47,608 nucleotides of DNA from an uncultured delta proteobacterium (GTDB lineage: Bacteria; Myxococcota; Myxococcia; Myxococcales; 40CM-4-68-19), in NCBI GenBank assembly GCA_903911145.1, contig CAIWCD010000022.1, positions 1-47,608 on the forward strand. Direction: 5' to 3'. Position 1 is the first letter of the stretch. Every line of letters begins with the position of its first letter. The notes beneath the pieces were generated by a model. The model worked only from the letters and a program-made list of their open reading frames with translations. It was not told the origin of the DNA and ran no database searches. Below, piece by piece: positions 1 to 47,608 of the stretch. The position numbers were made by a program, and so were the translations under genes.

Positions 1-1
1 C

Positions 2-697
2 TCGGCGGAGGATCTCGACATCATCCTCGGGCCCGAGCGCTACTACGCGGAGACGGCGGAGCGCACGGAAGTTCCGGGCGTGGCGACGGGCCTTGCGTGG
101 ACGGCGGCGGGCGGCGATCTGCTCTTCATCGAAGCGACGAAGATGCAGGGCAAGGGCGGGCTGACGCTGACGGGCCAGCTCGGCGACGTGATGAAGGAGT
201 CCTGCCAGGCGGCGATGAGCTACACGCGCAACAAGGCGGTGAAGCTCGGCATCGATCCGCGCTTCCTCGACAAGCAGGACATCCACATCCACTTCCCGGC
301 GGGCGCGATCCCGAAGGACGGGCCGAGCGCGGGCGTGACGATCTTCACTGCGCTCACTAGCTTGCTCACGGGAATACGCGTGCGTGGCGATGTGGCGATG
401 ACGGGCGAGGCGACGCTGCGAGGGCTGGTGCTGCCGGTCGGCGGCATCAAGGAGAAGGTCCTCGCTGCTCACCGCGCAGGCATCAAGCGGGTGATCATGC
501 CGGAGCGCTGCAAGAAGGATCTCGTCGACGTGCCGGAGCAGGCGAAGCGCGAGATGGAGTTCATCTTCGTCCACTCGATGGACGAGGTGCTCGCGGCGGC
601 GATGGAAGAGAATCCGTTCGAGCGCGCGGCGAAGCTGCCGCCGATCCCGGAAGACGGCGTGAAGACGGATGAGAAGGCGCCGGAGATCCGCGCCTAG
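2..697 (+). CDS. lon: Lon protease, C-terminal proteolytic domain (5' truncated by window edge)
   Basis: ATP-dependent serine protease of the cytoplasm that degrades misfolded and regulatory proteins. Only the last 231 residues are in the window; the reading frame is open back to base 2. The residues present match the Lon S16 peptidase domain: the catalytic Ser sits in the motif PKDGPSAG (Ser codon at 326-328) and the catalytic Lys in [17 protein letters not shown], together forming the Ser-Lys dyad. The segment [17 protein letters not shown] at the visible start is the usual linker before the protease domain. The C-terminus has a short Pro/Lys/Glu-rich tail. A strong hairpin terminator and a large inverted repeat follow the stop codon. 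Identification is secure; the AAA+ half is outside the window. Confidence 0.97.
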
Positions 698-727
698 AGC
701 GGGTTTGCGCGATCGAGCTGCACCAGG

Positions 728-752
728 GAGCCTCCCGAACGGGGGGCTCTTT
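728..752 (+). terminator. Intrinsic terminator after lon
   Basis: A GC-rich hairpin with arms GAGCC and GGCTC, extended inward by CCC/GGG around a GAAC loop with one unpaired base on each side, is followed by TTTG. It lies 31 bases after the lon stop codon. A diverged copy of this hairpin is found at 1829-1850. Confidence 0.75.
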
Positions 753-773
753 GCGTTTGGGGCGGTCGCTGGA

Positions 774-854
774 CCTGATCGCTTTTTCCGTGCTCGCTGC
801 TCACAAAGCCGCGAGGGCTTTGTTCCGCGGCTGCGCGCGCAAAAAGCGATCAGG
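774..854 (+). repeat. Structured inverted repeat, type B copy 1 (lon 3' region)
   Basis: The arms CCTGATCGCTTTTT (774-787) and AAAAAGCGATCAGG (841-854) pair perfectly over 14 bases. Beyond the right arm comes an extra C, then TCC, two mismatches and CGACC, which continue the pairing with the left flank. Inside lies a second perfect hairpin, CAAAGCC (804-810) and GGCTTTG (816-822), with loop GCGAG. The strands between the stems read CCGTGCTCGCT on the left and CTGCGCGC on the right. The element at 20995-21094 has the same plan with different stem sequences. Its function is unknown; a 3'-end RNA structure or a miniature mobile repeat are both possible. Confidence 0.8.
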
Positions 855-1165
855 CTCCGCCGACCTCGAGGCGTCGAGTGGGGTGGTCGGCTTGTGATGC
901 CGTCGGATGCGCAACGGGGGACCGAGTAACTGCACATCGCGGGTGTCGGCATGCGGCGATTTTAGATTGGTCGTACATCCAATCTATGAAAGGGCAGCGG
1001 GGAGCGAGGGGGATCGTCGGGTGCGCCTTGATCCTTCTCCTGCGGGCTCAGCGTTCAGTCGTGGTGCTTCGCGATTGTATGAAGGCTCGTGACGGAATCC
1101 GTGGCGGGTCCCAAACCATGGGTTACGGGTGGCTCATCTCGAGCTGCCCATGAATGGAGCGTTCC
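855..1165. other. Gene-free stretch upstream of the first lipoprotein
   Basis: No convincing gene is seen between the inverted repeat and the lipoprotein start. Short open frames here lack a ribosome-binding site and have the composition of chance frames in GC-rich DNA. The only clear structure is the AT-rich palindrome at 963-986. The promoter of the lipoprotein gene is presumably in this stretch, but no single match is good enough to place it. Confidence 0.5.
963..986. promoter_or_regulatory. AT-rich inverted repeat, possible operator
   Basis: TAGATTGG (963-970) and CCAATCTA (979-986) are perfect 8-base inverted repeats separated by 8 bases. The site stands out as AT-rich in GC-rich surroundings and lies about 180 bases upstream of the lipoprotein start. 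The symmetry and spacing suit binding by a dimeric regulator. No T-tract follows, so a terminator is unlikely. The role is inferred only. Confidence 0.4.
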
Positions 1166-1729
1166 ATGGCTTACCGTTGCAGCGCGACTTTCGGGTCCTG
1201 GCAGCCAGTCGTCTCGTCGGTCTTCGGTGCGCTCGCGATGACCATCGTAGCGTCGCTCTTTGCGGCATGCTCGAGTGACCCGAAGACGGCGGGGTGCACG
1301 GTCGCGAACTGCACACTGCTCGAGGAGACCTGCCAGCGAGATGTCTTGGGGGACGGGACGGACACCTGCCTGGGGTTGTTTGTGCACGACCACCTACTGA
1401 ATCAGGTTGGTCCGGTGCCGGGAGTCACGGGCTGCGTGCAGGGTTGTATCGCCACCGGTGAGGGCGAAGCGCTCGATTGCATGGCGAGTCGGAGCGATCT
1501 CGACGCGGGCCCGGACGCCAATCACCTGTACTGCACAGCAGCGGCCGCCGCCTGCCTCCCCAGCTTGGAGACGACGTCGGCTCAATCGTCATGCAGCTTG
1601 GCTTGCATCCAGGCGAATCAGACCTGCTCATCCACCTGTCCGACGACGTCGTGGACCGCGTGCCTCGACTGCGCCACGCCGTGCCGTGTCGCGGAGTTCA
1701 ACTGCCTCAAGGCCTGTCCTGCGCAGTAG
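1166..1729 (+). CDS. Cysteine-rich lipoprotein, paralogue 1
   Basis: A secreted lipoprotein of 187 residues with no recognised function. The N-terminus is hydrophobic and ends in a lipobox-like LFAAC followed by SSDPKTAGC. The mature part is very rich in cysteine, with spaced motifs such as CTVANCTLLEETC, CVQGC, CSLAC and CLDCATPC, suggesting a small disulfide-bonded fold outside the cytoplasm. An ATG at 1154 would add four residues; the 1166 start aligns with the start of the second copy at 1948. The two proteins share the order of cysteines, DAGP in the middle, and the endings CLKACPAQ and CLSACPTVP, so they are tandem paralogues. A copy of the lon terminator lies between them. Confidence 0.75.
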   Translation: MAYRCSATFGSWQPVVSSVFGALAMTIVASLFAACSSDPKTAGCTVANCTLLEETCQRDVLGDGTDTCLGLFVHDHLLNQVGPVPGVTGCVQGCIATGEGEALDCMASRSDLDAGPDANHLYCTAAAAACLPSLETTSAQSSCSLACIQANQTCSSTCPTTSWTACLDCATPCRVAEFNCLKACPAQ

Positions 1730-1777
1730 CGATTCGCGATCGAGTTTCTCCGACCCGGCGAACGTGGGTGGAAGCAC

Positions 1778-1857
1778 GGGAGATCCGCGCCCAGAGCTTG
1801 GTTGCGCGATTCCGCCGATCGCACGAGGGCCTCCCGAACGGAGGCTCTTTGTGTTTC
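1778..1857 (+). repeat. Duplicated lon tail and terminator
   Basis: This stretch resembles 680-760, the end of lon and its terminator. Both carry GGAGATCCGCGCC, then AGAGC, a GGTTGCGCGAT-like or GGTTTGCGCGAT-like segment, CCTCCCGAACGG and GGCTCTTTG followed by GTTT. In lon these bases encode the last residues (EIRA) and the stop; here the stop codon position reads CAG and no coding is apparent. The likeness indicates that one duplication copied the lon 3' end, its terminator and the lipoprotein gene together. Confidence 0.7.
1829..1850 (+). terminator. Intrinsic terminator after lipoprotein paralogue 1
   Basis: GCCTCC (1829-1834) and GGAGGC (1840-1845) pair around loop CGAAC, followed by TCTTT. 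It is the counterpart of the lon terminator at 728-752 and lies about 100 bases after the lipoprotein stop codon. Confidence 0.65.
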
Positions 1858-1910
1858 GCGCGCATGCTTCATGACGGAAAACGCGGCGCGACCCAAATCA
1901 AGAAGCACGA

Positions 1911-1929
1911 GCGGCCCATCCCGGGCCGC
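1911..1929 (+). other. GC-rich hairpin in the leader of lipoprotein paralogue 2
   Basis: GCGGCCC (1911-1917) and GGGCCGC (1923-1929) pair perfectly around a 5-base loop, 18 bases before the ATG at 1948. With no T-tract it is more likely a leader structure than a terminator. It may affect translation of the lipoprotein; this is inference. Confidence 0.4.
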
Positions 1930-1947
1930 GCTCCTCGGAGTCTCCCC

Positions 1948-2499
1948 ATGGCCTCTCGTCGCAGCGCGAACTTTCTGTCGCGGTCCTCATTCGTCTCGTC
2001 GCTCCGCTGCGTGGTCATGCTCTGGGCTTCCATCGGGGCAACGCTCTTGTCGGACTGCTCGAGCGGTTCGAAGACGAGCGGCTGCACGCTCGCCAACTGC
2101 GCGGTGATGAACGCCTCGTGCCACCTGGATCTGCAGGGCAACGGCTTTCAGTTCTGCTCGTCGACAGTCGGCCGACTCCATCCAGATGCCGGCATCCCAA
2201 CGGAGCCGTATGCCGGCTGCGTTCAAGCCTGCATCAAAGATGGCCTCGGCGACCTCGTCGAGTGCCTGGCGAGCCAGACCGAACCCGATGCGGGACCGGC
2301 CTGCGCTGCCGCGACCGACAGCTGCGCCCCTGCCGCAGGGCAACCGCCGCAAGCGTCATGCGCCAGCGCGTGCGGGACGGCAGCGGACAACTGCACGTCG
2401 GTCTGTTCGAACGCCTCTTGGGATCCATGCATGGAGTGCGCGAGCAGTTGCTTCGCTGCGCAAATGAACTGCCTCAGCGCATGCCCAACGGTGCCATAG
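1948..2499 (+). CDS. Cysteine-rich lipoprotein, paralogue 2
   Basis: A secreted cysteine-rich lipoprotein of 183 residues, clearly related to its upstream neighbour at 1166-1729. The start was placed at ATG 1948 because MASRRSANF aligns with MAYRCSATF of the first copy, even at the DNA level; the frame is open further upstream but through non-coding sequence. The signal region LWASIGATLLSDC ends in a Cys that would be lipidated if the atypical LSDC box is accepted. The mature protein has CTLANCAVMNASC, CVQAC, CASACGTAADNC and CMECASSC. The function is unknown. The GH44 gene converges from the other strand 29 bases after the stop. Confidence 0.72.
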   Translation: MASRRSANFLSRSSFVSSLRCVVMLWASIGATLLSDCSSGSKTSGCTLANCAVMNASCHLDLQGNGFQFCSSTVGRLHPDAGIPTEPYAGCVQACIKDGLGDLVECLASQTEPDAGPACAAATDSCAPAAGQPPQASCASACGTAADNCTSVCSNASWDPCMECASSCFAAQMNCLSACPTVP

Positions 2500-2503
2500 G
2501 GAT

Positions 2504-2521
2504 GCGCCTCCGGAGCGGCGC
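2504..2521. terminator. Bidirectional hairpin between convergent genes
   Basis: GCGCC (2504-2508) and GGCGC (2517-2521) pair around the 8-base self-complementary centre. It fills the short gap between the stop codons of the second lipoprotein gene and the GH44 gene, so it could end transcription from both sides. There is no T-tract. Confidence 0.45.
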
Positions 2522-2528
2522 CTGTGCG

Positions 2529-4964
2529 TTACTCCAGCACCACGCAACTGACGCTCATGGCCGGCAGCGAGACGGTCGTGCCGTTGTAGCTCGTGAGCGT
2601 CGAGGCCGACGAGACGAGCTTGGGCGTCACGGTGCTGCCCGACTGGTTAGCCTTGGTGATCTGCCAGACCGTCTGCGTCTGCATCTGCTGCGTGTGGTGG
2701 ATGAGCAGGCGCGCGACGTGCGAGCTCGTGTCGCGGTTGATCAGCACCGTGATGAGCTTCTCGGGGTGTCCCGCGTTCATGCTCGCGTAGGCCGAGACGA
2801 GCGCGAGGTTGCTCGAGGTGGCCGAGATGCTGGTGTCTCCGAATGTGCTGCCGCTGCCGTCGTAGTTGCGGAAGATGCGGAACGCGCCCGACGTGAAGCT
2901 CTCGTCGGCGAGGAGCGGCCAGTAGGCGGCGGAGTCGATGCCCTGTGCGCCGAAGATGCCGAGCGAGTCGGCCTCGGCGATTGCGCCGGAGATGTCGTCG
3001 CCGCCGCCGTGGCTGTACTCGGAGAGCGACAGGCGCGTGCCCGGAAATGACGCGGCGATCTTCCCGAGCATGCGCGGGAGCAGATTGATCGCGGCGCCGT
3101 TCGTCGAGTCCTGCGTGATCCAGCTGGTCTCGACGTAGCTCGAGTCGTAGAGCGAGCGCGGGGCCTGCACGCGCGCGGCCTGCACGGTTGCCGTGTCGTT
3201 GGCCGCGATGACGCGCACGCCGCCGCCCGTGGCCTCCGAGTACCAGTGCAGATCGAGCGCATTGAGCAATCGACGGCCCTGGGCGCGGCTTTCCGCTTCC
3301 ATCGTCGACAGATAGGTCGAGATGAAGTCGCGGCCGTTCGCATCGCTCGCGTTCTGAAATGTGACAAATCCAGACCATCCGTAACTCACCGGTCCGTGGA
3401 TGAGAGCGGTGGCCGCGACGTCCCTGAGTGCGCTGGCCGCGCCGATGCTCTTGTCGAACAGCTCCGCGTACGTCACTGCGCTCTTCTCGATCTCCGCGTG
3501 CGACGTGCTCCAGAGATCCGGCTCGTTGTCGAGCGAGAAGCGTAAGCTCGAGGCGCCGCTCCAGTTCGTCGCGAGCGCGTGCGCGAACTCGTCGTTGAAG
3601 ACGCGGCCGTCGGTGAGGTCCGGCGTGAGTGAAAGCGAATCGGCCTTGCGGGGCGCGGTCGGGAAGAAGCGCTTGCTGTTCGGCGCGGTCGTCTCCACGA
3701 CGCCGTTCTCGTCGGCAGCGACCCACCCCTGGATCGGAATCGTGACGAGGATGGATGCATTCGCGTTCGCTGCGCTGTTGATGCTCGCGACCAGTGCACC
3801 CGCCGGAAGGCTGCCTCCGCCGAGGTAGTTGTCGTTCTCGAAGTTGAAATCGCTGCCCGCGTTGGAGGCGTTCGTCTCCCAGTTGTAGGCGGTCCATCGA
3901 TTTCCTCCGCGCCGCAGCAGCGTGGTGCCCGGCGCCGAATTCGCGATGGTATCAGCGTTATATCCGTAGATATCCGGTGATATCAGGTGAGCGGCCGCGC
4001 CGGAGTCGATGGTCAGCACGACATCGCCGCTTCCCGGGTCGAGTGGCGTCAGCGGTTGCGCCGCGACCACCGCGACGGAGATTTGCCGCGAAGCGCTCCC
4101 GGCCGCGCCAGTGGCGGTCAGCGTGTAGGTCGTCGTCTGCTGCGGCGAGACCGTCTGCGTGCCGCTCGCGCTCACCTGTCCGACTCCGCTGATCGAAATC
4201 GCGGAGGCGTTGACCACCGTCCAGCGCAGCGTGGTGGAGTTGCCGCGGGATATCGAGGAACTATCGATGGCGAGCTGTTCAACCAGCGGAGCCGGGGTGC
4301 TCGGACGCACCGTGATGCTCGCTGGAAGCGTGATGCTGCTCTGGCCATCGGTCGCAGTGAGCAGATAGGTCGTGCTGGCGGTGGGGCTGACCTGCACGCT
4401 CGCGCCGGTGATGGTCTGCGCAGAGCCGCCGATCTGCTGAAGTGACAGATGGGTCGCATTTGTCACATCCCACGAGAGCGTCGTGCTCGCGCCGGGAGAG
4501 ATGGCGACGGGCGAGGCGGAGAAGCGCGAGACGACGAGGCCGCTGCCGGCATCGACTGTCCCTCCATCGCTGCCGCCGTCAGGAGCGCCCGCATCGCTGC
4601 TGCCGGCGTCGAACGGGCCCGCGTCGCCGATCGGTACGGTCACAGTGGCGAGCGCGAAGGCTGCGAGATCGACCTCGACTGCGGCGCGCACGGTGAACGT
4701 CCCGCCCGCTTCTGGCGCGGTGTAGAGGCCGGTCGGGCTGATGGTTCCAGCGCCGAGCGGTGCGAGCGACCAGGCCACACGAGTGTCCGGAGTGCCCGAA
4801 ACCTGCGCGACGAACTGCTGCTGCGCGCCAGGGTCGAGCGTGACGTTGATCGGCGAGATGGTGATGGTCGGCAGCGTCAGCGGCGTCACCTTGCAGGCCG
4901 TGAGCGAGGCGAGCGCGACGAGGCCGCAGAATGAGAAGATGGACCGGAATTGAGCGACGAGCAT
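2529..4964 (-). CDS. Glycoside hydrolase family 44 lipoprotein with Ig-like domains
   Basis: Secreted endoglucanase or xyloglucanase-type enzyme of 811 residues, probably attached to the outer membrane by lipid. The start is ATG 4964, preceded by GGAGG at good spacing; a GTG six codons upstream lacks this. The signal peptide ends in the lipobox LTAC. Three Ig-like or bacterial surface domains follow (about residues 30-110, 140-220 and 225-300), with an Asp/Gly/Ser-rich linker after the first. The catalytic part from about residue 310 has GGNRWTAYNWETNASNAGSD, typical of GH44. The likely acid/base is Glu481 in LDNEPDLW and the nucleophile Glu649 in LSEYSHGGG. It acts on beta-1,4-glucans of plant or microbial origin by family knowledge; the exact substrate cannot be read from sequence. 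Confidence 0.88.
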   Translation of the reverse strand: MLVAQFRSIFSFCGLVALASLTACKVTPLTLPTITISPINVTLDPGAQQQFVAQVSGTPDTRVAWSLAPLGAGTISPTGLYTAPEAGGTFTVRAAVEVDLAAFALATVTVPIGDAGPFDAGSSDAGAPDGGSDGGTVDAGSGLVVSRFSASPVAISPGASTTLSWDVTNATHLSLQQIGGSAQTITGASVQVSPTASTTYLLTATDGQSSITLPASITVRPSTPAPLVEQLAIDSSSISRGNSTTLRWTVVNASAISISGVGQVSASGTQTVSPQQTTTYTLTATGAAGSASRQISVAVVAAQPLTPLDPGSGDVVLTIDSGAAAHLISPDIYGYNADTIANSAPGTTLLRRGGNRWTAYNWETNASNAGSDFNFENDNYLGGGSLPAGALVASINSAANANASILVTIPIQGWVAADENGVVETTAPNSKRFFPTAPRKADSLSLTPDLTDGRVFNDEFAHALATNWSGASSLRFSLDNEPDLWSTSHAEIEKSAVTYAELFDKSIGAASALRDVAATALIHGPVSYGWSGFVTFQNASDANGRDFISTYLSTMEAESRAQGRRLLNALDLHWYSEATGGGVRVIAANDTATVQAARVQAPRSLYDSSYVETSWITQDSTNGAAINLLPRMLGKIAASFPGTRLSLSEYSHGGGDDISGAIAEADSLGIFGAQGIDSAAYWPLLADESFTSGAFRIFRNYDGSGSTFGDTSISATSSNLALVSAYASMNAGHPEKLITVLINRDTSSHVARLLIHHTQQMQTQTVWQITKANQSGSTVTPKLVSSASTLTSYNGTTVSLPAMSVSCVVLE

Positions 4965-5008
4965 GCGGACCTCCGGACGCACTCTGGCCGCGCTCTGCTC
5001 TGCGCGCC

Positions 5009-5018
5009 ATCAATTGAT
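5009..5018. promoter_or_regulatory. Palindrome in the GH44 divergent promoter region
   Basis: ATCAATTGAT is a perfect 10-base palindrome in the 160-base gap between the divergent GH44 and helical-repeat genes, about 45 bases upstream of the GH44 start. It may be a regulator site for either gene. No clear -35/-10 pair could be assigned. Confidence 0.35.
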
Positions 5019-5124
5019 CCGGTAGAGCCGCCCGTGTCTCTCCACCGTCCACGCTGCGTCGTGTCGTTGCTGCGCCCGCGCCTCTTTGGTACGACGACCC
5101 GCTTTCCACCCGTTCGAGGTCGAC

Positions 5125-6000
5125 ATGAACCGTCTGCGTCCGCTGGTCGTGACATCGCTGCTTCTCTGCTCCGCGGCAGTCTCCGCGCAGACTCCGTCTG
5201 CCCCGGCCGCCGCTCCCGCAGCCGCTCCCACAGCCGCTCCCGCTGCTGCAGCGCCGGCGGCTCCAGTCGCTCCTGCTGCTCCTGCTGCTCCCGCGGCCGC
5301 GCCCATCGCGGCTCCGGCGGCCGATGCCAAGGCAAACTGGATCGCGCGCTTCGACGAGCTCTACCTGCGCCGCGACGAAAATGCGGCGCTCAAGGAGATG
5401 TACAAGTTGGTGAAGGACGAGCTCGCCGCGCGCGAAGGCAGTTACGACGGTTGGTGGCGCAAGGCGCTGCTCGACTGCTGGCAGGCCAACGGAATGATGG
5501 ACGGAAGCGAGCTGAAGGCCTCGGTCGGCAAGCAGTGCTGGGACGCGGGCGAGAAGGCCGTCGCGATCAATGCCGACGATGTGCATGGGCAGTATTGGGC
5601 GACGGTGGGTATGGGCCTCTACAGCGAAGGGCTCGGCATCCTGAGCGCGCTCGGGCAGGGCATCGAGGGCAAGTTCAAGAACCGCGTCGGGCTCGCGATC
5701 AAGCTGGACAAGAACTATCTCGATGGTGGGCCGACAATGCTCGCGGGCCGCTTCTACTGGAAGCTGCCGTGGCCGAAGCGCGATCTCGATCAGTCGAAGA
5801 CGTTGCTCAACGAGACGCTCGCGGCGCATCCGAACAATCTGCGCGCCAAGCTGTTCCTCGCTGACACGCTCTGGACGGACGGCAAGAAGGATGAGGCGAA
5901 GGCGCTGATCGCGCAGGTGCTCTCGGCGCAGCTCGGGCCGGACAAGCCGGATGATCGGCGCAATCAAGCCCAGGCGAAGAAGTGGCTCGACAGCCACTAG
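5125..6000 (+). CDS. Secreted protein with Ala/Pro linker and TPR-like helical domain
   Basis: A 291-residue exported protein. ATG 5125 follows GAGGT at correct spacing and begins MNRLRPLVVTSLLLCSAAVSA, a classical signal peptide ending near AVSAQT. A low-complexity Ala/Pro stretch of about 50 residues leads into a helical domain that looks like tetratricopeptide-type repeats. These include WWRKALLDCWQANG, CWDAGEKAVAINADDVHGQYW and LLNETLAAHPNNLRAKLFLADTLWTDGKKDEAKAL. The arrangement somewhat resembles the TRAP-transporter T-component family, which also has helical repeats and sits in the periplasm, but no transporter gene is adjacent. It is most likely a periplasmic scaffold or binding protein; the function is not known. 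A large inverted repeat starts 4 bases after the stop. Confidence 0.75.
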   Translation: MNRLRPLVVTSLLLCSAAVSAQTPSAPAAAPAAAPTAAPAAAAPAAPVAPAAPAAPAAAPIAAPAADAKANWIARFDELYLRRDENAALKEMYKLVKDELAAREGSYDGWWRKALLDCWQANGMMDGSELKASVGKQCWDAGEKAVAINADDVHGQYWATVGMGLYSEGLGILSALGQGIEGKFKNRVGLAIKLDKNYLDGGPTMLAGRFYWKLPWPKRDLDQSKTLLNETLAAHPNNLRAKLFLADTLWTDGKKDEAKALIAQVLSAQLGPDKPDDRRNQAQAKKWLDSH

Positions 6001-6003
6001 TAC

Positions 6004-6131
6004 GCCGCAGCGCTCCGGGGGTGGTGGCCGTGCTCGGACATGCATCCGCGGCTGGCGTCCGCGCTCGCTGCGGGGAATGGTGCGGCCGCTCCTGAACTGC
6101 GCGCGGCCACCACACCCGGCAGCGCCGCGGC
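6004..6131 (+). repeat. Structured inverted repeat, type A copy 1
   Basis: The left arm (6004-6029) and right arm (6105-6131) are complementary over about 25 base pairs, with one or two mismatches and one extra C on the right strand after GGCCACCACACCCGG. Next to the arms are the conserved strands GTGCTCGGACATGCATCCGC on the left and GCCGCTCCTGAACTGCGCGC on the right. The same two strands occur at 30409-30537, where the outer stem has a different but still paired sequence. GCGGC and GCCGC allow a short inner stem. It starts 4 bases after the stop codon of the TPR-like gene. Confidence 0.82.
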
Positions 6132-6177
6132 TTCCTCGTGATCGATTCCGAACAAGAACAAGAAGAGAGGGGATGTC

Positions 6178-8004
<1,827 letters not shown>

Positions 8005-8012
8005 AGCGCGCA

Positions 8013-8033
8013 AGGCCGCGCCCAGTGCGGACG
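8013..8033. repeat. Short interspersed repeat, copy 1
   Basis: A 21-base sequence with the palindromic core CCGCGCCCAGTGCGG sits between the convergent acyl-CoA synthetase and hutI genes and could act there as a shared terminator. The same 21 bases occur at 26136-26156 inside a gene. Related 18-base copies are at 12060-12077 and, on the other strand, 15086-15103. Confidence 0.5.
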
Positions 8034-8039
8034 GGAGCG

Positions 8040-9308
8040 CTACGCGAGGCAGCGCAGCGCGGGCTCATCGCGACGATCGAGCACGATGCGTCCTTCGCGA
8101 ATCACCACGCGCGCATGCTCGACGCCCGCGTGCCACGCGAGATGATCTGCGCCCTCCGCCGCGAAGAGCACGAGGTCCGCGCGCAGGCCCACTTCGAGGC
8201 GTCCTCGATCGTCGAGTCGCAGCGCACGGGCCGCGCCTCGCGTGCAGGCGTAGAGCGCCTGCGCAGGCGTGAAGCCCGCGAGCAGACAGGCAGATGCGAG
8301 CAGCATCGAGACCCCTTCGATGCGCTGCGTCCCCGGATTGATGTTGCTCGCGAGCGCCACCGTCGCGCCCGCGCGCAGAAAGAGCGGTGCCTGCGCGGGC
8401 GTCTTCTCGCGCAGAGTCCAGGCCGCGAGCGGCAACAGAACCGCAGTGCAGTCCGCGCGCGCCATCGCTTCGGCTCCGGCGAGATCAGTGCGCTCGAGAT
8501 GATCCGCGCTCGCGCAATTCAGTCGCGCCGCGAGCTGCGCGCCGCCACCTGCGCTGAGCTGATCGGCATGCAGATGCGGAACCAGCGAAACGCGCGCGCC
8601 CGCCTCCAGCGCGGCCGCGCACTCCTCTTGCGTAAACGCCCCTGTCTCGCAGAATGCATCGCAGCCGCGCGCGAGCCCCGTGCGCGCAGCCTCGGGCGTC
8701 AGCTCTTCGATGACCGCGCGAATCCAATCCTCGCGCGCGATGCCTTCGGGAACGGCGTGCAGTCCGAGCAGCGTGGGCACGACGTCGCAACCCGCGCCCA
8801 TGGCGGCCGCGCGGATGAGGCGCAGCATCCGCAGCTCTTCCGCGACCGAGAGTCCGTAGCCGCTCTTCACCTCGACCGTGGTCACACCGCCGAGGAGAAG
8901 TCGCGCAAGCCGCTCCTGCATCGAGAGGACGAGCTGCTCGTCAGACGCAGCGCGGACCGCGCGCACCGTGGCCCGGATGCCGCCGCCTCGCTGTGCGATC
9001 TCGAGATAGCTCGCGCCCGCGAGACGCTGCGCATGCTCGCCCGAGCGATCGCCGGCGAAGAGAAGATGCGTGTGCGGATCGATGAGGCCGGGCGCAAGCA
9101 TCATGCCCTGCGCGTCGAGCTGCAGCGCGATGTCCGCGTACGCGCGCGGGAGCTGCGCGTCAGGCCCAAGCCAGGCGATCTTGCCGTCGGCGACAACGAG
9201 CGCACCGTCTTCGAGCAGCGCGAGCGGGCCATCTCCGGGCTCCGCCTGCACGCCGAGCATGGTGGCGATGCGGGCGTGTCGAATAACCATCGCGGCGACG
9301 TCGTTCAC
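8040..9308 (-). CDS. hutI: Imidazolonepropionase
   Basis: Hydrolyses 4-imidazolone-5-propanoate to N-formimino-L-glutamate, the third step of histidine breakdown, in the cytoplasm. The 422-residue protein belongs to the amidohydrolase superfamily: metal-binding HTH in PGLIDPHTHLLFAGDR, substrate-binding SGYGLS, LLGLHAVP, HLHADQ and the late TVALASNINPGT motif are all present. The chosen start is GTG 9308, 19 bases after the hutU stop on the same strand; ATG 9290 is an alternative that would remove six residues. It forms an operon with hutU. Codon use differs sharply from hutU: no TTA leucine codons are seen here. No hutH or hutG is in the window, so the rest of the pathway must be elsewhere. 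Confidence 0.94.
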   Translation of the reverse strand: MNDVAAMVIRHARIATMLGVQAEPGDGPLALLEDGALVVADGKIAWLGPDAQLPRAYADIALQLDAQGMMLAPGLIDPHTHLLFAGDRSGEHAQRLAGASYLEIAQRGGGIRATVRAVRAASDEQLVLSMQERLARLLLGGVTTVEVKSGYGLSVAEELRMLRLIRAAAMGAGCDVVPTLLGLHAVPEGIAREDWIRAVIEELTPEAARTGLARGCDAFCETGAFTQEECAAALEAGARVSLVPHLHADQLSAGGGAQLAARLNCASADHLERTDLAGAEAMARADCTAVLLPLAAWTLREKTPAQAPLFLRAGATVALASNINPGTQRIEGVSMLLASACLLAGFTPAQALYACTRGAARALRLDDRGRLEVGLRADLVLFAAEGADHLAWHAGVEHARVVIREGRIVLDRRDEPALRCLA

Positions 9309-9327
9309 TGGAACTCTCGCTCTCGCG

Positions 9328-10983
9328 CTACCGCGTGATCCCAGGGATCGCCACATCCTTCGCCTTCGCGCACGCGATCGCCTCGTCGTAGCCCGCGTCC
9401 GCGTGGCGCAGGACGCCCATCGCCGGATCGCTCGTGAGCACGCGCGAGATCCTCTTCGCCGCCGCCTCGGTTCCATCCGCGACGATGACTTGTCCGGCGT
9501 GCAGCGAATATCCAATCCCCACGCCGCCGCCGTGATGGAAGCTGACCCAGCTTGCGCCGTTCACGGCATTGACGAGCGCATTGAGGATCGGCCAATCGGC
9601 GATCGCGTCCGAGCCATCCTTCATCGCCTCGGTCTCGCGATTGGGCGAGGCGACCGAGCCGCAGTCGAGATGATCGCGGCCGATGACGATCGGGGCCTTC
9701 ACTTTCCCTGTGCGCACCAGTTCATTAAAAATCAATCCGGCCTTGTCCCGCTCTCCGTAACCCAACCAGCAGATACGCGCGGGAAGGCCTTGGAACTGCA
9801 CGCGCTCGCGAGCCATCATCAACCAGCGATGCAGCGCCTTCTTCTCCGGGAAGGCCTCCATTAATGCATCGTCGGTGACGCGGATATCTGCAGGATCTCC
9901 GGAGAGCGCGACCCAGCGGAACGGCCCCTGGCCTTCGCAGAAGAGCGGCCGGATATATGCGGGAACAAAGCCGGGGTAATCGAACGCATTCGTCACGCCG
10001 GCTTCCTGCGCCATCGCGCGCAGGTTGTTGCCGTAATCAAACACGTGCGAGCCGCGCTTCTTGAGTTCGAGCATTCCGCGCACGTGCGCCGCCATGCTGG
10101 CCATCGAGCGGGCGATATAGTCCTTCTCGTTGCTCGTGCGCAGCGCATTGGCCGCCTCGAGGGAGAGTCCGGCGGGGATATATCCGTTCAATGGATCGTG
10201 CGCGGACGTCTGGTCGGTGACGAGATCGGGAACGATGCCGCGGCGGGCGAGTTCGGGAATTGCATCGGCGGCATTCATCACGACGCCAACCGAGACTGCC
10301 TCGCCCTTCTCGCGCGCTTCTAATGCCCGCTTTAATCCTGCTTCTAATGAGGGGGCCTCTTCGTCGAGATAACGCTGTTCTAATCTCCGCTTTAATCTCG
10401 CAGGATCGACCTCGAAGCCGAGGAAAGCCGCGCCAGCCATGGTCGCGGCGAGCGGCTGCGCTCCGCCCATTCCGCCCAAACCGGCGCTCACGACCAGTCG
10501 TCCGCTTAAGTCGTCCTTGCCGAAATGCTGCTTGCCCGCGGCAATAAACGTCTCGTACGTGCCCTGCAGAATTCCCTGCGTGCCGATGTAGATCCACGAA
10601 CCGGCGGTCATCTGGCCGTACATCATTAATCCGGCCCGCTCGAGCTCGCGGAACTTCTCCCAGGTGGCCCACTTCGGCACGAGATTGGAGTTCGCGAGGA
10701 GCACGCGCGGCGCGTCTGTGTGCGTCCGCAAGATGCCGACGGGCTTTCCGCTCTGGACGAGCAGCGTCTCGTCGTCGGCGAGCGTGCGCAGTGATTGGCA
10801 GATGCGATCGAACGAGGGCCAGTCGCGCGCCGCCTTTCCGCTGCCGCCGTAGACGACGAGATCGGCGGGACGCTCGGCAACCTCGGGGTCGAGGTTGTTG
10901 CAGAGCATGCGCAGCGCGGCTTCCTGAACCCAGCCGCGGCAGGAGAGGGTGCTGCCGCGAGCGGCGGTGATCGTGCGGGACAT
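9328..10983 (-). CDS. hutU: Urocanate hydratase (urocanase)
   Basis: Converts urocanate to 4-imidazolone-5-propanoate with tightly bound NAD+, the second step of histidine degradation. The length of 551 residues is close to the family norm. Recognisable blocks are [35 protein letters not shown] (NAD-binding glycine-rich), [22 protein letters not shown] and the [20 protein letters not shown] region near the C-terminus. ATG 10983 is preceded by GAGGAGC. At least eight leucines are encoded by TTA, several in one cluster at residues RLKRRLEQ and [12 protein letters not shown] with AGA arginines beside them. This is striking for a GC-rich genome and absent from adjacent hutI. Confidence 0.96.
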
Positions 10984-11052
10984 GAATGCTCCTCGTGCTG
11001 TCTCGATGTGGAAGGCCCCGGATCGCACCGCCGCTTGCGTGCGTGCAGCGAA

Positions 11053-11403
11053 CTACATGTGGGTTGCCCAGGTGCCGGAGGCGCTGGTGCAAGCCGACTC
11101 GTACGTCGACGCAGTGCCGCTGCCGTAGTAGCAGGCCTCGTCGGTGTAGCTGGCGGCGGTGGTGGTGCAGCAGCCGACCAGATTTGCAGTCGGGCACGAG
11201 CTGACGACGGTGCCGCCCGAGCTGGTGCAGGCCGACTCCGCGCTGCTCACGCTAGATGACGCAACGCCCGTGTACATCAAGCAGCCCTGATCCGAAGTCT
11301 GGCTGGCGGCGATGAGGCAGTCGAAGTTTCCGCTCGTTGAGCCGCCGCAGCCGATGGCGCAGCAGCAGAGGACGAGAGCGAACAGAGTCGAGAGAGTCTT
11401 CAT
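11053..11403 (-). CDS. Small cysteine-rich lipoprotein
   Basis: A secreted protein of 116 residues with no recognised function. MKTLSTLFALVLCCCAIGC is a lipoprotein signal peptide with lipobox AIGC. The mature part holds about eight cysteines in Ser/Thr/Gly-rich sequence and has two related blocks, ESACTSSGGTVVSSC and ESACTSASGTWATHM, which suggests internal duplication with the last unit incomplete. Such short Cys/Ser-rich repeats are common in exported proteins of Myxococcota. It is upstream of hutU on the same strand with a 69-base gap, so co-transcription is possible but not shown. Confidence 0.7.
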   Translation of the reverse strand: MKTLSTLFALVLCCCAIGCGGSTSGNFDCLIAASQTSDQGCLMYTGVASSSVSSAESACTSSGGTVVSSCPTANLVGCCTTTAASYTDEACYYGSGTASTYESACTSASGTWATHM

Positions 11404-11485
11404 GATGGGTACCCCTGGGTGCGAGTATCCTCGCGGATATCCTGCCCCGCGCGGAGACGCAAACTCTCGACGCTCGATGTTGTGC

Positions 11486-11905
11486 TCAGGAGCCGAGGCC
11501 GATCCATTCGCTGCCGTCGAGATACTCCTCGCGCTTCCAGATCGGCGCGTCGCGTTTGAGCGATTCGATCGCCTCTCGGCAGGCGGCGAACGCATCGTCT
11601 CGATGTGGCGCGGCCGCGGCGATCGAGACGGAGATCTCGCCGGGGAGCAGGCGTCCGACGCGATGGTGGATGGCGACGCGGGACCCGGGCCAGCGCGCCG
11701 CGGCCTCGCTGGCGATGCGCGCGAACTGCTTGAGCGCCATCGGCTCGAACGCCTCGTAATCGAGCGCGACGACGGCGCGCCCGCGGTTCGACGAGCGCAC
11801 GACACCGACGAACGTGGCGACCGCTCCGCAGTCGTCTCCTGAAACGGCGCGCCGCGTGTCGTCAGGAGAGAGGATCCCTGCGCCGATCTGGTGCGGCGCG
11901 ATCAC
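11486..11905 (-). CDS. moaE: Molybdopterin synthase catalytic subunit
   Basis: Large subunit of molybdopterin synthase, which inserts two sulfurs into precursor Z (cPMP) to make molybdopterin, using MoaD thiocarboxylate as donor. The 139 residues include GAVATFVGVVRSSNRGR, LDYEAFEPMALKQ, VAIHHRVGRLLPGE and the C-terminal KRDAPIWKREEY with the conserved lysines of the active site. The GTG start overlaps the moaD stop (GTGA), so the two genes are translationally coupled, matching their 1:1 complex. No other molybdenum cofactor gene is in the window. Confidence 0.94.
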   Translation of the reverse strand: MIAPHQIGAGILSPDDTRRAVSGDDCGAVATFVGVVRSSNRGRAVVALDYEAFEPMALKQFARIASEAAARWPGSRVAIHHRVGRLLPGEISVSIAAAAPHRDDAFAACREAIESLKRDAPIWKREEYLDGSEWIGLGS

Positions 11906-12168
11906 GGCGCGGCCTCGCGATCGATCCCTCCCGATACGGGTGGAATCAGCGCGACCTCATCGCCATCGCGCAGCGCGTGCGTCGACTCTGCGAACTCCTG
12001 ATCAATCGCAAGGCGGAGGCGATCTGCAATCGGCGCGAGTGTCGGGTGCGCACGCAAAGCCGCGCCCAGAGCGGTCGCGGCGGTTGCATCGTCAGGCAGC
12101 TCGATCAATTCGCGCGAGCACCCCGCGCGTTCGCGAGCCACGGCGAAATAGAGGAGCGTGATGCGCAT
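11902..12168 (-). CDS. moaD: Molybdopterin synthase sulfur carrier subunit with C-terminal tail after GG
   Basis: Small ubiquitin-like sulfur carrier of molybdopterin synthase, 88 residues. The N-terminal ITLLYFAVARERAG and the late DGDEVALIPPVSGG are typical. In the family the protein normally ends at the Gly-Gly, whose carboxylate is adenylated by MoeB and turned into the thiocarboxylate. Here the Gly-Gly is at residues 80-81 and seven more residues (IDREAAP) follow before the stop. That form cannot be used directly unless it is trimmed, as in MoaD-MoaE fusions such as mycobacterial MoaX. The stop overlaps the moaE start, so a past or alternative fusion is conceivable. A sequencing error near the end is another possibility. 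Confidence 0.92.
   Translation of the reverse strand: MRITLLYFAVARERAGCSRELIELPDDATAATALGAALRAHPTLAPIADRLRLAIDQEFAESTHALRDGDEVALIPPVSGGIDREAAP
12060..12077. repeat. Short interspersed repeat, copy 2 (inside moaD)
   Basis: The 18 bases CCGCGCCCAGAGCGGTCG occur here, antisense within moaD, and again on the opposite strand at 15086-15103 inside the zinc-ribbon methyltransferase gene. Both copies encode TALGA followed by one residue and Leu. The core is the same as in the copies at 8013 and 26136. In GC-rich DNA a chance origin cannot be excluded. Confidence 0.4.
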
Positions 12169-12244
12169 GGGGCAGGTTGTAGCAGGCCACGCAAGCTCTC
12201 GGGACTCCGCTCTCGGATTTCAAACGGTCGATGCGCACGCGGCG

Positions 12245-12250
12245 TATAAC
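12245..12250 (+). promoter_or_regulatory. Putative -10 element of the M24 peptidase gene
   Basis: TATAAC lies 29 bases before the ATG at 12280, in the gap between the divergent moaD and peptidase genes. A ribosome-binding GGAG follows at suitable distance. No good -35 was found. Confidence 0.4.
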
Positions 12251-12279
12251 GCAGCTCCTCTCTGGAACTCGGAGTTGCC

Positions 12280-13530
12280 ATGCTGCTTGCTCTTGCGCTC
12301 GCTGCCGGGTTCATCCACCCGACGCCCACCCCCGCTGCTGGGTTGCCCGCGTCGGTCTACCAGGCGCGCCGCGCGGCCGTGCTCAAGGCCCTCGGTGGAT
12401 GCGCGGCGGTGGTTGCGTCGCAAGGCGCGGTGAATGGCATCACGGAGGATTACCGCCAGGACGGCGACTTCTATTGGCTGACGGGAATCAACGAGCCGGG
12501 CGCGTGGCTCGAGTTTTCGCCTTCGAGCCGCTATCGCAAGGTGCGTCTCTATTTGAAGTCTCGCGATCCGGAAGCGGAGCGCTGGACCGGGCCTCGCGCG
12601 GCGATCGTTCCCGCTCTTGCCGAGAAGTACGGCGTCGATCAGGTCAAGCGCGGCAAGCCCGCATTTGTCACGGAGGCCGCGCAGTCGGGCTGCGTCGCGA
12701 TCATCGCGCCGCTCGAGGATGCCGAGGATCAGCGCGACGACGTCACGCTCTCTCGCAAGGCTTCAGCGGCTGCGGGCGTGCGGCTCGATTCGCAGCGCGC
12801 GCTGCTCGGCAAGCTCCGCTCTGCGCACGCGAAAGAGGAGATCGCGCTGATGCAGCGGGCGATCGCGATCACGCGCGCAGGTCACGAAGCGGCCGCGCAC
12901 GCGACGGTCGCGGGCGTCTCCGAGCGGGATGTGCAGACGCAGCTTGAGTACGCGTTCTTCTCCAATGGCGGCACGGGGCTTTCGTACTCGTCGATCGTCG
13001 GCAGCGGAGAGAACGGCGCGGTGCTGCATTGGGATCAGAACAGCCGACTCTTGCGCGAGGGAGACCTCGTCGTCGTCGACGCGGCTGCTGAATATGGTCG
13101 CTATGCCGCCGACGTCACGCGGACCTATCCCGTGAGCGGCCACTTCAATGAGGAGCAGGCGAAGGCCTATCGCGCGGTCTACCAGGCGCAGGAGGAGATC
13201 TTCGCCAAGGTGCGCGCTGGCGTCTCGATGGAGGAACTGCAGCGAACCGCCGAGGAGTCGCTGCGGCGCGCGGGATATCTCGACAAGTTCATTCACGGCT
13301 TCGGCCATTTCGTCGGCCTCGAGGTACACGACGCCGGCGATTATGAAGGCCCGCTTCCCGTCGGTGCGATCATCACTGTTGAGCCTGGCGTCTATCTGCC
13401 CGAGCGCGGCTTTGGCATCCGCATTGAAGACGAACTTCTCGTCACCGCGGGCGGCTACGAGCTGCTCACGCGCGACTTTCCGCGCAAGCTCGAAGAGGTC
13501 GAGGCGTGGGTTGCAACGGCGCGCAAGTAA
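12280..13530 (+). CDS. Exported M24B metallopeptidase (Xaa-Pro aminopeptidase type)
   Basis: A 416-residue aminopeptidase of the PepP type, which removes N-terminal residues preceding proline using two metal ions. The metal ligands are all present: Asp267 (VVVDAAAEY), Asp278 (ADVTRTYPVSG), His343 (GFGHFVGLEVHD), Glu368 (ITVEPGVY) and Glu383 (GIRIEDELLV). The N-terminal aminopeptidase-P domain contains DYRQDGDFYWLTGINEPGAWL. MLLALALAAGFIHPTPTPAAG looks like a signal peptide, so the enzyme probably works in the periplasm, which is unusual for PepP but seen in environmental bacteria. ATG 12280 is preceded by GGAG. Confidence 0.9.
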   Translation: MLLALALAAGFIHPTPTPAAGLPASVYQARRAAVLKALGGCAAVVASQGAVNGITEDYRQDGDFYWLTGINEPGAWLEFSPSSRYRKVRLYLKSRDPEAERWTGPRAAIVPALAEKYGVDQVKRGKPAFVTEAAQSGCVAIIAPLEDAEDQRDDVTLSRKASAAAGVRLDSQRALLGKLRSAHAKEEIALMQRAIAITRAGHEAAAHATVAGVSERDVQTQLEYAFFSNGGTGLSYSSIVGSGENGAVLHWDQNSRLLREGDLVVVDAAAEYGRYAADVTRTYPVSGHFNEEQAKAYRAVYQAQEEIFAKVRAGVSMEELQRTAEESLRRAGYLDKFIHGFGHFVGLEVHDAGDYEGPLPVGAIITVEPGVYLPERGFGIRIEDELLVTAGGYELLTRDFPRKLEEVEAWVATARK

Positions 13531-13577
13531 CGCAACCAGGGTGCACAAGAACGTTGCGCAGCGGGGCGTGGTCGCTG

Positions 13578-13586
13578 TGCTAGAAG
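13578..13586 (+). promoter_or_regulatory. Extended -10 promoter element
   Basis: TGCTAGAAG has the form of an extended -10 (TG, one base, then TAGAAG) and lies 38 bases before the ATG at 13624. The same nine bases occur at 33686-33694 before another gene, and similar ones at 17670 and 28279. A transcription start near 13593 is expected. Confidence 0.45.
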
Positions 13587-13623
13587 CGCGGTCCCTCGAA
13601 CAACATCTGCGCGGAGTCATTCA

Positions 13624-14955
13624 ATGGCACTGAATGTGGTGCTGGTCACGCAGCGGCAGAGCCCCAAGGGCATGTGCTTGATCTGGAGCCCGATGGAGGA
13701 CGTCGCGTCCTATGTCGTTCTCGTCGCTTCGCGGAAGCTCGCGGCCGAGGAGCTTGAAGCGGCCGTCGCGCTCGGAGGCACGGACGACTGCATCGTGGCG
13801 AAGCTCGCGCCGACAGCGACCTCGGTCGTCGACGATCTCTCTGCTGCTGGTGACGTCCGCTTCTACGGCGTGGCGATGAACTTCAAGGACGGAGACCCGC
13901 GCCCAGCGCGGTTCCGCGCGATCTCCGACGGCGCGACGCCCGAGTCGATCCTCCTCTCTGTTGCGACCGGCAAGGCCGCGCCCAAGCCGGCAGCACCGAC
14001 TGCACCGCGTCCGGCTGCGGCTTCGCCGACGGGAAACACCGGCGCGTTTCGCATCGCGACTCCGGGCGCGGCACCGACAGGAAACACAGGCCAGGCGCGG
14101 GTTGCCGCACCGGGCGCTTCGCCGACGGGCAACACGGGCGCGTATCGCGTTGCAGCTCCGGGAGCGGCGCCGACGGGAAACACAGGCCAGACGCGGGTTG
14201 CAGCACCGGCCGCTGCGGCAGCTGCATCGCCGAGCGGGAATACCGGCTCGATGCGCGTCGGAACTCCTGCGGCGACTGCACCGGTCGCCGCTGCTGCTGC
14301 GCCTCCCGCGGAAGATCCGATGGAGGCGCGCAAGCGCCAGCAGGCTGCAGCGAGAGCGCGTCGCGACGCCGAAGCGGCCGCAGAGCCGACCGAGCAGGTC
14401 GCGCCTCCGTCGCAGATTCCGCTCGAGGAGCCGTTCGCGTTTCGCATGAGCGGCGGGACGCAGACGTGGGACGGTCTGCGCATCACCTGGGAGCGCGTGA
14501 CGGGCGCTGCGGCGTACGAGATCCTCGTCAGCGATCATCAGATCTTCGGCGACGAGCTGGCCGATGCGCTCGCCGGCAAGGCCGACTTCACCAGCGCGAC
14601 GGCCGTCGGTCCGTCGACGACTGCGCTCATCGACAACATCACGCCTCGCGAAGCGCGCGGGTGGTATCTCGTGCTCGCGCGGGCGAAGGACGGAACGCGC
14701 ACGCCGCATCCCTTTCAGGTCGGCGATGCGGAGGCGAGCGGACGCGCGGTGGCTGCGTTCGTGAATCCCAATCGCACCGGTGAGCTGCGCGCAGAGGTCG
14801 AGGGGATGCTCGCCGATGCGCGCGAACAACTCGAGCGCTGGACGAGCGAGAAGGACACCGGCGCGCAGCGCGAGGCGAAGCGGCTGGTGCGAGATGCGCT
14901 GCTGATCTTCCCGAATCATCCGGGCGCGAAGGCGCTCGCCGAGGAGCTGGGGTAG
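13624..14955 (+). CDS. Unknown protein with two Fn3-like domains and five PTGNTG repeats
   Basis: A 443-residue protein of unknown function without a signal peptide. Residues 1-105 (LIWSPMEDVASYVVLVASR, FYGVAMNFKDGD) and about 275-375 (LRITWERVTGAAAYEILVSD, GWYLVLARAKDG) resemble fibronectin-type III-like beta domains. Between them lies an Ala/Pro-rich region with five 16-residue repeats of the form (S/A)PTGNTGxxRVAAPGA (residues about 134-213), then a charged helical stretch rich in Ala, Arg and Glu. The C-terminal 75 residues look helical, ending LIFPNHPGAKALAEELG. The evenly spaced Thr-Gly-x-x-Arg units could be phosphorylation or binding sites for a partner; that is inference. The stop codon is in frame with the following methyltransferase gene. 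Confidence 0.72.
   Translation: MALNVVLVTQRQSPKGMCLIWSPMEDVASYVVLVASRKLAAEELEAAVALGGTDDCIVAKLAPTATSVVDDLSAAGDVRFYGVAMNFKDGDPRPARFRAISDGATPESILLSVATGKAAPKPAAPTAPRPAAASPTGNTGAFRIATPGAAPTGNTGQARVAAPGASPTGNTGAYRVAAPGAAPTGNTGQTRVAAPAAAAAASPSGNTGSMRVGTPAATAPVAAAAAPPAEDPMEARKRQQAAARARRDAEAAAEPTEQVAPPSQIPLEEPFAFRMSGGTQTWDGLRITWERVTGAAAYEILVSDHQIFGDELADALAGKADFTSATAVGPSTTALIDNITPREARGWYLVLARAKDGTRTPHPFQVGDAEASGRAVAAFVNPNRTGELRAEVEGMLADAREQLERWTSEKDTGAQREAKRLVRDALLIFPNHPGAKALAEELG
14022..14262 (+). repeat. 48-base coding tandem repeats (five units)
   Basis: Five imperfect 48-base units encode (S/A)PTGNTG followed by AFRIATPGA, QARVAAPGA, AYRVAAPGA, QTRVAAPAA and, in a more diverged last unit, SPSGNTGSMRVGTPAA. 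Odd and even units are more alike than neighbours (S-units carry AF/AY, A-units carry QA/QT), which points to duplication of a 96-base double unit. Confidence 0.8.
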
Positions 14956-14970
14956 GCCACGCGCGCCGAT

Positions 14971-16026
14971 CTGCCGGAGCTGCTGCCGCTCATCTGCCCT
15001 TCGTGTAAAAAGTACACGAAGCGGGGGCTGGAGCTTTCGTCGCTGGTTCTCGAAGAGGTCGTCTCATCGCGGCCCGGATCGCGCCCGACCGCTCTGGGCG
15101 CGGAGTTGCCGCCTGCGGAGATCGATGAGGGACTGCTGCGCTGCCAGGGCTGCGCGCGCACGTATCCGATTCGCTGCGGCATTCCCATTCTGCTGCGTGA
15201 GCCGCTGGCCGACGGCGAACTGGCCGGGCTTTCGATGCCGCCTGTCGAGCCCGAGGTGCTGGCCGAGCAGGCCGCGCCGGGGCCGGACAGTGCGCCGCTC
15301 CCGCATCAACTCGAGAGCCTCGGCGCGTATCTCGACGCGGCCTGGGGTGACTGCGTGACTCCGCCCGCCGAAGGGCCTGGCGCAGGCTTCGGCTTCGCGG
15401 CGCTCGAGGAAAAGCTGCGCGCGCGAGCGTCGGCACCGGTAGCGCGTGCTCTGGAACTCGGGTGCAGCGTCGGCCGGGGGCTCGCGGCCTTGCGCCTTGG
15501 CGCAGAGCTCGTGGTCGGACTCGATCGCAGCGTGGCCGCGCTGCGCCTCGCTTCGCGCATTCTTCGCGGCGAGTCGGTGGCGTTTGCGCGCCGTATGATC
15601 GGCCGCACGTATGCGCGCGCGGAGATTCGCGCTGGTGCGCACGCCGCCTCTGACGTGCAGTTCATCTGCGCCGACGTGCTCGAGCCACCGTTTGCGCCGC
15701 GTGGATTCGAGCGCGTCGCGGCGCTCAATCTTCTCGACTCGGTGAGCTCCCCACGCGCGCTGCTTCACCACGCCAACCAGCTCTGCGCGCCCGCGGGCGA
15801 GATCCTGCTCTCCTCGCCCTACGCCTGGCGCAGCGGAGTGACGCTTGAGGAGGAGCGCTTCGGCGGAGACGATCCTGCCGCGGCCGTGATTCGAGAGGGC
15901 GTCGCTCTCGGCTGGACGATCGAAGAGACGCATGCGCGGGTGCGCTGGACGCTGCGTCGCGACGCGCGAGCAGCGAGTCTCTACGACGTCCACTGGCTGC
16001 GCGCGCGACTCCCGTCGCAACGGTGA
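14971..16026 (+). CDS. SAM-dependent methyltransferase with N-terminal Trm112-like zinc ribbon
   Basis: A predicted class I methyltransferase of unknown substrate. The zinc ribbon CPSCKKYTKRG ... LRCQGCARTYPIRCGIPILL has the CxxC-CxxC pattern and YPIRxGIPxLL ending typical of Trm112-like proteins. The methyltransferase core has motif I ALELGCSVGRGLAAL, acidic VVGLDRS, and ICADVLEPPF; a long linker separates the two. No ATG, GTG or TTG precedes the first CxxC in this frame back to the upstream gene's TAG at 14953. CTG 14971 (then PELLPLICPSC) is the best fit and is given as the start. The first conventional start, TTG 15106, would delete half the ribbon. Readthrough of the TAG or a sequence error are alternatives. 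The domain call is firm, the start is not. Confidence 0.75.
   Translation: MPELLPLICPSCKKYTKRGLELSSLVLEEVVSSRPGSRPTALGAELPPAEIDEGLLRCQGCARTYPIRCGIPILLREPLADGELAGLSMPPVEPEVLAEQAAPGPDSAPLPHQLESLGAYLDAAWGDCVTPPAEGPGAGFGFAALEEKLRARASAPVARALELGCSVGRGLAALRLGAELVVGLDRSVAALRLASRILRGESVAFARRMIGRTYARAEIRAGAHAASDVQFICADVLEPPFAPRGFERVAALNLLDSVSSPRALLHHANQLCAPAGEILLSSPYAWRSGVTLEEERFGGDDPAAAVIREGVALGWTIEETHARVRWTLRRDARAASLYDVHWLRARLPSQR
15086..15103. repeat. Short interspersed repeat, copy 3
   Basis: The 18 bases CGACCGCTCTGGGCGCGG are the exact reverse complement of 12060-12077. Here they lie in the linker between the two CxxC motifs of the zinc ribbon. Confidence 0.4.
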
Positions 16027-16027
16027 A

Positions 16028-17638
16028 TCAGGAGTTGTCGGCGTTCGACTTCTTCTTGCGCGAGCGTCCCTTGTGACTCGCCTTCGCCGCTGCCGGTGCG
16101 TCGCCGCCGTTTTCGCTCGCCGGTGCGCTGGGCTTTGCTGGAGGCGGAGTTGCGCTTGCGGCCGCCTCTGCCTCGCCGCTCTCCACGAGCGGCAACTGGA
16201 CCGCGGCCGGCAAGTCGGGCGAGCTGTGCAGCTCGTCGCCAAACGCAGCCGGACCTTGCGCGACTCGCTCCCAATCATCGTCCGCCACTGCGCCGCCGAC
16301 GCTGGGCGGAGGCGGCGAGCTCACCGCAAGCGGAACCAGCAGCGACCGGTCGAGCGAAGGCAGCTCTTCATCGGCGCGCGAGCGCGCCCGGACGCGCGCG
16401 GGCATCAGCACTGCGCCCTTCGCGTCGCGCACGCCCGGAGCAAGCAGCGTCTCGATCGTCTCGCCTGCGAGTCCTTCGACGTCGTGCTGCGTGCTGTCGA
16501 ACGGATCTCCTGGCGCCGGCGCGATCACCGTCCAGCCGGAGAGCGCCGCGGCTCGCGAGAACCACGCGACGTCGACGGAGCCGTTGAGCCAGCCCTCCTC
16601 CGCGACCGCACGAACGAGCGGAAGCGGATCGGCGAAATCGCCGCGCGTCAGACGATCGAGCAGCTGCGAGGCGATCGGGATCTCCGCTGCTTCATAGAGC
16701 TCAGCTTCGTCCGCGATGCGGCCGAGCGCAGTGGAGCGCGCGTTCGCGTCGAGCGCTAGACGCTCGAGCGTGGCCAGCGCAGGCAGCGCGTGCCCGCTCG
16801 CCTGCTGCGCGTCGCGTGCGAGTTGCGCGGAGTTGCTGCACAGCTCTGCACGCTCCTTCGCCGTCTGCGCCATTGTGCTCGCGCGCAGTTTCAGCTCTGC
16901 ACGCAGCCCCGCCGCGAACGCCTCGACGGCCGTCGCGCGTCGCACCACTGGCGCAGGCGTGCTCGGTGAATGAGCCGGCCGCAGCTGCCTCTCTCCGCCG
17001 CGCTGCTGTGCGGCCACCAGCTGCTCCTCGAGATCCGCGAGACGATGATCGATGCGCCGCTCGAGTTGCTCCGATGCGGTGCGCAGCGCGCGCTCACTCG
17101 GCTCCGCATGCGGCGAGGCCATGAAGCGCGCCTCGAGCGTTGCCAGCCCGCGCTCCAGCAGCGCGACCCGCTCGGAGAGCATCTCCAACGCCGCTGCGTC
17201 GACGGCACTGCGCGTATCGGCTTTGCTCGCGCGCTCGCCATCCGCTGTCCCCGCCGGAACACCAGCGGGCGCCAACTCGACCACGTCGATTCGGCCGCGA
17301 CCATTGCTCTCGATCACCAGCGCCGACCCATCCTGGCGTCGCTCCCGCGCGTTCTTGAGAAACAGCGCCGCCGCCTCCTGCGCGCGCGATCCATCGAGCG
17401 CCGTTCCGCGCAGGGCCTGCCGAACCATCTCGCCGACGAGCTGATCCAACCGGTACGCCGTCGAGAGCTTGATCGCATCGCGAGGCGCGCGCAGCCTGAC
17501 TTTGCGCGGCAGCCCACTCGAGGCCAGCAGCGCCGCGCCGTCGAACTCGCGGGGCAGCTCCACCTCGATATCCAACGGAACTTCGACCATGCGCGCGTCG
17601 GGGCGCGCCGTCAGCTTGATATGGAACACGGCGAGCAC
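16028..17638 (-). CDS. Unknown protein with coiled coil and basic C-terminus
   Basis: A 536-residue protein I do not recognise. The N-terminal part (FHIKLTARPDARMVEVPLDIEVELP) looks like a beta-rich domain resembling a PilZ-like or wing fold only superficially. Residues about 150-215 are heptad-like and probably form a coiled coil (ALEMLSERVALLERGLATLEARF). A middle segment with many leucines (ELYEAAEIPIASQLLDRLTRGDF ... WFSRAAALSGWTVIAPAPGDPFD) seems globular. The tail is Pro/Ala-rich and ends in a lysine cluster (GRSRKKK). Three starts are possible: GTG 17638, GTG 17629 (VFHIKL) and ATG 17590; none has a clear ribosome site. It converges with the methyltransferase, their stops one base apart. 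Confidence 0.6.
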   Translation of the reverse strand: MLAVFHIKLTARPDARMVEVPLDIEVELPREFDGAALLASSGLPRKVRLRAPRDAIKLSTAYRLDQLVGEMVRQALRGTALDGSRAQEAAALFLKNARERRQDGSALVIESNGRGRIDVVELAPAGVPAGTADGERASKADTRSAVDAAALEMLSERVALLERGLATLEARFMASPHAEPSERALRTASEQLERRIDHRLADLEEQLVAAQQRGGERQLRPAHSPSTPAPVVRRATAVEAFAAGLRAELKLRASTMAQTAKERAELCSNSAQLARDAQQASGHALPALATLERLALDANARSTALGRIADEAELYEAAEIPIASQLLDRLTRGDFADPLPLVRAVAEEGWLNGSVDVAWFSRAAALSGWTVIAPAPGDPFDSTQHDVEGLAGETIETLLAPGVRDAKGAVLMPARVRARSRADEELPSLDRSLLVPLAVSSPPPPSVGGAVADDDWERVAQGPAAFGDELHSSPDLPAAVQLPLVESGEAEAAASATPPPAKPSAPASENGGDAPAAAKASHKGRSRKKKSNADNS

Positions 17639-17669
17639 TCTAACCCGATGGCGTTCGAAGTGGGCTGCG

Positions 17670-17678
17670 TGCTACAGC
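17670..17678 (+). promoter_or_regulatory. Extended -10 promoter element of the OPT transporter gene
   Basis: TGCTACAGC fits the extended -10 pattern seen at 13578 and 33686. It lies downstream of a possible ATG (17648) and 38 bases before TTG 17717, so it argues for the TTG start of the transporter. Confidence 0.35.
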
Positions 17679-17716
17679 CCCGCCGCTCTTCACTCGCCGC
17701 CCATCCAGAGATCACC

Positions 17717-19990
17717 TTGCCAGAAGCCGTCTCCGCCGCGACCGCTACGCCCGCTCCGACCGACGAGCACAAGCCGTACATCCCGGCCGATCAGGACATC
17801 CCCGAGCTCACCGCGGTCCCTCTGATCGTCGGCGCGCTCCTCGGCCTCGTCTTCGGCGCGAGCTCGATGTACCTCGTGCTCAAGGTCGGCTTGACGGTCA
17901 GCGCATCTATTCCTGTTGCTGTTCTGTCGATCACGATCTTCCGCGCCTTCAGCAAAGTCTTCGGCGTGCGACGCGCGACCATTCTCGAGAACAACATCAC
18001 GCAGACCACGGGCAGCGCGGGCGAGAGCATCGCGTTCGGCGTCGGCGTGACCATGCCGGCGCTCTTGATCCTTGGCTACAACCTCGAGATCGGGCAGGTC
18101 ATTCTCGTCTCGGTGCTCGGCGGCATTCTCGGCATCCTGATGATGATCCCGCTGCGGCGCGCGCTGATCGTCAATGAAGCCAAGACGCTCATCTACCCGG
18201 AGGGCACCGCCTGCGCCGAGGTTCTGATCGTCGGCGAGCAGGGCGGAACTTCCGCCAAGACGGTCTTCGTCGGCCTCGGCCTCGGCGCGCTCTTCTCCGC
18301 CGGCTACAAGGCGTTCAACTTTTTCCAGGGCGTGCCAGAGAAGATCTTCGGCAAGCCCTACGACGGCGGCAACGTCTCCATCGAAGTCGCGCCCGAGTTG
18401 CTCGGCGTCGGCTACATCATCGGCACGCGCATCTCGCTGGTGATGGGCGCGGGAGGCATCCTCTCCGCACTCGTGCTGATGCCCGCGATCAAGCTCTTCG
18501 GCAGCGCGTCGGTCACGCCGATCTATCCGGCGACGAAGCTGATCTCCGAGATGACGACCGACGAGATCTGGCACAACTATATTCTGTATATTGGCGCGGG
18601 CGCGGTGGCCGCGGGCGGCATCATCTCGCTCTTCAAATCGCTGCCGACGATCATCGGCGGCGCTGTGCGCGGAATGAAAAGTCTCTCGGGATCGAGCGGT
18701 CCTTCGAGCACGCTGCGCACCGATCGCGACATTCCTCTCTGGGTCGTCGGCATTGGCTCGCTGGGCCTGGTGATCGCGTGCGCGCTCGCGCCCAGCCTGA
18801 AGATCAACATCCTCGGCGCATTCCTCATCCTCGTGCTGGGCTTCCTCTTCGTGACGGTGAGCTCGCGTCTGACGGGCGAGGTCGGCAGCTCGTCGAATCC
18901 GATCTCCGGCATGACGGTGGCGACGCTGCTCATCACTTCGCTCGTCTTCCTCGCGCTCGGCTGGGTGACGCCGCCGTACAAGGTCGCCGCGCTCTCGATC
19001 GCCGCGATCGTCTGCATCGCCATCTCCAACGGCGGCACGACCTCGCAGGATCTGAAGACCGGATATCTCCTCGGCGCGACGCCCTCGCGGCAGCAGATCG
19101 GAATTCTCGTCGGATCGCTCTCGAGCGCGCTGGTGCTGGGTTTCGTGATTCTCAAGCTCAACGACGCGGGCACCATCTACGCCGCACGCAGCTATCCCGA
19201 GCAGTTCGCACAGAGCGAATATCTCGGCCGCGAAACGCTGCGCGGTCCGGATTCGCGGCGCGATGCGGGCGAGTACAACGTGGTGCGCGTGCGCGAGCCG
19301 CGCGGCTCGGTGCCGCCGGGGAAGTACCTCGTCGATGAGACCGGCCACATCAAGTACCTCGAGGATCCGGGCATCAACGGGCAGCTCGATCACCGAGACA
19401 ACGGGGAGCTGGTGAAGGCGAAATTCTCCGCGCCCAAGCCCGTGCTGATGAGCTTCATCATCGAAGGGATCATGTCGCAGAAGCTCCCGTGGGGCCTGGT
19501 GCTCATGGGCGTCTTCATCGCGTTCGTGCTCGAGCTGTGCGGGATGTCGGCGCTCGCGTTCGCGGTGGGCGTGTACTTGCCGCTCTCGACCTCGACGCCG
19601 ATCATGCTCGGCGGCATCGTCCGCTACGTCGCCGAGAAGACCGCGAAGAAGAAGGTGAGCGAGGCCGAGGCGGAGAGCGGGCCGGGCGTGCTCTTCAGCT
19701 CAGGACTCATCGCCGGCGCGTCGATCGCGGGGACCATCGTTGCGCTCCTGCAGATCCCGGAGTGGGGCGAGAGGTTCTTGAAGTGGATCGACTTCAGCGC
19801 GCGCTATCCGAAGGTCCTCGAGAGCAATCTGCTCCCGTGCGTGCTGTTCCTCGTGCTCTCGGCGATCCTCTGGGCGGTCGCGAACGAGCATTGGCTCGGC
19901 GGCGATCCCGCGACTCCAGCGCACGTCAATCTCGGCCCCACGACGGAGCAACCGCATGTCCCCGGCGACGGTGAGCGTACGAAGAGTTGA
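17717..19990 (+). CDS. OPT-family oligopeptide transporter
   Basis: A large inner-membrane transporter of the OPT superfamily (prokaryotic oligopeptide branch), probably importing small peptides by proton symport. It has 757 residues with about 14-16 hydrophobic segments. Family motifs include NNITQTTGSAGESIAFGVG, YPEGTACAEVLIVGEQGG, TSRLTGEVGSSSNPISGMT-like sequence and SNGGTTSQDLKTGYLLGATP. A roughly 100-residue soluble loop (residues about 495-575) follows ILKLNDAGTIYAARSYPEQ. The start is uncertain: TTG 17717 after AGAGA is preferred, since a promoter-like element lies just upstream; ATG 17648 would add 23 residues. The GNAT gene overlaps its 3' end, so the two form an operon. Confidence 0.9.
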   Translation: MPEAVSAATATPAPTDEHKPYIPADQDIPELTAVPLIVGALLGLVFGASSMYLVLKVGLTVSASIPVAVLSITIFRAFSKVFGVRRATILENNITQTTGSAGESIAFGVGVTMPALLILGYNLEIGQVILVSVLGGILGILMMIPLRRALIVNEAKTLIYPEGTACAEVLIVGEQGGTSAKTVFVGLGLGALFSAGYKAFNFFQGVPEKIFGKPYDGGNVSIEVAPELLGVGYIIGTRISLVMGAGGILSALVLMPAIKLFGSASVTPIYPATKLISEMTTDEIWHNYILYIGAGAVAAGGIISLFKSLPTIIGGAVRGMKSLSGSSGPSSTLRTDRDIPLWVVGIGSLGLVIACALAPSLKINILGAFLILVLGFLFVTVSSRLTGEVGSSSNPISGMTVATLLITSLVFLALGWVTPPYKVAALSIAAIVCIAISNGGTTSQDLKTGYLLGATPSRQQIGILVGSLSSALVLGFVILKLNDAGTIYAARSYPEQFAQSEYLGRETLRGPDSRRDAGEYNVVRVREPRGSVPPGKYLVDETGHIKYLEDPGINGQLDHRDNGELVKAKFSAPKPVLMSFIIEGIMSQKLPWGLVLMGVFIAFVLELCGMSALAFAVGVYLPLSTSTPIMLGGIVRYVAEKTAKKKVSEAEAESGPGVLFSSGLIAGASIAGTIVALLQIPEWGERFLKWIDFSARYPKVLESNLLPCVLFLVLSAILWAVANEHWLGGDPATPAHVNLGPTTEQPHVPGDGERTKS

Positions 19991-20432
19991 GTCGCAGCGC
20001 GATCTCGAGCTCTGCAAGAGCCTGCGCTGGACGGTCTTCGTCGAGGAGCAGAACGTGCCGCCGTCGCTTGAGCACGACGAGCACGATCGATTGCCGTCGG
20101 CCGGAGAGCTGCGCGCGCCTGTTCACGCGCTGGCGATTCTCCTCGAGGATGGACGCGAGATCCCGTGCGGTGCGGGGCGGTTCATCTGGAAGAGCGAGAC
20201 GCTGGTGAAGCTGCAGCGGATGGCGGTGATCGACGATGCGCGCGGGCAGGGGATCGGGCGCGCGCTGCTCACGTTTCTCGAGGGAGAAGCGCGCAAGTCA
20301 GGCGCGACAGCCTTCACGCTCGGCGCGCAACTGACCGCGCGCGGCTTCTACGAGAAGGCCGGATATGCAGCGACGTCGGGAGAGTTTCTCGATGCCGGCA
20401 TTCCGCACGTGACGATGGAAAAGCGCGCCTAG
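19956..20432 (+). CDS. GNAT-family N-acetyltransferase (YjcF/ElaA-like)
   Basis: A 158-residue acyl-CoA-dependent N-acetyltransferase. LCKSLRWTVFVEEQNVPPSLEHDEHD near the N-terminus, LQRMAVIDDARGQGIGRALLTFLE with the acetyl-CoA pyrophosphate loop RGQGIG, and LTARGFYEKAGY match the ElaA/YjcF branch, where the substrate is usually unknown. The gene begins inside the end of the transporter gene with a 35-base overlap in another frame, showing translational coupling. A peptide importer and an acetyltransferase together might serve uptake and modification of amino compounds; this is speculation. Confidence 0.88.
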   Translation: MSPATVSVRRVESQRDLELCKSLRWTVFVEEQNVPPSLEHDEHDRLPSAGELRAPVHALAILLEDGREIPCGAGRFIWKSETLVKLQRMAVIDDARGQGIGRALLTFLEGEARKSGATAFTLGAQLTARGFYEKAGYAATSGEFLDAGIPHVTMEKRA

Positions 20433-20558
20433 CGCACAGTTCGACACGGTGGAAATGCAGGAGCCCGCTGGCGTGTTCTTCTCGCGGCGATTACATTCCG
20501 CGCCCCTTTGCAGCACTCACGTTCGTTCACGCACGTTCAACTCAACGAGGAACACACC

Positions 20559-20990
20559 ATGAAGAAGCTCGTCTGCTCGCTCGCTGTCGCCACTGCTTTC
20601 GCCGCGATCCCCTCTGCCGTTCGCGCGGCCGATGCGGCTGCTGCGGCCCCTGCCGCTGCCGAGAAGAAGGAAGCGTTTGGCCGTCTCACCATCGAAGAGG
20701 TCGACGCAATGATCGCCAAGAAGGACGGCTTCATCTTCGACAACAACTCGAAGGAGAGCTTCGCCAAGGGCCACGTCCCGACGGCGAAGTGGGTTGAGTT
20801 CGATGAGGTGAAGACGACCGATCTGCCCGCCGACAAGGCCGCGAAGCTGGTCTTCTACTGCGGCGGCGAGAAGTGCCACGCGTGCCACAAGGCGGCGCAG
20901 ATGGCGCTCGAGCTTGGCTACAAGAACGTCTACATCATGCCCGCCGGCATCTCGGGGTGGGAGAAGGCGAAGAAGAAGCTTGAAGCGTAA
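20559..20990 (+). CDS. Exported rhodanese-like domain protein
   Basis: A 143-residue periplasmic protein. MKKLVCSLAVATAFAAIPSAVRAAD is a signal peptide; the ATG is preceded by GAGG at good distance. After a short Ala/Pro linker comes a single rhodanese domain: LTIEEVDAMIAKKDGFIFDNNSKESFAKGHVPTAKWV and the loop FYCGGEKCHACHKAAQMALELGY with the probable catalytic Cys in YCGGEKC. The extra cysteines KCHAC suggest redox or metal roles. The enzyme would transfer sulfur or act on thiols in the periplasm. Both an inverted repeat and a strong terminator follow its stop, so transcription ends here. Confidence 0.87.
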   Translation: MKKLVCSLAVATAFAAIPSAVRAADAAAAAPAAAEKKEAFGRLTIEEVDAMIAKKDGFIFDNNSKESFAKGHVPTAKWVEFDEVKTTDLPADKAAKLVFYCGGEKCHACHKAAQMALELGYKNVYIMPAGISGWEKAKKKLEA

Positions 20991-20994
20991 GGGC

Positions 20995-21094
20995 GGTGCG
21001 CTCGGATCGACTCTCGATCCGTGCTCGCTCTGACTTTCCCGCGAGGGGAAAGTCGACGCTGCGCGCGGCCTCGAGAGTCGACTCCGGCCGCACC
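20995..21094 (+). repeat. Structured inverted repeat, type B copy 2
   Basis: The left side (20995-21017) pairs with the right side (21071-21094). CGACTCTCGA and TCGAGAGTCG are perfect, followed outward on the right by an extra C and then by further pairing of GGTGCG with CGCACC and CGGA with TCCG, with a mismatch. Inside, GACTTTCCC (21032-21040) and GGGAAAGTC (21046-21054) make a perfect hairpin with loop GCGAG, the same loop as in the copy at 774-854. The joining strands CCGTGCTCGCT and CTGCGCGC are shared with that copy while both stems differ. It starts 5 bases after the rhodanese stop. Confidence 0.82.
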
Positions 21095-21158
21095 TTGAAG
21101 GACCGGACGCAAGAGTAGGTCGCGACCGTCGAGAGCGCATCCTGTTGAAAGAGAAAGG

Positions 21159-21201
21159 CCGCTGGGTGTCTCCGTTCGGGAGCGCTCGGCGGTTTCTTTT
21201 T
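21159..21201 (+). terminator. Strong intrinsic terminator after the rhodanese gene
   Basis: As RNA, bases 21159-21173 pair with 21178-21192 over 15 positions with one mismatch around loop GUUC, and TTTCTTTTT follows. Several of the pairs are G-U, which only form on the plus-strand transcript, so it terminates rightward transcription. This is the clearest terminator in the window. Confidence 0.85.
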
Positions 21202-21211
21202 GGGCTCGCAG

Positions 21212-21239
21212 CGAGATGCTTGGTGTTCAAAGCATCTCG
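21212..21239. other. Perfect 10-base hairpin sharing a 17-mer with thiD
   Basis: CGAGATGCTT (21212-21221) and AAGCATCTCG (21230-21239) pair perfectly around an 8-base loop. It lies between the plus-strand terminator and the end of the minus-strand operon, so it may end that operon, although no T-tract follows. The 17 bases at 21215-21231 recur in reverse complement at 45151-45167, in the first codons of thiD. Confidence 0.5.
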
Positions 21240-21254
21240 GGCGGACCGCGCTGG

Positions 21255-22283
21255 TCAAGGTCCGGCGGGTGTTGGCAGGGTGATGGTGCGATCGGTGCGG
21301 TTGACGGCGTTCTTCACTTTTGTGCTGCGGCGATCGAGCAGATCGATCGTGACGTGATTGGTTCCTGGCTTGAGCGGGAGCCTGGTCGGCTTCCACGCGC
21401 GGACGATCGGGAGCTCACGCTTGTCGATGACGACGCGGATCTTGTTGGCGCGGCCGTGCTCCTTGAGTTGCGCGCCCGAGAGATAGAAGTCGAGCGCGGT
21501 CTGCACGGGGAGCGGGCGAGCGCTTGCGGGGGACGGTTTCGCTGGCTGCGCGGAGGCTTCGAGCGCGCCGGCGTCGCTGCTCCCGTCCAGGCTGGGAGCG
21601 GTCGGGAGTGATTCGTCTACGGTGAGCGCGACTCCTGCCCGCAGCTCGCCGAGAGGAAAGACGTAGGTCAGGATCGGGTGCTTGGTGTCGGGCCAGACCT
21701 TCGCTTCGTGCTCGTGCGCGGTCACTGTGTCGGTGGGCCGCGGGCCAACCCAGAAGCGGACCATCGCGAAGGCATCCTTCGCCTTGACCACCTCGCCCCA
21801 CGGGCGGGAGAGCACCGCGCGCAGCAGATGCGGACCGGGAGCGAGACCCGTCAGATGCATCGCCAGGTTCGTCTCGTCGATGCGCAGAGCGGCGTCGTTG
21901 TCGACGAGCAGAAGTGCGAACGGAGCCGTCGCGGTCGCTGTTGAAGCCGATTCGCTCGGAGCGCCGCCATCGGTCGGCGCAAGCGTCTCGGCCTTGCTGG
22001 GCGCGGGTCCGAGCGCGTAGCCCTTCACCTCGAGTTGCACCGGCACGCCTGCCGCGGCGGAAATTTCTGCGCCATCTCCCGGCGCCGCGAACGCCACGCG
22101 CGCCTTCGCAAACGCGCGCGCATCTCCGGCGAGCTGCGAATCGTCCTCGGCGCGGATCTGATTTGCCGCGGGCTTCTTCTTGTGCGCGCGCGCGAAAGCC
22201 TTGCTGGGCGCGGTCGCGAGCATCACGCCTGCCGCGATGAGCAGCGCGCGCGCGAGCTGCATGCCGGTGCGACGTCGATTCAC
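21255..22283 (-). CDS. Exported protein of unknown function
   Basis: A 342-residue secreted protein. The GTG start at 22283 overlaps the preceding thioesterase stop (GTGA); an inner ATG at 22262 begins the hydrophobic signal MQLARALLIAAGVMLATAPSKAFA. The core TNLAMHLTGLAPGPHLLRAVLSRPWGEVVKAKDAFAMVRFWVGPR resembles a motif found in uncharacterised exported proteins of several phyla (GPHxLRAxxSRPWxExxK). The C-terminal part (ALDFYLSGAQLKEHGRANKIRVVIDKRELPIV ... LKPGTNHVTIDLLDRRSTKVKN) looks beta-rich. It is the last gene of a six-gene operon; its function is unknown. Confidence 0.7.
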   Translation of the reverse strand: MNRRRTGMQLARALLIAAGVMLATAPSKAFARAHKKKPAANQIRAEDDSQLAGDARAFAKARVAFAAPGDGAEISAAAGVPVQLEVKGYALGPAPSKAETLAPTDGGAPSESASTATATAPFALLLVDNDAALRIDETNLAMHLTGLAPGPHLLRAVLSRPWGEVVKAKDAFAMVRFWVGPRPTDTVTAHEHEAKVWPDTKHPILTYVFPLGELRAGVALTVDESLPTAPSLDGSSDAGALEASAQPAKPSPASARPLPVQTALDFYLSGAQLKEHGRANKIRVVIDKRELPIVRAWKPTRLPLKPGTNHVTIDLLDRRSTKVKNAVNRTDRTITLPTPAGP

Positions 22284-22873
22284 TTCTTCTCCGCGGTCTG
22301 CTCTGCGTGGCGCGCGCGTCGGCCCTGCGCGCGGACAAGCCGGAGTGCGCGCCGCTCGAGCGCATCTGCGTGACGCCGCCGATCCTCATCCGTCTCGAGC
22401 ACGAGCGTCGGCACCACAAGATGCTCGCCACTCTCGGCGATCGAGACGAACGTGAGGTACGCGGTGCAGACGTGCGCGCGCTCGCCCGTCACCGGATCCT
22501 CGCTCTCGATGCGCACGCCCGCTTCCATCGAGGTGCGAAACGCCGCGTTCACGCGCGCGCGCAACTCGACCGCCATGCCCATCTTCACGGGCGCGACGAA
22601 ATGCACATCGTCGATCGAGGCAGTGACGACGCGCGAGCGGCAGTGGCGCTGGCAGGCGATGGCCGCCGCGAGATCGATCCACTGCATGATCCGTCCGCCG
22701 AACGCGGTGCCGAGCGCGTTCGAATCTCCCGGCAGCACGATCTGCGTCATCACGCAGTCGGTCGCGTGCGGCGTCTTTTTTCCCTCTGCGCGCGCCGACG
22801 CCGAGCTGTCAGCCGCCTGCGCCGCACTGGTGCCGCCACTCTTCGCCTCGGTCGTCGTCTTCGCATCGCTCAT
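22280..22873 (-). CDS. Acyl-CoA thioesterase, hotdog fold (YciA/BACH type)
   Basis: Hydrolyses acyl-CoA to free acid and CoA in the cytoplasm. The hotdog domain spans about residues 35-155: MTQIVLPGDSNALGTAFGGRIMQWIDLAAAIACQRHC with the catalytic Asn-Asp pattern, then VTASIDDVHFVAPVKMGMAVELRARV. The first 33 residues and the last 40 are low-complexity and charged, beyond the usual length of about 130-160. Its ATG overlaps the stop of the metallophosphoesterase gene (ATGA) and its own stop overlaps the next start, so translation is coupled through the operon. Confidence 0.9.
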   Translation of the reverse strand: MSDAKTTTEAKSGGTSAAQAADSSASARAEGKKTPHATDCVMTQIVLPGDSNALGTAFGGRIMQWIDLAAAIACQRHCRSRVVTASIDDVHFVAPVKMGMAVELRARVNAAFRTSMEAGVRIESEDPVTGERAHVCTAYLTFVSIAESGEHLVVPTLVLETDEDRRRHADALERRALRLVRAQGRRARHAEQTAEKK

Positions 22874-24015
22874 CGCTGCACCTCAAAGGTCTGCAGCGCC
22901 CGCCCGTGGCCGGCCAGATCGCGCAGGGTGGCGAGCAGCCGATTCGGCTCCTCGTGGATCTCGAGCAGCGGCAGCGCCGCGTCGACGGGACCGGCCGCAT
23001 CGACCGCGCGTCCAGTCCAGCTTCCCAGATTCACATAGAGCCGCTGCGTCGGATCGCCGAGCGTTCCCGTGCGCGCGTCGAGATGGGCCGCGCCCTCCTG
23101 CACCGCCCAGTCGATCACGTGTGTATGTCCGAGCACGAGGAGGTCCGGCGGCGGTGGACGCCCGGGCAGCGGGTGATTCCCCTCGAGCGCGCGCAGCGCT
23201 GCATGCCCTGCGCGCTCCCAGAGATCATCGTCGTCGCGCAGCCGATCGCGGATCCGATCGGGCGTGAGGAGCCAGCCGACCATGCGCGAGAGCGCCCCGT
23301 TCTCGACGAGAAGATCGGTGAAGGCGTCGACGAAGATCTCCATCCTGCCGGGCGAGAGCCAACGCTCGAGCACAGGAACGGTGCGCTGCTCGGGCCGCAG
23401 CGCGACGAGACGATCGACATCGACGCGCACGTTGCGCCGCTCCGCCTGCGCGCGCACGAACGGGATCACCGCGTGGTGGAGCACGCCCGTCATCGTCTCG
23501 CCGCCGCCGTGCGGAGTCGCGTTCGAGGCGTCCCAGGCATGGCCGTGCTGGAGCACCGCGATCTTCTCGCCGAAGTAACGCACGGCCATCGGCTCGAGCT
23601 TCACGTTCGAGAGGCCGATCGCGTCGAGGGCTGCGCGGCCTCCCTGTTCGCCGAGATGCCGATCGTGATTGCCCGGCACGAGCGTGACGGGAAAATCGGC
23701 GGCGAGCGCTTCGAGCGCGTCGAGCGAAATTCTGTTGTTGCTGCGAATGCGCTGCAGCGTTTCATCGAGCGCAGGCGCGGGTCGGTCGATAATCGTGGGC
23801 ACGCCCACGGCCTCTCCGAACGCCGTCAGACCGCGCGGCGGCGGCGTCGACGCGGTGATGTCGAAGACGTCGCCGAGCAGCACCAGCTCGCCTCCGGTGC
23901 GTGCGATGTGTCCGCAGAGATCGGCGAAGACCATGCCCTGCCGCTTGTCGTGGAACATCGCGGCGGCGCCGGGTTCGCCCAGGTGCATGTCGGAGACGAC
24001 GTAGAGCGGAAGCAT
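22870..24015 (-). CDS. Calcineurin-like metallophosphoesterase (UDP-2,3-diacylglucosamine hydrolase-like)
   Basis: A 381-residue phosphoesterase with the full metal-binding set: YVVSDMHLGEPG (DxH), LVLLGDVFDI (GDxxD), LVPGNHDRHLGE (GNHD), AVLQHGHAWD and LVLGHTHVIDW (GHTH). The pattern SDMHLG and LLGDVFD resembles LpxH-type enzymes, but the protein is over 100 residues longer, with an inserted helical segment. It is therefore named only to superfamily. ATG 24015 is used because the motif YVVSDMHLG should begin near the N-terminus; the frame is open 14 codons further upstream. Confidence 0.85.
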   Translation of the reverse strand: MLPLYVVSDMHLGEPGAAAMFHDKRQGMVFADLCGHIARTGGELVLLGDVFDITASTPPPRGLTAFGEAVGVPTIIDRPAPALDETLQRIRSNNRISLDALEALAADFPVTLVPGNHDRHLGEQGGRAALDAIGLSNVKLEPMAVRYFGEKIAVLQHGHAWDASNATPHGGGETMTGVLHHAVIPFVRAQAERRNVRVDVDRLVALRPEQRTVPVLERWLSPGRMEIFVDAFTDLLVENGALSRMVGWLLTPDRIRDRLRDDDDLWERAGHAALRALEGNHPLPGRPPPPDLLVLGHTHVIDWAVQEGAAHLDARTGTLGDPTQRLYVNLGSWTGRAVDAAGPVDAALPLLEIHEEPNRLLATLRDLAGHGRALQTFEVQR

Positions 24016-24028
24016 GGGGCGCGGGAGC

Positions 24029-24418
24029 TTAGTCGCTCTTGCTCCGCGACGCCTCACTCTTGCGAGTCACTGCGCGCGGCTTGCGAACGCGAGGACGCCA
24101 GCCCTCCTGCCGCAGCAACTCCTCCTGCAGCGGAAGACATTGCGGCGCGAACGATCCATCCGCGCGGCAGACGCGCCACCAGGGGACATCATCGAGCGAG
24201 CGCAGCGCCCGCACGACCGCGCGCGCACCGTTGGGTACGCCGCAGACGAGCGCGACAGTGCCGTAGCTGAGGGTCGTCCCGCGCGGGATCGCGCGGATCG
24301 CCTCGCGCGCCTTCTGCAGAAACGGAGTGAGCGGCGGACCCGCCACCAGAGCGGGTCCGCGCGTTTCCGGGGAACGGCTCGTCGCGCTCGCTTTCGCCGC
24401 TCCCGTGCGTGCGCGCAT
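24029..24418 (-). CDS. Alkyltransferase-like protein (ATL), Trp in place of active Cys
   Basis: Related to O6-methylguanine-DNA methyltransferase, binding O6-alkylated guanine and flagging it for nucleotide excision repair. Of its 129 residues the DNA-binding domain covers most: FLQKAREAIRAIPRGTTLSYGTVALVCGVPNGARAVVRALRS with the helix-turn-helix and arginine finger region. The repair enzymes have PCHR at the active site; here it is PWWR (in DDVPWWRVCRADGS), so it cannot transfer the alkyl group. Known ATLs have PWHR, so the second Trp is unusual. The basic C-terminus (RPRVRKPRAVTRKSEASRSKSD) may add DNA contacts. It lies in the operon between the deoxynucleoside kinase and the phosphoesterase. 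Confidence 0.88.
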   Translation of the reverse strand: MRARTGAAKASATSRSPETRGPALVAGPPLTPFLQKAREAIRAIPRGTTLSYGTVALVCGVPNGARAVVRALRSLDDVPWWRVCRADGSFAPQCLPLQEELLRQEGWRPRVRKPRAVTRKSEASRSKSD

Positions 24419-24426
24419 GGGCAGAC

Positions 24427-25053
24427 TCAGGCGTCGAGGAACTGCTCGATGCGTCCGAGAAACTCTTCCTTCCCATCGGCCGCGCGGATGTCGAGCTTCG
24501 AGACGTCGAGCGTCGAGACCTCGAGCTTGTACTTGCCGCGCGCGACCTGCGGGAACGTTCGGTAGTACGCGCCGAGCCCGTCGAGGAACTGCTGGCTGAT
24601 GCCCGACTCCTCGACGCGACCGCGCTCGCGAATGCGCCGCCCGAGGATCTCCGTGTCGTTGCACTGGAGATAAATGACCTTGTCCGGCTGGTGCAGATCG
24701 CGATTGAGCCGCTGGAAATATTCCAGATAGAGATCGAGCTCGCGGTCGTCCATGTGCCCGAGCCCGTGCAGGTACTTCGCGAAGATCTCCGGATCCTCGA
24801 GGAGCGTGCGGTCCTGGATGCACGACTTCTTCACGGTGTGGATCAGCTCGTGGTGCTGCGAGCGCTTCATGAGGAATTCGAGCTGCAGCGTGAAGCTCCA
24901 GCGCTTCATGTCGGCGTAGTAGTCGCGCAGGAAGCGGTTGTCGATCACCGGCTCGTCGAAGAGCTCGAACCCGAATCGCTGCGAGATCATCTTGGCGGCC
25001 GTGGTCTTCCCGGCGCCGATGTTTCCTGCGAGGGCGACAAACTGTTTACGCAT
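24427..25053 (-). CDS. Deoxynucleoside kinase
   Basis: Phosphorylates deoxynucleosides to their 5'-monophosphates for nucleotide salvage. The 208 residues include the P-loop ALAGNIGAGKTTAAK, EPVIDNRFLRDYYAD, the DRT-type motif IQDRTLLEDPEIFAKYLHG with the catalytic Asp-Arg, and the lid RRIRERGRVEESG. These match the dNK/dGK family. The start ATG 25053 gives MRKQFVALAGNIGAGK. The gene is 8 bases from its neighbours on each side in the operon. Base specificity (dA, dG, dC or dT) cannot be decided from sequence alone. Confidence 0.93.
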   Translation of the reverse strand: MRKQFVALAGNIGAGKTTAAKMISQRFGFELFDEPVIDNRFLRDYYADMKRWSFTLQLEFLMKRSQHHELIHTVKKSCIQDRTLLEDPEIFAKYLHGLGHMDDRELDLYLEYFQRLNRDLHQPDKVIYLQCNDTEILGRRIRERGRVEESGISQQFLDGLGAYYRTFPQVARGKYKLEVSTLDVSKLDIRAADGKEEFLGRIEQFLDA

Positions 25054-25061
25054 GGTGGCCT

Positions 25062-25388
25062 CTAATACTGCGGAATGCTCGGGTCGACCTGCAGGCTCCA
25101 CGCAGCGATGCCGCCCGCGAGCGAGAGCACGTTGGAGAAGCCCGACGCCTCGAGAAACGCGGCTGAGCGCATCGAGCGCACGCCCGCGTGGCAGTAGGTG
25201 ACGAGCTGCTGGCCGGGAGCGAGCTTGATCTCCTCGAGGCGCTGCGGCAGCTCGTTCATCGGAATCAGCAGGCTGTCTGCGATTCGTGCGGTGTCGTGTT
25301 CCCACTGCTGGCGCACGTCGAGGAGGAGGAACTTCTCGCCCGCGTCGAGGCGTGCGCGCAGTTCGGTCGGCTTGATTTCCAGAGGCAT
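25062..25388 (-). CDS. Single-domain rhodanese (GlpE-like)
   Basis: A 108-residue cytoplasmic sulfurtransferase. The rhodanese fold is complete: LLLDVRQQWEHDTARIADSLLIPMNELPQRL, the active loop TYCHAGVRSMRSAAFLEASGF with Cys in CHAGVRS, and NVLSLAGGIAAW. Cys forms a persulfide and passes sulfur to acceptors such as cyanide or thioredoxin. It is the first gene of the six-gene minus-strand operon. Confidence 0.92.
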   Translation of the reverse strand: MPLEIKPTELRARLDAGEKFLLLDVRQQWEHDTARIADSLLIPMNELPQRLEEIKLAPGQQLVTYCHAGVRSMRSAAFLEASGFSNVLSLAGGIAAWSLQVDPSIPQY

Positions 25389-25546
25389 CGCGCAACGCTC
25401 CTTGAGCAGGAGCCGCGGGTCATAGCGTGATCGTGGCGCGGCTGTCAGCAGAGGAACGCTCTCGACTTAATCGGACTTGCGTTCGCGGCGCTGATCCGCT
25501 TGAAGGTGCAGCGCGCGCGACTTCTTTTCGCGCCGAAGGAGTCACT

Positions 25547-26779
25547 GTGTCCAAGCGCCATGGCAGGAGAGGTCCGAACGAGGGGCAAGCGCCCCGTTCA
25601 GCAGATGGGCAGTCGCACGGCCCGCGCACGAACCCCGCGCACGGAGCGCGCCCGCACGGTGGCGGCCAGCAGCAGAACAAGGGGCCGGGCTGGCTCCAGC
25701 TGCGCGATTCTGTTCGCCGCGATCTCGAGGTTGGCCTGCAGTCGCTCTCGTTTCTCGAGCGGTTCGGCGAGGGGCTCGATGCGCAGCGGCGGCTCTTCGT
25801 CGACTTTCCGCGCATCACTGAAGAGTTGCGCACGGGCGCGATGGAGCGGCTCGCGGGCTCGCTCGAGCGGCTCTATGCGAACGGACAGGGCGCGCTCGAT
25901 CTGACGCGCTTCCTGCGAGATCTCCCTCTGGCGCTCGGACATCTCGCGTCGGCGGAGCTGGCGGCGCGTCGGCAGCAGCTGCAGGCGGCGAGCGCTGCGG
26001 CAGCGAAGCAGGCGACGGCGAAGCCGGCAGCAGCGGGCGAAACTCCCGCCGCCGCGAACGTGATCGAGAGTTCGTCTCCAGCGCAGGCGGACACGGTGGC
26101 GGAGGAAGCTCGAGACGAGAGCGCCGGCGACGCGCAGGCCGCGCCCAGTGCGGACGCGAGCGCTGCTGCGCATTCTGATTCTGAGGCGCACGCGTCTGTC
26201 GCAGAGGCCGCGAATGTGTCCGCTCCCGACGCTTCGGCAGCGACGCACGTCGAGGCAAAGCCCGAGGCGATCTCTCCGCGCGTCGAGTTGCGCACGCGTC
26301 TGCTCGCAGCCGCGCCGCAGCTGAGCAAGGCCGCGGCCGCCTTCCATCGCAACACCGCCACGGTGCGCCGCGCTGCCGGTCCGCGTCGCGCGATTGGTCC
26401 GTGGCGCTCGGATCGCGAAGTGCTCGAGCAGGCCCGCACGGCGATCGAGTTCGCCAACAAGATCTACGACGCGTACGCCGAGGCCTGGGCCGATGCGCCG
26501 CTCGCGAAGAGCGCGGGCGCGGATATGTCCGCCGAGATGGATCGCTTCCTCGCCTGGACGCAGTTGTCGCGCTACGGCGAGGTCGCGCGCACGCAGAGCC
26601 CGTCGCAGAATTCCGCGAGAGCTCACGAAGCGGCGCCCGGCGTGAAGAGCGACAAGGCGGGAGGATCGACGCCTCCTCCTCCGCACGAGCCGGCGGCCGC
26701 GGCCGCAGGGGATGCCTCGGCCGAGACCGTTCCTGCTCCCGAGATCGAAGCTGCCGCGACCGAGGCGACGCCCGCCTGA
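25547..26779 (+). CDS. Unknown Ala-rich protein with two helical domains
   Basis: A 410-residue protein of unknown function. GTG 25547 is preferred because AAGGAG lies at ideal distance; the frame is open 40 codons further upstream with no ribosome site. The basic, Gly/His/Gln-rich N-terminus (SKRHGRRGPNEGQ) leads to a helical domain about residues 45-145 (LRDSVRRDLEVGLQSLSFLERFGEGLDAQ, FLRDLPLALGHLASAELAARRQQLQ). A long Ala/Glu/Ser-rich, probably disordered region follows, then a second helical domain about 250-360 (EQARTAIEFANKIYDAYAEAWADAPLAKS). The tail is again Pro/Ala-rich. No known domain is apparent. It may be a scaffold. Confidence 0.62.
   Translation: MSKRHGRRGPNEGQAPRSADGQSHGPRTNPAHGARPHGGGQQQNKGPGWLQLRDSVRRDLEVGLQSLSFLERFGEGLDAQRRLFVDFPRITEELRTGAMERLAGSLERLYANGQGALDLTRFLRDLPLALGHLASAELAARRQQLQAASAAAAKQATAKPAAAGETPAAANVIESSSPAQADTVAEEARDESAGDAQAAPSADASAAAHSDSEAHASVAEAANVSAPDASAATHVEAKPEAISPRVELRTRLLAAAPQLSKAAAAFHRNTATVRRAAGPRRAIGPWRSDREVLEQARTAIEFANKIYDAYAEAWADAPLAKSAGADMSAEMDRFLAWTQLSRYGEVARTQSPSQNSARAHEAAPGVKSDKAGGSTPPPPHEPAAAAAGDASAETVPAPEIEAAATEATPA
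26136..26156. repeat. Short interspersed repeat, copy 4
   Basis: The 21 bases are identical to 8013-8033, and the flanks (GCGC before, GAGCGCT after) are also shared. Here they are within the disordered coding region of the Ala-rich protein (AQAAPSADAS). Confidence 0.45.
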
Positions 26780-26801
26780 AGTCCGGTGTGACGCGAATCG
26801 A

Positions 26802-28142
26802 TCAGAATGCGATATGCGCTCGCCCGGTGAAGATATTCACCGGGCCGCGCGCGCGATTGAAGCCCGGATCGATCACCGGTTGATATGTGCCGATGAATGA
26901 GATCGTTTGGTTGAGCGCGACTCGATAGTAGAGCTCGCCGAGTAGCTCGAGTCCGTATTCGAGCGCGCCGTCGCCGATGATGAACCCCAGCCCCCCATTG
27001 GCGAGATATGCCCGGTGCGCGGCGGAGAGCCCGCTCGCCACCACGGCCGCGCCGAGTTCGTCGTCGGGCCGCTTCCAGCGCGATCCATTCACGACCAGTC
27101 CCACCGCGAGCGATTGATCGATCTCGGTATAGGCCCACGTCTCGTTCTGCCCGTCGTTCCAGCTCAGGCGCGCGAAGGCCGAGAGGGTATTGCTCAACAG
27201 TTGCTCGGCACTGGCGGCGAACCCAAACTTGGTGCGCCCGAAGGCGCGGTTCGCGATGACGTCGGGAGCCTGCCCGGGCTGCGCGGCGGCGACCGATTCG
27301 CGATAGTTCCCCATATCCGCATCATTCAAATAGAGCATCAGCCGCGCGGCTCCCTTGCGACCAAAGAGGGAATAACGGGCCTCACCCTCGAGCGCGAATG
27401 CGCGCGCTTTGCTGATATCCCACTCCATATCGATTCCATTTGCGCTCTTCGGCTCGAGAAACATCCCGCCGCGCAGGCTCCACCAGTCGACGCTCAGGTC
27501 GGCCGCGATACCCCAGGTATATCCGCGGGTATCGGCCGGGTAATCGAACGCACCCGAGGCGAAGAGGCCCCAGGAGAGGAAACGCGTATGGGGATCGTTC
27601 GAGAGCGGCTCGTTGTCGACGATGTCGGTGGCGGTGAACTTTCCAATCGTGACGGTGAGCCGATCGTGATCGCGCGTCAGGCCAAGCTGGTTCGCTCCCG
27701 CCGAGATCTGCTCGCTGTCTCCACCGAGTCCAAATGTCTGCCGATAGAAGAGCCGCCCTGGCACCAGCGTCGGCGTCGGGTCGCCGACGCGATAGACCTC
27801 TCCGCTGGGAAACGCTGCGATTCCTTCGGTTGAGGAAAGCCCGCGGCCCCCGGCGACCTCGGGCTGGAAATAGACCTCGGCGCCTTTCCAGAGCCGCGCA
27901 CCGGCGAAGATATCCATCACCACCGAGGTGGCTGCTTCCGCGCCGCTCTGCAGGCTGTGCTCGCCGGAATAGACGGCCGCAAACGCGGGGTGGGCCTGCA
28001 CTGCGACGGTGGCCTGGAAATGGAGCGAGAAGCGCTCGTCTGTTGCTGGTGCGTCGGCGGTTGTCGCCTCCTGCGCGCGCACAGCGGTCGCAGAGAGCAT
28101 CGTGAGGACCAGCAGCAGTGGTCTGGAATGAACTGCACGCAT
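26802..28142 (-). CDS. Carbohydrate-selective porin, OprB family
   Basis: An outer-membrane beta-barrel of 446 residues that admits sugars. MRAVHSRPLLLVLTMLSATAVRAQE is a signal peptide. The protein alternates hydrophobic and polar residues as a barrel does and ends in Phe. Diagnostic OprB segments are DIFAGARLWKGAEVYFQPEVAGGRGLSSTEGIAAFPSGEVYR, LGLTRDHDRLTVTIGKFTATDIVDNEPLSNDPHTRFLSWGLFASGAFDYPADTRGYTWG and the C-terminal LNQTISFIGTYQPVIDPGFNRARGPVNIFTGRAH. These are close to the OprB/pfam04966 consensus. No inner-membrane sugar transporter is adjacent. It converges with the preceding unknown gene. Confidence 0.9.
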   Translation of the reverse strand: MRAVHSRPLLLVLTMLSATAVRAQEATTADAPATDERFSLHFQATVAVQAHPAFAAVYSGEHSLQSGAEAATSVVMDIFAGARLWKGAEVYFQPEVAGGRGLSSTEGIAAFPSGEVYRVGDPTPTLVPGRLFYRQTFGLGGDSEQISAGANQLGLTRDHDRLTVTIGKFTATDIVDNEPLSNDPHTRFLSWGLFASGAFDYPADTRGYTWGIAADLSVDWWSLRGGMFLEPKSANGIDMEWDISKARAFALEGEARYSLFGRKGAARLMLYLNDADMGNYRESVAAAQPGQAPDVIANRAFGRTKFGFAASAEQLLSNTLSAFARLSWNDGQNETWAYTEIDQSLAVGLVVNGSRWKRPDDELGAAVVASGLSAAHRAYLANGGLGFIIGDGALEYGLELLGELYYRVALNQTISFIGTYQPVIDPGFNRARGPVNIFTGRAHIAF

Positions 28143-28278
28143 GGTTTGCTCTTTCGTGCGCGCGACTGCCCTCGAGAGAAGGAGCGCGCACCCGGCGGGC
28201 CGTATGCGCTGTCGCTCTCGGATGAGTCAAGCGGATTTCTCGAAACAGTCGCGCGCTCTCTGCGCTCGACGGGAGTTG

Positions 28279-28287
28279 TGCTAAGTA
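28279..28287 (+). promoter_or_regulatory. Extended -10 promoter element of the E1 operon
   Basis: TGCTAAGTA matches the extended -10 pattern seen at 13578 and 33686. It lies 42 bases before the GTG start of the E1 alpha gene, in the gap to the divergent porin gene. Confidence 0.4.
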
Positions 28288-28328
28288 CCCGCCCGCTCGT
28301 AAACCCCTTCGCCCTCTCAGGACGCCCT

Positions 28329-29324
28329 GTGCCCGACGACACCGCGCTCCCTCCCGAACTCCAGCTTCGCATCCACGATCTGATGGTCCGCGCCCGCGTC
28401 CTCGAGGAGCGGCTCATCCAGATGTACAAGCAGGGCGACGGATACTTCTGGATTGGCGGCCCCGGCGAGGAGGCGTTCAACGTTCCGCTCGGCCTGCTCA
28501 TCCACAAGGGGCAAGGGCCGCAGTTTGATTACCTTCATTTTCATTACCGGCAGAGCGCGACGATGCTCGCGCTCGGCGCAGACCCGATCGATTCGCTGCG
28601 GCAGATGAAGAACACCGCAACCGATCCCTATTCGGGCGGGCGCAACTTCTCGAACCATTACAGCAAGCGGGAATGGAACGTCGTGCCGGTGACGTCGACC
28701 ATCGAGACGCAATACTCGATGGCGCCGGGGACCGCGATGGCGCAGAAGCGCGCGGGCGGCAAGGGAATCACCATCGTGACGGGAGGCGATGCAGGTACGG
28801 CCGAAGGCGACTTCGCGACCTGCCTTGTCTGGTCGTCGCGCCCCGCAAACCCGCTCCCCGTGCTGATGATCGTGACGAACAACAAATGGGGGATCTCGAC
28901 CGCGAGCGAAGGACAGCACGGCGAGAAGACGATCGCCGATCGCGGTCGTGCATTTGGCATCGAGAGCAAGACGATCGACGGGAATGATCCGGAGCGCTGC
29001 TATCGCGAGATTCAAGCGGCGATGGAATATGTCCGCACGACGCGCAAGCCGTTCCTGATTGAATCGATGGTATCGCGGCTCTATGGGCATAGCTCGGCGA
29101 GCGGCGCCAATCCGGTGCTCGATGAAGGGGATTGCCTGAAGGGCTTCGAGGCGAAGCTCGAGAAGCGCGGGTTATTAACGCGCGCGAAGATGGACGCGAT
29201 GCGCGCGGCCTATACGACCGAGCTGCAGGAGGCGCACAAGGTGGTGCGCGCTGAGCCGCAGCCCGACGGAAGCACGATCTTCGATCACATCTTCCAGACC
29301 CGCGATCTCGTTCGCGGCGGGTAG
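28329..29324 (+). CDS. 2-oxoacid dehydrogenase E1 component, alpha subunit
   Basis: Thiamine-diphosphate-dependent decarboxylase subunit of a branched-chain or pyruvate-type dehydrogenase complex; 331 residues. GTG 28329 is chosen because AGGA lies 6 bases upstream. The TPP-binding motif GDAGTAEGDFATCLVWSS...NNKWGIS is complete, HFHYRQSATMLALG carries the entry-site residues, and SRLYGHSSASGANP is the phosphorylation-loop region of the family. The likeness is greater to branched-chain 2-oxoacid E1. Two adjacent leucines near 29172 are TTA codons. It is followed 8 bases later by the beta subunit gene, so they are co-translated. Confidence 0.92.
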   Translation: MPDDTALPPELQLRIHDLMVRARVLEERLIQMYKQGDGYFWIGGPGEEAFNVPLGLLIHKGQGPQFDYLHFHYRQSATMLALGADPIDSLRQMKNTATDPYSGGRNFSNHYSKREWNVVPVTSTIETQYSMAPGTAMAQKRAGGKGITIVTGGDAGTAEGDFATCLVWSSRPANPLPVLMIVTNNKWGISTASEGQHGEKTIADRGRAFGIESKTIDGNDPERCYREIQAAMEYVRTTRKPFLIESMVSRLYGHSSASGANPVLDEGDCLKGFEAKLEKRGLLTRAKMDAMRAAYTTELQEAHKVVRAEPQPDGSTIFDHIFQTRDLVRGG

Positions 29325-29332
29325 GAGTCGAT

Positions 29333-30403
29333 ATGTCCAATATGGTTCAAGCCATTCGCATGGCGCTGCACGTTGCCGAAGAGCGCCACGGACTCAACGA
29401 TGTCTTCGGCGAGGATGTCGGCCCGCCGCTCGGCGGCGCATTCACCGCGACGCAAGGGCTTCGCACGTCGTGGAACTCGCCTCTCGATGAGCGCGGAATT
29501 GTCGGCGCGGCCATCGGCCTGGGCCTCGCGGGCTCGCGCAACGTCGCCGAGGTTCAATTCTGCGATTACATCTTCAATACGATCGATCTGCTCAAGCTCG
29601 GCGGGATGATCTCGTGGGGCTCGAACGGCGATTGGAACTGCCCGACGACTATCATGACGCCCGTGGGCTCGGGGATTCGCGGCAGCATCTACCACTCGCA
29701 TTCGTTCGACGCGACGGCGACGCATATCCAGGGATTCAAGATCGCGATCCCGTCGCGGCCGCTCGATGCCTATGGGCTTCTGCTCTCGTGCATTGTCGAT
29801 CCGAACCCCTGCCTGTTCCTGATTCCCAAGGCGTTGATGCGCACGCGCTCGGCGCCGGGTGAAGAGATCCCGGGCGTCGATGTCGATGACCGCGCGCTCT
29901 CGAAGATGATCGATGCACCGCTCGGCGACCGCACGAAGTGGACGTCGCAGTGGCCGAATACTCCCGACCTCTTTATCCCGCTCGGCGAGGGGCGCACGGT
30001 CCGTCCGGGCCGCGACGTTACGGTCGTCAGTTATGGGCGCATGCTTCCTCTCTGCGCAAAGGCCGCAGATGATCTCGCGCTCGAGAGCAATGGCGCGATC
30101 GACGCCGAGGTCATCGACCTGCGTTCGCTCTGTCCGCTCGACTGGCCGCGCATCAAGGAGAGCGTCAAGCGCACGGGCCGTGTGCTGTTCGTCAATGAGG
30201 ATATCGAGGTGACGAACTTCGGCGAGCACCTGCTGCGGCGCACGGTGGACGAGCTGTTCTATGAGCTGCTCGCGCCGCCCAGGGTGCTTGCGGGATCGGC
30301 GACGCCGGGGATTGGGCTTGCGGATAATCTCGAGGCAGCGTCGGTGCCGCAATTGGCGGGCATTGCGGCGGCGATTCGGGATTTGGCGAAGCACCAGCCG
30401 TAG
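29333..30403 (+). CDS. 2-oxoacid dehydrogenase E1 component, beta subunit
   Basis: Pairs with the alpha subunit to form the heterotetrameric E1; 356 residues. FGEDVGPPLGGAFTATQGL, SPLDERGIVGAAIGLGLAGSRNVAEVQFCDYIFNTIDLL and the C-terminal DLRSLCPLDWPRIKESVKRTGRVLFVNED are typical. The segment GSGIRGSIYHSHSFDATATHIQGFKI corresponds to the usual GAQHSQ-like active loop; the second His replaces Gln. The start ATG 29333 follows TAGGAG that overlaps the alpha stop. No E2 or E3 gene follows: an inverted repeat and a minus-strand gene come next, so the rest of the complex must be encoded elsewhere. Confidence 0.92.
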   Translation: MSNMVQAIRMALHVAEERHGLNDVFGEDVGPPLGGAFTATQGLRTSWNSPLDERGIVGAAIGLGLAGSRNVAEVQFCDYIFNTIDLLKLGGMISWGSNGDWNCPTTIMTPVGSGIRGSIYHSHSFDATATHIQGFKIAIPSRPLDAYGLLLSCIVDPNPCLFLIPKALMRTRSAPGEEIPGVDVDDRALSKMIDAPLGDRTKWTSQWPNTPDLFIPLGEGRTVRPGRDVTVVSYGRMLPLCAKAADDLALESNGAIDAEVIDLRSLCPLDWPRIKESVKRTGRVLFVNEDIEVTNFGEHLLRRTVDELFYELLAPPRVLAGSATPGIGLADNLEAASVPQLAGIAAAIRDLAKHQP

Positions 30404-30408
30404 AGTGC

Positions 30409-30537
30409 GCAGCGGGGCACCGGGTATTGCGGCCGTGCTCAAACATGCATCCGCGGCCGCGCGTGGTTGCTCATAATGACGTTATATAGGGCCGCTCCTG
30501 AACTGCGCGCGGCCGCAATACCCGGCTGCCCCGCTGC
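30409..30537 (+). repeat. Structured inverted repeat, type A copy 2
   Basis: The left arm (30409-30434) and right arm (30511-30537) pair over 26 bases without a mismatch; only one C on the right strand, after GGCCGCAATACCCGG, is unpaired. The inner strands CCGTGCTCAAACATGCATCC and GCCGCTCCTGAACTGCGCGC are nearly the same as in the copy at 6004-6131, while the outer stem has changed on both sides (GTATTGC/GCAATAC here, TGGTGG/CCACCA there). GCGGCC and GGCCGC allow an inner stem around an AT-rich core containing ATAATGACGTTAT. It starts 5 bases after the E1 beta stop. Confidence 0.86.
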
Positions 30538-30585
30538 TTATCCTGGGGGGACGGCGCAGGGATATTCTGGGTTATCGTTGCGCGC

Positions 30586-30999
30586 CTAATTCGTCGTCGC
30601 GTCGGCACGCTTTCGCCGGATCTCGCAGGCGGTCAGGCCCAGCGCGGTCGAGATGCGTTGGCGGTGTTTCGCGATCAGCCGGTAGCAGAGATTAGAAAAC
30701 TGCCTGAGCACGGGGAGCATCATTAAGTATCCCGCGACGCGAAAGACGGCTGCGCGCCGGCCGGGGAGGGTGCGCAGGAGTTGGGCGATGGCATCGGCGC
30801 GGGTTCTTGTGGTGCCGGTCGATTGATTGACGACGTAGATGGTATCCGCGGCCTGTGCGCGGTCGACGCTCTGCGGGAGCTCGTTCGCTTGATTGCCGAT
30901 GAACTCGAACTGAGCGCGCAGGTCGCGACGCTGCAGCCACGTGACGCACGCGAGGCAGATGCCGCAGCTCTCGTCGAAGATGATGGTCAATCTCTCCAT
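30586..30999 (-). CDS. DCC-family thiol-disulfide oxidoreductase-like protein (DUF393)
   Basis: A small cytoplasmic protein of 137 residues of the DCC1-like (DUF393) family, related to thioredoxin. The N-terminal IIFDESCGICLACVTWLQRRD contains the expected CxxC (CGIC) after a strand, and the latter half has AVFRVAGYLMMLPVLRQFSNLCYRLIAKHRQRIS, the family's predicted helical region. The family motif is usually YDGxCxxC; here it is FDESCGIC. The substrate is unknown in the family. It lies alone on the minus strand. Confidence 0.85.
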   Translation of the reverse strand: MERLTIIFDESCGICLACVTWLQRRDLRAQFEFIGNQANELPQSVDRAQAADTIYVVNQSTGTTRTRADAIAQLLRTLPGRRAAVFRVAGYLMMLPVLRQFSNLCYRLIAKHRQRISTALGLTACEIRRKRADATTN

Positions 31000-31085
31000 T
31001 CAGGTTGAGCATAACCGGCGCGAGTTGCGGACGCTCTCGGTCGAATTCTTTCGTTTGCCGCGCGCGGTGGTAATCAGGCTGCGAT

Positions 31086-31580
31086 ATGTCGGTCGAATCC
31101 TCCAGCGTATGCGCCCGCTGCGCGGCCCAGGGGACCTCCTGCTGCGTGAGCGTCGAAGGCGTCTCGGGGCCGCCGCTGACGCCTGCGGATATCGAGCGGA
31201 TATCCACTGCGACGGGGCGCGCAGCGACGGAGTTTGTCGTCGAGCGGGAGGTCGACCTCATTGAGCATCTCGCGTGGGAGCAGGACGATCCGGCGACGCG
31301 CGGGCTGGTGCGCGAAGGGCGCGTGCGGTCGCTGGCGCGGCGCGGGGACGAGTGCATATTTCTCTCGGCAAACGGCTGCGAACTCGGCAGCGCCCGCCCG
31401 CTGCTCTGCCAGAGATTTCCCTTCATGCGCGTGAACGGAGTGATTGACGTCAAGCCGGGCGGGTTCTGCCTCGCGGTTGATGAAGCGGCAGATCTGCCGC
31501 AGTTGTTGACGATGCTGGGAACGGGCCGCAAGCAGCTGCAGGCGATCGACGAGCAGTTGCAGCGCGAACTCACGAAATAG
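31086..31580 (+). CDS. YkgJ-family cysteine cluster protein
   Basis: A 164-residue protein of the YkgJ/UPF0153 group, thought to bind iron or zinc through a Cx2CxnCC cluster. Seen here are VCARCAAQGTSCCVS at the N-terminus and CIFLSANGCELGSARPLLCQRFPF in the middle, both diagnostic. The family's function is not established. The start ATG at 31086 is divergent from the DCC gene with an 86-base gap. Confidence 0.88.
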   Translation: MSVESSSVCARCAAQGTSCCVSVEGVSGPPLTPADIERISTATGRAATEFVVEREVDLIEHLAWEQDDPATRGLVREGRVRSLARRGDECIFLSANGCELGSARPLLCQRFPFMRVNGVIDVKPGGFCLAVDEAADLPQLLTMLGTGRKQLQAIDEQLQRELTK

Positions 31581-31611
31581 TCGTCGGCAGATAGCAGGAC
31601 GCGCGCGCTTC

Positions 31612-31617
31612 TAATAT
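31612..31617 (+). promoter_or_regulatory. Putative -10 close to a start codon
   Basis: TAATAT lies only 9 bases before the ATG at 31627. If used, transcription would begin at or very near the start codon, giving a leaderless or nearly leaderless mRNA. No ribosome-binding site is seen in between. Confidence 0.4.
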
Positions 31618-31626
31618 GCTCGTCCT

Positions 31627-32040
31627 ATGAAACTCCATGCGCTCATTGCCTCCGCGCTCCTGTCGTTCGTCCCCGCCGCGGTTGCAGACGAGGCGGGAAG
31701 CGGTGATGAAGCGGCGCTCGCAAAGACCCAGCAGTTATTGAGGGACCCGGCCAAGCGGAGCGCGGCGACGCGCGGAGATGCTGCTGCCACCGCTGCAGAT
31801 GCGCAGGTGCGCACGGTCGCCAAAAGCGACGCGGATACCCAGGCAATATATGACCTATCGGCCGATGTCATGGCGACGCTGGTGGAGTTGACGGGCGGCG
31901 ATGCGGCGAAGATGGCCAATCTTCTTGAAGAGGCGAAGTCCCATCCCGAGAAGCTGGCTGAGAAGTTCACGCCGCAGCAACGCGCGAAGCTCGAGCAGAT
32001 CGCGAAGCAGATCGAGTCGTCGGGGAAGTCGGCGAAGTAG
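31627..32040 (+). CDS. Small periplasmic protein, unknown function
   Basis: A 137-residue exported protein starting MKLHALIASALLSFVPAAVADEAG, a signal peptide with cleavage near AVAD. The rest is rich in Ala, Asp and Lys and predicted helical (TQAIYDLSADVMATLVELTGGDAAKMANLLEEAKSHPEKLAEKFTPQQRAKLEQIAKQIE). No known domain. The gene converges with amtB. Confidence 0.7.
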   Translation: MKLHALIASALLSFVPAAVADEAGSGDEAALAKTQQLLRDPAKRSAATRGDAAATAADAQVRTVAKSDADTQAIYDLSADVMATLVELTGGDAAKMANLLEEAKSHPEKLAEKFTPQQRAKLEQIAKQIESSGKSAK

Positions 32041-32065
32041 CGCCTGTCGCTGCGGCGGTTGTCCG

Positions 32066-33628
32066 CTAATCCTTCGGATAAGCCTCGAGTCCGTGCTCGG
32101 AGATATCGAGCCCGCGATGCTCATCCTCCGCGCTCACCCGCACTCCGATCAGCTTGTCGCAGAGCCAGAACATTCCATAGGCGACAGGCAGTCCATAAAG
32201 CAGCAGTGTGATGAAACCGGCGAATTGAATTCCCAGCGTCGGAATGGTTGTCCCGCCGGCCAGGTCTCCTCCCGGATGCACCCACGTCGTCGGCAGCGCG
32301 CCCCACCAGAACAGCTGGCCATAGATACCGGCGAGAAGGCCGCCGATGATTCCCGAGGCGAGGTGGCAGGCGATGGTTCCAATCGCATCGTCGATCCTCA
32401 GCGTGCGTTCGACGAATCGGAACGTATAAGGGAATTGGAATCCTGCGACCAATCCAATGAAGAGGCCATATCCCGGAGGCGCAAATCCGACGCAGGCGCA
32501 GACAGCGACGAGGCCGCCGAGCAGGCCATTTGCGAGGACCAATGGATCGGCCGCGCGATGCAATCGATATCCCGCGATCAAGGCGCCAATCACGCCTCCC
32601 GCGCCTGCGAGTGCGGTTGTCCCGAAGACCCACCAGATATCGCTGAAGAGATAATCAGCGATATAGAGGCCGCGTGCGCCGGCTCCCTTGCCGAGCAGTG
32701 GATGCGATGCCGCGTTGGCGACAACCGAGCCTCCATTGAAGCCGAACCAGCAGAAGGCGAGCAGCAGTGCGGAGAAGACGGTGAGCAGGACGTTGTGCGC
32801 GGGGATCGCCATCGGCTGGCCATCTTTGCGATATCTCCCCAATCGAGGTCCGACATACCAGGCGCCGACGAGACCGACGATTCCCCCGAGCGCATGCACG
32901 CCCGTGGAGCCGGCATAGTCGGTATAGGGCGCCCAGAAGTGGGTTCCGCTCGCGTCGGCGACCATTCCGTAGTCGAGCAGCTTCTTGCCTGCCGCGGAGG
33001 TGACCTCGGGCGTGAACCAGCGGTCCATCGTCATTAACAAGCTGCTGTGCGGGTCTAATAACGGCGAACCGGCAAAGCCGCCCCAGATCAGGAATCCGAA
33101 GATTGGATAGACGAGGCCGCTATATAGGACCGCATAGAGCAGATAGGCCTTGAAGCGAAAGCGCTCACTGAAGACGGTGCCGGGGATCGCGGTCGAGGTA
33201 ATGCAGAAGGTGAGTGAGCCGAAGAAGTTCACCATATAGATATCGGGCTGCGCGGCGAAGTTCCACGGCGTCCAACTCGTGCTCGCGCCGGCCCATCCGA
33301 TATATCCGCTGATTGCATCGGATACCTGCGAGAGCGGCATTCCGGTGCCTGCCTGCTTGATGAAGAAGCAAAGCGGCCAGGCGAAGGCTTTGATGGCGAA
33401 CCCGACGGCCCAGAAGCAGACCGTCGCGATTCCGGTATGCGCGAGGACTTTTGCCGAGACGTGCGCGGCGTTCTTCGCGCGAACCGAGCCGGCCTCGAGC
33501 AGCAGAAATCCGCTCTGCATGAAGAAGATGATCGCGAAGCAGACGGCCCACCAGCAGACGGCGACGACGGTGCTGAGGCGCGAGAACTGTTCTTGGGTGA
33601 CGGGAATTGCGGCGTCGGCGAGGAGCAT
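32066..33628 (-). CDS. amtB: Ammonium transporter
   Basis: Trimeric inner-membrane channel for ammonium or ammonia, 520 residues with 11-12 hydrophobic segments. Family features include FFMQSGFLLLEAGSVRAKNA, YAGSTGVHALGGIVGLVGAWYVGPR with the first pore His, WFGFNGGS, and IACHLASGIIGGLLAGI with the second. ATG 33628 is preceded by AAAGGAG. The C-terminal tail (RVSAEDEHRGLDISEHGLEAYPKD) has the DxxEHGxxAY signature through which PII (GlnK) proteins bind. No glnK gene is adjacent, unlike the common amtB-glnK pair, and no clear sigma-54 site was found upstream. Confidence 0.95.
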   Translation of the reverse strand: MLLADAAIPVTQEQFSRLSTVVAVCWWAVCFAIIFFMQSGFLLLEAGSVRAKNAAHVSAKVLAHTGIATVCFWAVGFAIKAFAWPLCFFIKQAGTGMPLSQVSDAISGYIGWAGASTSWTPWNFAAQPDIYMVNFFGSLTFCITSTAIPGTVFSERFRFKAYLLYAVLYSGLVYPIFGFLIWGGFAGSPLLDPHSSLLMTMDRWFTPEVTSAAGKKLLDYGMVADASGTHFWAPYTDYAGSTGVHALGGIVGLVGAWYVGPRLGRYRKDGQPMAIPAHNVLLTVFSALLLAFCWFGFNGGSVVANAASHPLLGKGAGARGLYIADYLFSDIWWVFGTTALAGAGGVIGALIAGYRLHRAADPLVLANGLLGGLVAVCACVGFAPPGYGLFIGLVAGFQFPYTFRFVERTLRIDDAIGTIACHLASGIIGGLLAGIYGQLFWWGALPTTWVHPGGDLAGGTTIPTLGIQFAGFITLLLYGLPVAYGMFWLCDKLIGVRVSAEDEHRGLDISEHGLEAYPKD

Positions 33629-33685
33629 GAATCTCCTTTGCCACAAGCGGCGGGGAGATCGCAACGCGCTGCGTCGTGACGGTCG

Positions 33686-33694
33686 TGCTAGAAG
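33686..33694 (+). promoter_or_regulatory. Extended -10 promoter element
   Basis: TGCTAGAAG is identical to 13578-13586. It ends 9 bases before the ATG at 33704, so the transcript would be nearly leaderless. Confidence 0.45.
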
Positions 33695-33703
33695 CCGCGG
33701 TCC

Positions 33704-34342
33704 ATGGTCCCCGAGAAGTACCAACTGGATGCGATCGGGCGGTTCTTCATCGCTGCGTTCGAGCGTCGCCGCCCGGGCTTGAGCGACTGGACGCCCGCGG
33801 TGGAGAGCGAGCTGCTCGCCGAGAGCGAGGCGGAGCTCGTGCGCATGGAGGCGCAGTGCCGCGAGTTGGGCGTCGACGACCCGAGCTATTGGGCGAAGGT
33901 GCGCGGCCTGCTCTCGACGGTGTTGATGCCGCGCTATGCGTCGCTCGCGCGCGACGAGATCAAGCTGGCCCGCGCCGGATATCACCTGTGGCGCGGTGGC
34001 GACCTCGTCGCGCGCCTCGCTTTTGCCGGGATTGGGCTCGTGCTCGGCGCGGCGGCGGTGGAGATCCCGTGGATCCCCGTGCAGGAGAAATGGGTGCCGT
34101 GGCTGCTCTTCGTCGGCGGCCCGATGCTTCCTGATGCGCAGCTCTGGTTCTATCGCCGGCGGCACGAGAAACGATTAAAGCATTTAATCAACGACCTGGC
34201 CGGTGCGGGAGCCAGCCTCGACACCTACCGCTCGATCGCCGAACTGCAGCAGACTCTCGGCGCCGCGACCGCCGAACCTCCGGTTGAAGCGGAATCCAAC
34301 GACTCACGCGCGCCGAGCAACTCGGCTCGTCTCAAGCATTAA
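33704..34342 (+). CDS. Unknown protein with two membrane segments
   Basis: A 212-residue protein. The first 110 residues are soluble and helical (YQLDAIGRFFIAAFERRRPGLSDW ... YWAKVRGLLSTVLMPRYASLARDEIKLARAGYHLWRG). A likely membrane hairpin follows (LVARLAFAGIGLVLGAAAVEIPWIPVQEKWVPWLLFVGGPMLPDAQ), then a basic and disordered tail. No known family. It heads the cluster with the two SPFH genes, 34 bases before the first, so it may belong to the same complex. Codons TTA for Leu occur twice near 34175. Confidence 0.68.
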   Translation: MVPEKYQLDAIGRFFIAAFERRRPGLSDWTPAVESELLAESEAELVRMEAQCRELGVDDPSYWAKVRGLLSTVLMPRYASLARDEIKLARAGYHLWRGGDLVARLAFAGIGLVLGAAAVEIPWIPVQEKWVPWLLFVGGPMLPDAQLWFYRRRHEKRLKHLINDLAGAGASLDTYRSIAELQQTLGAATAEPPVEAESNDSRAPSNSARLKH

Positions 34343-34376
34343 TCATTTAGTTCACGGTTTCACGAACAGAGGTCTT

Positions 34377-35438
34377 ATGGCTCTCACGATTCCCAGACTG
34401 TCGTTCCCCAGGCCCGGTCAAGGCGGCGCCAGCGCGCGCCTGGCCTGGCTCGCCATCTCCGGGCTGTTCATTCTGCTGGTTGGATACAACTCCTGCACGA
34501 CCTATATCCGCCCGGGCGAATTGGGCGTGAAGCAGATCAGCTGGGGAATCAGCAAGGGAATCGAGCCGCGCGTCTATGACGTGGGCCTGCATTACGTCGG
34601 TGCGGGCGAGAAGATGCACCGCTTCCCCGCTCGCGTGCAGGTGCTTGAGTTGACTTCGTCCAATTCCGAGACGACGGCCGATCTCGAAGGCCACCGCACG
34701 ACGGCGGCGATTAATATCCAGACGAGTGAAGGCTATACCGTGCGCGTCGACGCGACTGTGCTCTATCGCGTCGCCGATCCGTTGAAGGTCATGCAGACGA
34801 TCGGGCCGGGCAATCTCTTCGAGGACAGCGCGGTGATTCCGCGCGCGACGCAGGACTTAAGGCGCGCGCTCGGTGAGTTGGACGCCGAGGATTTCTACCA
34901 AGGCACCAAGCGCATGGATAAGGCCGCCGATGCGCAGAAGGCACTGGCACTGGAATTAACGGATAAGGGCATTGAGGTCCTGCACGTCTTCGTGCGCCGA
35001 TATGTCTACGACCAGCGTTATCAGAACGCGATCGAGCAGCGGAAGATCCAGGACCAGACGGTCTTCAAGAATGAAGCGGAGGCCAAGGCAGCCATTGCGG
35101 CGGCGGCGAAGAACAAGATTGTCGCTGAGGGCGCCGCGGCAGCGCTGGTCGAGCAGTCGCGCGGTGAAGCCGAGGTAAAGAAGCTCGACGCGCAGGCTGA
35201 CCTCTATCGCCGCACCAAGGCGGCCGATGGCGATCTGCTGATTAAACTCGCCGAGGCTCAAGGGACCGAATTGGAGAACCAGGCGCTGCGTGCGGCGGGC
35301 GCGGAGAACCTCGTTGGCCTGCGGATGGCCGATGCGCTCAAGGGCACTGAGTTAATCGTGCTGCCGAGCGACGGCGATACCGGCGTGAACCCTCTGGACC
35401 TGCGCACGCTGCTCAAGCGCTTCGATGTGAAGGAATAA
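34377..35438 (+). CDS. SPFH/prohibitin-family membrane protein
   Basis: A 353-residue member of the SPFH (stomatin/prohibitin/flotillin/HflK) superfamily. One N-terminal membrane segment (LAWLAISGLFILLVGYNSCTTYI) is followed by the SPFH domain (PGELGVKQI ... LEGHRTTAAINIQTSEGYTVRVDATVLYRVADP) and a long Ala/Lys/Glu-rich coiled coil (FKNEAEAKAAIAAAAKNKIVAEGAAAALVEQSRGEAEVKKLDAQ). Such proteins build large ring assemblies around membrane proteases, in the manner of HflK-HflC on FtsH. The start ATG 34377 follows AGAGG. The next gene, two bases away, encodes a second SPFH protein. Confidence 0.87.
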   Translation: MALTIPRLSFPRPGQGGASARLAWLAISGLFILLVGYNSCTTYIRPGELGVKQISWGISKGIEPRVYDVGLHYVGAGEKMHRFPARVQVLELTSSNSETTADLEGHRTTAAINIQTSEGYTVRVDATVLYRVADPLKVMQTIGPGNLFEDSAVIPRATQDLRRALGELDAEDFYQGTKRMDKAADAQKALALELTDKGIEVLHVFVRRYVYDQRYQNAIEQRKIQDQTVFKNEAEAKAAIAAAAKNKIVAEGAAAALVEQSRGEAEVKKLDAQADLYRRTKAADGDLLIKLAEAQGTELENQALRAAGAENLVGLRMADALKGTELIVLPSDGDTGVNPLDLRTLLKRFDVKE

Positions 35439-35440
35439 TC

Positions 35441-36532
35441 ATGCGCAACCAACTGCAATCAATGGCAACGCGGATGTTGGCGCTGGTGGCGGCCGCGAGC
35501 ACTCTTGCGCTCACTGGCTGCACGATGCATTCGACCGATTCCACTGAGGTCGGCGTGCTGACACGCAAGCTGGCGCTCTTCGGCAAGCCCGGCATTCAAT
35601 CCGAGAGTTATGCACCGGGCGCTACCTATTTCTTCCCTGCATTCGTCACCGACTGGGCCGTCTACAACGTCGCGCTGCAGAACCTCGAGATGGTCGCGGA
35701 TAAGAAGCGCGGCGATCGGGCCGATCGCGATGATATCGAGTTCAAGACGCACGATGGAAACGATATCGCCGTCGACGTGACGGTCTCCTGGCGGGTCGAT
35801 ACCGCAAAGGTCTCCTGGATTCTCGAGCACGTCGGCGAGAGCACGCCTGAAGTGAAGGAGAACCTCGTGCGGCCGGCCGCGCGCAGCATCGTCCGCGACG
35901 TGCTGAATACAATGACCAGCGAAGAGTTCTATGTCGCCGATAAGAAGTTCCTCAAGGCGGAGGAGGCGCGTACGCGCCTCGCCGCGGTGCTGGAACCCGA
36001 AGGCGTGATCGTGGAGCGGATTATCCTCGGCGAGCATCGGTTTCATCCCGAATACGAGAAGGTGATTCACGATAAGAAGATTGCCGAGCAGACCGCGGAG
36101 CAGATGGTCTCGATGGGGAACGCGGCCGAGCAGGAGTCGCACCGCAATCTCGAGACGGCGCGCGGCGAGGTCGCGCAGAAGATCGCCAAGGCGCAGGGCG
36201 CGCTCGATCAGGCGAAGCTATCGGCCGACGCTGACTTCTATAAGGCGCAGCGCGAGGCGGAGGCGATCCTCGCGGAGAAGCGCGCGCACGCCAAGGGCGT
36301 CGAGAAGCAGAACCAGGCGCTCGCGGGTGCGGGCGGACACGCGATGGTCAAGTTGCGCGTCGCCGAGGCGCTGACGGGCAAGCGGATCCTCTTTATTCCC
36401 GGAGGCGGGAAGGGTGCGGGCGCGCTGCAGACGCTCAATCTCAATGACCTGCTTTCCAGGTATGCCTATGCGAGCGCGAGCGGAGCGACTGCGCCATCCG
36501 CGCCGGCGGCCGCACCGGGCGATAGCAAGTAG
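35441..36532 (+). CDS. SPFH/prohibitin-family lipoprotein
   Basis: A 363-residue SPFH protein with a lipoprotein signal: RMLALVAAASTLALTGC has lipobox LTGC, followed by TMHSTDSTEVGVLTRKL. The SPFH domain (VYNVALQNLEMVADKK ... FKTHDGNDIAVDVTVSWRVDTAKVSWILEH) and coiled coil (EQMVSMGNAAEQESHRNLETARGEVAQKIAKAQGALDQ) are complete. A lipid anchor would hold it at the outer face of the inner membrane or in the outer membrane, unlike HflC, which has a membrane helix. It very probably forms a hetero-oligomer with the preceding SPFH protein. Confidence 0.85.
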   Translation: MRNQLQSMATRMLALVAAASTLALTGCTMHSTDSTEVGVLTRKLALFGKPGIQSESYAPGATYFFPAFVTDWAVYNVALQNLEMVADKKRGDRADRDDIEFKTHDGNDIAVDVTVSWRVDTAKVSWILEHVGESTPEVKENLVRPAARSIVRDVLNTMTSEEFYVADKKFLKAEEARTRLAAVLEPEGVIVERIILGEHRFHPEYEKVIHDKKIAEQTAEQMVSMGNAAEQESHRNLETARGEVAQKIAKAQGALDQAKLSADADFYKAQREAEAILAEKRAHAKGVEKQNQALAGAGGHAMVKLRVAEALTGKRILFIPGGGKGAGALQTLNLNDLLSRYAYASASGATAPSAPAAAPGDSK

Positions 36533-36578
36533 CGCTGGACGGCGATGGACTCCGCAACCGGCGCGCGATGATTGAGCG

Positions 36579-37412
36579 ATGATTAAGTTAACGCTCGAAT
36601 ATGACGGCGCGCCGTTCGTGGGCTGGCAGATGCAGCCCACCGGGCCGAGCGTGCAGGAGGCGCTCGAGCAGGCGGTGGCGCGGCTTTGCGGTGTGCCGCG
36701 CGAGGATATTCGCGTGATCGCTGCAGGCCGAACCGACTCGGGCGTTCATGCGCGCGGGCAGGTTGTATCGATTGCACCGATTGGATTGGGTCCGCAGTTG
36801 CCATTAAAGGCCTGGATGTCGGGACTCAATGGACTGTTGCCCCCGACCGTTGCGATCGCCTCTGCCGAGTTGGCGCCTGGCGGGTTCGATGCGCGGCGGT
36901 GGGCCGTTGGAAAGCGATATGTCTATACGCTGCGCAATGCGCCGCTGCGCAGCCCGCTCTGGCGTACGCGGGCGTGGGAGATCCGGCGACCGCTGGATAT
37001 CGCGGCAATGCGTGCGGCATTGCCTCAACTGCTGGGTCGTCACGACTTCTCCGCGCTGCGCGCCGGCGACTGCTCGGCGAACAATCCCGTTCGGGAATTA
37101 ACCGCGATCACACTGGAGCAGGACGAGCGCGATCCTTCGGTCACGCATCTCGCCGTGCGCGGCACCGCTTTTCTCAAGCATATGGTGCGCAATATCGTCG
37201 GAACGCTCGTCGAGGTCGGGCATGGCAAGCGCGCGACTGATTCAATTGCCCCGCTGCTTGAATCGCGCGATCGCAGCCTCGCGGGTGTGACGGCGCCACC
37301 GCATGGACTCGTGCTCGAGGAGGTCTACTATTTGAATCCTCTCGCCGATCCGCGGCCGGCTCGCGAAATGGGCGCGGTCGGATCTGCTCCCGATGAGGAT
37401 GAGAGTGAATAG
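36579..37412 (+). CDS. truA: tRNA pseudouridine(38-40) synthase
   Basis: Converts uridines 38-40 in the anticodon arm of many tRNAs to pseudouridine. The 277 residues contain the catalytic Asp in VIAAGRTDSGVHARGQVV, the N-terminal LEYDGAPFVGWQ, RWAVGKRYVYTLRNAP and FLKHMVRNIVGTLVEVGHGK, all characteristic. The length is about right, with a short acidic tail. Three leucines are TTA, including the fourth codon. The membrane protein gene overlaps its end by 20 bases. Confidence 0.96.
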   Translation: MIKLTLEYDGAPFVGWQMQPTGPSVQEALEQAVARLCGVPREDIRVIAAGRTDSGVHARGQVVSIAPIGLGPQLPLKAWMSGLNGLLPPTVAIASAELAPGGFDARRWAVGKRYVYTLRNAPLRSPLWRTRAWEIRRPLDIAAMRAALPQLLGRHDFSALRAGDCSANNPVRELTAITLEQDERDPSVTHLAVRGTAFLKHMVRNIVGTLVEVGHGKRATDSIAPLLESRDRSLAGVTAPPHGLVLEEVYYLNPLADPRPAREMGAVGSAPDEDESE

Positions 37413-37839
37413 GCTGCGCGCGGTCGCATGGTCGCTCTCGCTGGGATTCGCCTGCACGGGACTCTTCGCGGCTGTCGTCGGGAAAGCGGTGCCGATTGCG
37501 CTCTGGCTCGCGTCGCATCTCGCCACCGAACCGCTCGCGCGAAGTGTACTGACGATTGCTTGCCTCGGGATCATCCAATCCCTGATTTGTGCAGTCGCGC
37601 TCTCTCTCATCGCCGTGGTGACGGAACTCTCGCTGGGCGTCTCCATTGCTGCGAGCCTCTTCTCCGCCGCGGCTCCGCTGGTGGTGCTGCTGGTCGCGCA
37701 AGGGCCAAAAGCGCTGCTGCCCGCGCCCCTCCTGCTCGCGCGATTGTGCGTTGTTGCGCTCTGCGCCGGTCTGGCCGGTGCCTCTGTGGGCGCCGTGCGA
37801 CGCTGGCAGGTGCGCCGCAGCGCGAATGCGTCGCGATAA
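37393..37839 (+). CDS. Small membrane protein, unknown function
   Basis: A 148-residue protein with about four hydrophobic segments: VAWSLSLGFACTGLFAAVVG, VLTIACLGIIQSLICAVALSLIAVV, LGVSIAASLFSAAAPLVVLLVA and LLARLCVVALCAGLAGASVGAV. The ATG at 37393 (or 37399) lies inside the end of truA, so it is translationally coupled to it. No family recognised. Confidence 0.68.
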   Translation: MRMRVNRLRAVAWSLSLGFACTGLFAAVVGKAVPIALWLASHLATEPLARSVLTIACLGIIQSLICAVALSLIAVVTELSLGVSIAASLFSAAAPLVVLLVAQGPKALLPAPLLLARLCVVALCAGLAGASVGAVRRWQVRRSANASR

Positions 37840-37856
37840 TCCGGATATCAACGATG

Positions 37857-38327
37857 CTATCGCGAGGGGATGGGCCGGCGCTCTCCGTCCAGCTCAATCC
37901 ACGCACCTGCTTCATCAATCGCAAGGTGCAGCGAGAGTGATAGTTGCGCCGCTCTCGAAAGCCGCGCGGTTTCGCCATCTGCAAGACTCACATAAAGCGC
38001 GTCGTTATGCCCGGTGCTGAAGTTGCGCGCTTCGACCATTTGCTCCTCGCCGCTCGTCAGCGTCGCGCGCAGCAGTCCAGGCGCCGCGGCGTCATGCATT
38101 GGCTCGATGCACCGGATGAATCGCGCGACATCGGCGACCTGCACATAGGCCCACTCGCGCCCGATCCGGGTGGCCCATCGACCATCGGGCGCGCGATGCA
38201 TCCCTTTCGTCAGCACCAATTGGCTGCGCGCGTGCTCAACCCTCTCCCCGTGCACGAAGAACTGCCCCTCGCCATCGATTGAGAGTCCGCTCGATTCGCG
38301 CAGCTGCTGCAGCGTCGCTTCATCCAT
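37857..38327 (-). CDS. Unknown protein, weakly DUF1285-like
   Basis: A 156-residue soluble protein. The order of elements, LSIDGEGQFFVHGERVEHARSQLVLTKGMHRAPDGRWATRIGREWAYVQVADVARFI, resembles the DUF1285 pattern in which a residue-rich first strand reports the 'input' and a following W-x-Y-V-x-V unit is conserved. This is a weak resemblance from memory, not a firm match. The start ATG 38327 lies within the end of the preceding TfoX-like gene with an 8-base overlap, so the two form an operon. Confidence 0.6.
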   Translation of the reverse strand: MDEATLQQLRESSGLSIDGEGQFFVHGERVEHARSQLVLTKGMHRAPDGRWATRIGREWAYVQVADVARFIRCIEPMHDAAAPGLLRATLTSGEEQMVEARNFSTGHNDALYVSLADGETARLSRAAQLSLSLHLAIDEAGAWIELDGERRPIPSR

Positions 38328-38817
38328 TCCGGCGCGCGTTCTTCTTTGATTGCGCTGCGGCCGACTTCTTCTTCGCCGCCACCGGCGCTTTCGATTTCGC
38401 CTTGCGTGTAATCGCCTTCGCGGGCTTCTGCGGCGACGCAGGCTTCGCTGCCTTCTTCTGCTTGGGCTGCGTTCCGATTCTGGCGTCGCGGCGCAGCACC
38501 AGCGCGCACGCGTGCGCCACCTCACGTTCGAACGATGGCGCGCTGCTGGGGATGATCTGCCAGCTTGATACCGCGCTCCCGAAGATCTCGATTGAGCGAA
38601 TCGACGGAAGCTCGCGACGAAGCGAATCGTGATGTTCGCGCTGCGTGGCGATCCAGACGCCGTCATCGCGGTCCTGGCCCTTCTCGCGGACAACCAGCAC
38701 CATCTTGTCGCCAGCGTAGATCGCGTGCGCGCCAAACATCGGTCGCACGCGCGGTGCGAGCGGTGCGAGTTCATCGAGGACGAATTCAAAGGGAATGCGC
38801 GCCGTCATTCTGGCCAT
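38320..38817 (-). CDS. TfoX N-terminal domain-like protein with Lys/Ala-rich tail
   Basis: A 165-residue protein. The first 100 residues (VRPMFGAHAIYAGDKMVLVVREKG, DDGVWIATQREHHDSLRRELPSI) resemble the TfoX N-terminal domain, which in competence regulators has the same FGxxxIYxxxKM pattern. The last 45 residues are almost only Lys, Ala, Pro, Ser and Arg (KAKSKAPVAAKKKSAAAQSKKNARR), like the C-terminal tail of bacterial histone H1-like proteins, so it probably binds DNA. The combination suggests a nucleoid-associated or regulatory role; the TfoX assignment is moderate. Confidence 0.7.
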   Translation of the reverse strand: MARMTARIPFEFVLDELAPLAPRVRPMFGAHAIYAGDKMVLVVREKGQDRDDGVWIATQREHHDSLRRELPSIRSIEIFGSAVSSWQIIPSSAPSFEREVAHACALVLRRDARIGTQPKQKKAAKPASPQKPAKAITRKAKSKAPVAAKKKSAAAQSKKNARRNG

Positions 38818-38889
38818 CGTCTGCTCCGTCGTGCGGGAGTTGCGCGCAGATTATCACCGCACGACGGAATCGAACGAACGCGACAGAAG

Positions 38890-41493
38890 CTAAGCGCGCG
38901 CCTGCTGCGGCGCCTTGCGGGAGAAGGTCAATAGATCGCTCGAGGGGCCCACATCGACCTTCACGGTATCGCCGGGCTGGTAATCACCCTTCAATACCTT
39001 CACCGCGAGCGGGTCGAGAATCAGCCGCTGCACGGCCCGTTTCAGCGGCCGCGCGCCATAGACCGGATCATATCCGGCCTCGCCCACCGCGGCCTTGGCG
39101 TTGTCGCTGAGTTCGAGCGTCAATTGCTTTCCCTCGAGCAGCTTCGAGAGCCGCCCGAGTTGGATATCGACGATCCCCTTGAGCTGTTCCCGCCCGAGCG
39201 CGTGGAAGACGACCACCTCGTCGATTCGATTCAGCAGTTCCGGCCGCAGCTCCGCGCGGATCGCCTCTTTCACGCGCTTATCCTCCTCTGCGTGGGCTTC
39301 GCCGCGAACGTGCTGGCTTCCGAGATTGCTCGTCAGGATCACCACGGAGTTGCGGAAGTCGACCGTGCGCCCCTGGCCGTCAGTCAGCCGCCCGTCATCG
39401 AGCAGCTGCAGCAGAACGTTGAATACGTCCTTATGTGCCTTCTCGATTTCATCGAAGAGCACGACCGAATAAGGCCGCCGCCGAACCGCCTCGGTTAATT
39501 GCCCGCCCTCGTCATATCCAACATATCCCGGAGGTGCGCCAATCAAGCGTGAGACGGAGTGCTTCTCCATATATTCCGACATATCGAGGCGAATCATCGC
39601 GGCCTCGTCGTCGAAGAGAAACTCGGCCAGCGCGCGAGCGAGCTCGGTCTTGCCCACGCCAGTCGGCCCCGCGAAGAGAAAGCTTCCGATTGGACGATTG
39701 GGGTCCTGCAATCCCGAGCGCGAGCGGCGCACGGCATTGGCAATCGCCTGCACCGCCTCGGGCTGTCCGAGCACGCGGTGCGTGAGCCGCTCCTCCATAT
39801 GTACAAGCTTCTGCAGCTCCGCCTCGAGGAGCTTGTTGACGGGAATGCGCGTCCACTTGGAGATCACCTGCGCGATATCCTCGGCGTCGACCTCCTCCTT
39901 CAGCATCCGCCGATCCTTCTGCAATTCCCCCAGCCGCACGCGCTCAGTCTCGAGCGCCTTCTGCACCGCCGGCAGTTGCCCGTATTTCAGCTCGGCCGCG
40001 CGCCCGAGATCACCCTTGCGCTCGGCGTCTACCATCTGCGCGCCGACGTCCTCGAGCTTCTGCTTCTGCGTGCGGATGCGTGCGATCGCCGCCTTCTCGT
40101 TCTCCCAATGTGCACGCAGCGAATCGAGATGCTCATTGCCCTGCGCGATCTCGCGAGACAGCTCCGCGAGCTTTCCTTTCGAGATCGGATCGGTTTCCTT
40201 TTGCAGCGCCTGCTCCTCGATCTGCAGCTGCATCACGCTGCGCCGCACCTCGTCCATCTCGACGGGCATCGAATCGATCTCCATACGCAAGCGAGACGCG
40301 GCCTCGTCGATCAGGTCGATCGCCTTATCGGGAAGAAATCGATCGGTGATGTAACGATTGGAGAGAGTTGCGGCGGCGACGATCGCGGAGTCCTGGATGC
40401 GGACGCCGTGATGCACCTCATAGCGCTCCTTTAATCCACGCAGAATCGAGATCGTATCCTCGACGCTCGGCTCGCCAACCATCACGGGGGCAAAGCGCCG
40501 CTCGAGCGCAGGGTCCTTCTCGATGTGCTTGCGATATTCGCTCACGGTCGTCGCGCCGATGCAGTGCAGCTCTCCGCGGGCGAGCGCCGGCTTGAGCATA
40601 TTCCCCGCATCCATCGCGCCCTCGGCCGCGCCTGCGCCGACGATGGTGTGCAGCTCATCGATGAACATGATGATCTGCCCGTTCGCGCTCGTGACCTCCT
40701 TGAGCACGGCCTTGAGCCGCTCCTCGAACTCGCCGCGGAACTTCGCGCCCGCCACCAGCGCGGCCATATCGAGCGAGACGATCCGCTTATCCTTTAATCC
40801 CTCGGGCACATCTCCATCGACCACGCGGCGCGCGAGTCCCTCGACAATCGCCGTCTTGCCCACGCCCGGATCGCCGATCAGCACCGGGTTGTTCTTCGTG
40901 CGCCGTGACAGCACTTGAATGACGCGACGGATCTCCTCGTCGCGCCCGATCACCGGATCGAGCTTTCCCTTGCGCGCCTTCTCGGTGAGGTCGACCGAAT
41001 ATTTCTCGAGCGCGCGAAACTGCGACTCGGGGTCCTGTGACGTGACCTTGTTTCCCGCGCGCAGCGCCGTCAGCGCGCTCACGATCCGCTCTCTCGTCGC
41101 GCCGACGCTCTTGAGCGCCTCTGCGCTCGCGCCGCCGATCTTCCCGTTGGTGAGCGCCAGCAGGAGATGCTCAGTCGAAACGAATTCGTCGCCGAGCGCT
41201 TCCGCCTCGGCCTGTGCAACGTCGAGAATCTTCAGTGAGCGCTGCGAGAGATTTCCGCCCTCGCCGCCATGCACGCGCGGCAGCTTCTTCTGCTCCTCCT
41301 CGACGCGCGCATTGAGCAGATTGAGATCGGTGCCAACGCGCTGGAGCAGCGGCACCACCAGACCATCCTGCTGCGCGAGCAACGCAGCGAGCAGATGCTC
41401 CGGCTGGATCTCCTGGTGGTCACGCTTGCGCGCGATCTCCTGGGCCGACTGCAAAGCTTCCTGCGCCTTGACTGTCAGTTTGTCGAGTTTCAT
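38890..41493 (-). CDS. clpB: ATP-dependent disaggregase ClpB
   Basis: Hexameric AAA+ chaperone that, with DnaK, rescues proteins from aggregates. The 867 residues have the usual order: N-terminal repeats ([31 protein letters not shown]), first AAA domain with [15 protein letters not shown] and [14 protein letters not shown], the coiled-coil middle domain typical of ClpB rather than ClpA/ClpC ([26 protein letters not shown]), and the second AAA domain with [21 protein letters not shown] and [29 protein letters not shown]. The C-terminal oligomer helix is present. Several Leu codons are TTA. A DUF1844 gene precedes it by 45 bases. Confidence 0.97.
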
Positions 41494-41538
41494 GCAGCAA
41501 ACCTAATGCACGAACCGACGCTGGCAAGGCTCGTGCAG

Positions 41539-41823
41539 CTATTTGCCCGCCGGCTTCTCGCGGGCGACCTCGACGAACTGCATGCGCAGATCAAACAGCA
41601 GTGTCTCGAGCAGCTTCGACTCGTCGCCCGAGAGGTTGCCGCGCGTCTTTTCCTGGAGGAGCGCGAGCAGATCGATCGACTGCTGCGCCAGCGACAGCTC
41701 GGGCGGCTGCTTCTTCTGCGTCATCGGATCGGGCGCGATGCCGAGGTGGATCAGCGCGGAGGAGCCGAGCGAGAGCACGAATGCGTTGAAGTCGAGCTGC
41801 GGTGCCTTGCCGTCGTTGGCCAT
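41539..41823 (-). CDS. DUF1844 protein
   Basis: A 94-residue cytoplasmic protein of the DUF1844 family. LDFNAFVLSLGSSALIHLGIAPDP and LSLAQQSIDLLALLQEKTRGNLSGDESKLLETLLFDLRMQFVEV fit the family consensus. The function is not known. It is 45 bases upstream of clpB on the same strand; an AT-rich region with paired direct repeats lies just upstream of its start, so it may be the first gene of a unit with clpB. Confidence 0.88.
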   Translation of the reverse strand: MANDGKAPQLDFNAFVLSLGSSALIHLGIAPDPMTQKKQPPELSLAQQSIDLLALLQEKTRGNLSGDESKLLETLLFDLRMQFVEVAREKPAGK

Positions 41824-41842
41824 GAACCCCTCCGTGTGGGTG

Positions 41843-41861
41843 ATTATCGAAAATTATCGAA
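41843..41861 (-). promoter_or_regulatory. Paired direct repeats in the DUF1844 promoter region
   Basis: ATTATCGAA occurs at 41843-41851 and again at 41853-41861, exactly 10 bases apart, one helical turn. The stretch 41841-41885 is much more AT-rich than the rest of the window and includes TTGCAA-like and GATAAT-like hexamers on the minus strand, consistent with a promoter and a tandem binding site. Confidence 0.5.
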
Positions 41862-41888
41862 TTGCAAAATCAGTCATTACCGAATCGC

Positions 41889-43298
41889 TCAGCCGAGGTC
41901 GAACGGTACTTCGCTCGTCTGGTATCCGCGCTGGATCAGCAGCACCGCTTTTCCACTCTTGCGCGCCTGCCGCAGCGCCGCGCGCAGATCCTTGAATGAC
42001 TCAAGCTCAGTGCTGTTGAGCGAGCGGACGAGGTCTCCGCGGCGCAGGCCGGCGCGCGCTGCCGCCGAGCCGCGCTCGACCATCTGCACCGCGAGCACCG
42101 GCCGCGCCGTCTGATAGCCGAGTTCCGCGGCCTGCTTCACCGAGATGACTTGCAGCGCAAGTCCGGTGCGATTCTCGAAGAGCGTCTGGGCCTGCTCGGG
42201 CGTGAGCGGGCGCGCGCCGATCGCGACCTCCTGCGAGGTTCCAGCGCGCTGCACCGTCAGTTTCATCTGCGTTCCCACCGGCACATCGTGGAGGAGAAAA
42301 CGCAGCTCGTCCGCGTCCTGCACGGGCGCGCCGTCCGCCTTGGTGATGATGTCGCCGGGCTCGAGGCCAGCGCTCTTCGCGGGCGACGCCTCATCGACCG
42401 TGTTGACCTTCGCTCCGGGCCTTGCTGCGCGCTGCCCGGATGGATCCTTCACCTCGAGCGACTCGGCCTCGAAGCCCCAGTAGGCGTCGCTGATCTCGCC
42501 GCTCTTCACCAGCTCGCGCGCGATGCGCAGCGCGCGATCGATCGGGATCGCAAATCCGATTCCCTGCGCGTTGGCGTAGATCGCCGAGCAGACGCCGATC
42601 ACCGCGCCGTCTGCATTCAGGAGCGGCCCGCCGCTGTTGCCGGGATTGATCGAGCTGTCGGTCTGGATGAAATCGTAATAGCTGCGTCCATCGGCAGGCA
42701 CGGCGCGGTGGAGCGCGGAGATCACGCCCATGCTCACGCTCTGGTTGAGCCCGAAGGGATTGCCGATCGCAATCGCGGGTTCGCCGAGCATCAGATCGCT
42801 CGAGGTGCCCAGTGGCGCAGTGGGGAACTGCCGATTCCCCTCGAGCTTGAGCACCGCGAGATCTCCGCCCGGGTCGGTGCCGACGACCTTCGCTGTGTAG
42901 TCCTGCCCATCGTCGAACGAGACCTGGATGCGCGTGCCCGATGCGATGACGTGGAAGTTGGTGAGGACATATCCGGCGGGATCGAAGACGAACCCGGAGC
43001 CGAGCGACGTGCGGACCTGATCGCGCGCCTGCAGATTGCCGCCGAAGAAGAGCGACCAGCCGTCGTTCACGGGGTGCGCGCGCACGACCTCCTGCGCGTT
43101 GATGTTCACCACCGCCGCTTTGGTCTTCTCGACCGCGAGCACCAGCGGCGTGCGGCGCGCGAGAGACGGCGCGGGGCGGCCATCGGCCTGCGCGAGAGGA
43201 GAGGCGGCGAGGCTCGCGGCGCAGAGGAGCAGCGCCGAACGTGCGAGCGCACGGCCGTTGAACAACTTCGTCTTCGAGGAGGATTCGGAGCGTGCCAT
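41889..43298 (-). CDS. HtrA/DegP-type serine protease with two PDZ domains
   Basis: Periplasmic trypsin-like protease and chaperone of 469 residues. A signal-like hydrophobic segment is at residues 21-38. The catalytic triad is complete: His116 in LTNFHVIASG, Asp146 in DPGGDLAVLKL and Ser222 in INPGNSGGPLLN. Two PDZ domains follow, about residues 272-360 (AKVNTVDEASPAKSAGLEPGDIITKADGAPV) and 375-465 (VERGSAAARAGLRRGDLVRSLNSTEL). GLEPGDII and GLRRGDLV are the classical peptide-binding loops. The product degrades or refolds damaged envelope proteins. Confidence 0.94.
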   Translation of the reverse strand: MARSESSSKTKLFNGRALARSALLLCAASLAASPLAQADGRPAPSLARRTPLVLAVEKTKAAVVNINAQEVVRAHPVNDGWSLFFGGNLQARDQVRTSLGSGFVFDPAGYVLTNFHVIASGTRIQVSFDDGQDYTAKVVGTDPGGDLAVLKLEGNRQFPTAPLGTSSDLMLGEPAIAIGNPFGLNQSVSMGVISALHRAVPADGRSYYDFIQTDSSINPGNSGGPLLNADGAVIGVCSAIYANAQGIGFAIPIDRALRIARELVKSGEISDAYWGFEAESLEVKDPSGQRAARPGAKVNTVDEASPAKSAGLEPGDIITKADGAPVQDADELRFLLHDVPVGTQMKLTVQRAGTSQEVAIGARPLTPEQAQTLFENRTGLALQVISVKQAAELGYQTARPVLAVQMVERGSAAARAGLRRGDLVRSLNSTELESFKDLRAALRQARKSGKAVLLIQRGYQTSEVPFDLG

Positions 43299-43399
43299 CG
43301 CGATCGGTCTCCCTTTCGCGCGGCAATTTCTGATGCTGGATTCAAGCGCGCCGCGGCCCGCGCGTTCTGCTCGCGGCGCTTGTGTTGACGGTCTTGCTG

Positions 43400-43585
43400 C
43401 TAGTTGATCGGCCCGAGTCCGTCGTCATACTCGGTCTCGACCTTGTCGGCCTGCTCGGCGAGATCGGGGAGCGCCTTGTGGATGCGGGCGAGCTCCTTCT
43501 CGTCGACGAGGCCCTTCTTGACGTAGCGTTCAACCGTGCGCTGGTCGAGATACTTCACCGGTGTCTCATTCTGCTTTTCGGCCAT
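43400..43585 (-). CDS. Small conserved-looking protein, 61 residues, unknown function
   Basis: The protein MAEKQNETPVKYLDQRTVERYVKK... is short, charged and predicted helical, without signal or membrane segments. A ribosome-binding GGAGG lies about 10 bases before the ATG, and the charged composition (DEKELARIHKALPDLAEQADKVETEYDDG) is protein-like rather than a chance frame. It is divergent from thiE with a 70-base gap. I do not recognise it. Confidence 0.65.
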   Translation of the reverse strand: MAEKQNETPVKYLDQRTVERYVKKGLVDEKELARIHKALPDLAEQADKVETEYDDGLGPIN

Positions 43586-43642
43586 GAACTGAAAACCTCC
43601 AAATCGAGCGGGGCGCGGACCCTAGCACACTCCGCGCAGTGG

Positions 43643-43648
43643 TAAAGT
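43643..43648 (+). promoter_or_regulatory. Putative -10 of the thi operon
   Basis: TAAAGT lies 7 bases before GTG 43656 and 13 before ATG 43662. A transcript starting about 7 bases downstream would begin at or just before the start codon, so the operon mRNA may be leaderless. No thiamine riboswitch (TPP box) was seen in the 70-base gap. Confidence 0.35.
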
Positions 43649-43655
43649 CGCGCCC

Positions 43656-44393
43656 GTGACGATGAATGACCGACTGCCCGACATCCGCGCCGCTCGGCTT
43701 GCGCGCCTGCGCGGGCTCTATGCCATCGCGGATGACTCGTTCGCGAGCACGCCCGAGGCGCTCCTCTCCCTCGTCGAGGCGGCGCTGCGCGGAGGCGCGC
43801 TGGTCGTGCAGTTGCGCGCGAAGAGTCTCGGCGCAAGCGCGCTGCTGGCTGTCGCGCGGGCTGCCCAATCGCGCTGCCACGACGCAGGTGCACTGCTGTT
43901 CATCAATGACCGTCCCGACGTCGCGGTGCTCGCGGGAGCAGATGGCGTTCATCTCGGCCAGGACGATTTTCCTCTGATCGCCGCGCGCGCGATCGTCGGT
44001 CCCGACGTGCTGCTTGGCATCTCCACGCACAGCGACGCGGAGATCGACGCGGCTGTCGCGGCCGGCGCGGACTGCATCGGATTCGGCCCGGCCTTCGAGA
44101 CCAGCACCAAGCGCGCGACCGCTCCAGGAGCGGCTGCGCTGCCTCCCGCACACGGCATCGAGGGCGTGCGACGGGCGGTGTTGCGCGCTGGAGTTGTGCC
44201 GTTGATCGCCATCGGCGGCATCGATTCCGCTCGTGCCGAGGCGCTCGCACACGCGGGCGCAGCCTGCATCGCTGCGATCTCATCGCTCTGGCTCGCCCCC
44301 GACCCGGCCGCGATGAGCCGCACGTTCGTCTCCGCGATCGCGCGGGGCGAGGAGAAGGCACGCCTCGGACGCGGCGCCGAGGAGGCGTCGTGA
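43656..44393 (+). CDS. thiE: Thiamine-phosphate synthase
   Basis: Joins hydroxymethylpyrimidine pyrophosphate and thiazole phosphate to thiamine phosphate; TIM-barrel enzyme of 245 residues from GTG 43656, or 243 from ATG 43662. Motifs: LRGLYAIADD, VVQLRAKSLG, LLFINDRPDVAVLAGADGVHLGQDDFPL, GISTHSDAEIDAAVAAGADCIGFGPAFETSTK and VVPLIAIGGIDSA. These match the family well. Its stop overlaps the next start (GTGA), so it begins a three-gene coupled operon with a C26 amidotransferase and thiD. Confidence 0.94.
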   Translation: MTMNDRLPDIRAARLARLRGLYAIADDSFASTPEALLSLVEAALRGGALVVQLRAKSLGASALLAVARAAQSRCHDAGALLFINDRPDVAVLAGADGVHLGQDDFPLIAARAIVGPDVLLGISTHSDAEIDAAVAAGADCIGFGPAFETSTKRATAPGAAALPPAHGIEGVRRAVLRAGVVPLIAIGGIDSARAEALAHAGAACIAAISSLWLAPDPAAMSRTFVSAIARGEEKARLGRGAEEAS

Positions 44394-45136
44394 CGCGCCT
44401 GCCGATCATCGGACTGACTGCTGACCTCGGCGAGACCATCGCTCGCCCCGGCCGGCCCTCTCTTCCCCGATATGAACTCAAGCAGGCCTATTGCGATGCA
44501 ATCATCTCCGCGGGCGCGCTGCCATTGATCCTTCCATATGTCGGCGATAGCAGCGATATGTCCGCGATATCGACGCTCATCGGCCTTTGCGATGGGCTGG
44601 TGGTCACCGGCGGCGCCTTCGATATTCCGCCCGCGCTCTACGGGGAAACAGCCCACGCGGCGCTTGGGGTCCAGAAACCAACGCGCACGCATTTCGAGCA
44701 GCAGCTTCTCCGGGCCGCACTGGGAGCGGACTTGCCGCTGCTTGGCGTTTGCGGCGGGATGCAGTTGCTTGCGGTTGAACTCGGCGCGACTCTCGTTCAG
44801 GACATTGGCTCCGAGCGGCCATCGGCGATGAACCATGAGCAGCCGGACGATTCGCGCGAGCCTGCGCACACCGTGAATGTCGAGCCCGATTCGCTTCTGT
44901 CGCGCATCACGGGCGCGTCGCAGTTGCGGGTCAACAGCACGCACCACCAGGCGGTTCTCTCCTCCGGCCGCGCGACGATCTCAGGAGTCGCGCCCGATGG
45001 CGTGGTCGAGGCCATCGAGGGTCGCGGGCGATTCGTCCTCGGCGTGCAGTGGCATCCGGAACTTCTCTCCGATGCGGCAAGCTCCGCGATCTACCGCGCG
45101 TTCGTGCAGGCGGCCGCGGAGAGGAGGCGCGCATGA
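44390..45136 (+). CDS. Class I glutamine amidotransferase, peptidase C26 type
   Basis: A 248-residue hydrolase of the C26 group (gamma-glutamyl hydrolase, PuuD). The catalytic Cys is in PLLGVCGGMQLL, and His-Glu in FVLGVQWHPELL; LPRYELKQAYCDAIISAGALPLILPYVG and LCDGLVVTGGAFDIPPALYGE are typical. In this group the enzyme hydrolyses gamma-glutamyl bonds, for example gamma-glutamyl-GABA or folate polyglutamates. It starts inside the end of thiE (GTGA) and ends inside the start of thiD (ATGA), so it is made together with thiamine enzymes. That context is unusual and suggests an amidase step in thiamine or precursor metabolism; this is inference. Confidence 0.9.
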   Translation: MTRLPIIGLTADLGETIARPGRPSLPRYELKQAYCDAIISAGALPLILPYVGDSSDMSAISTLIGLCDGLVVTGGAFDIPPALYGETAHAALGVQKPTRTHFEQQLLRAALGADLPLLGVCGGMQLLAVELGATLVQDIGSERPSAMNHEQPDDSREPAHTVNVEPDSLLSRITGASQLRVNSTHHQAVLSSGRATISGVAPDGVVEAIEGRGRFVLGVQWHPELLSDAASSAIYRAFVQAAAERRRA

Positions 45137-45972
45137 GCGTCGGCAGATCGTTTGAACACCAAGCATCGGCAACGCCACGAACTCCTCCGCGCGTGCTGGT
45201 GATCGGGGGTCTCGATCCGAGCGGCGGCGCGGGCCTGCTCGCCGACGCCGAGGCGGTGCATGAGCTCGGCGCGCACGCGGTCTGCGTTCCGACCGCGCTG
45301 ACGGTGCAGGGCCGCAAGCGGGCCCACAGCTTCGAGCCGGTCTCGGTCGACTACCTGCGCGCGGCCATCCTTGCGCTCCTCGACGACGAGGAGATGCACG
45401 CAGTCAAAATCGGCCAACTCGCCTCGCCCGTGCTCGCCAACGCGCTCGTTGAGTTGCTCCGCGATGATCGCCTTGCGCGCCTGCCTCTCGTGCTCGATCC
45501 GGTGCTCACGGCCTCCAGCGGCGCCTCACTCTTTCTTGGCTCGCTCGCCGATGCCCGGGCCTCTGTCCGCGCGCTCTGGGAGCATGCGGTGCTGACGCCG
45601 AACGCGCTCGAGGCGCAGCTGCTGCTTGTGCTGCCGGCTCCTCCGCGCGGCGCCGACGAACTCGAGCAGGCCGCGCGCGCGTTCATCGCAGCGGGCGCGC
45701 GGGCTGTGCTCTGCAAGGGCGGGCACGCAGGCGGCACCGAGGCGATCGATCTTCTCGCCGAGCGCGGTGAGCCGCTCGTCACGCGGCTCGTCGGCCCGCG
45801 CCTCTTCGCCCCTGCGACGGGCGGCGCGGCTGCGACTGCACTGCAGGCGCGCGGAACCGGCTGCCGGCTCGCATCCGCACTCGCTGCCGGGCTCGCGCTC
45901 GGGCTCCCTCTTCCGCACGCTGCCGCTTCTGCCAAGTCGTATGTCGAGCGGTACATCGCGCACTCGGCTTGA
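45133..45972 (+). CDS. thiD: Hydroxymethylpyrimidine/phosphomethylpyrimidine kinase
   Basis: Phosphorylates HMP and HMP-P on the way to thiamine; ribokinase-like fold, 279 residues. RVLVIGGLDPSGGAGLLADAEAVHELGAHAVCVPTALTVQ, VKIGQLASPVLANALVELL, LVLDPVL and TGGAAATALQARGTGCRLASALAAGLALG (anion hole and catalytic Cys region) identify it, although TGCRLASALA replaces the usual GTGCTLSSAIA. The N-terminus has about 19 extra residues (MSVGRSFEHQASATPRTPP) before the normal start, and these contain a 17-base repeat also found at 21215. It overlaps the previous gene by ATGA. Confidence 0.93.
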   Translation: MSVGRSFEHQASATPRTPPRVLVIGGLDPSGGAGLLADAEAVHELGAHAVCVPTALTVQGRKRAHSFEPVSVDYLRAAILALLDDEEMHAVKIGQLASPVLANALVELLRDDRLARLPLVLDPVLTASSGASLFLGSLADARASVRALWEHAVLTPNALEAQLLLVLPAPPRGADELEQAARAFIAAGARAVLCKGGHAGGTEAIDLLAERGEPLVTRLVGPRLFAPATGGAAATALQARGTGCRLASALAAGLALGLPLPHAAASAKSYVERYIAHSA

Positions 45973-46035
45973 GCCGCCCAACGCGCGCCACGCCCTGAAA
46001 TCGCGGGAAGGAAACAGGCTCGTGCAGAGCGTGCG

Positions 46036-46044
46036 TGTTATGTT
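46036..46044 (+). promoter_or_regulatory. Putative extended -10 of lemA
   Basis: TGTTATGTT, with TG one base before TATGTT, lies 26 bases before the lemA ATG, upstream of a strong AGGAGG ribosome-binding site. Confidence 0.4.
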
Positions 46045-46070
46045 TTCCTCTCGATTCAGGAGGTCATCGC

Positions 46071-46634
46071 ATGCGCTCGCGCAATTGGATTCCCGTTGTG
46101 GCTCTGCTGCTCGCCACCGGCTGTGGCCCGTGCGGCTACAACCGGATCGTGCAGGAGGAGCAGGGCGTCGAGCAGGCATGGAGCCAGGTCGAGAACCAGC
46201 TGCAGCGCCGCGCTGATCTGATCCCGAATCTGGTCGAGGCAGTGAAGGGCTACGCCGCGCACGAATCAGAGGTGTTCTCCAATATAGCCAACGCGCGCTC
46301 GGCCATGATGGGAGCCACTTCCCGCGCCGATAAGATCACCGCGTCGAACCAGCTCGACGGCGCTCTCTCCCGTCTGCTCGTGGTCAGCGAGGCCTATCCG
46401 CAGCTGAAGGCCGACGGCAATTTCGCGCGCCTGATGGATGAGCTCGCAGGCACCGAGAACCGCATCTCCACAGAGCGAAAGCGCTACAACGAGGCCGTGC
46501 TCCAGTACAACACGGATGTGCGTGGAATCCCCGGCGCGTGGTGGGCGAAGATCGGCGGCTTCCCCGGGCAGAAGGAGTACTTCAAGGCGCAGGCTGGTGC
46601 CGAAGTCGCTCCCAAGGTTTCATTCACCAAGTAG
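46071..46634 (+). CDS. lemA: LemA family lipoprotein
   Basis: A 187-residue LemA protein. RNWIPVVALLLATGC gives a lipoprotein signal with lipobox ATGC, followed by GPCGYNRIVQEEQGVEQAWSQVENQLQRRADLIPNLVEAVKGYAAHE, the diagnostic LemA segment. NRISTERKRYNEAVLQYNTDVRGIPG near the end also fits. LemA proteins are helical bundles at the membrane, of unsettled function, often followed by membrane proteins of unknown role, as here. AGGAGG at ideal spacing marks ATG 46071. Confidence 0.9.
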   Translation: MRSRNWIPVVALLLATGCGPCGYNRIVQEEQGVEQAWSQVENQLQRRADLIPNLVEAVKGYAAHESEVFSNIANARSAMMGATSRADKITASNQLDGALSRLLVVSEAYPQLKADGNFARLMDELAGTENRISTERKRYNEAVLQYNTDVRGIPGAWWAKIGGFPGQKEYFKAQAGAEVAPKVSFTK

Positions 46635-46655
46635 GTGTCGTTGCGGAGAGCTGTC

Positions 46656-47096
46656 ATGCGCACCAGCGGCATTCTCAAATTCGGTGGCCTGATCGTCGCG
46701 CTTCTCGGCGGCAGCTTCACGCTGCTCATGCTCAAGGCGTTTCTCTTCGACAAGGGCCAGGGCTTCGTCGATCTCACCGGTCTTCTGTTTGGGGTCGTCG
46801 CGCTGGGTGTCGGCCTCGCGGGAGTTGCTGCGGGCGGCCGCAGAGCGCGGCTCGAACGTGAGAGCGACGCGCGCGCGTTCGCCGAAGTTGCGCTCGCGCT
46901 TGCCAAGCGCGGTGGCGGCAAGGTCGCGATCGACGCTCTCTGCAAGGCGACCGGGATTCCATCCGACGAGGCGCAGAGCAAGATGCGCGCGCTGACTGGC
47001 GAGGGTCTCTTCGATCTCGACTTCGATGGCAACGGGAAGATGATCTACAAGCAGTTGGAAGCCGCGCCAGGCGCGGACCAGCGCTCGGGAACGTAA
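46656..47096 (+). CDS. Small membrane protein with C-terminal winged-helix-like domain
   Basis: A 146-residue protein with two hydrophobic segments (ILKFGGLIVALLGGSFTLLML and VDLTGLLFGVVALGVGLAGVAA) and a soluble C-terminus. The end (IDALCKATGIPSDEAQSKMRALTGEGLFDLDFDGNGKMIY) reads like a winged-helix recognition segment, similar to C-terminal domains next to LemA in related genomes as far as I recall. ATG 46656 follows GGAG; GTG 46635 is an alternative adding seven residues. It probably shares an operon with lemA. Confidence 0.7.
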   Translation: MRTSGILKFGGLIVALLGGSFTLLMLKAFLFDKGQGFVDLTGLLFGVVALGVGLAGVAAGGRRARLERESDARAFAEVALALAKRGGGKVAIDALCKATGIPSDEAQSKMRALTGEGLFDLDFDGNGKMIYKQLEAAPGADQRSGT

Positions 47097-47127
47097 ACAA
47101 ACGAATCTGCCGGGGGCCGCGATTTCC

Positions 47128-47608
47128 ATGCCGAGAGCACTGCACCATCTGCAGCGGGCCTCACGAGTCTTCGCGCTTGGCCTCCTCGCGCTCTCAGCAG
47201 TCGCGTGCGATCCGGGCATCTACGGCTTCTGCCGCAGCGACACCGATTGCGGCGCCGAAGGAACTCGTTGCAGCAGCGGCGACGCGGGGACGCTCGGCTA
47301 CTGCGCCGCGCCAGACAAGCGCGATGGGGGCAGCGGCGGAGGCAGCGCAGGTGGAAGTGGCGGCGGTAGCGCGGGCGGAAGCGGCGGCGGCAGCGGCGGA
47401 GGCAGCGCAGGTGGAAGTGGCGGCGGTAGCGCGGGTGGAAGCGGCGGCGGCAGCGGCGGAGGCCGCGGTGGAGGCAGCGCGGGAGGAAGCGGCGGTGGCA
47501 GCGGCGGAGGCAGCGCGGGCGGCAGCGGCGGCGGAAGCGGTGGAGGCAGCGCGGGCGGCAGCGGCGGCGGAAGCGGCGGAGGCAGCGCGGGCGGAAGCGG
47601 CGGCGGAA
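47128..47608 (+). CDS. Lipoprotein with Cys-rich head and Gly/Ser repeats (3' truncated by window edge)
   Basis: A lipoprotein gene that runs off the window; 160 codons are visible. Translation gives a signal peptide ending LSAVAC (lipobox AVAC), then a short cysteine-rich segment (FCRSDTDCGAEGTRCSSG...GYCAAP) of a type common in Myxococcota surface proteins, and then a repeat of GGSGGGSAGG units to the edge. The Gly/Ser region probably forms a flexible linker to a domain beyond the window. Confidence 0.78.
   Translation, partial: MPRALHHLQRASRVFALGLLALSAVACDPGIYGFCRSDTDCGAEGTRCSSGDAGTLGYCAAPDKRDGGSGGGSAGGSGGGSAGGSGGGSGGGSAGGSGGGSAGGSGGGSGGGRGGGSAGGSGGGSGGGSAGGSGGGSGGGSAGGSGGGSGGGSAGGSGGG
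47329..47608 (+). repeat. Gly/Ser-coding tandem repeats
   Basis: From about 47329 the DNA is a tandem repeat with 15- and 30-base periods built from GGCGGAGGCAGCGC and GGTGGAAGTGGCGG-like units, all encoding Gly, Ser and occasional Ala or Arg. Copies differ mostly at third positions (AGT/AGC, GGT/GGA), so the repeat has aged while keeping its amino acids. The repeat continues past the window edge. Confidence 0.85.

Follow-up and report, generated by a model that had tools for sequence, protein, structure and literature searches.

Introduction

MITE-like repeats such as ERIC and NEMIS/Correia are palindromic, non-coding elements of 100-150 nt that lie near genes and are co-transcribed with them. 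Conserved ends link them to a transposase. Hairpins are also found directly behind genes at integron attC sites, where structure is conserved over sequence, and in intrinsic terminators, which are GC-rich hairpins behind stop codons. In double-hairpin elements (DHE), free stems are combined with fixed loops. These elements have been described as mobile nested or double hairpins in fungal mitochondria (Paquin 2000, cited in PMC5910586). REP and REPIN sequences are dispersed extragenic palindromes, many of which lie at most 15 nt downstream of stop codons, and their stems are heterogeneous within superfamilies (PMC3733652; PMC12306157). A lowering of translation was reported for E. coli REPs that lie no more than 15 nt from the stop codon (Liang et al. 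2015, cited in PMC12306157). Perfect stems, in turn, have been shown to be made and maintained by template switching (PMC8794818).

The elements described here came to light as two nested inverted repeats in the window, by which we mean the whole stretch of 47,608 nucleotides that was analysed. They belong to a real, sizeable and genus-restricted family with two interiors on one frame, which makes the observation larger than the first-pass annotation had supposed. Our best reading, to which we assign a probability of about one half, is that these are dispersed non-coding nested palindromes, REP/MITE-like and restricted to one genus, that spread to the 3' ends of genes; one arm would serve as the template to renew the other, and a recogniser would keep the core.

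Nested palindromes in the window

Two nested inverted repeats with loop GCGAG and identical joining strands had been claimed at 774-854 and 20995-21094, and all of these features were found. The first type B copy occupies 762-866 as a whole palindrome (plus strand; B model E = 3.5e-18). It is built from an outermost stem, a stem at 774-787/841-854, core strands at 788-798 and 831-838, and an inner hairpin at 803-823 whose stem (803-810/816-823) encloses the loop at 811-815. This inner stem measures 8 bp rather than the 7 first given, and the outermost stem had been seen only in part. The second type B copy occupies 20995-21094 (plus strand; E = 2.0e-23), with core strands at 21019-21029 and 21059-21066 and an inner hairpin at 21032-21054 (stem 21032-21040/21046-21054 around GCGAG at 21041-21045). 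Its stem at 21007-21017/21071-21081 is followed by a bulged C at 21082 and then by the outermost stem at about 20995-21006/21083-21094. Folding thus placed a third, outermost stem outside the outer stem of the earlier description, with the bulged C on the right arm between the two. The joining strands CCGTGCTCGCT (788-798; 21019-21029) and CTGCGCGC (831-838; 21059-21066) are identical in both copies and pair partly with each other (CCGTGC with GCGCGG), a T.G pair included.

The window also holds two type A copies on the plus strand. One, with core CCGTGCTCGGACATGCA...CTGAACTGCGCGCGG, lies at 6004-6131 (A model E = 8.7e-28), 5 nt (as measured in the genome-wide gene calling) after the TAG stop of a gene called at 5125-6000 (plus strand). 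The other, with core CCGTGCTCAAACATGCA...CTGAACTGCGCGCGG, lies at 30409-30537 (E = 1.6e-29), 7 nt (by the same measure) after the TAG stop of the gene at 29333-30403 (plus strand), which was read by eye as alpha-ketoacid dehydrogenase E1-beta-like. The second type B copy is preceded at 4 nt by the TAA stop of a gene at 20508-20990 (plus strand; rhodanese-like, read by eye), and upstream of the first lies a gene at 2-697 (plus strand), with a separate hairpin carrying TTT at about 728-757 in between. Against dinucleotide shuffles, the folding z-scores were -7.2 and -6.0 for the type B copies and -4.9 and -7.2 for the type A copies. A downstream tail with CCGGACGCAAGAG follows the second type B copy at 21095-21120 (plus strand) and is also found behind some other A and B copies.

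Other repeats were observed in the same window. A short hairpin repeat of a second kind, CCGCGCCCAG[AT]GCGG, whose outer flanks vary, gave 44 matches with at most 3 mismatches vs 20 expected, and no shuffle scored as high; among its sites are 688, 1785, 8016, 12060, 13897, 15089 (minus strand), 24340, 26139 and 44715 (minus strand). A repeat family of 96 nt with 48-nt spacing occupies 14020-14211 within the called gene 13624-14955. At the contig end, a degenerate 12-nt tandem array (47260-47606) overlaps the last called gene (47177-47608).

Census and family frame

Covariance models were built from nine B copies and fifteen A copies. Searches of the genome with these models returned about 64 copies (30 of type B and 34 of type A), all at E < 1e-6; the A copies all scored 1.5e-14 or better on one strand. 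The exact pattern CCGTGCTCGCTN{0,30}CTGCGCGC matched the genome 11 times vs 0 for the reversed control, and these matches comprise eight B copies and three sites inside A copies. A looser core pattern gave 31 matches vs 13 for reversed controls.

Could chance alone place such strings in a GC-rich genome? Loose strings of 9-10 bases are by themselves as frequent there as in shuffles. However, this explanation is refuted by the full pattern, by the 64 model matches and by a covariation that, in model-fitted alignments of both types, exceeds all shuffles or all but one. The first-pass annotation had treated the short strands as parts of a structure with complementary arms. A genome-wide search did not refute that view: among the loci checked, element copies carry flanking stems (scores 24-46, with shuffles reaching at most 20), and the other matches to the loose pattern have none, one borderline case excepted. 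One B copy (L184/L038) is decayed and has lost its arm match.

The two types share a frame that runs from a variable outermost stem, through a C bulged from the right arm and a variable stem of 13-14 bp, to the core CCGTGCTC...CTGCGCGC. Counted outward from the core, the bulged C comes after 13-14 bp on the 3' arm, and it is missing from some A copies. Inside the core, type B has a hairpin of the GCRAG type (absent from one B copy, L053), and type A has ACATGCATCCGCGGC...GGCCGCTCCTGAA with a variable middle. The two types had been proposed to form one family. The common core strands, bulged C and outermost stem support this, but the types do not fall into a single covariance model: the A model finds only A copies, and the weaker matches of the B model include just two A copies (E = 0.014 and 0.54).

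Position behind stop codons

Genes were called with a small codon-usage script. An upstream gene was called for 29 type A copies, 20 of which lie behind a gene on the same strand. Eighteen of these 20 start 3-10 nt past the stop codon. The remaining two (L058 and L083), at 49 and 54 nt, have a tandem duplicate of the element's own left half in the gap. These two left-half duplications, just before the A copy, are independent, and both break at CATGC; they may have been left by the mechanism that copies the element. For type B, a same-strand gene precedes 17 of the 30 copies, and in 13 of these cases the distance from the stop is 2-21 nt. Gaps between divergent genes hold one of the 29 A copies and six of the 30 B copies.

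The host genes, read by eye, are ordinary: Rho, MreB, LexA, RecN, formate-THF ligase, UDP-glucose dehydrogenase, cysteine desulfurase and others. The C-termini of twelve host genes were joined into a chimaeric query and searched against three relatives, and orthologues of 11 of the 12 were found in one to three of them. Most stop where the host protein does, give or take a few residues. This holds, exactly or nearly, for the gene at 29333-30403, behind whose orthologues no element was seen. By eye, no element core was seen behind the orthologues' stops in any of the three relatives, whose 3' regions are too diverged for exact empty sites. It thus appears that this lineage acquired the copies behind native stop codons that stayed intact; judged from the distribution of the sequences, loss in the relatives is less likely.

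TAG stops are over-represented ahead of the elements (15 of 18 vs 18 of 39 other window genes; Fisher p = 0.01). The idea that the element supplies the stop codon was rejected, since orthologues stop at that residue or close to it, and TAG is frequently their stop codon too. Stop-codon read-through was set aside as well: the interiors vary in length and share no common frame. Past the palindrome, a tail CCGGACGnAAAG (for example at 21103) follows many A and B copies, and a looser form of it was found behind 12 of 23 A copies in sense orientation. That the tail marks gene ends in general was rejected; in the window it occurs only behind the second type B copy.

The orientation of the sense copies and their distance from stop codons would also suit a host 3'-UTR RNA element, in which a hairpin in the transcript ends or protects mRNAs, a cellular protein binds the core and selection on the RNA keeps the pairing. 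Very stable folds point the same way, as does the core pair, an invariant U.G on the sense strand, and so do close tail-to-tail pairs of elements (C31 97711+/97931-, C12 18748+/19027-, C39 141940+/142163- and C52 31213+/31533-). However, a minority of A copies and about half of the B copies are not behind a same-strand gene, the copy number is only about 64, and the other families searched gave no match. Behind the stem, none of 60 copies has a U-tract (at least 6 T in an 8-nt window), so classical intrinsic termination is unlikely. We consider a 3'-UTR RNA element possible but doubtful, and the mispairs of the stems bear on it further.

Stem turnover and the mispair spectrum

Between copies the stems differ by about 60%, while the arms of each copy pair at 92-96% by strict Watson-Crick rules. 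Near the core, 59% of left-arm positions differ between type A copies, and none of 435 copy pairs is identical. The first-pass annotation had proposed that stems turn over while loops stay fixed, and this was borne out across the genome, where stems change with compensation and loops and core are kept. In model-fitted alignments most variable pairs have changed on both sides. Covariation in these alignments reached 0.456 for type A (at most 0.062 for slid partners; 98.1% of cells paired) and 0.482 for type B (at most 0.123 for slid partners; 93.1% of cells paired).

What maintains this pairing? Model-fitted alignments favour wobble, and in them a modest excess of G.U over A.C was seen (12 vs 8 in type A, 27 vs 12 in type B). 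The arms were therefore aligned to each other and scored by Watson-Crick identity only, to escape model-fitted bias. On this scoring the 726 pairs of type A comprise 697 Watson-Crick, 6 G.T, 11 A.C and 12 other pairs, and the 683 pairs of type B include 629 Watson-Crick, 11 G.T and 9 A.C. Together the arms hold 17 G.T vs 20 A.C and thus no G.T excess. The inner hairpin of type B has 229 Watson-Crick pairs, no G.T, no A.C and 4 other mispairs. The two tRNAs in the loci are too few to serve as a control for wobble frequency.

A stem selected as RNA should leave far more G.U than A.C. The absence of a G.T excess thus argues against ordinary selection on an RNA stem, the 3'-UTR element included, and for copying of arm from arm in DNA. 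From the sequences, pairing seems to be maintained at the DNA level rather than by ordinary RNA selection. The bulged C behaves accordingly, being kept in about half of the A copies and lost in the rest; the version that was copied can be that of either arm. One observation counts against arm copying: in the close copies L033 and L043 a mismatch is kept beside a compensated change, although a template switch spanning a long tract would have removed it.

The core T.G pair is invariant in all A copies and nearly all B copies, and it is also found in the sister-species copies. The invariant core suggests recognition of a structure, and we infer that a pair kept in spite of arm copying must be held by a recogniser. 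These data point both ways on the earlier proposal of a function at the RNA or cruciform level: the lack of wobble excess speaks against RNA stem selection, and the invariant core fits a recognised structure.

Distribution and candidate helpers

Among 60 relatives, type B was found in the own genome only, and A-like copies in the own genome and one genome of the same genus (G001, 88% complete), where a search for type B gave nothing above the reversed control. The A left core with at most one mismatch occurs in 34 of 147 genomes of the class. Outside the genus these matches are sporadic (mostly single) and carry one mismatch, and the right core is missing at the loci checked. Among 84,980 named genomes, the paired A core was found in one other genome only, the same-genus MAG SZAS-2 LIN-364, which matches G001. 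A pattern scan revealed no viral carriage, and a query with one type A copy revealed none on plasmids or phages.

In the G001 copies read, the core-adjacent stem is nearly constant (GGGGGAGGGGT), and variation lies in the outermost stem and the interior. It is thus in the window's lineage that the core-proximal stem turns over fast. A palindrome of another nested type, TCACCGCAGAGACGC...CTCTGCGGTGA, was observed in G001 behind a cysteine desulfurase gene (L133). The clade may carry several nested-palindrome families.

The layout of gene followed by site, a structure conserved over sequence, the conserved bulge and mismatch, and stems of Watson-Crick pairs only would also suit folded single-stranded DNA recombination sites like attC, in which stem sequence is free and extrahelical bases are read. 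However, the hosts are chromosomal core genes (Rho, MreB, LexA, RecN) rather than cassette arrays, no match to the integron integrase (TIGR02249) was found over the cut-off, and no attC core sites were seen by eye. Such sites are an improbable explanation.

Several separate conserved segments that recur in the sister-species copies (CCGTGCTCRRACATGCA, GTGCTC and CTGAACTGCGCGCGG) recall an RNA-mobile element, ribozyme- or intron-like, with free stems and conserved unpaired segments, that spreads via an RNA intermediate and reverse transcriptase. Wobble-type variation at some predicted core pairs fits this too, and three reverse transcriptase genes are present in the own genome. However, none was found in the 88% complete G001, which carries the family, and reverse transcriptase was rejected as a shared helper on this ground. 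The stems show no wobble excess, and there is no Rfam match to any intron or ribozyme. In the window, Rfam 15 gave no match at the gathering score, and a permissive search with one A and one B copy returned only whalefall-1 on the minus strand, at 15.3 bits with a cut-off of 37. An RNA-mobile element is slightly less probable still. The Y1/RAYT (IS200) transposase (PF01797), the enzyme associated with REP sequences, had no match in the 98.96% complete genome.

Proposed origin and meaning

Under our preferred reading of REP/MITE-like nested palindromes, copies would have been gained in this lineage beside the 3' ends of ordinary genes by transposition-like copying. Identity between the two arms of each copy would be upheld mainly by DNA synthesis that uses the opposite arm as template (quasipalindrome correction or template switching), for which strict Watson-Crick pairing, the lack of wobble excess and the resolution of the bulge in both directions argue. 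The stem sequence would then drift freely while pairing stays perfect. The core with its T.G pair is probably kept since it is recognised, most likely by the factor that multiplies the element. Near the stop codon, a hairpin should be a barrier to 3' exonucleases and may also reduce translation. Since most sense A copies lie within 15 nt of the stop, a translation effect similar to that of the E. coli REPs is a reasonable prediction. Blind insertion would not usually place copies so tightly behind stops, and this spacing could reflect a selected function instead. A bolder version, which we hold to be rather unlikely, is that the elements form a new class of mobile palindromes placed behind native stops, recognised via the fixed core, with arms remade always or often when an element is copied. 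The enzyme that multiplies them would be of a class so far unconnected with REP-like repeats.

Very strong covariation that lacks the mispair spectrum of RNA selection is a caution for covariation-based RNA discovery. The family is also a natural case on which to test how well template switching explains the evolution of hairpins. How do repeats find gene ends, and how does a hairpin a few bases past the stop affect expression? The anchoring of these elements behind intact housekeeping stops offers a way to ask both questions.

Comparison with known systems

The elements are filed as a variant of dispersed palindromic repeats, REP/MITE-like in their working, without two features of REP sequences. 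The first is the head, GTAG or CGTC beside a palindrome of 20-40 bp: the left flank here is a TAG, TGA or TAA stop or xAG, with a variable preceding base. The second is the RAYT. The elements share with REP and REPIN sequences their dispersal as high-copy palindromes at gene 3' ends; they differ in their length of about 100-130 nt, their nested stems, their conserved core and a turnover of stems copy by copy. MITE-like repeats resemble them in size, palindromic and non-coding nature and location near genes. However, conservation is reversed: in MITEs the ends are conserved, and here the centre is conserved and the terminal arms pair but vary in sequence. Intrinsic terminators share the GC-rich hairpin behind the stop codon, whereas the present elements have no U-tract, carry a conserved core, number about 64 and are lineage-restricted. 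Unlike attC sites, they are dispersed single copies behind core genes. The DHE are organellar, and the elements here are single nested hairpins; the likeness considered is one of structure, in nested hairpins with free stems and fixed loops.
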